From positions 62,001 through 126,000 of the forward strand of contig JAUILA010000003.1 of the NCBI GenBank assembly GCA_030432655.1: a DNA stretch of 64,000 nucleotides, written 5' to 3'. Below, in pieces: positions 1 through 64,000 of the stretch (position 1 is its first letter; every line of letters starts with the position of its first letter). The position numbers were made by a program, and so were the translations under genes. The DNA is from Bacteroidia bacterium. Its GTDB lineage: Bacteria; Bacteroidota; Bacteroidia; Cytophagales; Cyclobacteriaceae. Under the pieces are notes generated by a model. The model searched no databases. It worked only from the letters and a program-made list of their open reading frames with translations, and was not told the origin of the DNA.

Positions 1-1233
1 GCCATTATTAAGCGTAATAAGTAACAGGAAGAAAGGCAGAAGCCCTGACCTGTATCGTATCAGGGTTCCGTAATTGGGTGCGGACATAGCCAGAAATGCT
101 GCCAGCAAAATGCAGTATATCCATCCTGCAAGCATCAGCACCTTACCATTACCCAATTGCCTCCTTTTTAACAAGCTGAGAAAATTAGTTATGGTAAGTA
201 AAATCAGGATACAGTTCTCAAGACCTGTGAGCAGGGCAAATTTGTTCCATGCATCAAATGGCAGTGGCAGGTAAATTCCGGCAAGAGCGGCATAGGGAAT
301 GGTAAAGAGCAGGCAACTCCATTCAGGACAAAGACCGGGAAGCTCAACAAATCGCCCTGGCATCGATTTCTGAACAAAAATCTGATTGAGTTCGTAAACC
401 ACCTCAGGAAAATTCTCCGGAGCAATATTTTGATTCAGTTGACCGAGCAACAGCCATAGTACAGTAACGGATATTATAAAAATCGCCAATCGGTAAACCA
501 GCTTTAACCGGGACCAATTACCTAGTAAAATCCATGAAGTCAGCAGCGCCAGAGCAAGAACTGAGGCGTAGTAATACTTTACTTTCCAAAGAATAATCAC
601 AAACAGCAGTATCATAATCCCTGCTACAACGAGGTGCCATGTCTGCGATTTTCGTTTTATTAAAAGCAATCCTGTTACGATCATGGTCAATGCTCCCACA
701 GCAAAACTTTCTTTAGTAAGGCCTGATGACCAGAAAAGGACTGAGGGAAAATACAACAAGCTCAGCAAAGCAGGGTATTTCCATTGTTGGTTTAAGCGGA
801 TCAAGCTAACACAGAGTACCCACAGTCCGGCCCAGGCAAGTAATGAGCTGTAAAGAGAGGCCAGCCAGTAGGTGCCCGGACCTGTCAGGTATACAAGGCT
901 TACCCATTTACTAAGCCATTGAGCCCTTGGAGAATAAGGGAATGTTGATTCAAAGGGCACGGAACCTGAGCCCAATAAATACCTGACATAGGAAAACAGG
1001 TCGTCCCTTCCCCAGGAGGCAAATAGTTTTGCTTCTTCGTGGTAGGCAAACGTATCACCACCGCCAGGCAAAATTTCCCAGTAATAATACCCCAGGGCAA
1101 ACCCCGCTGCTGCTTTCAGAATAAAGGAAATATATCCATGAAGGCGAAGGTGTGACGGTCCGAGCCGCCGTACCCCCAGGATTACAATCGAACCGATTAC
1201 AAGTAAGTGGAATATGGTAAGAATACTATCCAT
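1..1233 (-). CDS. Polytopic membrane protein, possible glycosyltransferase-C-like (3' end outside the window)
   Basis: Reading the minus strand from the ATG at 1233 gives an uninterrupted frame of about 411 codons that runs off the left edge, so the C-terminus is missing. The product is very hydrophobic with many predicted membrane helices. A GGGDTFAYHEEA stretch follows the second helix and is trailed by a loop rich in aromatic residues; FWSSGLTKES lies near residue 185. This layout (acidic loop after the first helices, then a SSGLTKES-like turn) recalls lipid-linked-sugar glycosyltransferases and polysaccharide polymerases of Bacteroidota. That family assignment is inference; the reading frame is seen directly. 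The start overlaps the stop of the DUF2851 gene by one base (TGATG), so the two are translationally coupled. Confidence 0.7.
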   Translation of the reverse strand, partial: MDSILTIFHLLVIGSIVILGVRRLGPSHLRLHGYISFILKAAAGFALGYYYWEILPGGGDTFAYHEEAKLFASWGRDDLFSYVRYLLGSGSVPFESTFPYSPRAQWLSKWVSLVYLTGPGTYWLASLYSSLLAWAGLWVLCVSLIRLNQQWKYPALLSLLYFPSVLFWSSGLTKESFAVGALTMIVTGLLLIKRKSQTWHLVVAGIMILLFVIILWKVKYYYASVLALALLTSWILLGNWSRLKLVYRLAIFIISVTVLWLLLGQLNQNIAPENFPEVVYELNQIFVQKSMPGRFVELPGLCPEWSCLLFTIPYAALAGIYLPLPFDAWNKFALLTGLENCILILLTITNFLSLLKRRQLGNGKVLMLAGWIYCILLAAFLAMSAPNYGTLIRYRSGLLPFFLLLITLNNG

Positions 1234-2507
1234 CAGGATTCCCGTAACAATTCTCTTCCAACAACACATTCCAGGCACCTGCGTTCTGAACATCCGGATT
1301 TGTATAATTCAAGCAGGCCCTGGGTAGTGAATGCCGAATCGGCAATGATGCCACATGTTTCCCAAAGCCGAATATACCGATTATTTTCGGGCGGAAGTTC
1401 CTTGTAGAGAGCAGCAATAAATTCTATACAATCTTTCCGCTGGTAATAAGTGGCATAGGCCGCCTGAAGCGGAAGAATTACATTTACCGCCATGATTTGC
1501 CTGATAGCAGTCCCGAATCCACCCGTTGTTTTTACAGTCTTTTTACCGAACATGTAGTGTTTGGTCCAGTATTCCGGAAGCGGTACATCGAAAAAATCAG
1601 CAATACTTTTTTTATCGCGCCTTTCGATCATCTGCGTAAACAGTGAGGAATAATGACAGAACAGGGAACTCATTGCAGCCAGCCGGGCCGTAGGAAAATT
1701 GGACGGCCGCATTCTCAGAAATCTCCATTCCTGCCGGCCCATCACAGGTAATTTATATTTCTTTTTGAAGAAGCTGAATTCGGTTATCAACCGGTCGTGA
1801 TAGGCGTCGTTAACGGAATTTTCAAGGAATCCGGCCACTCCGAAAATCATCGCCTCCACCTGAAACGGATTTTGCGAATGTCTGCGCAGGGCCCTGAAAG
1901 GCAAAAGACCGGCCAGCCTCAACAAGGCTGTTTTATTTCTTCCGCCTCCCGCATACTCCATCAGCAATAGAAACGAGAGGTACTCCCAGTCACCCACACA
2001 TTTCCTGAGCAAAGAGGTAATGTCATTCACCTTCCGTTTCAGACGCCGCAAAAAAGCTTTCCTTACTTCCTCATCCAGATAACCGGAACTTACTGTCGGC
2101 AATCTGCTTCCGCACGGTATATGCCAGATACTTCCGGCCAGATCACGGTACCTGCTGAAAACAGATAATGAAATCCTGTCACGCAGCGAAATGGTACGGA
2201 TCATGGTACCTTCTGAGCGATATACTTCCTGGTCATTATTCCATACGATATGAAGTATGACCGCATCATAGGCAGGATTCAGCTGATGATTGTGTTCATA
2301 CCAGTCCGAGGATTTTACATGTATTTCCACATGACCCCGCCATTCTATACCATCAATGATCAAACAGGCAAAGAGAAAATCCGGCCCGCCGTGCTCATTA
2401 TATTCTCCCGGGTAAATTACCTGAACGGGCCCGCCAGGATCGGTCTGCAGCGTGTTCCCTGCAAAATACTGGTATTGCCAGATGAAGTGCAGAAATTTCT
2501 CCTGCAC
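1233..2507 (-). CDS. DUF2851 family protein
   Basis: A 424-residue soluble protein recognised as the DUF2851 family, which is largely confined to Bacteroidota and has no assigned function. The N-terminal part carries the family pattern of a YPGEYNEHGGPDF stretch (about residues 32-44) followed by WRGHVEIHVKSSDW, a nuclease-like acidic/lysine arrangement. The C-terminus has a cysteine cluster (CSERRCLEC, near residues 408-416). The gene starts one base after the stop of pyrF and overlaps the next membrane-protein gene by one base, so pyrF-DUF2851-membrane protein looks like one transcript. No signal peptide or membrane helix is seen. Confidence 0.8.
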   Translation of the reverse strand: MQEKFLHFIWQYQYFAGNTLQTDPGGPVQVIYPGEYNEHGGPDFLFACLIIDGIEWRGHVEIHVKSSDWYEHNHQLNPAYDAVILHIVWNNDQEVYRSEGTMIRTISLRDRISLSVFSRYRDLAGSIWHIPCGSRLPTVSSGYLDEEVRKAFLRRLKRKVNDITSLLRKCVGDWEYLSFLLLMEYAGGGRNKTALLRLAGLLPFRALRRHSQNPFQVEAMIFGVAGFLENSVNDAYHDRLITEFSFFKKKYKLPVMGRQEWRFLRMRPSNFPTARLAAMSSLFCHYSSLFTQMIERRDKKSIADFFDVPLPEYWTKHYMFGKKTVKTTGGFGTAIRQIMAVNVILPLQAAYATYYQRKDCIEFIAALYKELPPENNRYIRLWETCGIIADSAFTTQGLLELYKSGCSERRCLECVVGRELLRES

Positions 2508-2508
2508 C

Positions 2509-3321
2509 CTAGAGGAACTGGTTCAGGAAATCAGACATATCTTCCTGCAACGCCCTGGCAGCATTACCGGCTTTTGCAGCAAAATCTTTTTCCGATGAAG
2601 CATAAATTATGCTTCGGGAAGAATTCACAAGTAATCCGCAGTGGTCATTGAATCCCAGCCGGGATACCGCTTCCAGATCTCCGCCCTGCGCACCCACCCC
2701 GGGAACCAGGAAAAAATACTCCGGCACTAACTCCCGAATTTTCTTTATTTTATCCGCCCGGGTGGCACCCACCACATACATCAACTGGTCGGGACCCGCC
2801 CATTCACTGGATTTTCTGATCACCTCCTCATATAAATACTGATTATTCACCTGAAGTGTTTGAAAATCCATGCTTCCTGGGTTTGAGGTATGGCCAAGTA
2901 AAATCACCCATTTATTTTCAAATCCCAGAAAGGGTGTGACCGAATCCTTACCCATATACGGTGCCACCGTAATGGAATCAAAAGGCATTGTTTCAAAAAA
3001 TGCCTTTGCATAAAGCCGGCTCGTATTTCCAATATCCCCTCTTTTAGCATCGGCAATAGTAAACAGGTGATCAGGTATATATTCAACCGTTTTCTGCAGG
3101 CTTTCCCAGCCGGCCGGACCAAGCGCTTCATAGAAAGCAATGTTGGGTTTATAGGCTACCGCGTATTGCTCAGTTGAATCAATAATCTGCTTGTTAAAGG
3201 CAAAAACCGGATCCTTTTCGCGAAGTAAATGCCTGGGTATCCGTTCAGGATCGGTATCAAGACCGACACATAAATAGGAGCTCTTTTCTTGAATTTGCTT
3301 GAATAACAGGTCGCGGTTCAT
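2509..3321 (-). CDS. pyrF: Orotidine 5'-phosphate decarboxylase (type 2)
   Basis: Decarboxylates OMP to UMP, the last step of de novo pyrimidine synthesis, in the cytosol. At 270 residues it has the usual length of the type-2 enzymes found in Bacteroidota, mycobacteria and myxobacteria. The motifs seen are LCVGLDTDPERIP (residues 17-29), FNKQIIDST, VAYKPNIAFYE, and the catalytic TIADAKRGDIGNTS (about residues 88-101, with the Asp-Lys-Asp triad). The phosphate-binding end is VPGVGAQGGDLE. It sits upstream of DUF2851 with a one-base gap. The other pyrimidine gene, pyrD, lies 3.3 kb away on the same strand but in a separate cluster. Confidence 0.95.
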   Translation of the reverse strand: MNRDLLFKQIQEKSSYLCVGLDTDPERIPRHLLREKDPVFAFNKQIIDSTEQYAVAYKPNIAFYEALGPAGWESLQKTVEYIPDHLFTIADAKRGDIGNTSRLYAKAFFETMPFDSITVAPYMGKDSVTPFLGFENKWVILLGHTSNPGSMDFQTLQVNNQYLYEEVIRKSSEWAGPDQLMYVVGATRADKIKKIRELVPEYFFLVPGVGAQGGDLEAVSRLGFNDHCGLLVNSSRSIIYASSEKDFAAKAGNAARALQEDMSDFLNQFL

Positions 3322-3396
3322 AGGCTTGCAGGATATACGGCTAAGTTAAAACCTCTCACGGCAACTAGGAAGAAAGTGACCTATTTTCACCTCAAT

Positions 3397-3418
3397 AAAA
3401 AAGCCGCAACCATGCGGC
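3397..3418 (-). terminator. Rho-independent terminator of lolA
   Basis: On the minus strand a GCCGCA / TGCGGC stem with a four-base loop is followed by six T residues (the AAAAAA at 3397-3402 on the plus strand). It lies about 30 bases after the lolA stop and separates the ftsK-lolA unit from pyrF. Confidence 0.85.
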
Positions 3419-3448
3419 TGCGGCCTTTTTCTGCATTTTTTACTTGAT

Positions 3449-4090
3449 CTATCTCAGATCAATCACTTCCACGCCGGGATAATCCGTTTCGTTAAAGACA
3501 AAGAATGACTCCGAAGGGTTAATGCTGCCGTTGAAATTCTCAATTGTGTATTTATACTGGTTTCCGGATTTATCGTACATGATCCATTGGGTAAGGCTGC
3601 TGTCACTGTTTTTAATAAACAGTTTGATCTTAAAGTATTGCGCATCCTTATCGTCAGGCACCAGGTCAATCACTGCATGTGGCTGTCCTCCTACATTTTC
3701 ATCTCCAATGTAGATGTATTTATATCCTTTTTTATAGGCCTCATAGATTTTGGAAGGCGAGATTTCATCTTCATCCGGATCATACCGGTCGATATTCACT
3801 TCGTTGACATCGGGCAGATATGTCCATAGTGTTTCCCCGTTATTGATAACAACCTGTTCATCAAGTTCCAGTTTATACTTATCTCCCTTTACGGTAATCT
3901 TCCCGCCAAATTCTTCATTTATTCCCTCGGTTTCATTTACCAGAGATGATGTAATGTCGGCACTATACGCAGGAATTTCCTTGTATTTGGCACTCATTGC
4001 ATCCAGAACTTGCAGTGCATCCTCATCTTGCTGCGCCCATCCAACCTGTATTGTCAGTACACATAACAGAAGCAGGGTTAATTTTTTCAT
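3449..4090 (-). CDS. lolA: Outer membrane lipoprotein carrier LolA
   Basis: Periplasmic chaperone that takes lipoproteins from the LolCDE exporter to the outer membrane. It has 213 residues with a clear Sec signal peptide (MKKLTLLLLCVLTIQVGWAQ, cleavage after Ala-Gln). The mature part has the LolA pattern: a helix with LDAMSAKYKEI, then beta strands such as GKITVKGDKYKLEL, a TLWTYLPDVNEV strand, and the C-terminal FNETDYPGVEVIDLR. It lies 35 bases downstream of ftsK, a pairing common in Bacteroidota, and is closed by a strong terminator. No LolB is seen, which is normal for this phylum. Confidence 0.92.
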   Translation of the reverse strand: MKKLTLLLLCVLTIQVGWAQQDEDALQVLDAMSAKYKEIPAYSADITSSLVNETEGINEEFGGKITVKGDKYKLELDEQVVINNGETLWTYLPDVNEVNIDRYDPDEDEISPSKIYEAYKKGYKYIYIGDENVGGQPHAVIDLVPDDKDAQYFKIKLFIKNSDSSLTQWIMYDKSGNQYKYTIENFNGSINPSESFFVFNETDYPGVEVIDLR

Positions 4091-4125
4091 TTTCTTATTA
4101 TCAGGTAAAAATTTAAAATTCAGTT

Positions 4126-6606
4126 TTAGTTATCTAAGCCATTCAATAATTGTTCCAAACTATATTCATCGGGAATCAAGACATCTCTCGCCTTGCTTCC
4201 TTCGAACGGCCCGACTATGCCTGCCGCCTCAAGCTGATCTATCAGCCGACCGGCACGGTTATATCCAAGTTTAAGTTTTCTTTGAATCAGAGAAGTACTT
4301 CCCTGCTGGTGCATCACAATCAGGCGTGCCGCATCTTCAAACAAGGCGTCACGGTCTGAAAGGTCAACTTCTCCCGGCACCGTATTCTCATCTTCTCCCA
4401 CATATTCAGGCAGCAGGTAAGCCGTTTCATACCCGCGCTGGCCACCTACGAACTCACAAACATTCTCTACTTCAGGCGTATCAACAAACGCACACTGCAA
4501 ACGGATCAAATCAGATCCCTGGGAAAGCAGCATATCCCCCATACCAATCAGCTGATCGGCTCCGCCCGTATCCAGGATCGTCCTTGAGTCAATTTTAGAG
4601 GTTACCCTGAAAGACAGCCTGGCCGGGAAATTCGCCTTTATCACCCCTGTGATCACATTAACAGACGGACGCTGGGTGGCCACCACCAGGTGAATACCGA
4701 TGGCCCGTGCAAGCTGCGCCAGCCTGGCAATCGGAGTTTCCACCTCTTTGCCGGCCGTCATCATCAGGTCGGCAAGTTCATCGATGACCAGCACAATATA
4801 CGGAAGAAAACGGTGACCGTTCTCAGGATTCAACTGGCGGTTTACAAATTTGTTATTATACTCCTTCAGGTTCCTCGCACCGGCGTCTTTCAGCAGGTTG
4901 TAGCGGTTATCCATTTCAATACACAGGGAATTCAGTGTATTGACGACTTTTTTGGTATCCGTTATGATCGCCTCCTCGCTGTCAGGCAACTTGGCCAGAA
5001 AATGCCGCTCTATTTTATTAAAAAGCGTCAGCTCTACCTTTTTCGGATCTACCAGTACAAATTTCAACTGGGACGGATGCTTCTTATATAGCAGGGATGT
5101 GAGAATGACGTTCAGTCCGACCGACTTACCCTGTCCCGTGGCTCCAGCCATCAGCAGGTGGGGCATTTTCGCCAAATCCACCACGTGCACTTCGTTGCTG
5201 ATTGTTTTGCCCAGTGCCACCGGCAGCTCCTTATCACTGCGCATAAACTTGTCGGTTTCAAGCACCGACCGCATGCCCACGATCTCCCGGTTCTTATTGG
5301 GAACCTCGATACCTATAGTTCCCTTACCCGGGATCGGGGCGATGATCCGAATGCCCAGTGCGGCAAGGCTCAGCGCAATATCATCCTCCAGGTTCTTGAT
5401 CTTCGATATTTTGATTCCTGCCTCCGGAACGATCTCATAAAGTGTGACAGTCGGACCGATAGTGGCCTTGATGCTGTTTATCCCGATTTTAAAGTTAACC
5501 AGGGTTTCAATGATCTTATCCTTATTCTGCTCAAGTTCCTCTTTGGTCACCTGAATACGCCCCGTATCCATTTCATCAAGCAGATCAAGCGTCGGGTATT
5601 TATAAGATCCCAGGTCCAGGGTCGGGTCATAATTTTCCTGTTTCTTCGCCTTCTCTTCTTCCTTTATTTCCTCATTCACGGAGAATGCAGGCTCCGGCTT
5701 ATCGGGCTCCGGTTTTTTTCTGACCGGCTCTTCCGGCACCTCAGGCAGGTCCACATCCAGTTCAAGCGCCGGCTTGTTAACCGCCTTTGCCGGTTCGGGC
5801 TTCTTATCATTCTCCAGCTGCACCTCGCGTTTCTGCTGATCGGGCCAGTTGTCCTTATCTTCTGTATAGCCCTTGACGGATGTTTTATCAGATGTTTCAT
5901 CCAGCTCTTCAGGTGATTTCAGGTCATCCACGGTTTTGCTGATATTTTTTTCAAGCGACTCTACACCGGACGTTAACTTCCCTTTCATCCCCAGCACCGA
6001 AGTGATGTTGAAATAGTATATCATAAAAACCAGCAATGAGAAAATCAGCAACAGCACTGTTCCCCACCCAATCAGCCCTTCGAGCATCAGGGCCAGTTCG
6101 TATCCGATACCGCCACTGACAAACCCCCACCGGGAAACCCCTTCCGTCGTATAAACGGTATACCCGAGCATTACACATACCCATAGAGTAAAAAAAGCAC
6201 AAAATACGAAGGAAGAATACAGGGGCAGTAATTCTTTACGGAATACGATCTTATACCCGGCCAGGAACATAAGGACCGGGGTGAAATAAGCAGCCAGCCC
6301 AAACCAGCGAAAGATAAAATAGTGGCTGACAAATGCCCCGGACAGACCGAGCCAGTTTTCCGTTTCCCTGCCGGAATCAAGTACATCCGTCTGACCGATT
6401 GCCTCGACCACCGTCTGGTCTGCTTTTCCGGTAAACAGGTAGGAAACGAATGCCGTCATCAGGTAGACAGAACTGATGATTAGGAACAAGCCAATGGTAA
6501 GCTGAAAGCGCCGGTCCTTTAAAAACGAAAAGCTCAGTTTAAAGCGTTTTTTTTCGGATCGGCCTTTCTCTTTCGGTTTATTTTTCTTGTAGGTATTCCT
6601 GGCCAT
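4126..6606 (-). CDS. ftsK: DNA translocase FtsK
   Basis: Septum-anchored, ATP-driven DNA pump that clears chromosomes from the division plane and activates XerCD at dif. It has 826 residues, typical for the Bacteroidota form. The first ~30 residues are very basic, then four to five membrane helices extend to about residue 210. An acidic, proline-rich linker (about 215-340) precedes the motor. Walker A is AGATGQGKSVG (near residue 480) and Walker B is LVIDELADLMM, followed by VATQRPSVNVITG. The C-terminal winged-helix gamma domain (last ~65 residues, with LIQRKLKLGYNRAGRLIDQLE) reads DNA polarity sites. xerD is encoded 1.2 kb away, which fits functionally. Downstream lolA is probably co-transcribed. 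Confidence 0.97.
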   Translation of the reverse strand: MARNTYKKNKPKEKGRSEKKRFKLSFSFLKDRRFQLTIGLFLIISSVYLMTAFVSYLFTGKADQTVVEAIGQTDVLDSGRETENWLGLSGAFVSHYFIFRWFGLAAYFTPVLMFLAGYKIVFRKELLPLYSSFVFCAFFTLWVCVMLGYTVYTTEGVSRWGFVSGGIGYELALMLEGLIGWGTVLLLIFSLLVFMIYYFNITSVLGMKGKLTSGVESLEKNISKTVDDLKSPEELDETSDKTSVKGYTEDKDNWPDQQKREVQLENDKKPEPAKAVNKPALELDVDLPEVPEEPVRKKPEPDKPEPAFSVNEEIKEEEKAKKQENYDPTLDLGSYKYPTLDLLDEMDTGRIQVTKEELEQNKDKIIETLVNFKIGINSIKATIGPTVTLYEIVPEAGIKISKIKNLEDDIALSLAALGIRIIAPIPGKGTIGIEVPNKNREIVGMRSVLETDKFMRSDKELPVALGKTISNEVHVVDLAKMPHLLMAGATGQGKSVGLNVILTSLLYKKHPSQLKFVLVDPKKVELTLFNKIERHFLAKLPDSEEAIITDTKKVVNTLNSLCIEMDNRYNLLKDAGARNLKEYNNKFVNRQLNPENGHRFLPYIVLVIDELADLMMTAGKEVETPIARLAQLARAIGIHLVVATQRPSVNVITGVIKANFPARLSFRVTSKIDSRTILDTGGADQLIGMGDMLLSQGSDLIRLQCAFVDTPEVENVCEFVGGQRGYETAYLLPEYVGEDENTVPGEVDLSDRDALFEDAARLIVMHQQGSTSLIQRKLKLGYNRAGRLIDQLEAAGIVGPFEGSKARDVLIPDEYSLEQLLNGLDN

Positions 6607-6642
6607 TTGATCAAAAATACAAAGGTGTAGTATATTAAAAAA

Positions 6643-7686
6643 TTACGTTCTTTCTATTTGTTTGAGTAAAAACCGGTTAATGTTTCGAATAAACGCCGGC
6701 CCCTCATAAATAAAACCTGTATAGACCTGAATGAGTGTTGCCCCGGCAAGAATTTTATCGCGGGCATCCCCGGGAGACATGATTCCGCCAACCCCGATAA
6801 TCGGAAAATCAGGACCCAGCTTTTGCCTCAGATAGCGTAACACTTCGTTTGACCGGTCTCTGACCGGCGCACCACTCAGTCCGCCGTTCCCGATCTTTCC
6901 GACCCGCTCTGCGGAAGTGGTGAGCCCCTGACGGCTGATAGTCGTATTAGTGGCGATCAATCCGTCAAGACCGGATTCTTTAACGATTTCCACAATGTCA
7001 TTCAGCTGGCCATCGGTTAAATCCGGCGCAATCTTAAGCAATACCGGCTTCCTTGCAGGCATTTCCCTGTTTTTTTTCTGAATAGCCACCAATAACTTCG
7101 TCAGAGGTTCCCTATCCTGCAGGTCCCTCAGATTGGGCGTATTCGGCGAACTCACATTGACAACGAAATAATTGACCCAATCATATAATTGGGTAAAACC
7201 GATCAGGTAATCATTCACCGCTTCCTCGTTGCTGGTGGTTTTATTTTTCCCCAGGTTGCCCCCGATTATCACGCGGGACTTTCTTTTTCTCAGACGCTGC
7301 ACTGCATTCTCCACGCCTTCATTATTAAATCCCATCCGGTTGATGATGGCCTTATCTTCCTGCAGGCGGAAAAGTCGTGGTTTTGTATTGCCTGGTTGCG
7401 GCTTTGGAGTAAGTGTCCCTATTTCAATAAAGCCAAATCCGAAGGAAGCAAGCTCATCGACCCGCCGCGCATCTTTATCAAATCCGGCCGCGAGACCGAC
7501 GGGATTGTCAAATGTAATTCCAAAACACTCTCTCCGCAGACGCGGATCATTCACACGATACAATTTTCTGTTTACCGACATCATCCCCGGGATCCAGCTA
7601 AGCAGTCCCAGGAGACCAAATGTGAAATGATGGATGCGTTCGGGATCAAAAAGGAAAAGAATAGGTCTGATTAGCTGCTTATACAC
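6643..7686 (-). CDS. pyrD: Quinone-dependent dihydroorotate dehydrogenase (class 2)
   Basis: Oxidises dihydroorotate to orotate at the inner membrane and passes electrons to quinone. It has 347 residues, the class-2 length. The N-terminal amphipathic extension ([20 protein letters not shown]) that docks to the membrane is present. Motifs seen are [39 protein letters not shown], and [14 protein letters not shown], which holds the Ser used as base in class 2. The phosphate-binding end is [15 protein letters not shown]. Its use of quinone fits an organism with NADH dehydrogenase and respiration. It sits 36 bases upstream of ftsK on the same strand. Confidence 0.95.
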
Positions 7687-7757
7687 CGTAGGGCTCTCCT
7701 GATTCGCCCCAAAGATAATGCATTATTGCAGCGGTTGGCAGAAAAAAATAAAAACTT

Positions 7758-8651
7758 CTAGCTCCTGGGGTGAAACTCCTGAATGACCTGGTGAAGGTAG
7801 TCACGGTCCAGGTGTGTATAGATTTCGGTAGTGGTAATTGATTCGTGTCCGAGCAACTCCTGGACGACGCGCAGATCGGCCCCTCCTTCCAGCAAATGGG
7901 TCGCAAAAGAATGACGAAAGGTATGCGGAGAAATCTTCTTTTTGATACCGGCTTTTTTGGCCAGGTCCTTAATAATCGTGAAGATCATGACCCGCGTCAA
8001 TTGCTTTCCGCGCCGGTTCAGGAATACAAAATTCTCATGCCCGGGCACCACTTTCAGGTGTCTCCTCACATCTTCCCTGTAAATCCTCAGGTACTTGAGT
8101 GCGTCTTTTCCGACCGGTACCAGTCTTTCCTTATCCCCTTTGCCGGTAACACGCAGAAACCCGATATCATCATAGACATTCGTCATTCTCAGGTTGATCA
8201 GTTCGCTTACCCGAAGCCCGGAACTGTACAGCACCTCCAGGATCGCCCGGTTGCGCTGACCTTCCGGCGTACTGTGATCGATGGCCTCCAGTAAGGTAAC
8301 AATTTCATGGTAAGAAAGGGTATCCGGTAACTTCCTCCCAAGTTTCGGCCCTTCGAGCAACGTGGTAGGGTCCTGTTCTATTACCTGGTCAAAAAGCAGG
8401 AACTGATAAAAGGATTTTATCCCTGACAGGATACGGGCCTGGGAGTGCGGACTCATGCCCATATCATTTAACTGCTCGATGAATTCCTGCAGCAACGGGT
8501 AGGTGACCGTATCCGGGGCTTCGCGGCGCTTTTCACAGAATTGCTCCAGGAGCCGGATGTCGTGAAGGTATGCCTGTACGGAATTATCAGCCAGTGACCG
8601 CTCCAGGGTCAGGTATTGCGTATACTGATGCCGCGCAGCCTCCCACTTCAT
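7758..8651 (-). CDS. xerD: Site-specific tyrosine recombinase XerD
   Basis: Resolves chromosome dimers at dif together with XerC and FtsK. It has 297 residues with the N-terminal SAM-like core-binding domain (about 1-90) and a C-terminal catalytic domain. The catalytic residues are visible: Arg in SSGLRVSELINL, Lys in GKGDKERLVPVG, His-x-x-Arg in SPHTFRHSFATHLL, the second His in LLGHESITTT, and the nucleophile Tyr in EIYTHLDRDYL. It is divergent from aroQ, a common arrangement in Bacteroidota. The alternative that it is XerC cannot be fully excluded without a tree, but length and motif spelling favour XerD. Confidence 0.93.
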   Translation of the reverse strand: MKWEAARHQYTQYLTLERSLADNSVQAYLHDIRLLEQFCEKRREAPDTVTYPLLQEFIEQLNDMGMSPHSQARILSGIKSFYQFLLFDQVIEQDPTTLLEGPKLGRKLPDTLSYHEIVTLLEAIDHSTPEGQRNRAILEVLYSSGLRVSELINLRMTNVYDDIGFLRVTGKGDKERLVPVGKDALKYLRIYREDVRRHLKVVPGHENFVFLNRRGKQLTRVMIFTIIKDLAKKAGIKKKISPHTFRHSFATHLLEGGADLRVVQELLGHESITTTEIYTHLDRDYLHQVIQEFHPRS

Positions 8652-8724
8652 GATGTAAATGTATGTATTTTAATCATTCCCTCCCGGCTTTTCCAAATCG
8701 ATTATTTTCCTGTAATTTCAACAC

Positions 8725-9156
8725 ATGAAGCTGATCATAATCAACGGTCCGAATCTCAATCTCCTGGGGACACGGGAACCGGAAGTATACGGAGACACCT
8801 CTTTCAAGGTCTTTTTCGCGAGGCTCAGGAATTCGTTTCCGGGTCATGACCTAGAATATTTTCAGTCAAATATAGAAGGGGAGCTTGTTGAAAAAATCCA
8901 GGAAACCGGCTTTTCCTACGATGGCATTATTCTGAATGCAGCCGCCTACACCCACACCTCAGTGGCTATATCCGATGCAATCGCGGCTGTAAAAACACCT
9001 GTGATCGAGGTGCACATTTCAAACATATACAAGCGGGAGGAATTCAGACACAAGAGTATTATTTCGGCAAACTGTATCGGAATGATCAGCGGATTAGGGC
9101 TTGAAGGTTATCTTCTGGCATTGACGTATTTTATTCACCAGGAAAGTCATGGTTAG
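8725..9156 (+). CDS. aroQ: 3-dehydroquinate dehydratase, type II
   Basis: Dehydrates 3-dehydroquinate to 3-dehydroshikimate in the shikimate pathway. It has 143 residues, the usual type-II size, and forms a dodecamer in characterised members. The motifs seen are the start GPNLNLLGTREPEVYG with catalytic Arg and Tyr, YFQSNIEGELVEKIQE, ILNAAAYTHTSVAISDA, and EVHISNIYKREEFRHKS with the catalytic His. It is divergent from xerD across 73 bases and overlaps the following aminotransferase gene by 8 bases. Confidence 0.96.
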   Translation: MKLIIINGPNLNLLGTREPEVYGDTSFKVFFARLRNSFPGHDLEYFQSNIEGELVEKIQETGFSYDGIILNAAAYTHTSVAISDAIAAVKTPVIEVHISNIYKREEFRHKSIISANCIGMISGLGLEGYLLALTYFIHQESHG

Positions 9157-10210
9157 TTTTTATCCGGGACCATCACAAGTTTACAAGGAAATTCCGGCCT
9201 ACGTGAATAAGGCCTGGGAAACGGGCATTATCAGCGAGAATCACCGGAGCAAGAACTTCATGAAGCTTTACAAATCCACCGTAAGGCTTTTGCAAAAACG
9301 ACTGGAGATCCCTGAGGATTACAGTGTAATTTTCGTTTCATCAGCCACTGAATGCTGGGAGATCATTGCGCAATCCCTTATCAGTAAAAATTCGTTTCAC
9401 TTTTATAATGGGGCATTCGGGGAGAAATGGTATAAGTACACGCGGAAAATTCAACCCCTGGCCATAGGCTATCGTTTCGGCGAAGATGTCGTTCTCCAAC
9501 CCCGGAATATCGACCTTTCCGGTACAGAGGCAGGCGTGATCTGTATCACCCAGAACGAAACTTCGAACGGGACGCAGGTGTCAAACGAACAGATCAGTGC
9601 TTTCCAGTCACTTTACCCCGATTCACTGATCGCTGTCGATGCCACCTCCTCCATGGCCGGTATTCACCTTGATTTTAGTGTGGCTGATGTCTGGTATGCT
9701 TCCGTTCAGAAATGCTTCGGTCTTCCTGCCGGTATGGGGGTCCTGATCGTTTCCCCGAAAGCCATGGCCCAGGCGCTTCGGATCGGCGAGAATGACCATT
9801 ATAACAGCCTTTTGTTTATGCAGGAGAATGCATCTAAATGGCAGACCCATTACACTCCCAATATCCTGGACATCTATCTTCTCAAAGAGACCCTCAGCAA
9901 TGCCAAAGGAATACGGAAAACCAATAAACGACTGGCTAAGCGACTGCAGTCACTCACCACTCTTATCTATGGCCGTGATGACTGGGAATTTCTGTGCACC
10001 AATGACCAGGTGCGGTCGACAACGGTAATTACGGTGAAGGGCAGTGTAAAAAAAGTAAAAAACCTGAAGGAGGCTGCACGAAAGAATGGCATCATCCTCG
10101 GCAACGGGTATGGTCCGTATGCCGATTCGACATTCCGGATCGCCAATTTTCCAGCAACCACACGGTCTGACTGGAAGCTGCTGAAGGATTTCTTAAAGTC
10201 TCACCTTTAA
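9149..10210 (+). CDS. Class V aminotransferase, phosphoserine aminotransferase-like
   Basis: PLP enzyme of the SerC/AGXT fold family, 353 residues. The PLP lysine is in YASVQKCFGLPAG (about residue 191), preceded by the cofactor Asp in IAVDATSSMAG. The N-terminus SFYPGPSQVY recalls SerC (NFxPGP). It overlaps aroQ by 8 bases and so is translated from the same message. It is shorter and more divergent than a textbook SerC, so substrate specificity is uncertain; phosphoserine or alanine-glyoxylate type transamination are both possible. Confidence 0.8.
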   Translation: MVSFYPGPSQVYKEIPAYVNKAWETGIISENHRSKNFMKLYKSTVRLLQKRLEIPEDYSVIFVSSATECWEIIAQSLISKNSFHFYNGAFGEKWYKYTRKIQPLAIGYRFGEDVVLQPRNIDLSGTEAGVICITQNETSNGTQVSNEQISAFQSLYPDSLIAVDATSSMAGIHLDFSVADVWYASVQKCFGLPAGMGVLIVSPKAMAQALRIGENDHYNSLLFMQENASKWQTHYTPNILDIYLLKETLSNAKGIRKTNKRLAKRLQSLTTLIYGRDDWEFLCTNDQVRSTTVITVKGSVKKVKNLKEAARKNGIILGNGYGPYADSTFRIANFPATTRSDWKLLKDFLKSHL

Positions 10211-10260
10211 GATATTGTTACCCTGCTGGAAGTTAGCGCCCGATTACCTTTCTTTGCAGC

Positions 10261-10833
10261 ATGTTTTCATTCAAGGACTCATTATCTGTCACGCTGATCC
10301 TGTTTTCAGTGATTGACATTCTCGGATCAATTCCGATCATCATTTCCCTGCGCAAACGGGAAGGAAAAATCCATTCCGGGAGGGCAACGCTGATCTCCGG
10401 TGCCCTGATGATCCTGTTCCTTTTTCTGGGGCAATCAATCCTTCAGTTATTCGGACTGGACGTCGGATCTTTTGCAGTGGCCGGGGCAATCATTATGTTT
10501 ATCCTTTCACTGGAGATGATCCTTGGCGTCAACTTTTTTCACGAAGAGCCGGAATCTACCGGGTCGGGATCGGTTGTTCCGCTTGCATTCCCGCTGATTG
10601 CCGGTGCTGGGACCCTTACGACCATTCTATCCATACGGGTTGTTTACGACAATCTGAATATCCTGGTGGGTATCCTCATCAACCTGCTTTTTGTATACCT
10701 GGTACTTAAATCAACCAACTGGCTGGAACTAAAGCTTGGTCCGTCCGGGTTTAATATTTTACGCAGGGTTTTTGGTATTATCCTCCTGGCTATTGCCGTT
10801 AAGATTTTTAAAGACAACATAACCTCCTCATGA
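10261..10833 (+). CDS. MarC family integral membrane protein
   Basis: 190 residues with six predicted membrane helices and the MarC/UPF0056 pattern: an N-terminal FSVIDILGSIPIIISL helix, an ILSLEMILG stretch and the repeat-like PLAFPLIAGAGTLTTI in the second half. The physiological role of this family is not settled; the old link to multiple antibiotic resistance was not upheld. The gene starts 50 bases after the aminotransferase and its stop overlaps the rnhA start by 4 bases (ATGA). Confidence 0.85.
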   Translation: MFSFKDSLSVTLILFSVIDILGSIPIIISLRKREGKIHSGRATLISGALMILFLFLGQSILQLFGLDVGSFAVAGAIIMFILSLEMILGVNFFHEEPESTGSGSVVPLAFPLIAGAGTLTTILSIRVVYDNLNILVGILINLLFVYLVLKSTNWLELKLGPSGFNILRRVFGIILLAIAVKIFKDNITSS

Positions 10834-11327
10834 GTGATCCCCAGACTATAATCATGTACACTGATGGTGCTGCCAAAGGAAATCCAGGTCCCGGTGGCTT
10901 TGGAACCGTACTGCTGGCCCGTGTCAACGGAAAACTTTACCGGAAAGAATTATCGGAAGGATTCCGTAAAACCACGAACAACCGGATGGAATTACTGGCG
11001 GTAATCCGGGGATTGGAATCGGTGCGAAACAAAGGAAGCAGGATACAGATATATTCAGACAGCAAGTACGTGGTCGAAGCCGTTGAAAAAGGCTGGATAT
11101 GGTCCTGGCAGAAAAAAGGATTTGCCAAAAAAGCCAATACCGACCTGTGGAAGCAATTTATCCCCTTGTATAAAAACCATGATGTAAAATTTCACTGGGT
11201 GAAAGGACATGCGGGCCTGGAGGAAAATGAACGATGTGATGAACTGGCAGTAGCCGCGGCAGAATCTGGTCAGTTAAAGATCGACAAGGGGTACGAAAAT
11301 CCGGAAGGCGATTCCGGCATGTTCTGA
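10830..11327 (+). CDS. rnhA: Ribonuclease HI
   Basis: Cleaves the RNA strand of RNA-DNA hybrids, removing R-loops and primers. It has 165 residues. The Asp-Glu-Asp-Asp catalytic set is seen in YTDGAAKGNPGPGG, NNRMELLAVIRGL, IYSDSKYVVEAV and NERCDELAVAAA, and the basic handle region (WIWSWQKKGFAKKANTD) and HWVKGHAG loop are present. It is translationally coupled to the MarC gene and converges on the enoyl-CoA hydratase gene with no gap (stops are adjacent). Confidence 0.96.
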   Translation: MSDPQTIIMYTDGAAKGNPGPGGFGTVLLARVNGKLYRKELSEGFRKTTNNRMELLAVIRGLESVRNKGSRIQIYSDSKYVVEAVEKGWIWSWQKKGFAKKANTDLWKQFIPLYKNHDVKFHWVKGHAGLEENERCDELAVAAAESGQLKIDKGYENPEGDSGMF

Positions 11328-12107
11328 TCAGTTACCCTTGAACCGGGGCTTACGTTTTTCAAGAAATGCCGCAACCCCTTCTTTGTAATCTTCGCTGTTG
11401 CCGGCAATTTCCTGGCAATATGCCTCATAATCCAGCATTTCATCCAGCGAAGAACTGCCTGATTTATTCAGCATCTTTTTCATCAGACCAATTGCCCGGG
11501 TTGGCGCAGCGGCATAATAGGCCGTATATTCTCCCACTGCCTCATCGAGTTGGTCGTGCGGAACCACTTTATTGACCAGTCCGATTTTCAGCGCCTCGTC
11601 CGCCTTTACCCGGCTGCCCATCGTTGCCAGCTCGAATGCCTTTGCCGAACCAACAAGCCTTGGCAGAAAATAGGAAGAGCCAGAATCCAGTACGAGCCCG
11701 ATATTGACAAACACTTCCGTCAGCATGGCATTCTCCGAGGCAATAATCAGATCACAAGCCAGTGCCAGCGAACAGCCTGCCCCGGCTGCCACCCCGTTCA
11801 GACGGCAAAGTACAGGCTTTGGCATGTTTCTCATCGCCCGGATTATCGGATTGTACCGTTTATACAGGGAGTCGATGAATGAACGTTTTTCCGAAGGATC
11901 GCTGCTTTTAAGGTCCTGGCCACTGCAGAAGGCTTTCCCTTGTCCTGTCAGCACCACGACCCGAACGGCATCGTCCCGTTTGGCATCTTTCAGGGCATCC
12001 TGAAGTTCATAGGTCAGCTGATCATTAAGGGCATTGTAAACATCCGGACGGGCAAGTTCAATGGTGGCAACCCCATTTTCAACCTTATAATTTAGAAATT
12101 CTGGCAT
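11328..12107 (-). CDS. Enoyl-CoA hydratase/isomerase, PaaG-like
   Basis: Crotonase-fold enzyme, 259 residues from the chosen ATG at 12107 (an earlier in-frame start at 12140 would overlap the upstream gene). Oxyanion-hole motifs are GKAFCSGQDL and GVAAGAGCSLALACD; the acidic position typical of the 1,2-epoxyphenylacetyl-CoA isomerase PaaG lies in FVNIGLVLDSGSSYFLPRL. The pattern D-SGSSYFLP is close to PaaG. A phenylacetate operon starts about 49 kb away at 61.4 kb, so this gene may supply the isomerase step, but a general beta-oxidation role is also possible. Confidence 0.8.
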   Translation of the reverse strand: MPEFLNYKVENGVATIELARPDVYNALNDQLTYELQDALKDAKRDDAVRVVVLTGQGKAFCSGQDLKSSDPSEKRSFIDSLYKRYNPIIRAMRNMPKPVLCRLNGVAAGAGCSLALACDLIIASENAMLTEVFVNIGLVLDSGSSYFLPRLVGSAKAFELATMGSRVKADEALKIGLVNKVVPHDQLDEAVGEYTAYYAAAPTRAIGLMKKMLNKSGSSSLDEMLDYEAYCQEIAGNSEDYKEGVAAFLEKRKPRFKGN

Positions 12108-12109
12108 GG

Positions 12110-12730
12110 TCAAATCATTAAGTACATAGTCAGGAAACAAACGACAAACCCGGTCACTGCGCCGGAATACACTTCCGCGGGAGAATGCTCATTCAGGTAC
12201 AAACGCGAAGAAGTGACCAACCCGGCAATAAGTAAACTTACCATTACCGGGATAAATAATCCAGCGACGGGAACCCGGAGGTGAAGGGCCAGCAGGAAAC
12301 CCACCAGGCCCCAGATCCCTGCGGCATGGATACTGACTTTCAAAAAGAATGTCTGAATGAATATCATAAAAATGACCAGGGTTACCCCGAAAAACACGGC
12401 GACCAGCGCTTCACTGAAAGGCAATTTGGTCAAAAAGAGGTAGGTTGTTACTGCGTAGTAACTGCCGATGAAAAAAAACGGCATCAGTCGTTCGCGACGG
12501 TTGCGCATGTACAGGGAATCAATGGAACCCAGCAGTTTCATCACCACGATACTGCAAAACGGAATAATAAAGGTAAGTGTAAAAACAACCAGCAGGACTT
12601 TTCGGATAGAAGCCGGGTCTACCGGGCGGATGACTTCGGGAATCGTAATATACAGGGTTCCGAGCAGCAGGGAAGTAAGCAGCAACGGATGGAAAAGAAA
12701 AGACAGAAAACGGGCAGCAGAAGTAAGCAC
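12110..12730 (-). CDS. PAP2-like membrane protein
   Basis: 206 residues with about six membrane helices. The motifs KVSIHAAGIWG and SRLYLNEHSPAEVYSGAVTG correspond in place to motifs 2 and 3 of PAP2 lipid phosphatases, where a Ser-Gly-His and an SR-x5-H-x3-D element are expected; here the last acidic residue is Glu rather than Asp and motif 1 is weak. Catalytic activity is therefore uncertain. The start overlaps the stop of rpoN by one base, and the gene ends 2 bases before the enoyl-CoA hydratase start. Confidence 0.65.
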   Translation of the reverse strand: MLTSAARFLSFLFHPLLLTSLLLGTLYITIPEVIRPVDPASIRKVLLVVFTLTFIIPFCSIVVMKLLGSIDSLYMRNRRERLMPFFFIGSYYAVTTYLFLTKLPFSEALVAVFFGVTLVIFMIFIQTFFLKVSIHAAGIWGLVGFLLALHLRVPVAGLFIPVMVSLLIAGLVTSSRLYLNEHSPAEVYSGAVTGFVVCFLTMYLMI

Positions 12731-14172
12731 TATAATTCTTTTCTCAGTCTGGCAACTGGTATATTCAGCTGTTCCCGGTATTTGGCAACCGTACGCCGGG
12801 CAATGTTATACCCCTTGCCCTTTAATAGTTTTTCAAGTTTGTCGTCGGATAATGGTTTCTTTTTATCCTCATTATCGACAATATTCCTTAGTTCATTTTT
12901 TACCTCGCGGCTGCTGACATCTTCACCACTGTCTGTGGCAATCCCTTCGGAAAAGAAGTATTTCAACGGAAATATGCCAAAATCAGTCTGTACGGCCTTG
13001 CTGTTAGCAACCCGGGAAACGGTGGAAATATCCATATCAATGATATTGGCGATATCCTTGAGAATCATTGGCCGCAGCTTTGATTCATCCCCTTCCTGGA
13101 AATAGTCATACTGAAAATCAACGATTGCCCGCATCGTATTCAGTAAAGTGTTTTGTCGTTGTTTAATAGCATCGATAAACCATTTGGCAGCGTCCAGTTT
13201 CTGCTTGACAAAACTTACCGTATCCTTGAGCTTCTTATCCTTTTTATCACTCTTGTCATAGGCATCTAGCATATCGGAATACGAACGGCTGACCCTCAGG
13301 TCCGGGGCATTCCTGGAATTAAGTGCCAGCTCAAGCTCTCCGTTATTGTTTGAGAGAATAAAATCAGGGAGCAGGTACTGGGTCCTGGCGATACCGGTGG
13401 ACGTACCACCCGGCTTCGGGTTCAGCTTCCGGATCACTTCAATGGCATCCTTCACATATTCCTCATCATCGATATCAAGTTTTTTCATGATCTTGTCGTA
13501 ATGCTTCTTCGTAAATTCGTCAAAGCATTCATCCAGGATCTTGGTAGCCACGATCACATCGATGTTATGATCATGATCTGCCCGTCGCTCAAGTTGAAGT
13601 AACAGGCATTCCTGCAGGTTTCTGGCCGCAATTCCGGGCGGGTCGAAATTCTGGATTTTCATAAGAATATCCTCCACCTCATCAATATCGGTATCAATAT
13701 TCTGTGAAAAGGCGAGGTCATTGATGATGGAATCCAGATCACGCCGGATATATCCATCACTCTCAATGCTTCCGATCAGCTGCTTGCCAATAGCAAACTG
13801 CCTATCATCCAGCCGTAAAAACCCCAGTTGGTCGAGCAGTTGCTCATTAAGGGTGTTGTTGGTCGGAATTGGCATGTCCTTATCTTCCTCATTGCTTCTC
13901 CCGTCACCCTGCATTTTGTACCCCGCAAAATCATCGTCCTGGAGGTAGTCTTCAACATCCAGTTCGTCATCCGTCGATGTCTCCTCCTCCTGGTATTCAT
14001 CGATCGGTTCATCTGGCTCTTCCTTCCCTTCTTCAAGCGCCGGATTATCTTCCAGCTCCTCCTCGATACGGCTCTCAAGTTCCGCCGTCGGAATCTGCAA
14101 AAGCTTAATAAACTGTATCTGTTGGGGAGACAGTTTTTGCTGTAAACTCTGCGTTAAACCTAGCTTCTGCAT
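12730..14172 (-). CDS. rpoN: RNA polymerase sigma-54 factor
   Basis: Directs RNA polymerase to -24/-12 promoters and needs AAA+ activators. It has 480 residues with all three regions: the N-terminal activator-interacting domain (QSLQQKLSPQQIQFIKLLQ, residues 8-26, then an acidic stretch 40-95), the core-binding and helix-turn-helix domain (DISTVSRVANSKAVQT, about residue 390), and the C-terminal RpoN box ARRTVAKYREQL with RLRKEL at the very end. No sigma-54 activator is encoded in the window. It is divergent from asnS, a pairing known in Bacteroidota. Confidence 0.96.
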   Translation of the reverse strand: MQKLGLTQSLQQKLSPQQIQFIKLLQIPTAELESRIEEELEDNPALEEGKEEPDEPIDEYQEEETSTDDELDVEDYLQDDDFAGYKMQGDGRSNEEDKDMPIPTNNTLNEQLLDQLGFLRLDDRQFAIGKQLIGSIESDGYIRRDLDSIINDLAFSQNIDTDIDEVEDILMKIQNFDPPGIAARNLQECLLLQLERRADHDHNIDVIVATKILDECFDEFTKKHYDKIMKKLDIDDEEYVKDAIEVIRKLNPKPGGTSTGIARTQYLLPDFILSNNNGELELALNSRNAPDLRVSRSYSDMLDAYDKSDKKDKKLKDTVSFVKQKLDAAKWFIDAIKQRQNTLLNTMRAIVDFQYDYFQEGDESKLRPMILKDIANIIDMDISTVSRVANSKAVQTDFGIFPLKYFFSEGIATDSGEDVSSREVKNELRNIVDNEDKKKPLSDDKLEKLLKGKGYNIARRTVAKYREQLNIPVARLRKEL

Positions 14173-14318
14173 ACTAAAATTATCTTCATTTTCGGGCCTA
14201 ATTAAAGATAGTCAAAGTTATTATATTTAATCCATTCTTTGACAAAAAGCACAAATAATCGTTTTTTTGCGCACTATTTCAACGACTGAAAGTAACGTTT
14301 GTTTAAGCAATATTTATC

Positions 14319-15761
14319 GTGAGTAAAAAATCCAGAATTAAGATCCGGACTCTGCTGCAGAAAGCACCGGTTGGCGAACAGGTAATTGTTAAAGGATGGG
14401 TGCGGACTTTCCGCAACAATCAGTTTGTAGCCCTGAACGACGGATCCACCATTAATAACCTTCAGGTGGTCGTGGATTATGAGAATACTGACGAAAAAAT
14501 ATTGCGTAAAATCACGACCGGCGCCTGCATTTCGGCAGAAGGAACGGTTGTGGAATCTCCCGGCCGCGGACAATCCGTCGAGATCAAAGCCAGTACGGTG
14601 GAGATACTGGGTGAAGCAGATCCCGAAAAGTACCCGCTGCAGCCAAAACGGCACTCACTTGAATTCCTGCGGGAGATTGCCCATTTACGTGTACGCACTA
14701 ACACCTTCAGTGCGGTCTACCGCATCCGGCATGCCATGATCTTTGCTGTACACAAATTTTTCCAGGAAAAAGGCTTCCTAAATATACATACCCCGATCAT
14801 TACCGGGTCTGATGCCGAAGGTGCAGGCGAGATGTTCCGGGTTACAACCCTTGATCCGGTAAACCCGCCCCTGACCGAATCAGGGGAAGTCGATTACAAA
14901 GAGGATTTCTTTGAAAAAGAAACCAACCTTACGGTATCTGGTCAGCTGGAAGTCGAAACCGCATGTTTGGCGCTTTCTGATGTATACACGTTTGGTCCCA
15001 CTTTCCGTGCCGAGAACTCCAATACCTCACGCCACCTGGCGGAATTCTGGATGATCGAGCCCGAGGTGGCTTTCTGCGACCTGGATGAACTGATGGGACT
15101 GGCGGAAGAATTTGTCAAGTACCTGGTCGCATATGCCCTGGAGAATTGCGCGGATGACCTGGCATTCCTTGAAAAACGGCTCGCGGAAGAGGAAAAACAC
15201 AAGCCGCAGCAGGAACGCAGTCCGATGGGCCTGGTGGAAAGGCTCAATTTTGTGCGGGAGAATGAATTTGTACGACTTACCTACACCGAAGCCATAGAAA
15301 TTCTTCGCCGTTCCAAGCCGAATCAAAAAAAGAAATTCCAGTATCTTATTGAAGGCTGGGGAGCTGACCTACAAAGTGAACATGAGCGTTTCCTGGTAGA
15401 AAAGCATTTCAAAAAGCCCGTTATCCTGTTTAACTACCCCAAGGACATTAAGGCGTTTTATATGCGCCAGAATGAAGACGGGAAAACCGTGGCAGCCATG
15501 GACGTCTTGTTTCCGGGGATCGGTGAAATTATTGGCGGATCACAGCGGGAGGAAAGATTTGACAATCTGCAGGCACGGGTAAAGGAACTTGAAATCCCTG
15601 AAAAAGATCTCTGGTGGTACCTCGAGTTACGCAAGTTCGGCACAGCGCCTCCCAGCGGGTTCGGGCTGGGTTTTGAACGCATGATCCAGTTTATCTGTGG
15701 CATGGGTAATATCCGGGACGTAATCCCATTCCCCAGGACACCTGGTAACGCGGAATTCTAA
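14319..15761 (+). CDS. asnS: Asparaginyl-tRNA synthetase
   Basis: Class IIb synthetase charging tRNA-Asn, 480 residues. The start is GTG at 14319, chosen because no suitable in-frame ATG precedes the OB-fold domain. The N-terminal OB-fold (about residues 17-120, with [20 protein letters not shown]) binds the anticodon. The catalytic core has motif 2 ([21 protein letters not shown]) and motif 3 ([15 protein letters not shown]), and [15 protein letters not shown] lies between. Presence of AsnRS means Asn-tRNA need not be made by transamidation. Confidence 0.96.
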
Positions 15762-15764
15762 AAA

Positions 15765-15786
15765 AAAGCGCTGTTCTCAGCGCTTT
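15765..15786. terminator. Bidirectional terminator between asnS and the T9SS protein gene
   Basis: AGCGCTG / CAGCGCT stem with a TTCT loop, flanked by A and T runs on the two sides. It lies 4 bases after asnS and includes the last codons of the convergent gene, so it can stop transcription from both sides. Confidence 0.8.
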
Positions 15787-16145
15787 ACAAATTTATAGGT
15801 TTCTCCGAAAAAGGTCTGTTCATCCTTTATGGCAATGAGGTAATAGCCTGGCGCCAGATCCTTTACCTGAATCTCAAACAGATCATCTTCTTTTTGTTCG
15901 ATCTCAATGTCAATCGGGTTTCCGATGATATTGTAAAGGGTAAGTTTCGGATTTTGAAGGGTTGAATTTTTTATCTCCACCTGAATATAATCCACCGAGG
16001 GATTAGGGAATAATTTTACGACATTCGGACTCTCATCCATGGTGGAAGCATCAAAGCGATCAAGTTCGCCCCGTGTCTGGGCCGAGACATCCACTGAAAA
16101 CGATATCAGTGCCATCGTACAAATTGCCAGTAATAATTGCTTCAT
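15777..16145 (-). CDS. Minimal secreted protein with a T9SS type A sorting domain
   Basis: 122 residues from the ATG at 16145, which is preceded by a GGAGGA ribosome site and starts a Sec signal peptide (MKQLLLAICTMALISFSVDVSAQ). After cleavage only about 20 residues (TRGELDRFDASTMDESPNVV) remain before the sorting domain itself: KLFPNPSVDYIQVEI, LTLYNIIGNPI, and GYYLIAIKDEQTFFGETYKFVK. This matches the Por secretion system C-terminal domain that directs export through the type IX machinery. There is almost no cargo. No T9SS component is encoded in the window. Confidence 0.85.
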   Translation of the reverse strand: MKQLLLAICTMALISFSVDVSAQTRGELDRFDASTMDESPNVVKLFPNPSVDYIQVEIKNSTLQNPKLTLYNIIGNPIDIEIEQKEDDLFEIQVKDLAPGYYLIAIKDEQTFFGETYKFVKR

Positions 16146-16291
16146 ATGCCAGTTCCTCCAACTATAGATGATGCAAAAATCAAGCCATTGTTGTTGCATC
16201 AGTAGTGTACTTTTTCTTTTTACGCATTTCAGAAACAAAGGTTTCCGTGCTTTTTACATGACACATAAGCCGGGCAAATGGTTGCACCCCT

Positions 16292-17797
16292 TTATTCATA
16301 AAGTATTTCACCGAATGCCATGGGCAGGTAATCAACAATATCCCCTGATACCATACTGATTTCCGTCAAGTCCAGGACGGCCATATCACCAGCCAGACCG
16401 TGTACATAGACTCCAAGCAGCGCCGCATCCTCCGGATCATATTGCTGGGCCATCAGTCCGGTTATGATCCCGGTGAGCACATCACCGCTACCTGCCGTAG
16501 CCATACCGGGGTTGCCGCTGGTATTGAAGTAAACCGTACCGTCAGGAAGAGCCACAGAAGTATGCGCCCCTTTCAGGACAATAATACAGTGCAGTTCGCG
16601 AGCGAGTTCCTTTTGTTTTTCCAGTCGCTCAAAATCATTCTCCCAGGTCCCTGCCAGTCGCTCAAACTCCTTGGGGTGAGGTGTGAGCACTGAAAATTTC
16701 GGGAGCACTTCTTTGATCTCGTGGTGAGAAGCTATCAGATTCAGCGCATCCGCATCCAGCACCACGGGCTTGTCATAAATCCTGAGCGTCTCCATCAGGG
16801 CATACAGTGTTTCCTGGGCGGTTCCAAGTCCGGGCCCTATACCAACGGCATCCATTCCCTTCAGTTCCGGGCATGTGGTTATGCATTCGTCACTTTCGTC
16901 CGTTACCGCCATGGATTCCGGTAGTGAAGTCTGGATTATGCTGTAGCCACAGGCAGGCACACACATGGTCAGTAACCCGAGCCCTGACCTCATGGCTGCG
17001 GTACCGCACAATACTGCCGCACCCATTTTTCCGTAGCTGCCGGAAATAATCAGGGCTCTTCCGAAATCTCCCTTGTGGGCAAACTTGTCCCTGCGCCGCA
17101 GGATAGTTTGTGCGGTATCGAATGTGAGCAGGAAGTGGTCGGAAGGCGCATTTTTGATAAATTCTTCAGACAATCCTATATCCAGTAATTGCCAGCTTCC
17201 CGTGTAAGGCGCATTCTCCGGGAGTAGCAGCGCCAGCTTAGGCACCTGGAATGTTAATGTATAATCTGCACGGACAATGGCATCCCCGTGGCTGGATTGA
17301 TCTGCAAAAACACCGGAAGGCATATCAACCGAAAGGACCGTGGCATCCGAGGCATTGATCGACTGAATAGCAGACGCATACAACCCCTCGACCGAACGGG
17401 TAAGTCCGGATCCGAAAATCGCATCCGCGACAACATCGAATCCATCCCAGTCCGGCAGGTCAGTTTCACTGTTTACATCATAGACAGGGACAGTACTTCC
17501 GTCCAGACGCTGAAGGTTTTTCCTGAAATCGTCACTCCCCCCTTTATCGGGGTGAATAATGAAAACAGACGCATCATACTGCTGTTCATTCAGCATTCGG
17601 GCCAGGGCCAGACCGTCTCCGCCATTATTCCCGGTGCCGCAACAACAGGCAATTTTAGTTTTTGGAGAATAATTCTCAGTAACCCATTCGGCAAGTCGGG
17701 TTGCCGCCCGTTCCATCAGGTCAGTGGAAGTGATTGGTTCGTTTTCGATCGTGTAGGCATCTGCCTCACGAATCTGGCTGGCTGTTAATATTTTCAT
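16292..17797 (-). CDS. nnrD: Bifunctional NAD(P)H-hydrate epimerase / ADP-dependent hydrate dehydratase
   Basis: Repairs damaged NAD(P)HX. It has 501 residues in the usual fused order: epimerase domain (about 1-215, with [18 protein letters not shown] and the [10 protein letters not shown] loop) and ribokinase-like dehydratase domain (about 225-500, with [26 protein letters not shown], and the catalytic [19 protein letters not shown]). Its start overlaps the nuoD stop by 4 bases, so a cofactor-repair enzyme is coupled to the NADH dehydrogenase genes. Confidence 0.95.
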
Positions 17798-19011
17798 CGG
17801 TCAACTTCTCCTAAAACTATATCAATAGATCCGAGGATTGCGATGAGGTCTGCAATCATCGTTCCTTTAGAAAGTTCGGAAATAATCGACAGGTTTACAA
17901 AGCAGCAACTTCGGGCTTTACAGCGGAACGGGATATCTGATTTTCCATCTGCCCGGAAGAAAAATCCAAGTTCTCCTTTCGGATTTTCAGCCCGCACGTA
18001 CAGGTCCTGTGCCTTCGGACGGATCTTCTTAGGAACCACTTCCTGCGGATCAAAATCCCTTGAGCGTTTATGTTCACCGGTAAGTTTTGCCAGGCATTGT
18101 TCAATGAGCTTAAAAGATTCCCTGACCTCCAGTACGCGTACGTAATTCCTGTCCCAGCAGTCCCCGACCGACCCGACTTTGCCCTCACCAACCGGAACAT
18201 TAAAATCCAGCTCCGGATAAACGGAATATCCATCGACTTTACGCAAATCGTACCGGAGTCCGGAAGCACGAAGCATAGGACCGGTTATTCCGTAATTTAC
18301 AGCCATTTCGAGCGGCATGATCCCGACATTGGCGGTGCGTTCCACAAAAATCTTATTATAAACAATGACCTTTTCAAGCTCATCGAGTTTCGGGCGAAGG
18401 TAATCTACCAGCTCCTGGCATCGTTCCTCGAAACCCACGGGGATATCATAATACAATCCCCCTACCCAGATGTAATTGTACAGCAGCCGGGCCCCGCTCA
18501 CCCATTCCAGCATGCGCACAACATGCTCCCGGTCACGCATCATCCAGAAGAATGGAGTAAATGCGCCAATATCCATGGCATAGGTTCCAATTGAAACGAA
18601 ATGAGAGGCTATCCTGTTGAGTTCTGCCACAAGGACCCTGATATACTCCACCCGCTTCGGAATCCGGTCCTGGATGCCAAGCATCCGCTCAACCCCCATC
18701 GCGTAGGCATGTTCAGAATTCATGGCCGCCACATAATCCATGCGATCAACATATGGGATGATCTGATTATAGGAGAGGGCTTCAGCATGTTTCTCAAAGC
18801 ATCGGTGCAGGTATCCGATGTGGGGGATGACATCCCTCACGATTTCACCCTCGAGAAGGACTTCAAGTCGGAGAACCCCGTGGGTGGACGGATGCTGGGG
18901 TCCCAGGTTAATAACCACCTCCTCGGTCCGAAGCTGACCCGCCGTGTATTTGTTCGGTTCAGATCGAACCAGGTTATCTTCCCGGTATTCGTACTGGATC
19001 TCGTTAGCCAT
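17794..19011 (-). CDS. nuoD: NADH-quinone oxidoreductase subunit D
   Basis: Peripheral-arm subunit of complex I that forms the quinone site with NuoB. It has 405 residues with [17 protein letters not shown] at the N-terminus, [16 protein letters not shown], and the C-terminal [20 protein letters not shown], all diagnostic. It lies 2 bases downstream of nuoC. The gene order A-B-C-D is canonical, but nuoE to nuoN do not follow; nnrD comes next. Confidence 0.97.
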
Positions 19012-19013
19012 CC

Positions 19014-19496
19014 TTAATATTTCACAGTGATACCATGGTACTTTTCCTGATGCTCATAGTCTTTTCGTAATGGATAACCTTCCCAGTCAGCCGGAAGCAG
19101 TATTCGCCGCAGGTCAGGGTGGTTCTCAAACCGGATTCCGAGCAGGTCGAAGGTCTCCCGCTCCAGCCAGTTCGCGGTTTTCCAGATACTTGTTACTGAT
19201 TCCACCGAGGGGGAATTACGGTCAATCTGCACCCGGAGCATGAGTGATCTTTCAAACGGAATACTGGTCAGGTTGTAAATAACCTCCATAGTCCCATTCT
19301 CCGGGCCATTATCCAGGCCAGTTACACAATTGAGCAGATCAAAAAAGAATGATTCATGACTATGCAGCAGCCGGCACACCGGGAGCAAATCATCGGGCGC
19401 TATACGTACAGACACAGGAGAATCCTGCTCTCTTACTTCCAGTAAGGTATCCCTTCCAAAATGGTCACGAAGAATATCAGAAAGCTGTTCAATCAT
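19014..19496 (-). CDS. nuoC: NADH-quinone oxidoreductase subunit C
   Basis: 30-kDa-type subunit, 160 residues, separate from NuoD. The family signature is visible as [36 protein letters not shown] near the C-terminus (read in pieces). The start overlaps the nuoB stop by 4 bases and the gene ends 2 bases before nuoD. Confidence 0.95.
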
Positions 19497-20008
19497 GATT
19501 CAAGCAGTTTTTCCACGGCCCCGGGAGCCATTAATGATTCATTCCTGATTTTTTCCTGCAGTTTCATAAATCCGCCAATCAGGGCCTCCGGCCTGGGCGG
19601 ACAGCCCGGCACATACACATCGACAGGAACAATCCTGTCCACTCCTTTTACTACGTGGTAACCATGCTCCCAGTAAGGGCCACCGCAATTCGAACATGAC
19701 CCCATGGAAATCACATACCGGGGTTCTGCCATTTGTTCATAAAGTCTTTTGATACGGTCAGCCATTTTAAAGGTGACAGTACCTGCTACAAGCATGACGT
19801 CTGTCTGCCGGGGAGAAGCTCGCGGTACTATCCCGAAACGGTCCATGTCATAGGGTGTAGCTCCCGTCCCCATAAATTCAATGGCACAGCAGGCTATTCC
19901 AAATGTCATCGGCCACATGGACGATAGCCTCGCCCAGTTGATAAGATCATCCAGGCGCGAAACCAGCACCCCTCCATTCTCAAATTTCCTGTCCAGCAGT
20001 CCTTTCAT
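19493..20008 (-). CDS. nuoB: NADH-quinone oxidoreductase subunit B
   Basis: Carries cluster N2, the last iron-sulfur cluster before quinone. It has 171 residues. The ligand cysteines are in [14 protein letters not shown], the [11 protein letters not shown] stretch, and [12 protein letters not shown], the standard pattern. Start and stop both overlap neighbours by 4 bases (nuoA and nuoC), showing tight coupling. Confidence 0.97.
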
Positions 20009-20481
20009 GAATCATATTTTTTGTTGATGGCTTCGTACATCGACCGGGGCACCGGCGAAGAAAAACCACTTTTCTTCCTGCCCGGCATCGGCCAGTCAAG
20101 GTAGCCTTTCGACCAGGCATACAACAGGCCCAGGAATAGAATTCCCAGGAAAATGAACATCTCGGTGAAAGTCAGCCAGCCCCAGGCTCCGCCTGTTTCA
20201 CGGATCAATTCCTCGTCACCAAAGACAACCGCCCAGGGAAACAGGAAAATGATCTCCACTTCAAACAGCAGAAATATCAGACCCAGCAGGTAAAAGCGGA
20301 TATTCACCTGACCCCAGGCATCGCCAAGGGGTTGTTCACCGCTTTCATAGGATTCCAGTTTTTGTTCGCCCGGGCGATGCGGCCTGATCAGCCTTGCGGT
20401 GATAAGTCCGCCGAAAACAAACAAAGCGGCTGCCAGAATGAACAGCAATACTTCAGCAAAAGGAGAAAGACCCGTTTCCAT
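20005..20481 (-). CDS. nuoA: NADH-quinone oxidoreductase subunit A
   Basis: Three-helix membrane subunit at the junction of the two arms of complex I. The family motif [44 protein letters not shown] (read in pieces) is intact. At 158 residues it is longer than the common ~120, owing to a C-terminal basic tail after the third helix ([20 protein letters not shown]). It is the first gene of the nuoABCD-nnrD unit. Confidence 0.95.
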
Positions 20482-20515
20482 CTAAATCAAATATAACCAA
20501 GAGATGTTTTCCTGC

Positions 20516-21352
20516 CTACAATTGTGTCAAATACCGAAAAAACAATCGAATATTTCCATGACGAATGCACTGGCGCATTTCGTAGCCGATGCGCCGGTGA
20601 TATGCTTTCCGTTCCGCATCATTCCGGATCATGGACGGAATCTTCCGGCAAACGCGAAAAGTATCCCGCATCTGAAGGCTTCCAAACCGGTATTGTTGTT
20701 TGGAAAAGGCTGCTTCATGAATTCTTTTTTTGATCAGAATGCGGTCTGTGTAGCAATAACGGAATTCGCGGGCCGATCTTACCCAGAAATCAAAATCCTC
20801 ATAGGACAGACTGGCATCGAATCCGCCCAAACGGTCCAGGACCTCCGTTCGGATCATCATTGAGGCAGGATTGATAAAATAAGTACCAATCAGATCGGCA
20901 AACAAATCTCCCTGGCGGATGGTCCCGACCGCCTGTCCGTTATCCCCCACCGGATACTGATACCTGAGGTAGTTGCCATCCTCATCAATCAGCTCGGCAT
21001 TGGTAAAATTGACCCCGCAGCCGGAATTGTTACTAAAAGCATTCACGCCCTCCGTGATCCGGTCCGGCAACAGGATGTCATCGGCTGCCAGGTCAATTAT
21101 CGCCTCACCTTTATATTCGGAAAGAAACTTATTAAAGATCTGGTTATGGCCAGTATTCGCCGGAGACAAATAGGTTCGGATTTGCGGATGCTCGCGTTGG
21201 ATATTTCTGATTATGTCCGGGCTGTCATCTGTACTTCCGTCGTCCAGTATCCATAATTCAACAGGCTGATGTGTTTGATTCAACACCGAATCGACAGCTT
21301 CCCTGATAAACCTGCCCTGGTTGTAACAAATACAGACAACGGTTACTACCAT
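20516..21352 (-). CDS. Glycosyltransferase family 2
   Basis: 278 residues with a GT-A fold: VTVVCICYNQGRFIREAVDSVLNQT at the N-terminus, WILDDGSTDDSP (nucleotide-sugar Asp), and DLAADDILLPDRI as the metal-binding D-x-D region. The acceptor-side base is probably in SYEDFDFWVRSA. No membrane helix is seen, so it acts at the cytosolic face. The start overlaps the GNAT-like gene by 7 bases. The acceptor is unknown. Confidence 0.85.
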   Translation of the reverse strand: MVVTVVCICYNQGRFIREAVDSVLNQTHQPVELWILDDGSTDDSPDIIRNIQREHPQIRTYLSPANTGHNQIFNKFLSEYKGEAIIDLAADDILLPDRITEGVNAFSNNSGCGVNFTNAELIDEDGNYLRYQYPVGDNGQAVGTIRQGDLFADLIGTYFINPASMMIRTEVLDRLGGFDASLSYEDFDFWVRSAREFRYCYTDRILIKKRIHEAAFSKQQYRFGSLQMRDTFRVCRKIPSMIRNDAERKAYHRRIGYEMRQCIRHGNIRLFFRYLTQL

Positions 21353-22218
21353 TTACGCACCCAGCGTTCGGCGGTTCCCTGGATCATCCCGATATTATCC
21401 TGCACAAGCGATGCGATCTGCCCGAGGTCAATATACCGAAGGTCATGCAATTCAGCCCATTCATAGATAAACTGAAATAAGGCAGTGAGCGGTCTCCTGT
21501 CGTCATATTCCCCGATCTGAAGGAGCTGCAGGGTGTACAGGATTCCCGGACCAATTTCAAGGAACACACCAGCACCGCAATACCGCGCACCGTCACGAAC
21601 GGCAAAAACCATCGTGTGTTCCGGCAGGTGTGAAATACAGTAATCCACCAGGGAATCATCGCCATTGGCCTCATCAATGGTTTCTGAAAGGCGGATCAGT
21701 TTGGTGATCTTATGATATTGATCAAGCGGTTCCTGTGTAACACTGTAATCGGTAATATTATTTGCGGCAGAACGCCAGTCGTTACTGGCCAGCTGCTCAT
21801 CATCATCCGCCGAAACCGGGATCAGGCGGTGTGTGATGCTTCCTTCAATATTGAAATCATTTTCCTGAAGAGCATTCCGCTGCATAGTCCAGGCCGCCGG
21901 ATCGTACTGCCGGGGGAAAAGGGTCATGGACAGCGAATTGACAGCACCCTCCTGAAGTTCGCTGGTAACATACTGAATAAACTTTCCTGCCTGTACTCCA
22001 TTCTCCAGCTCCATACACCCGTAAAATGTATTGCGGGCGGCATCGGCAGAACTTCCATCCAGTAAACAACGCAGCATCCCAAGGACTTCCTTTTCATTAT
22101 ACTGATAGAAAGTCCGAAGCTGTTCTCCGGTGTTGATTTTCAGAAAATCAGGTTGATGAAATAACCATTTGGTTTTATAAGCAGGCCGAACAGGCACGTC
22201 AAGTGTTGGTATTGTCAT
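21346..22218 (-). CDS. Acyltransferase-like protein (FemAB/GNAT-type C-terminus suspected)
   Basis: 290 residues from the ATG at 22218 (a TTG six bases upstream is also in frame). I do not recognise the family with certainty. The C-terminal half (GAGVFLEIGPGILYTLQLLQ, then LTALFQFIYEWA and RYIDLG) resembles the acetyl-CoA binding half of GNAT/FemAB-type domains in Bacteroidota. It lies between a glycosyltransferase and an Mpo1-like gene in one minus-strand run, so a role in cell-envelope or small-molecule acylation is possible but unproven. Confidence 0.45.
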   Translation of the reverse strand: MTIPTLDVPVRPAYKTKWLFHQPDFLKINTGEQLRTFYQYNEKEVLGMLRCLLDGSSADAARNTFYGCMELENGVQAGKFIQYVTSELQEGAVNSLSMTLFPRQYDPAAWTMQRNALQENDFNIEGSITHRLIPVSADDDEQLASNDWRSAANNITDYSVTQEPLDQYHKITKLIRLSETIDEANGDDSLVDYCISHLPEHTMVFAVRDGARYCGAGVFLEIGPGILYTLQLLQIGEYDDRRPLTALFQFIYEWAELHDLRYIDLGQIASLVQDNIGMIQGTAERWVRKW

Positions 22219-22220
22219 AA

Positions 22221-22700
22221 TCAATAAGGGATTCCCAGTTTTTTATAAATGAAATGCATTAACCATGCCGGACCGATGAGCAAGAACTGCAGATCCTTGA
22301 GAAAGGACGGTTTTTTGCCCTCCACCTTGTGGCCGTAAAACTGACCAATCCAGGCCAGGATGAATATCCCGAGGCAGACCATCCAGAGCGGAAAGGGGCT
22401 GATGGTTTCCAGGGCATTCGCGGCAAGCAGACAAGCCATACTGAAAACAGCCATTCCCGCGGCAAGCGGCACCGACAAAGTGAAGTAATAGATCATAACC
22501 AGAATGAGGAGAAAACTAGCCCAGTTTACAAACGGACTGTCCAGCCCGGTCAGATTATTGAGGACGCCATGGGGAATGGACCAGATAAGACCCACGATAC
22601 TGAAGAATATCAATGGCACACAGACCCAGTGGATCAGCTTATTGGTGGCATTCTGATGGCTCTCCCCGTATTCATTCAAGAGTAAGTTAATACGCTCCAT
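22221..22700 (-). CDS. Mpo1/DUF962 family membrane protein
   Basis: 159 residues with four predicted helices. The family His motifs are seen: EYGESHQNATNKLIHWVCVP (residues 10-29) and WIGQFYGHKVEGKKPSFLKD, followed by LIGPAWLMHF. In yeast the homologue Mpo1 is an iron-dependent dioxygenase that removes one carbon from 2-hydroxy fatty acids; transfer of that activity to this protein is inference. It ends 2 bases before the next gene. Confidence 0.85.
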   Translation of the reverse strand: MERINLLLNEYGESHQNATNKLIHWVCVPLIFFSIVGLIWSIPHGVLNNLTGLDSPFVNWASFLLILVMIYYFTLSVPLAAGMAVFSMACLLAANALETISPFPLWMVCLGIFILAWIGQFYGHKVEGKKPSFLKDLQFLLIGPAWLMHFIYKKLGIPY

Positions 22701-22718
22701 ATTATACTAATATACCAT

Positions 22719-23228
22719 TTAACGGACTTTTGTACGAACTTTCTCCCAGGATTTAACCTGCCAGTGCACCCTTCCGGTGGTGAGCTCATTGTTTTTCGCA
22801 TCAATAATTTTCACTGTGCAGACCACCACCACCGCGTCAGCGTTTTCCAGCGGAGCATATATTTTTTCCTCCAGCCATTCTTCGCTGATCCTGAATTCGG
22901 CGAATGCGTCCATCTTTCCCTGGTAGTGATAATCCATCTCCAGCCGCTGCATGATAAGCCTGTATTTCCTGGCGTCCAGATTAGTAACCAGCAGAAATCC
23001 TGTCGTGAATTCCGATAACGTGGCCAGGGCACAGGCATGCAATCCGCGGATATGATTAAAATTCCGCCTTTTATAAGGGATTCGGGTACGCAGGTGATGG
23101 GGACTTATTTCCATTACCTGAAAACCATGAGGCTTGTTGAACGGGATCATTCTGTCCATTCCGCGATTGAGCAGCCAGCGGTAAAACCCGGAATGCTGCG
23201 CTTTTTTAACGATCTTGTTTAAGTCCAT
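22719..23228 (-). CDS. DUF4442 hotdog-fold protein
   Basis: 169 residues from the ATG at 23228; a GTG at 23258 would add ten residues. The hotdog pattern is visible in NHIRGLHACALATLSEFTTG, a helix that in related thioesterases packs on the acyl-CoA site, followed by beta strands (DAVVVVCTVKIIDAKNNEL, GRVHWQVKSW). Members of this family are taken for acyl-CoA thioesterases but few are tested. It is divergent from the FAD oxidoreductase gene. Confidence 0.75.
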   Translation of the reverse strand: MDLNKIVKKAQHSGFYRWLLNRGMDRMIPFNKPHGFQVMEISPHHLRTRIPYKRRNFNHIRGLHACALATLSEFTTGFLLVTNLDARKYRLIMQRLEMDYHYQGKMDAFAEFRISEEWLEEKIYAPLENADAVVVVCTVKIIDAKNNELTTGRVHWQVKSWEKVRTKVR

Positions 23229-23288
23229 AAATTTATTGTCTAAACTCGCTAATTTCACCGGCAGAATGCATCACTCAACACGGCGAAC

Positions 23289-24425
23289 ATGTTAAGTTAC
23301 TGGGAAAAGGAATCATTTACACATTTCGACCATGCAATCATCGGCGGGGGCATCGTCGGACTTTCCGCTGCATTAAGTCTGAAAACCGCTAATCCGGAAA
23401 AATCAGTGGTCTTATTGGAGAAGGGGCTGCGGCCCACCGGGGCAAGTACAAAAAACGCCGGTTTCGCCTGTTTCGGGAGTCCGAGTGAATTGCTGGAAGA
23501 CCTGGAGAATATCGGGGAGGATGGAATGCTGAAACTGGTTGAACAGCGGTGGACTGGTTTGCAGCGGCTTCGAAGCCGTATCGGCGATGAAAACATGGGA
23601 TTCGAAAATTTCGGAGGGTACGAGGTGCTCGAAAAAAAAGATCTCTGGTACCTGGATAAATTGGAGATGCTCAATAAACTGCTTCAGCCTGTTTTTTCCA
23701 AAAAAGTATTTCACCCGGCCAATGAGCGCATAAAAGACTTTGGCTTCAATAAAGACCTCGCTGCCGGTATGGTGTTTAATCCGTTTGAGTCACAGATCAA
23801 CACCGGAAAGACCATGCGGAGTCTATGGGACATGGCCCTCTCAGCCGGCATTCATATCCTGACCGGTGCTGAGGTGACATCCTGTGAGGACGACGGAGAA
23901 GGTATCCGAATAACCGTCCGGGGTTCATCAATCAATGATGAAATGAACCTGAAGGTACGGAATACGGGAATTTGCACGAACGCATTCACCCGTAAGCTGT
24001 TTCCGGAAATTCCACTCAGCCCGGGCCGGGGGCAAGTGCTGGTCACCTCACCAGTTCCCAACCTTAAATTCCGGGGGACCTTCCACATGGAGCGGGGGTT
24101 TTACTATTTCAGGAACCTGGGCGACCGGGTTCTTTTCGGGGGAGGCAGGCATCTGCAAATGGATGAGGAAACCACTACAGAATTCGGGGAGAATCCTGTG
24201 ATCCGTGAAAAGCTGGAGCAATATCTTCGGGAACTCATCCTCCCCGGAATCTCCTGGTCGATCGACCACAGCTGGTCAGGTATAATGGCGTTCGGTGAGA
24301 ATAAAAAACCCTATATCAAAGAGCATAAACCAAATATTTATACGGGCGTTCGCCTTGGCGGAATGGGTGTGGCTATCGGCACGCACATCGGGGAAAAGCT
24401 GGCCGATATGATGTCAGGAGAATGA
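23289..24425 (+). CDS. FAD-dependent oxidoreductase (DAO family)
   Basis: 378 residues with an N-terminal Rossmann motif (HAIIGGGIVGLSAALSLK, ending with the acidic LLEKG), and the DAO-type central and C-terminal parts: NAGFACFGSPSEL, SPGRGQVLVTSP, GGGRHLQMDEETTTEFG and GVRLGGMGVAIGTHIGEKLAD. It is a soluble amine or amino-acid oxidase/dehydrogenase by family; substrate unknown. nhaC follows 37 bases downstream. Confidence 0.85.
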   Translation: MLSYWEKESFTHFDHAIIGGGIVGLSAALSLKTANPEKSVVLLEKGLRPTGASTKNAGFACFGSPSELLEDLENIGEDGMLKLVEQRWTGLQRLRSRIGDENMGFENFGGYEVLEKKDLWYLDKLEMLNKLLQPVFSKKVFHPANERIKDFGFNKDLAAGMVFNPFESQINTGKTMRSLWDMALSAGIHILTGAEVTSCEDDGEGIRITVRGSSINDEMNLKVRNTGICTNAFTRKLFPEIPLSPGRGQVLVTSPVPNLKFRGTFHMERGFYYFRNLGDRVLFGGGRHLQMDEETTTEFGENPVIREKLEQYLRELILPGISWSIDHSWSGIMAFGENKKPYIKEHKPNIYTGVRLGGMGVAIGTHIGEKLADMMSGE

Positions 24426-24462
24426 AAGATTTGTATATTCGGGGCTTAAACATTGATTTTGG

Positions 24463-25914
24463 ATGGAGCATACCCATAAGAAGCCTTCATTGGGCTTTTC
24501 GCTGATACCGATCATTTTTCTCGTTCTCCTGCTGGCAACGAATGTTTATATCTACGATGAGGATTCTTCGTATGGGCCCAACCAGATGGCTCTTTTGTTT
24601 GCCGCCGCCCTGGGGGCAGTGATGTCCCTGCCCCTTAATTACAAATTCGACGAAATTCTTGACGGCATCGTAAAAAGCATCAGTTCGGCACTGGGTGCGA
24701 TTCTCATTTTACTGATGATAGGCTCACTGGCCGGCACCTGGCTGATCTCCGGGGTGGTTCCGGCCATGATCTACTACGGACTGGATATTCTCAATCCCAC
24801 CATCTTTCTCCTGGCCGCCTGTATTGTGAGTGCGATCGTCTCGATTGCCACCGGCAGCTCCTGGTCTACCTCCGCCACCATCGGGATCGCCCTGATGGGG
24901 ATCGGACAAGCCCTTGGCATTTCGCCGGGTGTGGTGGCCGGCGCCGTGATCTCTGGCGCTTATTTCGGTGACAAGATGTCCCCGCTGTCAGACACCACGA
25001 ACCTGGCCCCGGCCATGGCAGGCACTGACCTGTTTACCCACATCAAGTACATGGCCAAAACCACAGTTCCTTCCATTTCCATAACCCTGGTAATTTTCCT
25101 GATCTGGGGATTAAGCATCGAAGGTAAGGGCGATTTGGGCAATGTGGAAGTGGTCCAGACAGCCATTGATTCTAAATTCAACATTAACCTGTGGCTTTTC
25201 CTGGTCCCGGCCGCGGTCATTTTCCTGATTGTAAAAAAGATGCCCGCCCTGCCGGCGTTGTTCATCGGTACCCTGATGGGGGCGCTGTTTGCCCTGATCT
25301 TCCAGCAGGATTTGCTGGCCGAACTGGCAGGCAGCAGTCAGATCACCCTGGAAAGTGCTTATCAGAGTGTTTTAACAGCCATGTTTACTGATGTACAAAT
25401 TGTTACAGGTGATGTGGCAGTTGATAAGCTTCTCTCATCTGGTGGAATGTACGGTATGCTCTACACAGTTTGGCTAATTATTTGCGCCATGGTTTTTGGC
25501 GGTGTAATGGAGCACAATGGCATGCTGAAATGCATAGCAGGCCATATCATCCAGCTGGCACACTCTACTGGATCCCTCGTGGCGGCAACCGCAGGAACCT
25601 GTATTACCTTCAACCTGACCGCATCGGATCAGTATATTGCGATTGTGGTACCCGGGAGAATGTACCGACAGGAGTTCAGGGAACGCGGACTGGCCCCGGA
25701 AAACCTGAGCCGGACCCTGGAGGACAGCGGTACGGTGACTTCCGTGCTTATCCCCTGGAATACCTGCGGCGCGTACCAGTCGTCCGTGCTGGGGGTAGCT
25801 ACCCTGTCATACCTCCCCTTCTGCTTTTTTAATATTATCAGTCCGTTCATGACGATATTTTTTGCATATGCAAATATCAAGATCAAACGGATCGAGAAAC
25901 CATCTGAATCGTAG
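24463..25914 (+). CDS. nhaC: Na+/H+ antiporter NhaC family
   Basis: 483 residues with about 11-12 membrane helices. Family motifs seen: ATGSSWSTSATIGIALMGIG, GAVISGAYFGDKMSPLSDTTNLAP (the acidic transport site), and TASDQYIAIVVPGRMYRQEF in the second half with DSGTVTSVLIPWNTCGAYQ. It exports Na+ using the proton gradient. Together with a likely Na+ or H+-pumping Rnf complex in the window it fits a saline habitat. Transcribed with the FAD oxidoreductase and the exonuclease. Confidence 0.9.
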   Translation: MEHTHKKPSLGFSLIPIIFLVLLLATNVYIYDEDSSYGPNQMALLFAAALGAVMSLPLNYKFDEILDGIVKSISSALGAILILLMIGSLAGTWLISGVVPAMIYYGLDILNPTIFLLAACIVSAIVSIATGSSWSTSATIGIALMGIGQALGISPGVVAGAVISGAYFGDKMSPLSDTTNLAPAMAGTDLFTHIKYMAKTTVPSISITLVIFLIWGLSIEGKGDLGNVEVVQTAIDSKFNINLWLFLVPAAVIFLIVKKMPALPALFIGTLMGALFALIFQQDLLAELAGSSQITLESAYQSVLTAMFTDVQIVTGDVAVDKLLSSGGMYGMLYTVWLIICAMVFGGVMEHNGMLKCIAGHIIQLAHSTGSLVAATAGTCITFNLTASDQYIAIVVPGRMYRQEFRERGLAPENLSRTLEDSGTVTSVLIPWNTCGAYQSSVLGVATLSYLPFCFFNIISPFMTIFFAYANIKIKRIEKPSES

Positions 25915-25922
25915 GCCCGGAT

Positions 25923-26507
25923 ATGTTTGCAACCAATATCACAAACGAGGAAATCAACGAACTCGAGCTCGGACAATTTGACGGGAAAATTGTCGTGGTC
26001 TCTGAGGAGAAAAAGGTCGTGAAGGCGCTTAATGAGATTAAGAAGCATGATTTTGTAGGATTTGATACCGAAACAAAACCCAGCTTTAAGAAAGGCGTAC
26101 GTAACGACCCATCATTGATGCAGGTATCCCTGGAAAAGAAGGTCTTTCTTTTCAGGCTCAACTATACCGGGCTGACTGCCCCCTTGTGTGATTTCCTGGA
26201 AGATGAGAAAACAAAAAAAATCGGGGTGGCATTGCGGGATGACATTAAGGAACTGCAGGCCCTGACACACTTTGCGCCCGGTGGGTTTGTGGAGCTGCCG
26301 AAGGTTGTCAAGCCAATCGGGATTGAAAGTAACGGTCTGCGAAAATTAACCGCCATCATCCTGGGCTTCCGGATCAGCAAAAGTGCCCAGACATCCAACT
26401 GGGAGAATGAAACACTTACGGAAAAGCAACTGACCTATGCCTCCACCGATGCGTGGGTATGCTATCACATGTACCATAAACTGATCAGGAAGGGGTATCT
26501 TCCCTGA
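25923..26507 (+). CDS. 3'-5' exonuclease, RNase D-like (DEDDy)
   Basis: 194 residues that consist of one DnaQ-like domain. Catalytic residues visible: Asp and Glu in VGFDTETKPSF, Asp in GVALRDDIKEL, and the YxxxD element in YASTDAWVCYHMY. No HRDC domain follows, so it is the short stand-alone form common in Bacteroidota. It starts 6 bases after nhaC stops. Its 3' end overlaps the convergent yigZ gene by 23 bases. Confidence 0.88.
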   Translation: MFATNITNEEINELELGQFDGKIVVVSEEKKVVKALNEIKKHDFVGFDTETKPSFKKGVRNDPSLMQVSLEKKVFLFRLNYTGLTAPLCDFLEDEKTKKIGVALRDDIKELQALTHFAPGGFVELPKVVKPIGIESNGLRKLTAIILGFRISKSAQTSNWENETLTEKQLTYASTDAWVCYHMYHKLIRKGYLP

Positions 26508-27117
26508 CCCTCATCGTCAACAGGGTGCCGGTAGATTTCAGAAGACTCACTTTATCAGAAAGGGCGTTGAGGTAATTGGTATTCACTTCTGCGGTCATGC
26601 GGCAATCAGCCTGAAATTCCTGGTCCTTAACCTGAAGTGAGAACTCATCCACCAGCCGCATCACCTCACTGGTCGAATCATAGGGGTACACCAACGTAAT
26701 CTCACGGGTTATTTCCCTTGTTACCAGCTTCGTGTTTTCCAGCGCAGCTGCAGCCGCGGTTCGGTAGGCATTGATCAGTCCGCTTACCCCAAGTTTGGTT
26801 CCGCCGAAATACCTCACCACCACACACACAACATTCGTTATTTCCAGTGAACGCAGCTGGCCCAGGATCGGATCTCCTGCGGAGTGGGACGGTTCTCCGT
26901 CGTCATTGGCCCGGTAGCGTGAGCCGTCATAATCCAGTACCCATGCATAGCAGTGATGACGTGCATCATGAAACCTGGCACGCAGGTCTTCGAGGTATTC
27001 GCGCACATCTTCTTCAGTCTCCACATTCCGGGCGAATGCCAGGAATTTACTTCCTTTCTCCTTATATTCACCGGATCCTTCTCCGCTGATCGTTCGGTAT
27101 TCGGCAGGTTTGATCAC
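26485..27117 (-). CDS. YigZ/IMPACT family protein
   Basis: 210 residues. The UPF0029 domain (about 20-125) shows EYKEKGSKFLAFA, ARHHCYAWVLD, NDDGEPSHSAGDPILGQL and VVVRYFGGTKLGVSGLINAYRTA, and a smaller C-terminal DUF1949-like domain follows. Function is not established; eukaryotic IMPACT tunes Gcn2. It lies 55 bases downstream of rnfB with no terminator seen, so it may be the last gene of the Rnf transcript. Confidence 0.88.
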   Translation of the reverse strand: MIKPAEYRTISGEGSGEYKEKGSKFLAFARNVETEEDVREYLEDLRARFHDARHHCYAWVLDYDGSRYRANDDGEPSHSAGDPILGQLRSLEITNVVCVVVRYFGGTKLGVSGLINAYRTAAAAALENTKLVTREITREITLVYPYDSTSEVMRLVDEFSLQVKDQEFQADCRMTAEVNTNYLNALSDKVSLLKSTGTLLTMRVREDTPS

Positions 27118-27172
27118 AACTTCAAAGGAGCATCATTCTCCCGCGCAGAACAAATATCAGCACTCAAAAGTA

Positions 27173-28042
27173 TCAGGAGGCACCTGTTTTTATGGCGCCC
27201 TGACGTATGATCTTTTTACTTTCACGTCCTTTAATAATTCCTTTGTCACGGTCGATCCAGACGATGGAGCCGGTCGGACAGCGCTGTATAGGGTCGGGGG
27301 ACTGAAGTCCTGCGTACTTATAATTGATGACCGGCAGGTTGTTCCTGATCACAATCAGGTCGCCAGGGGCATCCATGGCACACTTGCCACAGGCAGTACA
27401 ACCTACTTCACAATCTTCGAGGACCCCGTCTCCCGCCTCCAGGTTTTTACACGCCACCCATAACCGGTTGCTTTCCGGCTGTAAAGAGAACAGGTCTTTC
27501 GGACAAATCGCGACGCAATCACCGCAGGCGGTGCACTTCTCTTCGTCCACTACGGGTATGGAAAATTCATTCATGGTGATGGCGTCGAAATCACAGACCG
27601 CTTCACAATCACCCAGACCGAGGCAACCCCAGAAACAGGCTTTCCCCCCACCGGAAACCAGTGAAGCTGCCTGGCATGATTTCAGGCCCTGGTAACCGGC
27701 CTTATTGCGGGCAACGTTGATTCCGCCTGCACAAGCCAGCCTCGCCACCTTTTTCTCTTCAGCACCTGCATCCACACCCAGGTAGGTGGCAATGGCCTCC
27801 CTGCCTTCCGGGCTGCTGACAGTACATTTGCCGGGCAACACCTTTCCCTCCACCAGTGCCTCCGCGAAAGGACGGCATCCGGGAAAACCGCAGGCACCAC
27901 AATTGGCGTGCGGCAGCATCTCCTCCACCGTATCAATTCGCGGATCTTCGTAGACATACAGTTTCTTATTGGCAAGAAGAAGCATTAGTGCCAGAAGCAG
28001 TGTTAGTCCGCCCAGGGTTGCCAGTGCAATCAGAATGGTCAT
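27173..28042 (-). CDS. rnfB: Rnf complex subunit RnfB
   Basis: Membrane-anchored iron-sulfur subunit that accepts electrons from reduced ferredoxin. It has 289 residues: an N-terminal helix (about 1-24), then the Fe4S4 domain NCGACGFPGC (about residues 47-56), then CLGLGDCEAVC, CTACGDCVAICPKD and CTACGKCAMDAPGD ferredoxin-like motifs and a final RCPTGSI. Some cluster positions lack the canonical fourth Cys within the motif. Unlike in most Rnf operons, where rnfB is next to rnfA/rnfC, here it is last, behind the reductase gene. Confidence 0.93.
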   Translation of the reverse strand: MTILIALATLGGLTLLLALMLLLANKKLYVYEDPRIDTVEEMLPHANCGACGFPGCRPFAEALVEGKVLPGKCTVSSPEGREAIATYLGVDAGAEEKKVARLACAGGINVARNKAGYQGLKSCQAASLVSGGGKACFWGCLGLGDCEAVCDFDAITMNEFSIPVVDEEKCTACGDCVAICPKDLFSLQPESNRLWVACKNLEAGDGVLEDCEVGCTACGKCAMDAPGDLIVIRNNLPVINYKYAGLQSPDPIQRCPTGSIVWIDRDKGIIKGRESKKIIRQGAIKTGAS

Positions 28043-28052
28043 TTCACCTCCG

Positions 28053-28910
28053 TTAATAGATCACTTCCGCCCATTTATTGCCAGCGACCAGTTCGGCTTT
28101 CCGGGTTGCCCATTTTTCCTTGGATCCCATGATGGTGGAAAAAGCCTTGTCCAGATTCTCCTTGACCTTCTCATAGCCGGCGATGTAAATATGGGTACTG
28201 GATTTTGAAAGCATTTCGAGTATCTCTTCTGCGCGTTCTTCAATCGCGTAATCCAGGAGGATTGGATCTGACCAGTGCGGACGGGGGCTCAGCGCATGAA
28301 ATGCCTTGAACGTATCCTTGTCGTAGTAATTGGTCAGGTCACCATCCTTGTTATTTAGATAAAGAAGTTCCAGTCCGCTACGGGCCCCGTAGAACAGCCT
28401 GATTTTACCAGTCCAGTCGTTCACATTATGGTAAATATGCTTGATAAACGCCCGGAAAGGCGCAATGCCTGTACCCATTCCCACCAGGATCAGGTCTGAT
28501 GAATGATCCTCCGGAATAGTAAAAGGCAGCTCAAAAGGACCGGTAATGGTGATCTGATCGCCTACTTCACGATCGCAAAGGTAGTTGGAACCTATACCAT
28601 CGATTCGCTCCCCGCTGAATTCATCAATATACGAACAGCGTTTCACCAGCATGGTCAGTTTAGTCTTCCCTTTCTTCGTTTCAGGAAGATCCGCCACACT
28701 GTATAACCTGTGATGGAATTCATTCCCGAACTGGTCGGGCCTGTCCACCAGGACTCCGAAACTCTGATCCACCTCGCAGATAAAATCAGGTTCCTGCACT
28801 TCCAGCATAATCTCCCGAACCTCGTCGGTATTGGGAGGTGTAAGCCGTTTTGTCTTACGGACAGTTGCCTTGAACTGTCTGTCGGTCTTGTAATCAGCTA
28901 AGTGTGCCAT
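28053..28910 (-). CDS. Plant-type ferredoxin-NAD(P)+ reductase
   Basis: 285 residues from the ATG at 28910 (MAHLADYKTD); a longer frame starting at 29015 would run across the upstream gene. FAD-binding RLYSVAD, the nucleotide-binding GMGTGIAPFRAF, FYGARSGLELLYL, the HIYIAGYEKVKENLDKAF end region, and a C-terminal aromatic residue (AEVIY) are those of the FNR family with a carboxy-terminal Tyr that stacks on the flavin. It sits inside the Rnf operon, 1 base after the NqrM-like gene and 10 bases before rnfB, so it probably offers a second route for ferredoxin electrons, to NADP+ or NAD+. Confidence 0.85.
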   Translation of the reverse strand: MAHLADYKTDRQFKATVRKTKRLTPPNTDEVREIMLEVQEPDFICEVDQSFGVLVDRPDQFGNEFHHRLYSVADLPETKKGKTKLTMLVKRCSYIDEFSGERIDGIGSNYLCDREVGDQITITGPFELPFTIPEDHSSDLILVGMGTGIAPFRAFIKHIYHNVNDWTGKIRLFYGARSGLELLYLNNKDGDLTNYYDKDTFKAFHALSPRPHWSDPILLDYAIEERAEEILEMLSKSSTHIYIAGYEKVKENLDKAFSTIMGSKEKWATRKAELVAGNKWAEVIY

Positions 28911-28911
28911 A

Positions 28912-29127
28912 TCATTGAATATTAAATTTCTTTTTTTCTGAGGTCCTGGTTTTACAGGCGGTTGTACAACCACAATTTCCACATGACCTCCTGCCGGCCA
29001 GGACATCCGGATCATTTATATGGTCGTGAAAAACATTCTTCCACATATGCTGAACCAATGCCCAGCCAAGTACAATCAGTACTACGAAGAGAATGGCCGC
29101 CAGGTATGTGAGAATTGTCGTCGTCAT
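28912..29127 (-). CDS. Small membrane protein with four cysteines, NqrM-like
   Basis: 71 residues: one membrane helix (about 5-27) followed by a soluble tail with RRSCGNCGCTTACKTRT, four Cys as C-x2-C-x-C-x3-C, and a basic end. The layout matches NqrM (DUF539), a one-helix protein with a cysteine tail needed to build the Fe site between NqrD and NqrE of Na+-NQR. RnfA and RnfE are the homologues of NqrE and NqrD, and rnfA lies just 12 bases upstream, so an Rnf-specific iron-delivery factor is a reasonable inference. Cys spacing differs from the NqrM I recall, so a related but distinct family is possible. Confidence 0.65.
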   Translation of the reverse strand: MTTTILTYLAAILFVVLIVLGWALVQHMWKNVFHDHINDPDVLAGRRSCGNCGCTTACKTRTSEKKKFNIQ

Positions 29128-29139
29128 TATTCGTTCTGT

Positions 29140-29721
29140 TTAATTACCAAGTCCGGAAAATCCCATAAAAGTCAGGGACAAAATACCCGCGATCAACAAT
29201 GTGATTACGGTACCGCGAACAACTTTCGGAGCCTCCGTGAAGCCCAGTTGCTCCCGCAGGCCGGCCATCAGCACCAGGGCCAGGGTAAACCCGGCTCCGG
29301 CTCCCAGCGCATATACCAGGCTCTGCAGAAAATCATATCCTTTGTTTGTCTGAAAAAGTGCCAGTCCCAGGATCGCACAATTGGTGGTGATCAGCGGAAG
29401 GAATATCCCCAGTGCCCGGAACAGGGCAGGGCTCATTTTCCGGATAAACATTTCCACCAGCTGTACGGTGGATGCGATGACCACGATGTAGCTGATCAGC
29501 TGGAGAAAAGGAGCATTCACGGCCACCAGCAGTGCATGGATCCCATAGGCACACATGGATGATATCAGCATCACAAATGTGACCGCCGCGCCCATCTTGG
29601 AAGCTGTGTCCAGCTTACCGGAAACCCCGAGAAAGGGACAGATGCCCAGGAAGTAGGCCAAAACAAAATTATTGACCAGGCAGGCATTGATAAATATGTA
29701 CCACATCGATTCAGTGTTCAT
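29140..29721 (-). CDS. rnfA: Rnf complex subunit RnfA
   Basis: Integral subunit, 193 residues, six helices. Diagnostic stretches are NNFVLAYFLGICPFLGVSGK at the N-terminus and ITTNCAILGLALF near residue 110, each with the Cys that helps coordinate the intramembrane iron site shared with RnfE. The start overlaps the rnfE stop by 11 bases. Confidence 0.95.
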   Translation of the reverse strand: MNTESMWYIFINACLVNNFVLAYFLGICPFLGVSGKLDTASKMGAAVTFVMLISSMCAYGIHALLVAVNAPFLQLISYIVVIASTVQLVEMFIRKMSPALFRALGIFLPLITTNCAILGLALFQTNKGYDFLQSLVYALGAGAGFTLALVLMAGLREQLGFTEAPKVVRGTVITLLIAGILSLTFMGFSGLGN

Positions 29722-30349
29722 GACGTTCTTTCCTTTCCTTGTATAAATTGAACACCAGTAACCAGATTGCCAGGGTAAAAAACCCTCCGGCGGGCAGGAT
29801 CATGACAATCCAGGCCTGAAAACCTTCCGGGAACACCCGGAGATTGAACAGTGTACCATTACCAAGAATCTCGCGAACTGCACCAAGACAGAAAAGAGCA
29901 ATTACAAAACCAAAGCCCATCCCCAACGCATCCAGCATTGATTTTCCTACGGTATTTTTAGATGCAAAGGCCTCAGCACGACTCAGGATAAGGCAATTGA
30001 CCACGATCAGGGAAATAAAAGCCCCCAGACTTTTGTGAAGGTCCACACTGATCGCCTGGATCGCGTAATCCGTCATGGTTACAAAAGTGGCAATGATGAG
30101 AATGTAGGAAGCAATGCGTACCTGCTTTGGTATAAAATTCCTGAGTGAAGACACCAGGACGTTTGACATAAGCAGTACAAAAGCGGTTGCCAGTCCCATG
30201 GCCAGCGCGTTGATGGCCGTATTCGATACCGCCAGCACGGGACACATGCCCAGTACCTGTACAAATACAGGATTCTCCTTCCACAATCCTTTCAGGAAAG
30301 TGTCCATGGACTGATCCGGCAGGTCGCTATGTTGAATCTTGCTGTTCAT
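29711..30349 (-). CDS. rnfE: Rnf complex subunit RnfE
   Basis: Integral subunit paralogous to RnfA and in inverted topology, 212 residues. The Cys-bearing motifs are VLGMCPVLAVSNTAINAL and LIVVNCLILSRAEAFA. The start overlaps the rnfG stop by 4 bases. Confidence 0.94.
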   Translation of the reverse strand: MNSKIQHSDLPDQSMDTFLKGLWKENPVFVQVLGMCPVLAVSNTAINALAMGLATAFVLLMSNVLVSSLRNFIPKQVRIASYILIIATFVTMTDYAIQAISVDLHKSLGAFISLIVVNCLILSRAEAFASKNTVGKSMLDALGMGFGFVIALFCLGAVREILGNGTLFNLRVFPEGFQAWIVMILPAGGFFTLAIWLLVFNLYKERKERHEH

Positions 30350-31032
30350 TGCTGATCGCTGAATAAATTCATTTCTGCTTTTATTTTCGGGAGAATGACC
30401 GCGGCACTTTCATTGATAATGTTTCCGATTGCCCTGGAGGATATCGTGGCCCCGGTGATCCCGTCTATTTCCCAAGGGTTGGATTTAGTACCGCTCTTTA
30501 CGGTGACCACATCCTGTCTTAAAGCCTCATCAGTCTCGTCCAGTGAGACATCCAGCCCGTTAAAATTCTCCAGGAAAGTGACGTCTTTCTCGATCTTGTC
30601 ACCCAGGCCAGGTGTTTCCTTGCTTTCCAGTACATAAAACCCGACAATCTCCTCCCTGACCGGATCGTACCCGTACAGGATACGAATGACATCCGCATAC
30701 CCCTGACCACTTGCCTCGATGGCAAACCCTTTCAACTGTCCAGCGTCGTTATAACCGGCGAAGATCTGCGGACGGGTCGGGTCCGGAACAGCAGGTTCCG
30801 TGAATTCTCCCTGCGCTGTAAGCTGAAACGCCCGGGTCGAGGAAATATCCGGAACCACCCTGAATATGGCTTCCTGCAGTGCCTGTGCCCGCAACCGGCT
30901 GATCCGTTCACTTGTCCCTTCGTAGGTCAGGACAATCAGCAGGGCACACATGACACCTATACCCACCATGGCAATGAGCATCTTTCTGCTGCCTGCTTCC
31001 TGCGATGCCTGTATGGTCTGTTGTCCGTTCAT
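30346..31032 (-). CDS. rnfG: Rnf complex subunit RnfG (covalent FMN)
   Basis: One N-terminal helix (about 18-38) and a periplasmic FMN-binding domain, 228 residues. The flavinylation motif is DGITGATISSRAIGN, where ApbE attaches FMN to the Thr of GAT. An upstream conserved element is SKETPGLGDKIEKD. No apbE gene lies in the window, so the transferase must be elsewhere. Start overlaps rnfD stop by 4 bases. Confidence 0.94.
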   Translation of the reverse strand: MNGQQTIQASQEAGSRKMLIAMVGIGVMCALLIVLTYEGTSERISRLRAQALQEAIFRVVPDISSTRAFQLTAQGEFTEPAVPDPTRPQIFAGYNDAGQLKGFAIEASGQGYADVIRILYGYDPVREEIVGFYVLESKETPGLGDKIEKDVTFLENFNGLDVSLDETDEALRQDVVTVKSGTKSNPWEIDGITGATISSRAIGNIINESAAVILPKIKAEMNLFSDQQ

Positions 31033-32036
31033 TTCTTTTTGGTTCCGTAAACTCGTGGTTGTATAAGCCGGTCAATTTGCGGGCTTAGCGCGTTGCCAAG
31101 GAGAATGGCGTACATAACGCCCTCGGGGAGACCGCCCCAGATCCTGATTACAACGACAATGGAACCGATAAATATTCCATAGATCACCACACCCGCCTGG
31201 GTAATGGGCGACCCCACCATATCACTGGCCATAAAAACAGCCCCCAGCATAAGTCCGCCGGAAAACAGCATAAATCCCGGGGTCGGATAGACCTCCGGAT
31301 CAACAAGGTTGAGAATTCCGCTCAGAACGAATACCGTAAGCAGAATGGTAAAGGGAATTCTCCAGTTCATCATTTTCCGGACAACAAGATACAGACCTCC
31401 CAGCAGGATCAGTACCGCACTGGTTTCGCCGGTTGAACCGCTTATAAGTCCAAGGGCGAGGTCGGCCGAATCCGTTACCACATGATCAAACTTAAATGCG
31501 CTGAGGGGAGTGGCCCCGGAAGCACCGTCGAATACAGGCTGCGCAAAAGGAAAGGTAAGTACTGATCCCTCGATGGAGGTGAAACGGTTTCCGGCCATGG
31601 CCGGGTACCAGGTGGTGATCGCAATGGGAAAAGCCGCCTGAAGTACCGCCCGGCCCACCAGTGCCGGATTGAACATATTGTAGCCGAGCCCGCCAAAGAT
31701 GAATTTCCCCAGGGCGATTCCGATCACCCCACCGAGAAACGCCATCCAGAGCGGGAAGGCCGGGGGCAGGGTAAGACCGAGCAGTATCCCGGTTATTACC
31801 GCCGACCAGTCACCCACTGTAGTTTCTTTTCCTGATAACCTGCAAAGAACATGTTCTGTACTGACGGTTGCGATAACGGCTGAAAGAATTACAAGCAAGG
31901 CATTCAATCCGAATGAAAACACCGCAAAACCCACTACCGGCAACATGGCAATGACCACATTGAGCATGATCACCCCGGTGCTCATTCCACGGGTCAGGTG
32001 TGGCGAGGTGCTGATATTGAGGGTCTTGCTAAGCAT
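31029..32036 (-). CDS. rnfD: Rnf complex subunit RnfD (covalent FMN)
   Basis: Polytopic subunit of 335 residues that is homologous to NqrB, with about nine to ten helices. The flavinylation site is in DGASGATPLSAFK (about residue 180), and GYNMFNPALVGRAVL and MASDMVGSPITQAG are family signatures. It begins 8 bases inside the 3' end of rnfC. RnfD with RnfG forms the route for electrons across the membrane. Confidence 0.95.
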   Translation of the reverse strand: MLSKTLNISTSPHLTRGMSTGVIMLNVVIAMLPVVGFAVFSFGLNALLVILSAVIATVSTEHVLCRLSGKETTVGDWSAVITGILLGLTLPPAFPLWMAFLGGVIGIALGKFIFGGLGYNMFNPALVGRAVLQAAFPIAITTWYPAMAGNRFTSIEGSVLTFPFAQPVFDGASGATPLSAFKFDHVVTDSADLALGLISGSTGETSAVLILLGGLYLVVRKMMNWRIPFTILLTVFVLSGILNLVDPEVYPTPGFMLFSGGLMLGAVFMASDMVGSPITQAGVVIYGIFIGSIVVVIRIWGGLPEGVMYAILLGNALSPQIDRLIQPRVYGTKKK

Positions 32037-33378
32037 CTTCAGATTCCCGTTTCATTTGAATCTTCTTTCGGATAATTGACTTGGACAGCCTGAAATACTG
32101 GACCAGGGGAATATGTGAGGGACACACGTAGGTACACGAGCCACACTCAAAGCAATCCATCAGGTGGAAGGACTCCGCCATCGTCTTGTAATCTTCAAAT
32201 TTTGCCAGTATGCCCAGTTTTGAGGGATTCAGTGATAGCGGGCAGGCATCCACACATTCGCCGCATTTGATACAGGGATACACCTTTTCCGACCGTGTCA
32301 CATCCTTTTCCCGGAATACCACAATCCCGGAAGTTCCTTTGACGATGGAAATATCCAGGTTTGACACGGCCATTCCCATCATGGGCCCTCCCATGTATAC
32401 TTCGCTGAAATCTTCATACACACCTACCTCCTCAAGTACAAACCGGAGTGGTGTTCCGACCGGAATCAGGTAATTACCCTTTTTTATCACCCCTGGTCCC
32501 GTTATGGTTACGACCCGCTCCTGGATGCCGCGGCCATGCGGGAGCAGCCTGCCAATTTCTGCAGAGGTGGCCACATTAACCACCACACATTTAACATCGA
32601 TCGGCAATCCGCCGGACGGGACTTCTCTTCCCAGCAGGGAGGTGATCAGCATTTTTTCCGAGCCCTGGGGATATTTAACCGGGACAACGCGGATAGAAAC
32701 CGGCAGGTCTTCCGGCACCTGCGAAGCAAGGTGATCGGCCGCGTCCTGCTTGTTGGCTTCTATTCCGATAATTACCTTTCCGGCACCTGTAATCTTCAGA
32801 AGATAGCGGATTCCCGTAAATATATCTTCCGCCTGCTCCAGCATCACCCGGTGATCCGTGGTCAGAAAAGGTTCACATTCGATGCCGTTCAGGATTAAAT
32901 ATTCACACTCCTTATCATCCGGAACCTTGAGTTTCACATGGGTGGGAAAAGCAGCCCCGCCAAGTCCGACAATGCCGGCATCCTGTATTGCCTTCAGCAT
33001 TTCCTCCGGGGTTGCCTCCAGCGAAACCGGAGTTCCCTCCATTACTTCCTGACCGGATGACGGAAATGGTTCAATAAAAACACCAGGGATCATTTTGCCG
33101 GAAACCCCCGGCACATTGGCGAGCTTTCTAACCCGGCCCGAAACGGGGGCATGCATTGGCACGGAGACATAGCCATCGGCTTCAGCAATAAGCTGACCCC
33201 GGACCACCTCCTGTCCTTCACGGACAATTGGTTTGGCCGGGGCACCTATGTTCTGGGACAACGGGAGAATGATCAGCGGAGCAAAAGGAAACTGGCGAAT
33301 GCTTAATTTATTCGTCTCCTCCTTATGCTCCGGCGGATGAATTCCGTGTCTGAAGGTATTTTTCTTTACTCCCCACAC
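32029..33378 (-). CDS. rnfC: Rnf complex subunit RnfC
   Basis: NADH/FMN and Fe4S4 subunit, 449 residues. The N-terminal part has a biotinyl-like hammerhead (GAPAKPIVREGQEVVRGQL); the flavin/NADH site includes GIVGLGGAAFPTHVKL; the C-terminal domain has two ferredoxin motifs, CIKCGECVDACPLSLNP and CFECGSCTYVCPSHIP. It lacks the long C-terminal repeats of the enterobacterial protein. The gene starts 2 bases after the PFOR stop, so PFOR and Rnf are on one message. Confidence 0.95.
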   Translation of the reverse strand: MWGVKKNTFRHGIHPPEHKEETNKLSIRQFPFAPLIILPLSQNIGAPAKPIVREGQEVVRGQLIAEADGYVSVPMHAPVSGRVRKLANVPGVSGKMIPGVFIEPFPSSGQEVMEGTPVSLEATPEEMLKAIQDAGIVGLGGAAFPTHVKLKVPDDKECEYLILNGIECEPFLTTDHRVMLEQAEDIFTGIRYLLKITGAGKVIIGIEANKQDAADHLASQVPEDLPVSIRVVPVKYPQGSEKMLITSLLGREVPSGGLPIDVKCVVVNVATSAEIGRLLPHGRGIQERVVTITGPGVIKKGNYLIPVGTPLRFVLEEVGVYEDFSEVYMGGPMMGMAVSNLDISIVKGTSGIVVFREKDVTRSEKVYPCIKCGECVDACPLSLNPSKLGILAKFEDYKTMAESFHLMDCFECGSCTYVCPSHIPLVQYFRLSKSIIRKKIQMKRESEDA

Positions 33379-33380
33379 GG

Positions 33381-36300
33381 CTAGTTGTATTTTTCACCCC
33401 TCTTGATCCATTTTTCAATGTCCTTTTCGCTTCTGTCTGCCGGAAGTCCCGGGTGGATCACCCGTGCCGTACATTTTTCCGCCGCCTTGACCAGGTCACT
33501 GTAGGGTCCGCCGTCCGGATTTTTTATGTAGGCTTTCTTATCGGCATTGTATGCGAAAATATTAGAATTGAGCTTTGTGCATTCATCACAGGCAGTACAC
33601 TCCTCCGTTTCGATCCAGGGCGCCATGTAATCACCCTTTGCTTCGGGAGCCGCTGATTCTGGCTGCTTCGTTGCGGTTCCGTTGCTGGCCGGAGCGGCAC
33701 TTACTGCCGGTACCGCCAGTGAGGCGAGTCCCTCTCCGTTGCCACCTGCAAGCTGCATCAGGCCCTGGGAGATCCTGCCCACCACTTCTGCCCGGATTCT
33801 TCCTTCCATATCCTCTTCTTTTGGCAGTTCAGGTTTATAGCCTGAAATTCCCCTCAGCATGATCCAGAAGTCCCTTCGCTCCTCACATGAATCCACGATC
33901 GTCTTATCGACCAGTACCCTGTTGAGATGCTGACTCCTGTCAACCGCCCAGATGAAGGGGAATTTACCTTCTCTTTCATCTTCAGCAAGTTCAAGGAATT
34001 CAGCCAGCACCACCATATTTTCATTCCAGGTATCCCTTGGCGCTTTCCGGAAATGTTTTCTGAACCGCGCCTCGGTCAGGGCAAAGTCTGCAAATGTCAG
34101 GGCTACTTCCATGGACTTTTCGCGTCCATTCTCCTTGTACTTAAGCTTATACGTCGGCCACAGCTTATCAATGTCCGGGTTTCCGTCCAGGTCAAATGCT
34201 TCCTCGGCTGTTTTGCCGCGGTCAGGATTAAACCGGAAGAGCGGATAGGCACGGGATTCCATGGCCAGTTTCGCCTGGTGTTCACCCATATCATCTCCGA
34301 CACCGTGTTCCGGCTGGCAGGTGGTATAGAGATTGAACAAAGCCGGGCGGCGGGCCATCAGACCATCGATAAACCCTTCGATCATATGACTGGCATTGGC
34401 CAGACTTGACTGCATAACGTAGGTATTCCGGTGGGCCATGCCAATGAGTCCGATTTCCTTGCGTGGTTCAGGCTTGCCCTTCCAAACTTTTCCGAACTGC
34501 GCCATATCCGATACCTGACCGATGAAACCTGAGGTACAGGCTTGTCCGCCGGTATTTGAATACACCTGCGTATCCACCACGATCACTTTGATCGGTTTGC
34601 CGGAAGCCATCATTCTCGACAGGTTCTGGAATCCGATATCGTACATGGCTCCGTCACCACCGAGGGCAACCACAGGCGGACAGAGCTGCCATTCTTCATC
34701 GGTAAACTGATTCCAGTTGAAATAAGTGAAGAAATCGCGCTGTCCGTCTGCTTTGTATTCTCCCTTCAGCTCCAGTTCAGCCTTACGTATCAGTTTAAAT
34801 CCCTCCGCCATCTTGGCCATATGACCTTCGAAAATGCCCATTGCCATCGACGGGGAATCCTGGAACAGGTGATTGGCCCATGGGAACGGATACGGGTTGT
34901 AAGGATAGGTACTTCCCCAAACGGAGGTACATCCTGTGGCATTGGTCATACCCATAGTCGAACGGCCCTGACCGGTGGTGCCGGTGGTATATTTCCACTT
35001 CAACCGCTTCAATCCGCTTAGAATATGGGTCATTTCACGCAGCCATTCCTGATCAATTGGTTCAGATCCGTGCTCCGTTTCCAGCTTCGAGGCGATCCCT
35101 GACATGGTCAGGTCGCTTGTGTTGGTATCGGAAATGATCTTCGACATCATGTCGGTATCCGTCACCTTCACGGTATCAAGCAGGGTCAGCTGAATATGCT
35201 TTTCGAAACGATCGATCAGGTCTTCAAGGTGCTTCACGTGCTTTTTGATCCGCGGCTGCATGAGTGATTCCACGGTTGCCACAAAAAGGTGAACCACCGT
35301 CTTTTCTGAGCAACCCAGGCAGGCCCCGTCGCCACTTGCAAATTTCAGGTAGGCGTCTTTGTTCAGGAGAATGGTTTCCAGCGGACCGATTTTCTCCTCG
35401 AGGTCATCAATGCGGTTATATTTATCCGGTGTATTCGGCAGATCACCCCAGAAGTCCCATTCCCGGCGAAGCCTTGAAATGGTATCTTCGGTCTGGGTTA
35501 TCGGGCGCAGGGCGTCATCCCCGCATACATTTATACATTCCATACAGCCTTTGCAGGAATTCGGATTGATAGTGATGCTGAACAAGCCTCCGTTATTGGG
35601 CTGGTCCTTCTCCATCAGGTCAAAGTATGGCCTGGTCAGGGCGAACTGGAAATCTCCAAGCTCTTCCCTGAACCATTCCATTTCTTCCGCAAAACGTTTA
35701 TCGGATTTATTCTCTTCAATGGCCTGATCAAGCGCATCATTGATCAGGTTGTTTACTGAAGCATCATCGTGAGGCTCCCTGAACAGCTCCCGGATAGCTG
35801 GTTCCATTTTACGAACCTGTTTGGGAAGGAATTCGAGTTTCTCATGATTCTTTTTAACACGTTTGACAACGGTATCCAGCACATCGGACAATTCGCTGAC
35901 CAGTCCGGGGATAGCGGTATCCGGACAAACAGTATAGCAATTGCCACAGGCGGTACAGTTTTCAGGAATCCATTCGGGATGCTCAAACCGGATTCCGGTC
36001 ATATCCCGGAACAGTCCGGTTACGGCCGGCATAACACTCAGCCCGATAAACGGGTCGGTGAGGTTGTCATTGCCCATTCCCTGGACGTAGAAATTTCCGG
36101 TTTGCTCCCAGAAGCGATGGATATCGCTGAGACTGGACTGACTTTTCGGGATATCGCGAATCAGCGACGGTACCGGCAAAGGCGTTTGTCCGTTCGATGA
36201 TGCATTCTCTTTATCGGAAAGCACCTTCTCCTTAATTTCATGAACCTCATCAAAGCCGCGTCTTACCACGCGCATGTTATCATCCACCACGCGCTGACCC

Positions 36301-38312
36301 TTGCTTCCGAACTTATGCTGAACCTGGTCTTCAATAGCTTTGAGCAGCGCCTGTTCGGACATACCAGTTTTCTCCATCAATGGTGACGCCGCGAAAAAGG
36401 CTCCCTGGAAAGCGATACCCTGCATTCTGAGCTGAAGTTCAGGATCCGTAGCTTCTTCCCTGGCAATCCGGAATCCATCGATATAATGGACATGAATCTC
36501 CTTGTCAATAATCAGTTGCTGATATTTACGCGGGATATCGGCCCATACTTCTTCAGGTTTTTTCTTATCACTCTGGATGATAAAACATCCGCCCTTCTTC
36601 AGTCCGGCCAGTGCATTGGTATGCTTGAATACATTGGGATCCGGAGAAAGGACAACGTCCACAAAGTAGTACTCGCAATTGACCCGAATTGGTTCAGGTG
36701 CAGCAGCAAGATAGTAGGTTGTAGGTTGTCCTTTCTTTTCCGAGCCATATTTCGGGTTAGCCTTAATATCATAACCCAGCAGGTCAAACAATGTCATCGC
36801 CAGGTTTTTCCCGGTGGTGATCATTCCCCATCCGCCAATCGAGTGAAAACGCACTGTTACCGCATCCTTTGGCATCAGGTCCGGATTTTCAGTACCGTGA
36901 ACTGCAAGTTCCTTCACTTTTGGATAGGACAATGCTATTGTTTCCTGGTGCGCCCGTTGTTTCGGGCTCAGGGGAGTGTCCCGTATAAAATCGATGGACA
37001 GGTAAAATCTTTTCTTACGTTTCCCGTCCGGGAGCATATTTTCGATTGCCCCGATTATTCCTTCCGGCTGAAGGTCGCGGCTTCCCATCCCGAATGAACC
37101 TGAGAAAAGCGGCGGCAGATCAGCGGAATTATAGGAAGTCAGCTCCGGATAAGGAACGTCTTTCTTATTTGAACCATTCTCCAGACACTTAGTAAGAACC
37201 GACCGTACCTCCCGCATGATCGGGGGATCTTCTGCCAGCGGCTGATCAAGACGCTCGAGGATGGCAACACCTTTCTTTCCCTTGAGAATTTTACCGATCA
37301 TGTCAGCCGGAAATGGCCTGAACATAACCAGGTCAACCACTCCCACTTTGATGCCCCTGGTCTCGCGCAGGTAGTCAGCGACTGCTTCAGCACTGGGGAT
37401 CACACTGCCCTGTCCCAGGATGAGGTAGTCGGCATCCTCTGCGCGGTATGTCATTACCCGGTTGTAGCGACGGCCGGTCAGGGAATAATATTCGTCGAAG
37501 GCCTGATCTGCCAGTTCGCGGATATGATCAAAGAAGAAGGGCCGCTGGGCGGCAACACTCTGCATATAGGAATCCTGGTTCTGAACAATCCCTGCCATCA
37601 CCGGATTATCCACGTCCCAAAGTTCAGGTATCCGGCGGCGGGTATCACCGTAGAGGATCCGCTGGGCCGGGGTCGGTGTATCAATGATATCATCGGGACG
37701 CCCCAGGAATTCACGGATAAGTTCGCGCTCCGGAAGGTCAAGTGATTCGATCAGGTGGGTAGTCAGAAACCCATCCTGAGCGACGATACCCGGATTTAAG
37801 GCAAGTTCCGCGATGCGGTGAGCGATAATATTAAGATCGGCCACATGCTGTGCGTTTTTCGCAAACAATTGAAAAAAGCCGGTATCATCTATGGCATGAT
37901 AGTCATCGTGTCCGGCATGCACATTCAGGGTTGACTTGGTCATTGCCCGTGCCCCGATATTCAGCACATAGGTCAGGCGTTTGCCCACTGCGGCATAGAG
38001 AGACTCGTGCATGTAGGCGATGCCCTGGCCTGACGAAAAATTGGCGGCCCGAAGACCGGTCATGGAAAGGCCTGCGGTTACGGCGGCAGCAGCATGTTCA
38101 CCCTCCGGCTCAATAAATATGAGCGGACGGTCAGAAATATTAAGGTGCCCTTTGGCAGCGGCTTCCGCCCAATATTCACCCATTTGTGTGGACGGGGTAA
38201 TGGGATAAGCACCAGCGGCATCGGAAGATTCTCTTTCACACATAATGGCGGCAGTATTGCCATCCATTGCAACCCGGGCTCCCGGGTATTTAACTTTGTT
38301 TTTCTTATCCAT
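33381..38312 (-). CDS. Giant pyruvate:ferredoxin oxidoreductase with fused C-terminal ferredoxin
   Basis: 1643 residues, against about 1170-1200 for the usual single-chain NifJ. Order of parts: alpha domain (about 1-300, with AGAYPITPSTQMGE, EPEGEHAAAAVTAGLS and FSSGQGIAYMHESLY), domain II with FRPFPADMI, gamma domain (VRFHSIGGWGMITTGKNLA, near 490), a two-cluster ferredoxin insert (CTACGNCYTVCPDTA and CKGCMECINVCGDDA, about 800-940) with long helical spacers, the proximal-cluster motif CLGCSEKT, TPP domain (LGGDGAMYDIG and NTGGQAC, about 1210-1260). After an Ala/Pro-rich linker comes an extra ferredoxin (CTACDECTKLNSN ... EKCTARVIHPG, about 1560-1620). It oxidatively decarboxylates a 2-oxoacid, probably pyruvate; substrate choice is inferred. 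Confidence 0.9.
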   Translation of the reverse strand: MDKKNKVKYPGARVAMDGNTAAIMCERESSDAAGAYPITPSTQMGEYWAEAAAKGHLNISDRPLIFIEPEGEHAAAAVTAGLSMTGLRAANFSSGQGIAYMHESLYAAVGKRLTYVLNIGARAMTKSTLNVHAGHDDYHAIDDTGFFQLFAKNAQHVADLNIIAHRIAELALNPGIVAQDGFLTTHLIESLDLPERELIREFLGRPDDIIDTPTPAQRILYGDTRRRIPELWDVDNPVMAGIVQNQDSYMQSVAAQRPFFFDHIRELADQAFDEYYSLTGRRYNRVMTYRAEDADYLILGQGSVIPSAEAVADYLRETRGIKVGVVDLVMFRPFPADMIGKILKGKKGVAILERLDQPLAEDPPIMREVRSVLTKCLENGSNKKDVPYPELTSYNSADLPPLFSGSFGMGSRDLQPEGIIGAIENMLPDGKRKKRFYLSIDFIRDTPLSPKQRAHQETIALSYPKVKELAVHGTENPDLMPKDAVTVRFHSIGGWGMITTGKNLAMTLFDLLGYDIKANPKYGSEKKGQPTTYYLAAAPEPIRVNCEYYFVDVVLSPDPNVFKHTNALAGLKKGGCFIIQSDKKKPEEVWADIPRKYQQLIIDKEIHVHYIDGFRIAREEATDPELQLRMQGIAFQGAFFAASPLMEKTGMSEQALLKAIEDQVQHKFGSKGQRVVDDNMRVVRRGFDEVHEIKEKVLSDKENASSNGQTPLPVPSLIRDIPKSQSSLSDIHRFWEQTGNFYVQGMGNDNLTDPFIGLSVMPAVTGLFRDMTGIRFEHPEWIPENCTACGNCYTVCPDTAIPGLVSELSDVLDTVVKRVKKNHEKLEFLPKQVRKMEPAIRELFREPHDDASVNNLINDALDQAIEENKSDKRFAEEMEWFREELGDFQFALTRPYFDLMEKDQPNNGGLFSITINPNSCKGCMECINVCGDDALRPITQTEDTISRLRREWDFWGDLPNTPDKYNRIDDLEEKIGPLETILLNKDAYLKFASGDGACLGCSEKTVVHLFVATVESLMQPRIKKHVKHLEDLIDRFEKHIQLTLLDTVKVTDTDMMSKIISDTNTSDLTMSGIASKLETEHGSEPIDQEWLREMTHILSGLKRLKWKYTTGTTGQGRSTMGMTNATGCTSVWGSTYPYNPYPFPWANHLFQDSPSMAMGIFEGHMAKMAEGFKLIRKAELELKGEYKADGQRDFFTYFNWNQFTDEEWQLCPPVVALGGDGAMYDIGFQNLSRMMASGKPIKVIVVDTQVYSNTGGQACTSGFIGQVSDMAQFGKVWKGKPEPRKEIGLIGMAHRNTYVMQSSLANASHMIEGFIDGLMARRPALFNLYTTCQPEHGVGDDMGEHQAKLAMESRAYPLFRFNPDRGKTAEEAFDLDGNPDIDKLWPTYKLKYKENGREKSMEVALTFADFALTEARFRKHFRKAPRDTWNENMVVLAEFLELAEDEREGKFPFIWAVDRSQHLNRVLVDKTIVDSCEERRDFWIMLRGISGYKPELPKEEDMEGRIRAEVVGRISQGLMQLAGGNGEGLASLAVPAVSAAPASNGTATKQPESAAPEAKGDYMAPWIETEECTACDECTKLNSNIFAYNADKKAYIKNPDGGPYSDLVKAAEKCTARVIHPGLPADRSEKDIEKWIKRGEKYN

Positions 38313-38435
38313 GGCAGTGTGTGTTCATATAATTTTAAATTGTTCAGGATGGGAACGTGTGCATACGGACGTGCTGCGGAAAAAAGAATTCTCCCGATTC
38401 AGATATCAGCACTGCACGACATGCAGAAACGCCGT

Positions 38436-38792
38436 TCATAATACCAATCCCCTTGTTTGGGCCGCCAGCTCGATGAAGCGGTTGACAGTACCCATGTTGG
38501 TCCAGATTTTATCATTATCTGTGGACTCCAGCATCGGGGAAAGATCCAGGTTATTAAACCCGGGATCTATTTCCCTGCAAAGTTTCAGGAGTTTATCCAT
38601 TGATATGGAATTGTGAAGTTCGATATCGTTGCGGAGCAAGAATCCGGTAAGGTATTTATTCACGGATTTGTAGGCTGTGCTGCACACCATATAAGGGACA
38701 ACATCTTCTTCCGGCCGGCATAACTCCTCCCTGGCGGAGGCATATAATTCTTCTGCCTGCTCAATGATTGATTTGGTTTTGACATCATTCAT
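38436..38792 (-). CDS. HEPN-domain-like helical protein upstream of PFOR
   Basis: 118 residues from the ATG at 38792 (an in-frame start eight codons earlier is less likely). All-helical, with the pattern of HEPN domains: EQAEELYASAREEL, a helix with YMVCSTAYKSVNKYLTGFLL, then the loop RNDIELHNSISMDKLLKLC. RNDIELH fits the Rx4-6H pattern of HEPN ribonucleases, but the loop also matches non-catalytic HEPN proteins with a His before a DxLL helix. No partner nucleotidyltransferase is adjacent. It lies 123 bases upstream of the giant PFOR gene on the same strand and may be the first gene of the operon. Confidence 0.6.
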   Translation of the reverse strand: MNDVKTKSIIEQAEELYASAREELCRPEEDVVPYMVCSTAYKSVNKYLTGFLLRNDIELHNSISMDKLLKLCREIDPGFNNLDLSPMLESTDNDKIWTNMGTVNRFIELAAQTRGLVL

Positions 38793-38829
38793 GGCTCGAA
38801 ATTTTACTTTAAACATCCATGCGTATCAC

Positions 38830-38910
38830 GGATATTCATATCCAAACTAGACAGTTCACAACGATGGTAGTATGAGCGCCGTCAACTCCGGGTATGATTT
38901 GTGTCAAATC
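38830..38910 (-). promoter_or_regulatory. Two perfect inverted repeats upstream of the HEPN-PFOR-Rnf operon
   Basis: GGATAT-TC-ATATCC lies at 38830-38843 and GATTTG-TGT-CAAATC at 38896-38910, both within 120 bases upstream of the HEPN start and in the gap after the eamA stop. Neither is followed by a T run in the direction that would make it a terminator. They are candidate operators for a dimeric regulator of the ferredoxin operon. No matching regulator is identified. Confidence 0.4.
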
Positions 38911-38935
38911 GACGTATGATGTGTGAGTTTTTTAC

Positions 38936-39826
38936 TCAGATGGCCTGGAAAATCTCCTGGTGTGAGAGTAAGCCTATGGACAGGATGGCCAGGATAATTC
39001 CCGCCGCGTTTACCAGGGAAAATTTCTCCCTGAAAAAAACGGCAGATACGCCTGAAGAAAAAAGGATGATACCGACATTGATGAGCGGATATACAATCGC
39101 ACCATCATGTCCGAAAGAACTAAGTGAGCGAACGAGGTAGTAGACGGAAAAATAGTTTACAACTCCCAGAGCGATGCCACCGATAACACTTTTACGTGAA
39201 AAGGGTCTGCGCTGGATGAGCAAAGCAACCGAACCGATCAGTCCGGCAGACATAAAGATCACGATGGGAAAAACTGCCTCCTCCCCGGGACCCAGAAAAC
39301 GAAAGCTGACATAGTTAATGGTACTGTCAATGGTTCCTCCGAGAAGGAAGACTGCCACCGGGAGCAGGTAGTGCAACGGCCTTGAACTTGTTACAGCAGT
39401 GCCTGCCCTCCGGAACGAAGAAGCGGCAATAGCCAGTACGGCCGTGATCATCCCCGCATAATTAAAGGGACTGTATTCCCTGGATTGCAGGTCAAGGATC
39501 AGCAGGCTGAATAATACCGGGATAACCAATGACATCTTGGACGCAATTGAAGAAACAGTCATGCTGAATATCTGGGTGGTCCTTGCCATCAGGTAGAACG
39601 TACCAATGAAAATCGCACCGAGGGCCAGGGCATACAGCATCCAGGGTCTTCCGGGGTCTGCCAGTATCCGGAAAGTTCCATTTCCTGCAAACAGCAGACC
39701 TGTAATGACACAAACCACGTAATTGATCACGATGGCGGGAAAGGTATCAACCCCGTAATGCTTAAAAGCCCGAAAAGAAGTAAAAATGCCGACATTGGCG
39801 GCAATACAGAGAAAAAGGTAGAGCAT
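38936..39826 (-). CDS. EamA/DMT family transporter
   Basis: 296 residues, ten predicted helices arranged as two five-helix repeats (first repeat about 1-140, second about 150-290). The second repeat has GGIALGVVNYFSVYYLVRSLS and ends with FREKFSLVNAAGIILAILSIGLL, typical of drug/metabolite transporters. Substrate unknown. It is divergent from the GIN-domain gene with only 106 bases between the start codons. Confidence 0.82.
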   Translation of the reverse strand: MLYLFLCIAANVGIFTSFRAFKHYGVDTFPAIVINYVVCVITGLLFAGNGTFRILADPGRPWMLYALALGAIFIGTFYLMARTTQIFSMTVSSIASKMSLVIPVLFSLLILDLQSREYSPFNYAGMITAVLAIAASSFRRAGTAVTSSRPLHYLLPVAVFLLGGTIDSTINYVSFRFLGPGEEAVFPIVIFMSAGLIGSVALLIQRRPFSRKSVIGGIALGVVNYFSVYYLVRSLSSFGHDGAIVYPLINVGIILFSSGVSAVFFREKFSLVNAAGIILAILSIGLLSHQEIFQAI

Positions 39827-39932
39827 CCGCGTCTATTTCATGATACTGGGATTGAAATTAAAATTTTTTAGGAGAGCCATGCAACCTTCTTCCGAAATTC
39901 CAGTCTTACTATTAAAACTCAAATACAAAAAC

Positions 39933-40631
39933 ATGCGAATCAACCTAATTACTCTCACAGCTCTTTGTCTCATGGCAGTTGTTTCTCTGCCGCTGGCGGC
40001 ACAGCGTACAACCATTTCAGTATCCGAATTCGACCAGGTAAGTATGGCCCGTTCAGGTACCGTCTATGTTACGCAAGGAAATGAAACCAAAGTGGAAGTA
40101 GTTGCGTCTGATGATGTCCTGGAAGATCTGGATATCGAAGTTCGCGGCAAAGAACTGATTATCAAGAATAAGCGGATGCGTGGCTGGAATGGTCGTTCCG
40201 GCAAGCTCGAAGTGTACGTGATCACTCCGGAAATCAAAGGATTATCCGTAAGCGGATCAGGTAAACTGGTGGTTCAGAATAAACTTGATGCAGAAAATCT
40301 GAGAATGGCGGTAAGTGGTTCCGGCAAGATCATTTGCGGGATGAACGCTAAAAGCCTGAATATCGCAATTTCGGGTTCAGGAAACGCTGAACTGTCGGGA
40401 TCATGCGGCGATATGAACGGGGCGATTAGCGGATCCGGCGGTATACGCGGCGAAGATCTCCGCGTGGAAAACCTGGAAGTTACCATATCAGGTTCCGGAA
40501 GTTGTGAAATCCACGTAAACGAATCGATTGAGGCACGGATCAGCGGAAGCGGATCGGTCCGTTACAGCGGAAACCCGCAGCATGTCAACAGCAAAACTTC
40601 GGGCAGCGGCTCGGTGAAGAAAGTAGGATAA
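39933..40631 (+). CDS. Secreted GIN-domain (DUF2807) protein
   Basis: 232 residues from the ATG at 39933, which begins a Sec signal peptide (MRINLITLTALCLMAVVSLPLAAQ); the longer frame from 39840 would bury it. The mature protein is a right-handed beta-helix with a repeated S-G-S-G turn: SGSGKLVV, SGSGKIIC, SGSGNAEL, SGSGGIRG, SGSGSCEI, SGSGSVRY, SGSGSVKK. Function of this Bacteroidota-rich family is unknown; it is thought to be a periplasmic or surface structural or binding protein. A strong terminator follows. Confidence 0.85.
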   Translation: MRINLITLTALCLMAVVSLPLAAQRTTISVSEFDQVSMARSGTVYVTQGNETKVEVVASDDVLEDLDIEVRGKELIIKNKRMRGWNGRSGKLEVYVITPEIKGLSVSGSGKLVVQNKLDAENLRMAVSGSGKIICGMNAKSLNIAISGSGNAELSGSCGDMNGAISGSGGIRGEDLRVENLEVTISGSGSCEIHVNESIEARISGSGSVRYSGNPQHVNSKTSGSGSVKKVG

Positions 40632-40663
40632 TACAGGTCAGTCCCAAACATCACTTCAAGGTC

Positions 40664-40690
40664 AAAAATCCGGATTTGTCCGGATTTTTT
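40664..40690. terminator. Bidirectional terminator between the GIN-domain gene and the MFS gene
   Basis: AAAAATCCGGA / TCCGGATTTTT stem around a TTTG loop, with further T on the plus side and A on the minus side. It serves the plus-strand GIN gene and overlaps the end of the convergent MFS gene. Confidence 0.85.
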
Positions 40691-41913
40691 TATTTACGGG
40701 GTGTGATCCGCAAGGTAGCCTTTCCACTTCCGTGCAGGTATATCAGAAATACGAGTGCCAGACCACAGCTGACGGCCGGCACCATAAATGTGACGGGGAA
40801 ATTCGCGGGTTCATTGGCGTATGTAAATCCGGAAATAATCGCCCCGAGAAATATCCCGGCTTCAAGACCAATGAAAGTGGTGGACATGGCCCGGCCCCGG
40901 TTTTCCGGTTTGCACCGGTCTATGGTCCAGGCAAAAAGCGTCGGGGTATTGATCCCGCTGGCCAGACCGAAAAATACCGCTCCCACGAAGAATAACCACT
41001 GAGTCGTACTGAATCCGATCAGCAGTAGGCTGATGATGAAAAGCGTACCGGATACGAATAGGACTGGTTCACGTCCGTAGCGGTCTGAAACATGTCCTGC
41101 TACCAGCCGGACCACCAGGGAGGCCAGGGTGAATACAGTAAAAAAGGTCCCCTTGTTTCCGATCCCCAGGAACTCAGAGAAATCAGGAATAATGGTAAGG
41201 ATCACCCCATAGGAATATACGGTGAGCATCATAAATACAGCGACGGGAATGGCCGATTTATCAATGATCTCGTTCCTGTGAATCTCCAGATGACTCAGCC
41301 TGAATTTTTCCCTCTTTTGAAGGGTCTCCTTCATTCCCATCAATACGATAATGGACAGGATGGCGAAAGCCGAAGAGGTATAAAACATCACATCAAGGGA
41401 ATAGTGCTGGGCGATCGCGCCTCCAATGGAAGGTCCGCTGCTCATACCCAGCGTTCCGAAAATCCCTGAGAGCCCCATGGCTTCCCCACGCCGTTCGTCC
41501 GGTACGATATCCGCTACATACGCCACCGTACCTGTCGGTTTAAAACCGGTGGAAAATCCATGAAATAACCGGATCAGCAGGAATCCGGCAACAGAGGAGA
41601 TCAGCGGATAGAGGAACCCGATCACAAAGCATACCCCGGCCCCGAACACCATCACGGGTATGCGCCCGATGCGGTCGGTGAGTTTACCACTGAAGGGCCG
41701 TGATATCATGGCAGTTAGTGTAAATAAGGAAATGATCAATCCTTTATATTCCTCTCCTCCCAATCGGGTCAGATAATTAGGGAGCTCCGGGATGATCATA
41801 TTGAAACTCGCGAAAAAAAGGAATGAACTCAGACAGAGCAGCCAGAATTGCAATGAATACCGGCGGAGAAAATTTTTGACCGGGTACAGAAAGGAAGGAA
41901 GGAGAATATTCAT
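40690..41913 (-). CDS. MFS transporter
   Basis: 407 residues, twelve predicted helices. The loop 2-3 motif is GKLTDRIGRIPVMVFG and its second-half echo is GHVSDRYGREPVLFVSG; the antiporter-like helix 5 has GLSGIFGTLGMSSGPSIGG. This profile is that of drug-efflux-like exporters, but no substrate can be told. It starts 3 bases after the stop of the phosphatase gene, so the two are co-transcribed. Confidence 0.88.
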   Translation of the reverse strand: MNILLPSFLYPVKNFLRRYSLQFWLLCLSSFLFFASFNMIIPELPNYLTRLGGEEYKGLIISLFTLTAMISRPFSGKLTDRIGRIPVMVFGAGVCFVIGFLYPLISSVAGFLLIRLFHGFSTGFKPTGTVAYVADIVPDERRGEAMGLSGIFGTLGMSSGPSIGGAIAQHYSLDVMFYTSSAFAILSIIVLMGMKETLQKREKFRLSHLEIHRNEIIDKSAIPVAVFMMLTVYSYGVILTIIPDFSEFLGIGNKGTFFTVFTLASLVVRLVAGHVSDRYGREPVLFVSGTLFIISLLLIGFSTTQWLFFVGAVFFGLASGINTPTLFAWTIDRCKPENRGRAMSTTFIGLEAGIFLGAIISGFTYANEPANFPVTFMVPAVSCGLALVFLIYLHGSGKATLRITPRK

Positions 41914-41916
41914 TCC

Positions 41917-43524
41917 CTATTCTGACAGCACCTCCGTCATCGGGATCCCTGTGGAACCATCCGGAAGCATAAGGTTCAGGATCATAGCCAGCGTTGGCGT
42001 TATATCGGTTATTTCATAGCGCCTGGATGTTGATCCGGCGGGAATATTTTTTCCATACCAAAGAACCGGCACATGGGTGTCATAATTATAGATCGTTCCA
42101 TGGGATGTCCCGGTATCGCTACCACTCTGTAACCAGTTTGGCTCGAGCGCATATAAGACATCTCCGGAACGTTTTTGATTGAAACCACGCCTGAGTGCCC
42201 CTGAAGTTCCGCCTGCATTAAACGGCGTATGTACCATGTCTTCAAAGGTGTATGTCTCTGAAACTCCCTCGATCATCAGCAACTGCAGTGCCACCTCTTT
42301 GCAAACCGTCTCCAGATCAAAGCCAGCTGCACTGATCTTATCCCGGTTCAGGAATACCTGGCTGTTGCTTACCGACCTGACCCAGTCTGTATGTTCGTAT
42401 TTCTGATCCAGAAAATCGTTTATCTTTCCGGAGAGGTTCTCTCTGAGATATCCGGCACTCACGTGAAGGTCCATCAAACGTTTAGGCACGTCAGCAACCC
42501 CATGATCAGATGTCAGGAAAACAACATATTCTCCCGCCCCGACTTCGTCATCAAGAAACGCAAACAAGGACGCAAGCTCACGGTCGAGACGGATGTAGGT
42601 ATCTTCTACTTCCATAGAATTCGGCCCGAAATTATGGCCTATGTAATCAGTTGAGGAAAAGCTGATTGCCAGGAAATCCGGATCATCCTGTTTTCCCAGG
42701 TTCTCTCCCGTTACAGCCGCTTTTGCCCCTTCAGTTACAATTGTATTACCGAATGGCGTTGTCGGTATGATCCAGTATCCTGAGGTTTCCGACAATTGGT
42801 ACGGGAAAGTTGTTTTATCCATCAAACCCCCTTCATAAGGTGATTCGTCAGGTCCGCTGGCAGTATATTTCTCCGGAGCCAGAGCCAGAGACCAGGTCTG
42901 TTTCCGGTATTCGTCTGCCAGCCCCCGGTTGTTCAGATCATTCACCCATCCCGGAAGTTCCTCCTGATAATAACTACTGGTGATGAAATTTCCGGTTTCA
43001 GAATCAAACCAGTATGCGTCGCCGAGATGTCCGGCCGGAAAAACAGCGCCCCGGTCTTTTATGGAAATACCAACGACTTTGCTTCGCATCTGGGTGCGCA
43101 AACGAAGCTGATCTGTAATAGTATAGGACAGCAACTGATGAGGGGACATTTTCCCATTGGCATTGTCGGAGCCTACTGTACTCATGGTTGAATCGTAGGC
43201 ACAATAAACCTGTTCATTCAGCTGCTGATCAAACCACTGATTCGAAATAATGCCGTTTACGGCCGGGGTAGTACCAGTGTAGATGGCGGAATGTCCCGGC
43301 GCCGTGTAGGTCGGGATATAGTTGTAATGGGCATTTTTAAACTCAAACCCTTCCTTCAGAAACCTGTTAAACCCTTCTTCGCCGAAGTTGTGCCGGAACC
43401 TTAACAGGTAATCCTGCCGCATCTGGTCAACAACAATTCCAACCACCAGTTTTGGGGGTTCATCCTGAGCATTAACTTGCAGAACCGACAGGCAAAGGAA
43501 AAGGCAGATCAATATTCGAAACAT
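41917..43524 (-). CDS. Secreted alkaline phosphatase, PafA-like
   Basis: 535 residues from the ATG at 43524 (a GTG six bases earlier is also in frame), starting with a signal peptide (MFRILICLFLCLSVLQVNAQ). The alkaline phosphatase superfamily core is complete: VVGIVVDQMRQDYL with a metal Asp, YTAPGHSAIYTG with Thr as the nucleophile as in PafA, FSSTDYIGHNFGP (Asp, His), and LTSDHGVADVP (Asp, His). PafA is a periplasmic, phosphate-insensitive monoesterase of Bacteroidota. The co-transcribed MFS gene downstream might export or import a product, but that is a guess. Confidence 0.9.
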   Translation of the reverse strand: MFRILICLFLCLSVLQVNAQDEPPKLVVGIVVDQMRQDYLLRFRHNFGEEGFNRFLKEGFEFKNAHYNYIPTYTAPGHSAIYTGTTPAVNGIISNQWFDQQLNEQVYCAYDSTMSTVGSDNANGKMSPHQLLSYTITDQLRLRTQMRSKVVGISIKDRGAVFPAGHLGDAYWFDSETGNFITSSYYQEELPGWVNDLNNRGLADEYRKQTWSLALAPEKYTASGPDESPYEGGLMDKTTFPYQLSETSGYWIIPTTPFGNTIVTEGAKAAVTGENLGKQDDPDFLAISFSSTDYIGHNFGPNSMEVEDTYIRLDRELASLFAFLDDEVGAGEYVVFLTSDHGVADVPKRLMDLHVSAGYLRENLSGKINDFLDQKYEHTDWVRSVSNSQVFLNRDKISAAGFDLETVCKEVALQLLMIEGVSETYTFEDMVHTPFNAGGTSGALRRGFNQKRSGDVLYALEPNWLQSGSDTGTSHGTIYNYDTHVPVLWYGKNIPAGSTSRRYEITDITPTLAMILNLMLPDGSTGIPMTEVLSE

Positions 43525-43626
43525 ATTCACAACTCGTTAAGACACAAAACTAAAGGGAATTACCTAAATAACCACAGGACAGGCTGCGTATGGCTGATTC
43601 TTCACAAAACCTTTACATTAGATATT

Positions 43627-46197
43627 TTATTCGCAATATATTTTATCGAATTGATCCTCTTCAAGGGCCTCTTTCCGGAGAATATTTCCCATCCGGTCAA
43701 AATATACAACTACATGCAAGTTGGCCTCATCAACATATTTATCGGAAAAGTAAACGAGATCACTGCCACTTCCGATCTGGAGAATATCGTCCAGAGTCGG
43801 CGGAATAACTTCCCCGTGCTGACTGTTGATCACACCGAATGAACCGTTTCTAAACACAATCATTTCATGTTCTTCCCGGCTGTCCACTATCATTTGAATT
43901 GATTTCATCGGGTCACCGGCAATCAGCCCTTCCCCAATGTTGTAAAATAACCAGTCAGATCCCTGTCTTACCAGGCAGGTGGTATCATTCCAATGGCGTA
44001 TTTCATCGAATTTAAAATCCACCACCATTCGGCTCTCCCGGTTGATAAGGCCGAATTTATCCATTTCTGCAATGTAGTACTGGTCGTTGTATCGCTGAAT
44101 TTTCTTAGTGCTGATCGGGCGCACAAACAGATCTGACTCCTGGTCATAGGCGCCGAACCGCTGGCCGGACAGAAGAGGGATAAGCCCGTCTTCCGGAGAA
44201 CCGATCCCGTCAAACCTGACCTGCAGCGGCTTCTCACCACGGAGGTTAAGCAATTCCTTTCTGCCGTATCGTTCGAGAACCAGCAGGGAGTCGGTCAGCG
44301 GACTTACATTTTCGACGGGCCCTTCGTAAATAAACCGACCGTACCGGTTAACAACCTTTTTATTTCTCCCTTCGTTGAGGAGGATCCACTCCCGTTCATT
44401 GGCCTGCAGCAATTTCGCGCTGGTATTTCCGGTCAGAAGTATTGGATCTTCATTCAACGCATGGAGGCGTCTGTTTCCTTCGAACCAGGTTATAGCATAA
44501 TTATCCCCCAGCAGCCTGGCCGAATCGGACAGGGTTGCCAGCCTGAAATCATCCAGCGAATACAGACCTACTCCGGATTCCTTTTTGAGGATCAGCCAGT
44601 GATCATTATGGGCGAGCAGCTGATCCCCGGTGGTGTACCGTTGCATCAGGTCATGACTCAAAATCCGAACCTCCTCGTCTGAACGGGCCACATAAACGGA
44701 CGGAAGCGTAAATACCCGCTGCCGGGCAGGTGAAACAACTGGCTCCATATTCAGGTCCACGACAGACTCAACTTCACCCTGCCGGAGCCACAGCCGCTCG
44801 TCCCCGACGAAATCGTAGGAATCATAGACCGGTGACGAAATTCCGGTAATCATATTATTCGCCAGGTAATGAATCTCTTCCGGTGTCAGCACCTGCCATC
44901 CCTCAACCGTTCCAAGAAAGTACAGACCCTGCTCAAAAATGATTTCCTCAAATTGCGGAGGGAGCAGGATCTGCCCGGTCAGACTGGCCAGGCCCCAGCG
45001 TCCATTCTGAGAAATACCGATCAGGTTACCTGTAATAATCGCCTCATCAAATGAATTTTCCATCAGGAGGTAGCCCGCTTTATGCCAGATAGCATGATCC
45101 CTGCCATTCTCCAGCAATAACAGACCCATTGAAAGCTCAGATACCGCATATGCTGATGGTGCCACCTCATCCAGGTTGCGGTTGACGACTCCTCTGCCAG
45201 GTATGATGAGTATGTCGGAAACAATCCCGTCACACAGATAATCGGCGAATACCTCGTCAAAGACCGGCTCTGCTACTGTATTTCCCATATCATCCATAAA
45301 ACCAAACTGGTTATCTTCGATAAAAGGCAACCAGAGTCCGTCCTTCTGCTGAAGCCGGCGAAGAGAATCCGTCATCAGGTTCCGCGGGAAATAGGTTAGG
45401 CTGTCGGCCGAACGATAGAGATGATACAGGTAATTCCGGGCCCGGGAAACATGAAGGCTTTCGGGGAACTCATTTATAAATCGCTGATAGGATTCAAAAG
45501 TATTCTCCGCTGTCATGATCCGGAAAATGTTGAATTCCGCTTCGTACCTGTACGGGGTTGACGGATTATCTTCCAGGAATTGCAGGTAGCTTTCAAGATG
45601 TTTATCCTGAGTGGCAATATCGAAATACAGCTTCTCATAACGAGCCCTTGCCTCCCCGATTTCCCGGGCATCCGGGTATTTTTCCATGAATTCACTGTAC
45701 GCCTGGTAGGTATTCTCCGAAACAGCCGACCGGAAGGCCAGTGAATCACGCAATACAATGGCTCTGGCGGATTCCCGGGCCCCGGCAAAATTCTCCAGGA
45801 AATCGATAAACGCCTGTTCGGTCATGACAGCAGAGGCACGAATAAAGGCGGCGCTGTCTATCTGCTGGCGGAAGAGGTCCATGGCATCCTCGTTCAGACC
45901 TTCTGACCGGTAATCATCCTGTTGGTCCAAAGCAGCACTGTCAAAAAGATTCCGGGTTTTCCTCAGGTACTCGTCGGCAAGGTCGATTTCTACCGGTTTA
46001 AACTCCGGCGTGAATTCAAGGTGCGAGGTCACGAACCAGGCCAGGGCATCCAGTGTATCCTTTTGCAGTGATTTAACCGACAGCTCCAGGGCCTTTTCGT
46101 AATCTCCGTCGCTGTAATTCTTCCATGCTCTTTTGGAAGAGCCACTCTGGGCATTCAGCACCGTGGGTAAAAACAACAGAAGGAAAAGCCAACGCAT
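43627..46197 (-). CDS. Large WG-repeat protein with an N-terminal helical repeat region
   Basis: 856 residues from the ATG at 46197, which opens a signal peptide (MRWLFLLLFLPTVLNAQ). Residues to about 260 are helical with TPR-like spacing (YSDGDYEKALELSVKSL, then repeated F-x-Y-x-x-F-x-x-x-x-P units such as YSEFMEKYPDAREI, YLQFLEDNPSTPY and YQRFINEFPESLH). The rest is beta repeats of the WG type (LWLPFIEDNQFGFMDDMGN, ISQNGRWGLASLTGQ, EMDKFGLINRESRM, RNGSFGVINSQHGE). WG repeats are probably binding surfaces; no enzyme motif is seen. It is likely periplasmic or on the cell surface. Confidence 0.8.
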   Translation of the reverse strand: MRWLFLLLFLPTVLNAQSGSSKRAWKNYSDGDYEKALELSVKSLQKDTLDALAWFVTSHLEFTPEFKPVEIDLADEYLRKTRNLFDSAALDQQDDYRSEGLNEDAMDLFRQQIDSAAFIRASAVMTEQAFIDFLENFAGARESARAIVLRDSLAFRSAVSENTYQAYSEFMEKYPDAREIGEARARYEKLYFDIATQDKHLESYLQFLEDNPSTPYRYEAEFNIFRIMTAENTFESYQRFINEFPESLHVSRARNYLYHLYRSADSLTYFPRNLMTDSLRRLQQKDGLWLPFIEDNQFGFMDDMGNTVAEPVFDEVFADYLCDGIVSDILIIPGRGVVNRNLDEVAPSAYAVSELSMGLLLLENGRDHAIWHKAGYLLMENSFDEAIITGNLIGISQNGRWGLASLTGQILLPPQFEEIIFEQGLYFLGTVEGWQVLTPEEIHYLANNMITGISSPVYDSYDFVGDERLWLRQGEVESVVDLNMEPVVSPARQRVFTLPSVYVARSDEEVRILSHDLMQRYTTGDQLLAHNDHWLILKKESGVGLYSLDDFRLATLSDSARLLGDNYAITWFEGNRRLHALNEDPILLTGNTSAKLLQANEREWILLNEGRNKKVVNRYGRFIYEGPVENVSPLTDSLLVLERYGRKELLNLRGEKPLQVRFDGIGSPEDGLIPLLSGQRFGAYDQESDLFVRPISTKKIQRYNDQYYIAEMDKFGLINRESRMVVDFKFDEIRHWNDTTCLVRQGSDWLFYNIGEGLIAGDPMKSIQMIVDSREEHEMIVFRNGSFGVINSQHGEVIPPTLDDILQIGSGSDLVYFSDKYVDEANLHVVVYFDRMGNILRKEALEEDQFDKIYCE

Positions 46198-46292
46198 ACA
46201 TACAAAAATACGAATTAACCGGTTAACCTGACAGACCACCTTTCACCGGAATTTCAATGGCAAAATATACTAATAAACACTTGACTTCGTTC

Positions 46293-46306
46293 CTAACATG
46301 TGTTAG
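46293..46306 (+). promoter_or_regulatory. Perfect inverted repeat in the promoter region of a small-protein pair
   Basis: CTAACA-TG-TGTTAG, six-base arms with a two-base gap, between a TTGAC at 46281 and the ATG at 46312. The place just upstream of the start makes it a candidate operator or a transcription-start palindrome. Confidence 0.35.
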
Positions 46307-46311
46307 ATTCA

Positions 46312-46737
46312 ATGGTCATGATTTCACGAATTTTCTTCAGATTCCGGGCTTGCTTAATCATACTTCTTTTTCTGTCCCTTAATATATCTGTGCCAACCGA
46401 ACAGATTTCTGAAGAATCGGACATTCAGCAAACAGTGATTGCCGAAAATGACGCGACTGCCGTGAATAGTTTACAGGAATTTGAACAGGAGGTTGATTGT
46501 TTGCTTGAAATCATTATTGAAGAAAGCCTGGCACTTTATGACCTTTTTCCTGACGGAGACTGGTCCGCACACGATACCACGGTTCCGGCAATTGCCGAAT
46601 ACGATATCATTTCCCATTATATTTCTATCCCGCGGTTGTATCCGCCAAAAGCGAAAAGACTTCTGGCAACGGATATGACAATGCCTGAGAGCAACTACCC
46701 GGACATTCCGAGTCTGCCCCCTGAAATGAATTTATAG
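46312..46737 (+). CDS. Hypothetical single-helix or secreted small protein
   Basis: 141 residues from the ATG at 46312; ATG at 46318 and GTG at 46300 are also in frame. The N-terminus has a basic stretch (RIFFRFR) and a hydrophobic helix (ACLIILLFLSLNISV), giving either a signal peptide or an anchor. The rest is acidic (EESDIQ, ENDAT, EQEVDCLLEIIIEES) and ends with a proline-rich tail (PDIPSLPPEMNL). I recognise no family. It is followed 53 bases later by a 51-residue gene and both end at a shared terminator. Confidence 0.5.
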   Translation: MVMISRIFFRFRACLIILLFLSLNISVPTEQISEESDIQQTVIAENDATAVNSLQEFEQEVDCLLEIIIEESLALYDLFPDGDWSAHDTTVPAIAEYDIISHYISIPRLYPPKAKRLLATDMTMPESNYPDIPSLPPEMNL

Positions 46738-46790
46738 AAAGGCCTAAACAGCATTTTTATTAAGTTTCATTCCAAATTTTTTACAACACT

Positions 46791-46946
46791 ATGAAAAATT
46801 CGTTTTTGAGTTATTATAAGACTATTCTGGAGAAGGTTAGTTTTCACCCGAGAATTTTTCGAAAAGAACTGAAGAAAGCATTCTCGACATTATCTACCGA
46901 AGAACGGAGCCAGCTCAAACAATGGATCCGAAACTCTCAGAATTAA
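46791..46946 (+). CDS. Conserved-looking 51-residue basic protein
   Basis: Encoded from the ATG at 46791 to TAA at 46944-46946. The product is basic and helical with an N-terminal MKNSFLSYYKTILEKVSFHP and a RKELKKAF helix, then LSTEERSQLKQWIR. I recall very similar short proteins (MKNSF-x-YY-x-TILEKVSF) in other Bacteroidota, which supports a real gene; function unknown. It sits directly before a strong terminator and after the acidic 141-residue gene. Confidence 0.7.
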   Translation: MKNSFLSYYKTILEKVSFHPRIFRKELKKAFSTLSTEERSQLKQWIRNSQN

Positions 46947-46955
46947 GAAGTAAAA

Positions 46956-46978
46956 CCCCGCCCGGAGCGGGGTTTTTT
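46956..46978. terminator. Strong bidirectional terminator
   Basis: CCCCGC / GCGGGG stem with a CCGGA loop, A run on the left and six T on the right (46973-46978). It closes the plus-strand small-gene pair and, on the minus strand, the amidase gene whose stop touches it. Confidence 0.9.
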
Positions 46979-48054
46979 CATTTAGCTGAATCCTTATCCC
47001 TCAGTAACCCTTCCGTTATCCAGTTGGCGAGTGCCTGCCGGTTGTCGGCAATTACAAATCGACGCTGATCTTTTTCGTTTTTAATATTACCGAGTTCGAT
47101 AAAAACGGTTGGGGGATAGCTGTATTTAATTACATAGAGACCGCTTCGGCTACTTACTGATCCAAAATAACTTCTGTTTGGCTGGTGACGGCGGTACTTG
47201 TCTGTAAAAGTCTGATGAATATTATCGGCCAGTTTCTGCCCCTGGCTGCTGTTGGCGTGGTGGTAGAAAAAAACATCAATATTCTCTCCCCTGCTGCGGC
47301 TGTCAATATGCAGAGCGATCATGCGCTGATAGGCACCTTTGTGTTTGATATACAAGTCGTTAATGACATTCACCCGATCCCGCAGACGGTTGCGCTGGTT
47401 ATAGGGAATGGGTTTATCGGGATAATGGACTTCGTCCGTGTCCATTTTCAGAATAGGTTCATCGCGTATACCGTCATCATTATCGCGAACAATCAGATAT
47501 ACCGTGGCCCCGTGTTCCATCAGGCGACGGGCGAGCCGGAGTGTCACATCATAAGCATATTCGTCTTCGCTCAGTTGATAGGGACCGTATTGTCCGATCG
47601 CCCCAGGATCAGGGCCTGCGTGCCCTCCGACCAGGTAAAAAACCGCTCCTTTCAGGCGTTCATCACGGGGAGACACAGCCGCGTAGCGATCCCCGAAAAG
47701 TGGTTCCATACGTACGTTGGAAGGTTTCTTTTCTTCTTCCCTGACAGGCTCGGTTTCAGGAGAAACTAATCCCGGATCGGAAGGTCCCTTGGCCAGAACC
47801 GGTCCGGCCGGCGGAATTAAATAGATACTTCCCTTCACCAGACTGCTGTCTTTTCCAAGCCGGTCACGGTTCAGTTCGACAAAATCCGGTAGCGCCCGGG
47901 AAGGGTCTCTTTCCAGGCGACGGAGAATGGCAAAAATCCCTTCTCCTGACTGGGCCACAACGGTATCAGGTTCCTGTATTGTCTGGGCTGTAACGATCGG
48001 GGAGAGAACAACCATCAATACAGCCGAAACGACGCAAAAAATACGATGGTTCAT
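46978..48054 (-). CDS. N-acetylmuramoyl-L-alanine amidase with an N-terminal LysM-like segment
   Basis: 358 residues from the ATG at 48054, opening a signal peptide (MNHRIFCVVSAVLMVVLSPIVTAQ). A LysM-like stretch follows (GEGIFAILRRLERDP ... GSIYLIPP, about 40-85), then a low-complexity linker, then an Amidase_3 domain: zinc ligands in YLVGGHAGPDPGA (His), the Glu of the YAYDVTLRLARRL helix region, and MIALHIDSRSRG (His), with the catalytic Glu in PTVFIELGNIKNEKD. It cleaves the peptide stem from peptidoglycan in the periplasm, as in daughter-cell separation or remodelling. Confidence 0.88.
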   Translation of the reverse strand: MNHRIFCVVSAVLMVVLSPIVTAQTIQEPDTVVAQSGEGIFAILRRLERDPSRALPDFVELNRDRLGKDSSLVKGSIYLIPPAGPVLAKGPSDPGLVSPETEPVREEEKKPSNVRMEPLFGDRYAAVSPRDERLKGAVFYLVGGHAGPDPGAIGQYGPYQLSEDEYAYDVTLRLARRLMEHGATVYLIVRDNDDGIRDEPILKMDTDEVHYPDKPIPYNQRNRLRDRVNVINDLYIKHKGAYQRMIALHIDSRSRGENIDVFFYHHANSSQGQKLADNIHQTFTDKYRRHQPNRSYFGSVSSRSGLYVIKYSYPPTVFIELGNIKNEKDQRRFVIADNRQALANWITEGLLRDKDSAK

Positions 48055-48179
48055 GGGACAAAAATAAGAAAAAAGCACATCAAAGAAAGGTACTACACAT
48101 TAATCTGACTGATATTATAAACGTTTTAACGAATTATATCGTGCGCATACGACTCATAAAATAACATGTCATACCCCGC

Positions 48180-48275
48180 TCATTCATAGCGGAGTGTGTT
48201 GGCCGGGTTTACTCCTGCGGTTTTTATCCGTTGAGGTTGCTTGTTACAATATCTGATCAGTTGTATAACTGGTGC
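48180..48275 (-). pseudogene. Decayed 3' end of an FtsX/MacB-like ABC transporter permease
   Basis: On the minus strand a short open stretch ends with RIKTAGVNPANTLRYE and a stop at 48182-48180. The ending NPAxxLRYE is the hallmark C-terminus of FtsX-like permeases in Bacteroidota (NPVxSLRYE). Upstream an in-frame stop occurs after about 31 codons and no permease frame continues, so only a remnant is left. The rest of the 48055-48406 gap is AT-rich and holds nothing else I can name. Confidence 0.5.
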
Positions 48276-48406
48276 TTATATAACATCCTCCAAAAAATTA
48301 TACTGCTGGTTTATCAATTCGTAAAAACTTGGTAATATTGCAATCCCAAACAGGTCAGTCGCTGGTCTGTTGAGTACGCCTTCGCCTGAGGCTTCGGCGT
48401 ACAGAG

Positions 48407-48481
48407 CGGGATGTGGCGCAGTCCGGTTAGCGCACCACTTTAGGGTAGTGGGGGCCGCTGGTTCGAATCCAGTCATCCCGA
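48407..48481 (+). tRNA. tRNA-Pro, anticodon AGG
   Basis: Folds by hand into a complete cloverleaf: acceptor CGGGATG / CATCCCG, D stem GCGC / GCGC, anticodon stem CCACT / AGTGG around the loop TTAGGGT, five-base variable loop, T stem GCTGG / CCAGT around TTCGAAT, discriminator A at 48481. C1-G72 and A73 with G37 are those of bacterial tRNA-Pro. The loop places AGG at positions 34-36 (reads CCU; inosine would widen this). No CCA is encoded. A terminator follows at once. Confidence 0.93.
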
Positions 48482-48485
48482 CTTC

Positions 48486-48525
48486 GCCCTCCATAGCTGC
48501 ACTGCAGCGACGGAGGGCTTTTTTT
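48486..48525 (+). terminator. Terminator of tRNA-Pro
   Basis: GCCCTCC / GGAGGGC stem (48486-48492 and 48512-48518) with an inner CTGCA palindrome, followed by seven T at 48519-48525. Confidence 0.9.
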
Positions 48526-48583
48526 ATTCTAAGGTTTTACATCAGAAGGCTTCCGCTTTCGCATGGCCTCAGCAGACGATGAC

Positions 48584-48677
48584 GTCGGGCAAAGCCCGAC
48601 AAAGAGGAATCACACAGGCTTTGCTTTCGGAATTTTCCGGTAAAACGGTTCACTGAACCTCAGTGAGGTAATTCAGT
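48584..48677. repeat. Two hairpins between tRNA-Pro and the feoB end
   Basis: GTCGGGC-AAA-GCCCGAC at 48584-48600 is a perfect seven-base stem. ACTGAA-CCTCA-G-TGAGG-TAA-TTCAGT at 48652-48677 is a two-part stem just after the feoB stop. Neither has a T run on either strand, so they are not plain intrinsic terminators; they may protect the 3' end of the feo message or be intergenic palindromic repeats. Confidence 0.5.
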
Positions 48678-48682
48678 TAAAA

Positions 48683-50113
48683 TCAGACAAACAAATACCA
48701 CAACTGTGCGGTGATAAAGCAAACGATAAACCCCATCACGATGGGCAAAAATGTTGAGATGGCTGTCCATTTAACACTATTCGTCTCTTTGTATATCGTA
48801 TAAATGGTGGTCGAGCACGGATTATGAAGAAGGCTGAACAGCATCAGGTTGACGCCCGTCAGTAATGTCCACCCGCCGGCACGCAGTATGCCTTCAGTAC
48901 CCGACAGAGAATCCAGCTCAAACATAACACCTGACCCGGCCCCTACTTCATGCATTCCTGTCACCAGCACTGTCAGCATTAAAATAGTCGGGATCACAAT
49001 TTCATTGGCGGGAATGGCAATAATATAGGCCAGCAGGATTACACCGTTAAGCCCGAAAATCACCGCAAACGGATCTGACCAGTTGATGAAATGTTCCGCC
49101 AGGCTCACTCCGCCAATCGTAATATTTGACACCAGCCAAATCACCACCCCGGCAGGAATAGCGAATACCACTGCCCTCCAGAGGACAAACAGTGTTCTGT
49201 CGATCAGGGAAGTATAGAGTGTTTGGAAGATCCGGGGCGGACGGTACGGTGGAAGTTCAAGGCTGAAAGTAGAAGCCTCCCCTTTCAGAACAGACCTGCT
49301 CAGTCCCCAGGACACAATCAGGCTGAAAACAATTCCCAGCACAGCGATTCCCACCACGGCAGCCGTGGAAACCAGTCCGGCCCAGAAGGGAGGCACCACA
49401 GCCCCGATAAAAATAGTGGCGATCAGGATTTGCGTTGGCCAGCGTCCGTTACACAATGAAAAATTATTCGTAATTATCGCTATCAACCGTTCCCTCGGGC
49501 TGTCGATGACCCTCGCGGCAATCACCCCGGCCGCATTACAGCCAAATCCCATACTCATGGTCAGGGCCTGCTTACCATGCGCCCCAGCCTTTCTGAATAA
49601 GCTATCCATATTAAAGGCTACCCTGGGCAGGTATCCGAGGTCTTCCAGAAGAGTGAAAAGCGGGAAGAAAATGGCCATCGGGGGCAACATAACTGATATT
49701 ACCCAGGCCATTGACAAGTACGCTCCGTCTACCAGAACACCTGAAAGCCACCAGGGCATCACGGAATTTGCTGCACCTTTAAGTATCGGGTGCAAGGTAT
49801 CCACAAGAAGGGTGGCCAGCATCGCAGAGGGATAATTAGCTCCGGCAATGGTGATCCAGAAAACAATGGCCAGGAGAATAAACATTATCGGAAATCCGAG
49901 CCAGCGACTTGTCACCACCTTGTCAATTCTCCGGTCAAGGCTGAATGCAGGCTTGCTGTCTTCAGTGGTAACGGTTTTCCTGGCGATTTGTGCGGCATCC
50001 GCATAAACGGACGACACAATGGAATCATGCATCCCCATACCTAATTCCCATTTCAGCGAATTAGCCATCCCCACCAGTTCTTTTATCTTTTTAGACTTCT
50101 CCTGTTCCATCAT
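48683..50113 (-). CDS. feoB: FeoB membrane domain as a separate protein
   Basis: 476 residues with two Gate/nucleoside-recognition halves and about eight to ten helices. Core FeoB stretches: [67 protein letters not shown] (read in pieces; the Cys positions of the Fe2+ path are present) and [13 protein letters not shown] near the end. The GTPase domain is on the preceding gene, whose stop overlaps this start by 4 bases (ATGA). The clean overlap with a good start shows a natural gene split rather than a frameshift. Confidence 0.92.
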
Positions 50114-50898
50114 TGTACTTCATTCTCCACCGGAACCAGTTCGCCCAAACTTCCATTCTGCATCGCCTCGATGATACTCTGATCTCCTTCCAGGAGCCTG
50201 AGTGCCACCCAATCCGCATTGGGAAGGCCGGGAAAGGCATCCATTAACTTCTTCGATAAATTATCTATAGCATGTTTTATCTGCGGACTCCGGCTTCTTA
50301 CCTTGTGCGGTTTGCAAACATATTTCCCGGAAGCCACCTGGGATATCATATCAACCAACTCCGTCATTCCAGATCTTCTCCGGGCCGAGGTGGGTATCAC
50401 CGGAATGCCCAGTTCCCGAGAAAGGCTGCGAATATCGATATTCACATGATTCCGTTTGGCCTCATCCATCATATTAAGGCATAAAATCGCCCGGTCCGTT
50501 ATCTCAAGAATCTGAAGCACCAGATTCAGGTTTCGTTCGAGCCTGGTCGCATCGGCCACAATGACCGTGACATCCGGCCGGCCAAAAAGAATAAAATTCC
50601 TTGCCACTTCCTCATCTGTACTGGTGGATAAGAGAGAATACGTTCCGGGCAGGTCCACCACTTTGTAGCGCTCATCATTATAACCAAAAACCCCTTCCGC
50701 ACGACCTACCGTTTTTCCGGGCCAATTGCCGGTATGCTGGCGCAACCCTGTCAGGTTATTAAAGACAGTGCTTTTCCCGGTGTTCGGATTTCCGGCCAGG
50801 GCCACCACATAATCAACCTTCTCCATATCTATCCCGAGCCTTTTCAGGTTTCCTTTCAGGTGTACCGGACAACTTTCACAATTAGGCTGAACGCTCAT
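50110..50898 (-). CDS. feoB: FeoB GTPase domain as a separate protein
   Basis: 262 residues. G1 is [19 protein letters not shown], then [15 protein letters not shown] (switch I), G3 [21 protein letters not shown]4 [10 protein letters not shown]5 [11 protein letters not shown] short N-terminal arm has [18 protein letters not shown] with two cysteines. It regulates the separate membrane half encoded next. Its start lies 17 bases inside the end of the DtxR-FeoA gene. Confidence 0.93.
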
Positions 50899-51931
50899 AT
50901 TCCTTCAGTTTTTCATTCTCTGTATTAATAAAAATCAGACTGGCCTGGTCCTTTCTGATAGCAATGACAGTCCCCAGGATACGATAACCTACCGGATCCC
51001 CGGAAGCACTTTGCAGTTCCGCAGTTATCTTGTTTCCAGGCACAATGCCAAAATCCATCAGGCGCCTGCGCTGCAACCCCATGCAGTAGGATGAAATCCC
51101 AACGATATCCGCCGTTTCACCCGGAGCCAGTTCGGATAATCGCTGATACCCCTCCTGAATTGGTTCTTCACGGGGCAATGGTTTCACGGTGATGGCCGAT
51201 GCAAACAATGGCGTAAGCACACACTCATTTCCGTTCGCCGCAAATGTGATCCTGCCCTCCTTCTTATCAAGCAGGTACACCTGCATCCCCGGGTAGATCC
51301 CCTGGGCCGAAAGCTGCTCGAAAATGTAATTCGGTTCATCCTCAATATGAATGATCCGGCCTACTTCTCCTTCCTCCAGGCTGCTTAACGGCCTCCCGGA
51401 AAACGGAGGTATCTTCCCCTCCCTGGTGGGGATGGGATCCCCATGGGGATCAAAAGCAGGGTTGCCCATACGCGCTGCAATCCTGTCCGCCTCCTCCGGG
51501 GAGACCTGGTGCTCCTGTATATCCGCTTCTTCGTGCCAATTCATCTGTTTAACCCCCGTCTCATCCGCCAGAAAACGCTCCCAGATACGGTGTACACGAA
51601 TTACACGTAACGCATAGGAATTCCCGAGGTCCGTAAGTCTTATATCGGAACCCTCAAATTCCACCAGGCCCATTTCCTTCAACTGGGACATCAGCTTCGC
51701 CATCCGGTCTGCAGAGATATTCAGATTGCCCGCAGCACTGTTGAGACTGCACGAAATACCTTTGTATTCACAGTCAAACAAATACTTAAGGGTATCTTCC
51801 AGAAGTACCCGTTTCGAACTGAGACGCACCTTGCCCCTGCGCGCCAGCAGACCCTTTCCGGGCCAGAAAATCAGGGCCAGCAGGATGATGATACCTGTCC
51901 CCATCAGTAATGTAAATAACGGATTCTCCAT
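50882..51931 (-). CDS. Membrane-anchored DtxR-type regulator fused to FeoA domains
   Basis: 349 residues. Residues about 7-24 form a membrane helix followed by basic residues; about 40-115 a winged helix ([43 protein letters not shown]); about 115-165 the DtxR metal/dimer region with [13 protein letters not shown] and [19 protein letters not shown]; then two FeoA/SH3-like segments, [17 protein letters not shown] (about 190-255) and [15 protein letters not shown] with [15 protein letters not shown] (about 265-340). It probably senses Fe2+ or Mn2+ and controls the feo operon while supplying FeoA. A DNA-binding protein tethered to the membrane is unusual. Confidence 0.85.
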
Positions 51932-52018
51932 AAAATCAGGGCTTTATCAGCTCTATCAGCGTATTAAAAGGATTTTTCCCATTCAATTTAGTGAAATCCT
52001 GTAATACTAACCTATATA

Positions 52019-52059
52019 CAAATTTAGTTATATAAAAGTTTTATTTTAGACAAGTCTAA
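52019..52059 (-). promoter_or_regulatory. Promoter with overlapping palindromic operator for the feo operon
   Basis: A perfect inverted repeat TTAGAC-AA-GTCTAA lies at 52046-52059, and on the minus strand TAAATTTG (52026-52019) matches the Bacteroidota -7 box TAnnTTTG, with TTG inside the palindrome about 24 bases upstream as a possible -33 element (spacing a little long). The DtxR-FeoA ATG is 88 bases further on. A metal repressor bound here would cover the -33 region. The rest of the 321-base gap (51932-52252) is AT-rich with no gene. Confidence 0.55.
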
Positions 52060-52252
52060 TTTATTTTTTTATATACAGGCATGATGCCTAAAAAACTTGT
52101 AGCCTGAAACACGTGTTCCGGTTGGTATTAGAGCCCAGGAGCCTGAAAAATTCAGACTTGCATTGAATTTAGGAAGCCCTCACTTGCCCGGGGTGGTTCT
52201 GGCCCGGGAGAATGCATAAGAAGCATTGTAAGCTGATGGAAATTATTGCCAA

Positions 52253-52960
52253 TTACCCATTCAGCAAATTACCTTCCTCGTCCCACTCGGCAATTTCACT
52301 TCTGGTAGCGGGATCCACACACTTATCCAGCCATTCCTGTTCATAGGAAACCGAATGGTCTGCCAGGACATCAGCAGGTACGCCATCCCAGTTATTCGGA
52401 ACATTTCCTTTATACCCCAGGTCCTTAACCCCCATTTCCGAGGTATAGTACCCGGTAAGGGTCAGGTTGCGCATCCGGGTGAAAAATTTCTCCCCGGCGA
52501 GATGTTCCGGCCTGGTCTTTCCGGGAAAAGCGATCAGGTCGCAAATCTGCTTCTGTTGCTCCGGATCCAGGAATTTGAACTGACTCCCAAATTCGGCATT
52601 GCTGTAATTGTCCAGCCAGGCAATACCGCCACGCACGGGCAGCTGATGCGCCGGCATATCTTTCACAATGAATTTGATGAAATCAGGAACCCCTGCCTCC
52701 GTGGCGGATCCAAAATCAGCATTGGCAGGAAGAATAATATCGCACAGGACCGCAATGGTTTCCAGCTCGTGCTCATTAAGAAACACCTGCTCATAGATTT
52801 TTTCATCATGGGCTTTCTCATAATCGGTCCGGCCGTACCCGTCGGATTCTGCCTTTTGAGGAACCGGCGGTGTTTCATTTTCGGGTGAACAGCCGGTTAT
52901 AATCATACCTCCGGCCACTGAACCCAGCAGCATCGATTTTAGTGATTCTCTTCTGTCCAT
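52253..52960 (-). CDS. Gluconate 2-dehydrogenase subunit 3-like lipoprotein
   Basis: 235 residues. The N-terminus has RRESLKSMLLGSVAGGMIITGC, combining a twin-arginine-like start with a lipobox (TGC), so the protein is likely exported and lipid-anchored. The rest matches the small subunit of membrane GMC dehydrogenases (gluconate 2-dehydrogenase subunit 3 family). The gene follows the GMC large subunit by 2 bases. A cytochrome c subunit, present in the classical three-subunit enzyme, is not encoded next to it. Confidence 0.85.
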   Translation of the reverse strand: MDRRESLKSMLLGSVAGGMIITGCSPENETPPVPQKAESDGYGRTDYEKAHDEKIYEQVFLNEHELETIAVLCDIILPANADFGSATEAGVPDFIKFIVKDMPAHQLPVRGGIAWLDNYSNAEFGSQFKFLDPEQQKQICDLIAFPGKTRPEHLAGEKFFTRMRNLTLTGYYTSEMGVKDLGYKGNVPNNWDGVPADVLADHSVSYEQEWLDKCVDPATRSEIAEWDEEGNLLNG

Positions 52961-52962
52961 AA

Positions 52963-54687
52963 TTAAATATTCCTTTTCTTAACCTGATCAATTAAATAAT
53001 CGGATGCTCTCCAGGCAAGCGCAAGAATAGTCCACGTAGGATTCTTATCAGCCTGCGAAACAAAAGGTCCGGCATCCATGATGAACACATTCTCACAATC
53101 ATGGAGTTGATTGTATTTATTCGTAACCGAGGTTCGCGGATCATCCCCCATCCGGGTCGTTCCGACTTCATGGATAATTTGCCCCGGGGCGGTCAGTCCG
53201 TAATTCCTGTCTGCCCCCGGTTTATCACCGAGCAGCACACCGCCGGCAGCTTCCAGCACCTCCTCAAAGGTGTCCTGCATGTGTTTCGCCTGGCGCACCT
53301 CGTGTTCGGTCCACTGATAGTGGAATTTTAATACCGGAATCCCCCACTGGTCGACCACTTCATTATCGATTTCGCAGTAATTATCTTTCTGGGCCACACT
53401 CTCTCCCCGTCCTGAAACGCCAAGGAATGCGCCATAGTATTTCTTAACGTCATCCCTGAGGTGATTTCCATAGCCTCCGACATTGCCGCCAATGATTTTA
53501 TGCAGATCATTGGGGTTAAATCCGAATCCATAGCTCGGCATACCCATTCCGCCCCATACCTCAATATGGTAGCCCCGGGGAAAATCCAGGTCCTTGCTGT
53601 CATTCAGCCACCACGGAGTATAAACATGCAATCCGCCCACACCATCCTCATTATATCGCTTACGATCAGCCAGCTCGGGAATAAACGCCGTGCGGCTCGC
53701 ACCGGTCGAATCGTGAAGATAATGTCCGACCAGACCACTGCTGTTGCCCAGACCATCCTGGTGCACATTGTCTTTGGAGTTCAGGAGAATGCGGGCAGTC
53801 GAACAGGCAGACGCGGCCAGTACTACAACCTTCGCTTTCAGGTGATATTCCTTCCGGTCATTCTTGTTGATGTAGTTAACCCCCGTTGCTTTTCCTTCCC
53901 GGTCGGTAGTAACATCCTTTACCATGGCATCGGTATATAATTCCACCTTACCGCCGTTCCGCTGGGCCGGAAAGATCAGGCAGGTTCCCGAAGAGAAATC
54001 GGCATATGCCTGGCAGGCACGGTTACACTGGCCACAGTAAAAACACATGCCGCGCTGATCATTAATGCGTTTCGTAAGAATGGAAAGGCGGCTTGGAATC
54101 ACCGGAATCCCTGCTTTGCGCGCACCATTAATATAGTAGAGCTCATGAAGGCGTGGCTTGGGAGGCGGCAGAAAAAATCCGTCCGGCTCGTTCGGGATAT
54201 TCTCCCGGGACCCGAAAATGCCTATCAGTTTATCCACCTTATCATAGTAAGGCTTCACATCATCATACCCGATAGGCCAGTTATCGCCAAGTCCGTCAAT
54301 ACTCTTCCGCTTGAAATCGAGCGGACCGAAGCGCAGGGAAATCCTTCCCCAGTGATTGGTGCGTCCACCCAGCATCCTGGACCGGAACCACCAGAAATCG
54401 GTGTTGTCACCATTAGTAAACGGTTCCCCTTCAATATTCCATCCGCCATAGGCCGCATCAAAGTCCCCGAAAGACCGCCGGTCGCTGCTGGCTCCGCGGC
54501 GCGGGGATTCCCACGGCCACCTTAACTGGGTCCGGTATTCGTCCTGGGCCGGGTCAAAAAAAGGTCCCGCTTCCAGGACGGCAACATCAAATCCGGCATC
54601 CGACAAGATCTTTGTGGCCATTCCCCCGCCGGCACCGGAACCGACAATTGCCACATCATATGTTTTTTGAGATTCTGCTATTTGCAT
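52963..54687 (-). CDS. GMC-family oxidoreductase (large subunit)
   Basis: 574 residues with an N-terminal FAD motif (DVAIVGSGAGGGMATKILSD, about 10-29), LGGRTNHWGRISLRFGPLDFK, and the C-terminal catalytic region HEVGTTRMGDDPRTSV with KNPTWTILALAWRASDYL. A CFYCGQCNRACQAY stretch near residue 220 gives four closely spaced Cys, as in GMC dehydrogenases that pass electrons on through a metal centre rather than to O2. Partner is the small lipoprotein encoded downstream, which would carry it through the Tat system. Substrate is unknown; a sugar, sugar acid or alcohol is likely. Confidence 0.88.
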   Translation of the reverse strand: MQIAESQKTYDVAIVGSGAGGGMATKILSDAGFDVAVLEAGPFFDPAQDEYRTQLRWPWESPRRGASSDRRSFGDFDAAYGGWNIEGEPFTNGDNTDFWWFRSRMLGGRTNHWGRISLRFGPLDFKRKSIDGLGDNWPIGYDDVKPYYDKVDKLIGIFGSRENIPNEPDGFFLPPPKPRLHELYYINGARKAGIPVIPSRLSILTKRINDQRGMCFYCGQCNRACQAYADFSSGTCLIFPAQRNGGKVELYTDAMVKDVTTDREGKATGVNYINKNDRKEYHLKAKVVVLAASACSTARILLNSKDNVHQDGLGNSSGLVGHYLHDSTGASRTAFIPELADRKRYNEDGVGGLHVYTPWWLNDSKDLDFPRGYHIEVWGGMGMPSYGFGFNPNDLHKIIGGNVGGYGNHLRDDVKKYYGAFLGVSGRGESVAQKDNYCEIDNEVVDQWGIPVLKFHYQWTEHEVRQAKHMQDTFEEVLEAAGGVLLGDKPGADRNYGLTAPGQIIHEVGTTRMGDDPRTSVTNKYNQLHDCENVFIMDAGPFVSQADKNPTWTILALAWRASDYLIDQVKKRNI

Positions 54688-54832
54688 AAATTGAGGGTTG
54701 GAAAGATTATTTTGAAAAATAGTTATAAAACTGTCTTATTGCCAGCCACCCATTAAACATTCTTTAAGAATTACACGACCGGTAGTGGCTCCGGCTTCTA
54801 CGCACAGTCTCTGACTAACCTTTATCAGCATC

Positions 54833-56092
54833 ATGACCAAACATAGAAAATTGCAAATCACCCTTATCTGCTTCTTTTGTTTTTGCAGCGCGGGTTTGTC
54901 CAATCATGCTTTTTCCCAGAATATCATTGAACATGCAGAATACGCCCCGGGGCCATCGAGGGATTATTATGTTCAGACCCTGGTCCGTATTGCCGATCCT
55001 GTTCTCACGGCGCTGAGCACTAATGAGCTTAAAAAGCTGATGCCGGTTGAAAAATCACCCGGTGCCTGGGACGACCGTACACATGTCACGTACCTGGAAG
55101 CTTTTGGTCGTCTTCTGTCCGGCATGGCCCCCTGGCTGGAGCTGGGACCTGATGGCAGCAAGGAAGGCCTGCTGCGTGAAAAATATATCCTGCTGGCACG
55201 ACAGAGCATTGACAACGCCACCAACCCGGAATCACCGGATTTTATGAATTTCACGGAAGATGCGCAGCCGCTGGTGGACGCCGCCTTCCTTGCCCAGGCA
55301 CTGATCCGGGCCCCGGAGCAGCTGTGGGAGCCACTGGACGCCCGCACCAAAGCCAATGTACTAACGGCCCTTAAATCAAGCAGGAAGATCAACCCCTATT
55401 ATTCAAACTGGCTGTTGTTCACGGCCATGGTTGAAGCGGCCATTCTGAAATTTGACTCCGGCGCCGCGGATATGGTACGCATATACTACGCGCTTAACAA
55501 GCATATGGAGTGGTACCTGGGTGATGGCATGTACGGCGATGGCGCGGAATTTCACTGGGATTATTACAACAGCTTTGTGATCCAGCCGATGATGCTGGAT
55601 ATTCTCCGGACCATGAACGATGCGGACATTAACAAGGAAGAAGAATTCAAAAAGGTGCTGGGACGAGCCCGGCGCTATGCGGAAATCCAGGAGCGCCTTA
55701 TCTCACCAGAGGGCACTTACCCACCGATCGGCAGGTCTCTCGCGTACCGGTTCGGGGCCTTTCAGCTACTTTCCCAGGTGGCACTCTGGCAGGAGTTACC
55801 GGAGAATATTTCTCCGGCCCAGGTTCGTTCCGCCTTATACGCAGTCATTAAAAACCAGGCGGAGGCACCAGGAACGTTTGATGAGAATGGCTGGCTCCGG
55901 ATCGGCCTTTATGGTCATCAGCCAAATATTGGTGAAGGATATATATCCACCGGCAGCCTGTACCTCTGTTCGGAAGTTTTTCTTGTCCTGGGGCTCCCGG
56001 AGAATGCAAGCTTCTGGACCGACCCGGCTGAAGACTGGACCCAGAAAAAGATCTGGAGCGGAACCCCCATTCCGATCGATCATGCCCGGTAA
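54833..56092 (+). CDS. DUF2264 family protein, secreted
   Basis: 419 residues with a signal peptide (RKLQITLICFFCFCSAGLSNHAFSQ). The (alpha/alpha)-barrel family motifs are seen: RTHVTYLEAFGRLLSGMAPWLEL, YSNWLLFTAMVEAAIL, YGDGAEFHWDYYNSFVIQPMMLD, RISPEGTYPPIGRSLAYRFGAFQ (read in pieces). DUF2264 proteins resemble polysaccharide lyase and glycoside hydrolase folds and often lie in glycan-use loci. It converges on the DUF5009 gene with a 2-base gap. Confidence 0.88.
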   Translation: MTKHRKLQITLICFFCFCSAGLSNHAFSQNIIEHAEYAPGPSRDYYVQTLVRIADPVLTALSTNELKKLMPVEKSPGAWDDRTHVTYLEAFGRLLSGMAPWLELGPDGSKEGLLREKYILLARQSIDNATNPESPDFMNFTEDAQPLVDAAFLAQALIRAPEQLWEPLDARTKANVLTALKSSRKINPYYSNWLLFTAMVEAAILKFDSGAADMVRIYYALNKHMEWYLGDGMYGDGAEFHWDYYNSFVIQPMMLDILRTMNDADINKEEEFKKVLGRARRYAEIQERLISPEGTYPPIGRSLAYRFGAFQLLSQVALWQELPENISPAQVRSALYAVIKNQAEAPGTFDENGWLRIGLYGHQPNIGEGYISTGSLYLCSEVFLVLGLPENASFWTDPAEDWTQKKIWSGTPIPIDHAR

Positions 56093-56094
56093 TG

Positions 56095-57186
56095 TCAGAC
56101 TTTCACAAAGGTCTTGTTACGGTACATATACCATAATATCAGATATAGAATGAGAAATCCGCCGGCAACCCGAAAAACTCCGTAGGCCGGACCCAGGTAG
56201 TTTTCAAACCCGAACAGGAAAAAATCGGCTACCTCGGGGAAGCGGATCACGTGCGAAATCACATAAGCTGTAATGGCGTTCATGCCGATGACTTTCAACG
56301 GAAAGCTCCATTTACGATAGCCCTTCACATCAACTATCCAGTAAAATAAGGCAAGCAGCAGGTAACAGACACCTGAAGAGGCAAGAACAAAAGTAGAAGT
56401 CCAGATTTTCTTAATGACGGGATGCCATATTCCCAGGATCAATCCGGTAAACAGGCACGCAATCCCTGCCAACAACAGATTCCCAAGGATCATCTTATCA
56501 GACTTTCCGGATTTGATCCATTCTCCTGCAAACATGCCTGACAACGTGGTGGCAACAAATCCGAAACTACTCAGGATCCAGGTGTACTGGGTTTGGTCGT
56601 CAAAGCGCCCGAAGATCAACCGATCCACATACAGGGCAATATTTGAATCAGGAAGCAACAGGCTTTTCCCTGTTCCGGGTACCGGTACCACCGTGAGAAT
56701 GAGGGTGAAAACTACCAGGCAACTCCCGAATACGGCGTATTGTGCCCGTTTACTCAGGTGAAGATAACACAGGCTGCTCACCAGGTACCCGACAGCAATC
56801 GCCTGCAGTGTATTGCTGAATATGCGGAAGCGACTGATGTCAAGCTCCAGGAGATTTCCCTGGACAATCCATCCGAGTACAAATAAAATAAGAAACCGCC
56901 GGATCAGCTTTGTATGAATCTTTTTCATTGAATTTTCCTGTCGCATCCGGCGGGAAAGTGAAAACGGGATCACAGCGCCCACAGTAAAAAGAAACAGGGG
57001 CATGATGATATCATACAGGGTATTGCCTGTCCAGGCCGAATGCTCGAACTGATTTGCCAGGCCGGAGGTCAGCTGATTCGGATAGCCCTCATACAAGGAC
57101 CAGAAGAACTGATCGAGGAGAATGATCCCTAGCATATCGAGACCGCGGACCACATCAATGGATTCTACACGTTGCTTTGTGTTCAT
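56095..57186 (-). CDS. DUF5009 / HGSNAT-like membrane acyltransferase
   Basis: 363 residues and about ten helices. Motifs: VESIDVVRGLDMLGIILLDQ at the N-terminus, YDIIMPLFLFTVGAVIPFSL, and the later WSFPLKVIGMNAITAYVISHV. This is the heparan-alpha-glucosaminide acetyltransferase-like group in Bacteroidota, where members sit beside glycan-degrading genes. The active His/Asp set cannot be confirmed by eye. Convergent with DUF2264, which fits a sugar-processing pair, though they are on opposite strands. Confidence 0.8.
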   Translation of the reverse strand: MNTKQRVESIDVVRGLDMLGIILLDQFFWSLYEGYPNQLTSGLANQFEHSAWTGNTLYDIIMPLFLFTVGAVIPFSLSRRMRQENSMKKIHTKLIRRFLILFVLGWIVQGNLLELDISRFRIFSNTLQAIAVGYLVSSLCYLHLSKRAQYAVFGSCLVVFTLILTVVPVPGTGKSLLLPDSNIALYVDRLIFGRFDDQTQYTWILSSFGFVATTLSGMFAGEWIKSGKSDKMILGNLLLAGIACLFTGLILGIWHPVIKKIWTSTFVLASSGVCYLLLALFYWIVDVKGYRKWSFPLKVIGMNAITAYVISHVIRFPEVADFFLFGFENYLGPAYGVFRVAGGFLILYLILWYMYRNKTFVKV

Positions 57187-57428
57187 CAGCAGGAGTTGAT
57201 ATGATCAAGATATTGAATTTTATGAGTTGCGGAACATTTAAGGAATATTACTTTAACTGTCAATTGAAATTCAATTCGATATAAGCATGTATATATTATT
57301 GAAGAATATATTGTATATTAATATTTTTTCCAGTCTGAATAGTTATTTTCGAATACATTTAGTATTATGACAGGACATATCTTTTTTCTTTCTTTGAAGA
57401 ACTCATTTTTACTTTAGTTGTTAGTGAC

Positions 57429-57842
57429 ATGTCTGACCGTTCCATTCTGCTGATAGACGATGATGAAGATGATCGTGAATTTTTCCTTGAGGCAATAGAG
57501 GAATACAATCCGGAGATCAGGTGTATTGAGGCCCGAAACGGACAGGAAGGGCTGGATTTTCTGAATGCTGAAAAAATCCGTCCGGATATTATATTTCTGG
57601 ACCTTAACATGCCATTGATGAACGGACGTCAGTTCCTGTTAGAAATAAAGAAAATTGATCATTTAAAGCATATTCCGATCGTCATCCTCACTACAAGTTC
57701 CGATAATAAAACCATTCAGGATTGCCTCGCCATCGGGGCCAGCTATTTTATTACAAAACCTGATAAATTTTCGCTTTGGGTGACCACGATCTCCGATTAC
57801 CTGAATAATCACTCATTTGGTAAATCCCCGGAGTTGAAATGA
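57429..57842 (+). CDS. Single-domain response regulator
   Basis: 137 residues, one receiver domain only. Acidic pocket IDDDEDDREFFLEA (residues 8-21), phospho-acceptor Asp in IIFLDLNMPLMNG (about residue 56), Thr in VILTTSSD, Lys in YFITKPDKF. No DNA-binding domain. Its stop overlaps the kinase start by 4 bases. The 242-base gap upstream (57187-57428) is AT-rich and holds the promoter; no clear consensus was found. Confidence 0.92.
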   Translation: MSDRSILLIDDDEDDREFFLEAIEEYNPEIRCIEARNGQEGLDFLNAEKIRPDIIFLDLNMPLMNGRQFLLEIKKIDHLKHIPIVILTTSSDNKTIQDCLAIGASYFITKPDKFSLWVTTISDYLNNHSFGKSPELK

Positions 57843-60301
57843 GCATTGAATTTGAAGCAACAAAACAACCGTATCCATTCCTGGAAGGCGGAGGGGAAAT
57901 GGGCGCACTTATACGGGAGTATGACTGGAGTCAAACTGCGATCGGACCGGTTGCAGAATGGCCAGCCGCACTGCGCACCATGGTCGGGGTAATTCTCCAT
58001 TCCAAATTTCCCATGTTTCTCTGGTGGGGCGATGAACTTATCCAATTATATAACGATGCCTACCGACCCAGTCTGGGTAAAGATGCCAAGCATCCGAAAG
58101 CATTGGGACAGCGGGCAGAAGATTGCTGGCCGGAGATTTGGGATGACATTTACCCGTTGATCAACCAGGTTAAAACCACGAATCAATCGTTTTTTATTGA
58201 AAATCAGCTGTTGCCAATATACAGGAATGGCCATATGGAAGACGTTTACTGGACTTATTCCTATAGCTCAGTAATAGGAGAATCCGGAAAAATTGAGGGG
58301 GTTCTTGTGGTTTGTAATGAAACCACGGAACATGTCCAGGCTATCCGGCGCATGGAATCTTTGAAGAACAAGCATGCCACGGAAGAATCCAACCTGCGGA
58401 ATATTATTCACCAGGCACCGGTTGCCATGTGTATTTTTCGGGGCGAAGATTTCGAAGTGGAGATAACCAATGATAAAATGCTTGAGCTTTGGGGAACTGA
58501 ACGCGACCTCGTACTTAACAAGCCTATTTTCGAAGGATTGCCTGAAGCCAGGGACCAGGGTTTTGAAAAAATTCTCCGGGATGTATACAACACGGGTGAA
58601 ACATTTCAAGCATTCCGGCAGCCTGTTAATCTTCCCCGGCCCGGCGGCATCCAGACTATTTTCATCAACTACGTATACGAAGCATTAAAGGATGAGGAGG
58701 GCGAGATAAGCGGCATTATGGCAGTGGCCATCGATGTTACCGAAGCCGAAATTGCCAGAAAGAAACTGGAGGAGAATGAAACCCTGCTTCGTTCCGTAGT
58801 AGAAAGCGCCCCTTTTCCCATTGGCGTTTACACGGGAAGGGAAATGAGGATTAAGCTGCTCAACCAGGCAATCATTGATGTGTGGGACAAGGGCAGCGAC
58901 ATAGTCGGAAAACTTTATTCCGAGGTGCTGCCTGAACTGGAAAACCAGCAGATCTATCCTCAGCTGGAAGGTGTATATGATACCGGAAAACCGTTCCACG
59001 CCAGGAATCAGCGGGTAGATCTGGTGGTGGATGGTCGCCTTCAGACGTATTATTTCAATTACAGTTTCACCCCGCTTTTCGACCAGGAAGGTAATGTCTT
59101 TGGCGTCATGAATACAGCGGCAGACGTTACCGATCTCAATATAGCTAAGCAGAAGGTTGAACAAAGCGAACGGAACTTCCGCAATATGGTGAAACAGGCG
59201 CCGGTGGCAATGTGTATTATGATCGGCCCGGATCATATCGTAGACGTGGCCAATGATCAGTTTCTTACCATCTGGAATAAAACGGAAGAAGAAGTACTGA
59301 ATAAGCCCATTTTCCAGGAAATCCCGTCACTTCATTCCCAGGATCTGCAATCACTCCTTTCCCGCGTCTATGAGCAGGGAGAGTCCTACACGGCCAATGA
59401 AAGACCTGTCACCTATCTGAGACACGGTAAACCCGTCACGGGTTATCAAAATTTTGTATACGAGCCGTATAAAGACGCTCATGGAAATGTGCTGGGCATC
59501 CTGACCATTGCCACGGACGTGACCGAACAGGTAATCGCACGCCATAAAATTGAGGATATTGTGGCTGAACGCACCCTTGATTTACAGAAATCGAACGACG
59601 AGCTGACGCAGTTTGCCTATATCACCTCACACGACCTGCAAGAGCCTGCACGGAAAATCAAAACATTCAGTGAAATGCTGGAAAAGAGGCTGGGGAATGA
59701 AATTGATGATAAATCAGCGCTGTATGTTGATAAAATAAAAAATTCCTCCGAGCGGATGCTGACCCTGATCAGGGATGTTTTGGGGATATCCCAGCTCTCA
59801 GAGGAACGTAAGCAATTCTCCCGTGTTTCTCTGGAGAATATTCTTGATGAAACCCTCGGCGACTTTGAACTTATGATCGAGCAGCAGCAGGTAAATATCC
59901 GGCGTGATTCCCTCCCTGAAATTAGCGCTATACCCATCCAAATGCGGCAACTGTTCGGGAACCTGATTTCCAACGCGTTCAAATTCTCCAAAAAAGATGA
60001 AGCACTCGAACTACATATAACAAGCAGGGAATTAGAAAAAAATGTTCCATTGAAAACTGAACTCAAGCCCGGCCGTCAGTACGTACAGCTTAAGTTCAAG
60101 GACAATGGAATTGGCTTTAACCAGAACAATGCGGAACAGATTTTCAATATTTTTCAGCGGCTCCATGGGAAATCCGAATACCAGGGTACAGGGATCGGCC
60201 TGGCGATGTGCAAGAAAATTGTTGAGAACCACAGTGGATATATTTATGCAGAATCAAGCCCGGGTGAGGGAGCTGCATTTTATGTGATTCTTCCTGTCTG
60301 A
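57839..60301 (+). CDS. Cytosolic histidine kinase with four PAS domains
   Basis: 820 residues and no membrane helix. PAS-like units start near residues 25, 185, 315 and 447, the last three with similar openings (NLRNIIHQAPVAMCIF, LLRSVVESAPFPIGVY, NFRNMVKQAPVAMCIM), pointing to internal duplication. The dimerisation/phosphotransfer helix has FAYITSHDLQEPARKIKTF (His near residue 601) and the ATPase domain has QLFGNLISNAFKFS, FKDNGIGFNQNNAEQIF and GTGIGLAMCKKIVE. It pairs with the receiver protein encoded just before it. Ligand unknown; the architecture resembles bacteriophytochrome-like or O2/redox sensors but no cofactor motif is obvious. Confidence 0.92.
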   Translation: MSIEFEATKQPYPFLEGGGEMGALIREYDWSQTAIGPVAEWPAALRTMVGVILHSKFPMFLWWGDELIQLYNDAYRPSLGKDAKHPKALGQRAEDCWPEIWDDIYPLINQVKTTNQSFFIENQLLPIYRNGHMEDVYWTYSYSSVIGESGKIEGVLVVCNETTEHVQAIRRMESLKNKHATEESNLRNIIHQAPVAMCIFRGEDFEVEITNDKMLELWGTERDLVLNKPIFEGLPEARDQGFEKILRDVYNTGETFQAFRQPVNLPRPGGIQTIFINYVYEALKDEEGEISGIMAVAIDVTEAEIARKKLEENETLLRSVVESAPFPIGVYTGREMRIKLLNQAIIDVWDKGSDIVGKLYSEVLPELENQQIYPQLEGVYDTGKPFHARNQRVDLVVDGRLQTYYFNYSFTPLFDQEGNVFGVMNTAADVTDLNIAKQKVEQSERNFRNMVKQAPVAMCIMIGPDHIVDVANDQFLTIWNKTEEEVLNKPIFQEIPSLHSQDLQSLLSRVYEQGESYTANERPVTYLRHGKPVTGYQNFVYEPYKDAHGNVLGILTIATDVTEQVIARHKIEDIVAERTLDLQKSNDELTQFAYITSHDLQEPARKIKTFSEMLEKRLGNEIDDKSALYVDKIKNSSERMLTLIRDVLGISQLSEERKQFSRVSLENILDETLGDFELMIEQQQVNIRRDSLPEISAIPIQMRQLFGNLISNAFKFSKKDEALELHITSRELEKNVPLKTELKPGRQYVQLKFKDNGIGFNQNNAEQIFNIFQRLHGKSEYQGTGIGLAMCKKIVENHSGYIYAESSPGEGAAFYVILPV

Positions 60302-60448
60302 GTTGCTGCTGTTACGCAGAATGAAGAAGAGCTTTCTACAAAACGTGCCAAATCATCTGCACCGGACATTCGGAAAAATGCCCACAGGTCAATCCAACGG
60401 GCTGGTATGGTTTTTTCACACTTTACTTTAAAAAAAACATTGATTCTT

Positions 60449-60697
60449 ATGAGTAAAGACCACGGATCACAAATAAAAAATGACGAGCAATACGAAAAAT
60501 TGCGTGAAAAAGGAATGAGCAAGGAAAAGGCCGCGCGGATCGCCAACACGGAAAAAAGTGGTGAAAAGGGTGGAAAGGCAGAAAAATACGAAGAGCGAAC
60601 AAAAGAAGAGCTCTATGAAAAAGCCAGTGAAATTGGCATTGAGGGCAGGTCGGACATGTCTAAAGACGAATTGATCGAAGCTTTACGCAATCACTGA
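60449..60697 (+). CDS. Small charged protein with a Rho N-terminal/SAP-like motif
   Basis: 82 residues from the ATG at 60449 (MSKDHGSQIKND); the longer frame from 60407 is less likely. The first half is basic-acidic with KGMSKEKAARIANTEKSGEKGG, the second half has TKEELYEKASEIGIEGRSDMSKDELIEALRNH (read in pieces), a Rho-N/HeH-like helix-extended-helix. Such short proteins are common in plasmids and stress loci of several phyla; function unknown. It lies alone between the kinase and TetR genes. Confidence 0.75.
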   Translation: MSKDHGSQIKNDEQYEKLREKGMSKEKAARIANTEKSGEKGGKAEKYEERTKEELYEKASEIGIEGRSDMSKDELIEALRNH

Positions 60698-60756
60698 GCG
60701 GTAAATTAATTATTTTTTGGTGTTTCATCCCGCATCCATTTCTCTATTTTTAGCAC

Positions 60757-61338
60757 ATGGAAGAGAGGATAAGATCGCGCAAACAGCAAATTCTGCATGA
60801 GGCAGCCCGGCTGTTCCACAAAAACGGATACCGGGGCACTTCCCTTCAGCAAATTGCAGAGAAAGTTGGAATGGAAGGCCCCAGTCTGTACAACCATATC
60901 AGTTCGAAAAACGAACTCCTAACCATTCTCCTGATGAGCAATGCCCGTAAATTCGACGAAAGAATGAGGGATATATATGCTTCATCCCTGGATGCACTGA
61001 GCAAGCTGGAACATCTTATTTCACTGCATGTCGAACTCACCCTGGAAGATCCGGATGCCATGGCACTCATGCTTAATGAATGGACCCACCTTGATGAGGC
61101 AGATAAAACGGAATACCTGCAACTTCGCGATCGGTATGAAAAATCATTCCGCTCTATTCTCCAGGAAAGTATGGACAACGGTAAAATACATACAATGGAT
61201 ACCAATTTTCTGCTGTTTATGATTCTCTCCACTCTGCGGTCCCTGTACGCCTGGTGTGCCCGTTATCCCGAGTATAACCGGGTCGAACTGGAGAATTATC
61301 TGAAACGGGGTATAATGCAGGGAATACTGGCCGGTTAA
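60757..61338 (+). CDS. TetR-family regulator, probable control of the phenylacetate operon
   Basis: 193 residues. The N-terminal helix-turn-helix is EAARLFHKNGYRGTSLQQIAEKVGMEGPSLYNHISSKNELL (about 14-54, read in pieces). The C-terminal ligand domain has ALMLNEWTHLDEADKTEYLQLRDRYE, similar to TetR regulators (PaaR, FadR-like) that sense CoA thioesters. It lies 54 bases upstream of paaE in the same direction, with an inverted repeat in between. Naming it PaaR is inference from position. Confidence 0.82.
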   Translation: MEERIRSRKQQILHEAARLFHKNGYRGTSLQQIAEKVGMEGPSLYNHISSKNELLTILLMSNARKFDERMRDIYASSLDALSKLEHLISLHVELTLEDPDAMALMLNEWTHLDEADKTEYLQLRDRYEKSFRSILQESMDNGKIHTMDTNFLLFMILSTLRSLYAWCARYPEYNRVELENYLKRGIMQGILAG

Positions 61339-61352
61339 AAAAATTTTGAACT

Positions 61353-61374
61353 AAAACTAATAATCATTAGTTTT
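61353..61374 (+). promoter_or_regulatory. Perfect 9-bp inverted repeat in front of paaE
   Basis: AAAACTAAT-AATC-ATTAGTTTT, 22 bases, ending 18 bases before the paaE ATG. It is a good candidate operator for the TetR-type regulator encoded upstream. A weak terminator is less likely because the stem is all A/T except one pair per arm. Confidence 0.6.
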
Positions 61375-61392
61375 TTGCTATAATTGATTAGT

Positions 61393-62457
61393 ATGGCATT
61401 TCATCCGCTAAAAGTAAAAGCAGTAGAACATCCGACGGAAGACTGTGTGGAGGTGTGTTTTGAAGTTCCCGAAGAACTCAGGGAAGCGTATGCTTATCTT
61501 CCCGGCCAGCACCTGACCTTGCGTAAGGAAATAAATAAAGAGGACGTCCGGCGTTCTTATTCGATCTGTGCCTGTCCGCTTGACGGCGACCTGACCGTGG
61601 CCATCAAGAAAGTGGAGGGAGGTCGTTTTTCCACCTTTGCCAATGAGGAGCTTCGCGCAGGCGATACCCTGGAAGTGCTTCCGCCCAGCGGAAAATTCAG
61701 TACGCCACTGGATCCGGATAACGAGAAATCCTACGTAGCCTTTGCCGGAGGCAGTGGAATTACACCAATCATATCCATAATAGAAACGGCCCTGCGCACG
61801 GAGCCGAAAAGTAAGTTTACCCTTTTCTATACCAACCGCCGGTCCGGCTCGATCATTTTTCACGAGCGCCTGGAGGGACTTAAAAACACATATATGGGAC
61901 GTTTCAGCCTGTACCATATTCTCACAGAGGAAATGGCTGATCCGGAATTGTACCACGGGCGCATCGACCGGGAAAAACTGGAAATATTCGCCAGGCTGTT
62001 TTTTGATCCATCAGATGTGGACGAATTTTTCACCTGCGGGCCGGAACCTATGATGATCGCGATCCGGGATGCGCTGCTGGAAATGGGCGTATCCTCCAGC
62101 CGCATTCATATGGAACTCTTCACATCACCTCTCGGCAAACTGGGAACAGGTGATAAAAAAGAAAAGCCAGCTATCAAAGCGAAGAGTGAAGTGACCATCA
62201 CCATGGATGGCCATCAATTTACCTTTCCCTATGACTCATCCGATTCTATCCTTGAGGTGGCAATCGAGAATGGGGTGGACCTGCCATTTGCCTGTAAAGG
62301 CGGAGTATGCAGCACCTGTGTTTGTAAGTTGCAGGAAGGCGAAGTGGAAATGACGGTGAATTATGCCCTGGAGCCGGATGAACTGGCTAAAGGTATGATT
62401 TTAAGTTGTCAGTCACACCCGAAAACAGACAAGGTGAAATTGACGTTTGATATATAG
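61393..62457 (+). CDS. paaE: Phenylacetyl-CoA epoxidase reductase PaaE
   Basis: 354 residues from the ATG at 61393 (a TTG nine bases earlier is also in frame). N-terminal FAD/NAD(P)H module: RRSYSICACPLDG (about 50-62), FAGGSGITPIISIIETAL, FFTCGPEPMMIAIRDAL. C-terminal plant-type ferredoxin: FACKGGVCSTCVCKLQEG with the last Cys in LSCQSHP. It passes electrons from NADPH to the PaaA diiron centre. First gene of the paaE-A-B-C unit, order known from Bacteroidota. Confidence 0.93.
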   Translation: MAFHPLKVKAVEHPTEDCVEVCFEVPEELREAYAYLPGQHLTLRKEINKEDVRRSYSICACPLDGDLTVAIKKVEGGRFSTFANEELRAGDTLEVLPPSGKFSTPLDPDNEKSYVAFAGGSGITPIISIIETALRTEPKSKFTLFYTNRRSGSIIFHERLEGLKNTYMGRFSLYHILTEEMADPELYHGRIDREKLEIFARLFFDPSDVDEFFTCGPEPMMIAIRDALLEMGVSSSRIHMELFTSPLGKLGTGDKKEKPAIKAKSEVTITMDGHQFTFPYDSSDSILEVAIENGVDLPFACKGGVCSTCVCKLQEGEVEMTVNYALEPDELAKGMILSCQSHPKTDKVKLTFDI

Positions 62458-62474
62458 AGCCTGAATAAAAAATT

Positions 62475-63413
62475 ATGAATACTGAATCACTTGAAAAGCA
62501 CTTTAATGATAAGATCGAAGAGGATATCCGGATAGAGCCCAAGGACTGGATGCCGGAGAAATACCGGAAGACACTGATCCGTCAGATTTCGCAACATGCC
62601 CATTCGGAAATTGTCGGAATGCTGCCGGAAGCCAACTGGATCACCCGGGCTCCCACGCTCAGACGTAAAGCGGCGGCCCTGGCGAAGGTTCAGGACGAAG
62701 CGGGGCACGGTCTTTACCTGTACAGTGCCTGCGAAACACTGGGGGTGGAGCGGGACGACCTGCTTGCCGACCTTCACAGCGGAAAGGCCAAGTATTCAAG
62801 CATTTTTAATTATCCTACGCTGACCTGGGCCGATATGGGTGCCATCGGGTGGCTCGTCGACGGGGCTGCCATCATGAACCAGGTGCCGCTTTGCCGCGCT
62901 TCATACGGTCCGTATGCCCGCGCTATGGTCCGCATCTGCAAGGAAGAATCCTTTCATCAGCGACAAGGGTATGAAATTATGCTCACCCTGTGCAAGGGAT
63001 CAGAGGAGCAGAAAAACATGGCACAGGATGCACTTAACCGTTGGTGGTGGCCATCCCTGATGATGTTCGGTCCGACCGATAAAGATTCCAAACATACCGC
63101 CGATTCCATGCGCTGGGGTATCAAACGATTTACCAATGACGAACTTCGTCAGAAATTTGTCGATGTCACCGTCCCCCAGGCAGATATACTCGGGCTTACT
63201 GTTCCGGATAAAGACCTGAAATGGAATGAAGAAAGCGGTCATTACGATTTCGGAGAGATCAACTGGGAAGAATTTTATAATGTTATCAGCGGAAACGGTC
63301 CTTGTAACCGTGAACGGCTGGAAGCCCGCCGGAATGCCCATGATAAAGGCGAATGGGTTCGTGAAGCTGCGCAGGCGTACGCTGAGAAAAAATCAAGAAA
63401 TAAAGCTGCATAA
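62475..63413 (+). CDS. paaA: Phenylacetyl-CoA epoxidase catalytic subunit PaaA
   Basis: 312 residues. Diiron ligands are in [17 protein letters not shown] and in [17 protein letters not shown] (ExxH pairs), with [14 protein letters not shown] upstream. It inserts one O atom from O2 into the ring of phenylacetyl-CoA to give the 1,2-epoxide. Lies 17 bases after paaE. Confidence 0.97.
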
Positions 63414-63422
63414 ATCATAATC

Positions 63423-63716
63423 ATGAAATCTATGAGCAAGAACTGGCCACTTTGGGAAATATTTATCCGGAGCAAAGCCGGACTGAACCACAAACATGTT
63501 GGCAGTCTTCACGCGGCGGACGCCGCTATGGCGATTCAGAATGCCCGGGATGTATATACACGGCGCAATGAAGGTGTCAGTATCTGGGTTGTTGAGTCCT
63601 CACATATCACCGCGTCAGATCCTGACGATTCGGATCCGCTCTATGAACCTGCAAAAGACAAAGTCTACAGGCATCCTACATTTTATGACCTGCCGGACGA
63701 GTTAAAACACATGTAA
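63423..63716 (+). CDS. paaB: Phenylacetyl-CoA epoxidase subunit PaaB
   Basis: 97 residues, with WPLWEIFIRSKAGLNHKHVGSLHAADA at the N-terminus and the family signature NARDVYTRRNEGVSIWVVES. It bridges PaaAC units. Starts 9 bases after paaA. Confidence 0.95.
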   Translation: MKSMSKNWPLWEIFIRSKAGLNHKHVGSLHAADAAMAIQNARDVYTRRNEGVSIWVVESSHITASDPDDSDPLYEPAKDKVYRHPTFYDLPDELKHM

Positions 63717-63722
63717 TCCATT

Positions 63723-64000
63723 ATGGACACTAATAAATTCAATTATATTCTCCAGCAAGCCGACAATTGCCTTATCCTGGGACAACGACTGGGAGAATGG
63801 TGCGGTCACGGCCCCATCCTCGAACAGGATATTGCAATGACAAACATATCGTTGGACCTGATTGGTCAGGCACGCCTGTTCTACCAGTACGCCGCCGAAC
63901 TGCAGGACGAAGGGAAAACGGAGGATGACCTTGCCTACCTGCGTGATGCGTGGGATTTCAGGAATGTCAAACTGGTGGAGCAACCCAACGGTGATTTTGC
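63723..64000 (+). CDS. paaC: Phenylacetyl-CoA epoxidase structural subunit PaaC (cut by the window end)
   Basis: 92 codons of the 5' end from the ATG at 63723. The product starts MDTNKFNYILQQADNCLILG and continues GQRLGEWCGHGPILEQDIA, LDLIGQARLFYQYAAEL and DDLAYLRDAWDFRN, all PaaC signatures. PaaC is the non-catalytic partner of PaaA. It begins 6 bases after paaB. Confidence 0.95.
   Translation, partial: MDTNKFNYILQQADNCLILGQRLGEWCGHGPILEQDIAMTNISLDLIGQARLFYQYAAELQDEGKTEDDLAYLRDAWDFRNVKLVEQPNGDF

Follow-up and report, generated by a model that had tools for sequence, protein, structure and literature searches.

The intramembrane [2Fe-2S] cluster of NQR seems to need the protein NqrM, according to the excerpts available from a 2025 review (PMC12174285); for the insertion of the intramembrane [2Fe-2S] cluster of Rnf, the same excerpts name no counterpart. 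In the available part of a cryo-EM study of Rnf, a [2Fe2S]-like density is described between RnfA and RnfE (PMC11889175). Rnf1 of Azotobacter vinelandii has one product more than the six core subunits, RnfH, which the review excerpts give as a cytoplasmic subunit without a redox cofactor (PMC12174285). Here we analysed a small gene directly after rnfA in a stretch of 64,000 nucleotides (the window). Its product, too, comes in addition to the core subunits but is, unlike RnfH, a predicted membrane protein with a Cys tail. It resembles NqrM (DUF539, PF04400) in being small, with an N-terminal helix, a basic stretch and a Cys tail, and in being encoded with its complex; the NqrD/NqrE pair is homologous to RnfE/RnfA. 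With the FeoB-associated proteins (PF12669) it shares one helix, a short tail of loosely spaced Cys residues and a weak profile similarity. In the literature searched (titles, abstracts and term counts) we found no description of a small Cys protein encoded after rnfA. For P. gingivalis, the tabulated part of PMC10434189 has rnf and a FeoB-associated protein in separate rows with far-apart locus tags.

The small gene belongs to a minus-strand block in the order PFOR-like gene, rnfC, rnfD, rnfG, rnfE, rnfA, small gene, FNR-like gene, rnfB (Table 1). As originally predicted, the product has one helix and a four-Cys tail and is encoded directly after rnfA: translation yields 71 residues and a stop, the start lies 12 nt past the rnfA stop, and AlphaFold2 (mean pLDDT 69.7) places a single helix at residues 2-32, followed by a low-confidence tail. 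A single nucleotide separates the end of the gene from the ATG of the FNR-like gene. The Cys-rich tail, CGNCGCTTAC, holds C49, C52, C54 and C58 in the pattern C49-x2-C-x-C-x3-C58. Basic residues lie past the helix, and the tail is therefore probably cytoplasmic (positive-inside rule).

Table 1. The Rnf block of the window, listed from the small gene towards the PFOR-like gene and then towards rnfB
Feature	Position	Strand	Evidence and remarks
Small one-helix Cys-tail gene, 71 aa	28912-29127	-	Translation, AlphaFold2, codon comparison
rnfA, clade form	29140-29721	-	TIGR01943 241.3 bits, cut-off 229.3; candidate cluster ligands C28, C115
rnfE	29711-30349	-	TIGR01948 243.8 bits, above cut-off
rnfG	30346-31032	-	TIGR01947 101.3 bits, just below cut-off 102; PF04205 above cut-off
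rnfD	31029-32036	-	TIGR01946 311 bits
rnfC	32029-33378	-	TIGR01945 500.7 bits
Gene of 1643 aa, which we take to be pyruvate:ferredoxin oxidoreductase-like (PFOR-like), directly before rnfC	33381-38312	-	
FNR-like flavoprotein (ferredoxin-NADP reductase-like, PetH/BoxA-like)	28053-28910	-	PF00175 above cut-off; NCBIfam BoxA, PetH and NqrF models match, each below its own cut-off
rnfB, 289-aa form	27173-28042	-	TIGR01944 91.8 bits, above cut-off

The open reading frame is a genuine gene and evolves under purifying selection. Among its 15 nearest homologues, pN was lower than pS in all 105 pairs, and the four pairs closest to each other had a dN/dS of ≈ 0.05-0.18. TGT and TGC codons both occur in every one of the four Cys columns of these homologues, and the third column has Asn in one row.

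To see how the gene is distributed, we turned to 98 genomes from the family and order to which the window belongs; 19 of them hold rnfA of two related types, 21 genes in all. A small one-helix Cys-tail protein is encoded after every one of the 21; an FNR gene is next to 15, and for the other six none was found in the fetched stretch. Six further relatives have a canonical Rnf, with the small gene after rnfA in none of them. Most of the 98 give weaker rnfA-model matches at the level of NqrE. The predicted linkage to Rnf and its conservation are borne out here: all 15 genomes with a small-protein match at E ≤ 0.001 possess an rnfA of the clade defined below, and the small Cys-tail gene occurred within 500 nt of nqrE at none of nine scorable NqrE-type loci (ten examined). 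Six of these nine were confirmed as nqrABCDE, among them the window genome's own operon, for which no nqrF was found. In one relative, placed in the window's family, the clade Rnf operon is plasmid-borne: its contig agrees in length and coordinates with the 1.07-Mb plasmid pPP1 of Persicobacter psychrovividus (NZ_AP025293.1). Across an even draw of 395 Bacteroidota genomes the family was rare, with two clear matches (window genome included), both adjoining rnfA; 15 candidates per genome were scored, rare members may be missed, and rnfA was not counted. One further match, at 0.0002, contained two stops and had no rnfA nearby, and was dropped.

A wider view came from an RnfA-alignment scan of species genomes, which pointed to at least 590 loci; the best 80 were used. 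Within 500 nt after rnfA, we looked for an open reading frame of 40-110 residues with one helix and at least three Cys within 30 residues of tail. Such a frame followed 29 of the 78 scorable rnfA genes, compared with a background of 4/347 for other rnf or FNR genes and 18/2465 for other 540-nt windows at the same 80 loci. The filter missed a truncated locus (L074, a negative among the 78) and a two-Cys relative (L260), both of which were read by eye; L081 and L083 fell outside the 78 because of contig ends, and in L083 the beginning of the gene is visible. In a quick RnfA tree (106 rows, an NqrE outgroup, SH-aLRT support only), every positive row fell inside one clade (SH-aLRT 100). This clade comprises 53 rows, of which 46 are positive, four negative and three unscored at contig ends (L074, L081 and L083). 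The small gene thus follows rnfA for 46 of 50 scorable RnfA inside the clade versus 0/50 outside, and none of 500 label shuffles was as clustered as the real labels. The kind of neighbourhood survey suggested along with the original prediction thus ties the small gene to the clade; with all 50 RnfA outside it lacking such a gene behind rnfA, a service to Rnf in general is not supported. Four loci with the small gene (L040, L043, L046 and L048) were left out of the tree, L041 and L078 are one and the same locus, and L072, one of five with three-Cys tails, may have a broken frame. Among 50 small reading frames located behind rnfA, the overlap with the rnfA stop is 4 nt in 11 and 1 nt in four.

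The positive rows of the tree come from Bacteroidota, Calditrichota, Spirochaetota, Planctomycetota, Kiritimatiellota, Gemmatimonadota, Acidobacteriota and Pseudomonadota; a Myxococcota member (L251, from the same genome as L106) stands outside the tree. This makes nine phyla by position and layout, and six by the family profile described below. The small gene is a hallmark of one RnfA clade found in several phyla; Flavivirga, Seonamhaeicola and Persicobacter are examples of cultivable carriers of this Rnf. Four clade RnfA (L080, L085, L095 and L106) are without an adjacent small gene. For two of them, L080 and L106, a second clade operon in the same genome carries it. The clade is not set apart by the candidate cluster ligands of RnfA: C28 and C115 (window numbering) are kept in 50/50 clade rows, 50/50 other rows and 3/3 NqrE rows, and so the clade is the same as the others in these ligands. 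Since canonical RnfA keeps them without the small gene, the site can be built without it, and the protein is not a maturation factor for Rnf in general; oxygen, OFOR coupling or structure may be behind a need for it in the clade. Two other RnfA positions do separate the groups, residue 101 (Phe in 49/50 clade rows, Tyr in 49/50 others) and residue 125 (Thr in 48/50 clade rows); the small protein may make contact there.

Eight proteobacterial genomes that hold both a canonical and a clade Rnf allowed the two types to be compared within single cells' gene sets. Behind canonical rnfA (order rnfA-rnfB-rnfC) the small gene was found in 0/13 cases, and behind clade rnfA in 10/10, nine by the filter and one by eye. 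The last is L260, a relative with two tail Cys that the profile search also finds and that is itself a profile row. Eight of the ten clade loci are also on the RnfA tree.

We fetched 13 stretches with clade loci. As they were picked largely for having rnfB at a distance of about 10 kb, their operon order is not that of a random sample. In 12 of them rnfB, an OFOR gene and rnfCDGEA occur together; the thirteenth is ended by its contig. Relatives of the PFOR-like gene are next to rnfC in 12/13 loci, with 50-78% identity in nine of the 12 stretches and as a more distant OFOR in three, and an FNR gene was seen in six of the 12. The small protein therefore belongs to an OFOR-linked Rnf type. This arrangement, present in several phyla, suggests a module leading from 2-oxoacids to Rnf, to which FNR, in those operons that have it, would add an NADP branch. 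That the small protein serves another product of the operon, such as the OFOR or the FNR-like protein, would agree with the presence of an OFOR gene in the same block at 12 of 13 loci; we give this reading very little credence, because the small gene tracks rnfA rather than the OFOR gene in any gene order and FNR is missing from half of the 12 stretches.

Using a family profile made from 20 diverse members, we searched 38 genomes, 32 with a clade rnfA and six with a fetched rnfA outside the clade. In 25 genomes, a total of 31 matches had E < 1e-7, and each of them lies immediately behind a clade rnfA; 18 are profile rows and 13 are not. No strong match appeared in the six genomes with an rnfA outside the clade. 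The profile-positive phyla are Bacteroidota, Calditrichota, Spirochaetota, Kiritimatiellota, Myxococcota and Pseudomonadota. Seven of the 32 clade genomes were without a strong match. One is that of L085; the other six (L088, L098, L101, L102, L108 and L109, from Gemmatimonadota, Acidobacteriota and one Planctomycetaceae) have a layout-like frame after rnfA, whose product may be too divergent for the profile or may be an analogue. We disregarded nine matches with E values of 0.004-0.075: five fall in frames at least 268 residues long, two (G486:C4 and G487:C92) are a Flavobacterial protein described below, and two (G510 and G487:C14) were left unread. The tail is variable, with 23 Cys patterns in 49 Rnf-linked sequences; the same spacing recurs in 19 of the 49, the close relatives. 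At the end of the helix, 35 of the 49 carry W-x-x-[VILF]-Q.

The likeness to NqrM turned out to be one of layout (one helix, basic stretch and Cys tail); it does not extend to the NqrM/DUF539 models. In the profile search that had been proposed as a check, none of 31 members scanned (21 including the window protein, and ten further) matched PF04400 up to E 10, with the proviso that HMMER filters drop most matches above about 0.1 and that the cut-off is 22 bits. As a positive control, five of five proteobacterial NQR records scored above this cut-off and neither of two Bacteroidota records did (plasmid-labelled pieces). PF04400 was likewise found in 0/395 Bacteroidota genomes, a draw with no positive among its control genomes; of the clade and control genomes that the RnfA scan had supplied, three of 34 had matches. 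A weak PF04400 match in one genome (G021) was dropped after three frames had been read without finding a helix-plus-tail protein.

The sequence GSCGG after the helix is typical of NqrM. It was present in 11 of 11 NqrM gathered from NQR operons or by PF04400, one of which, an unannotated Aeromonas protein, had been picked by GSCGG itself, versus 0/49 Rnf-linked sequences; W-x-x-[VILF]-Q, conversely, was unseen in the NqrM compared. Membership of the small protein in NqrM was rejected on three counts: the missing PF04400 match, the missing GSCGG and a position behind rnfA instead of with NQR. A true but highly divergent NqrM that moved into the Rnf operon would explain the similar layout and length and the CxCxxxC that the enterobacterial NqrM examined here shares with most close relatives of the window protein. 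We regard this as very improbable. Besides the profile result, the similarity appears confined to the helix (score 26.7 against NqrM, tail-shuffled mean 19.6, with one of 60 shuffles as high), and Thiothrix caldifontis, whose genome also encodes a canonical Rnf, possesses a PF04400 NqrM close to an NqrE-type gene as well as the Rnf-linked protein.

Other NqrM-like sequences were noted along the way. NqrE-type genes are common among the relatives, yet PF04400 is absent from the Bacteroidota draw and no Cys-tail gene follows nqrE at the scored loci. Two Flavobacteria encode, at an unlinked place, a one-helix protein of 67 aa whose tail reads GTC...CGFCG...C (L308:9855-10055 and L309:9732-9929); the two are 82% identical and PF04400-negative, and are possibly a divergent NqrM. 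The absence of PF04400 is therefore no proof that Bacteroidota are without an NqrM-like protein. In two Planctomycetaceae (L166 and L167) open frames of 487 and 448 residues, possibly fusion proteins, have the NqrM motif close to their end.

Scans with Pfam (31 members) and NCBIfam (21 members) gave no model above its cut-off. By profile comparison the small protein appears slightly nearer to the FeoB-associated Cys-rich proteins than to NqrM, while staying below the PF12669 cut-off: its profile scored 39.6 against FeoB_associated, with a tail-shuffled mean of 19.2 and 0/60 shuffles as high, and NqrM and FeoB-associated profiles scored 25.1 against each other, with 5/60 tail shuffles as high. 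We considered whether a distant FeoB-associated-type protein had been co-opted for iron handling near Rnf without being specific to the RnfA/RnfE site. The higher score would favour this, as would the weak PF12669 matches, seen in two of 21 members (best E 0.0093) and three of ten further ones, the best being that of the L108 protein (23.9 bits, E 4.9e-5). All of these stay below the cut-off of 27 bits, so that 0/31 members exceed it, and the hhalign alignment with FeoB_associated (probability 94.6 over 31 columns) covers the helix and basic segment with the Cys motif outside. Moreover, 24 of 59 relatives have PF12669 matches that are on other contigs than rnfA or 30 kb and more away from it, and the window's own genome has none. 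On this balance the co-option appears improbable. The profile scores reflect the helix and hence neither prove nor exclude a distant kinship with either family.

That the small protein is a dedicated accessory protein of this Rnf clade is strongly supported. How it might act we can propose by analogy. Its single helix would hold the protein in the inner membrane next to RnfA, and the basic segment and the Cys tail would face the cytoplasm. Most likely the tail would bind iron or a [2Fe-2S] precursor transiently and pass it to the RnfA/RnfE membrane site, formed by C28 and C115 of RnfA and their RnfE counterparts. The small protein would then do for the clade Rnf what NqrM does for Na+-NQR, possibly having arisen separately. 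Topology, metal binding and delivery to RnfA/RnfE are steps that we infer, and we consider the chances evenly balanced that this clade accessory delivers iron or a [2Fe-2S] precursor in the manner of NqrM.

The main rival, which we hold to be rather unlikely, is that the protein is a permanent small subunit of Rnf whose Cys tail carries a metal or cluster that relays electrons from RnfB or the FNR-like protein to RnfA/RnfE, or stabilizes the complex. Linkage cannot tell a maturation factor from a subunit. In favour of the rival, the small gene adjoins and partly overlaps rnfA, in an operon that has its own OFOR and often an FNR, and A. vinelandii Rnf has the extra subunit RnfH mentioned in the review excerpts (PMC12174285). 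The constant Cys spacing among the close relatives would also fit a fixed cluster. Across the family, however, both the number and the spacing of the tail Cys vary, which is unusual for an electron-transferring cluster bound by a single chain; such looseness is easier to reconcile with a transient carrier than with a fixed redox centre. Because of these varied patterns we favour delivery of iron or a precursor over a permanent subunit. The two clade operons that lack the gene in genomes with a further copy elsewhere speak against a subunit as well, and are as a trans-acting factor would allow.

More tentatively, and with somewhat less confidence than in delivery as such, we propose that the protein is a maturation factor for the RnfA/RnfE cluster of this clade alone, of an origin separate from that of NqrM, and that it marks the OFOR-Rnf(-FNR) operon across phyla; other Rnf complexes and the PF04400-negative NQR of Bacteroidota would then have to make this site by another route. 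What is new here would be an NqrM-like design serving one Rnf clade. The restriction to that clade suggests why work on canonical Rnf would miss such a factor. With a candidate that consists of one gene, is confined to a clade and comes with natural controls in the same genomes, the question of how Rnf is matured becomes directly testable, and the small gene itself marks a recognisable, OFOR-linked type of Rnf.
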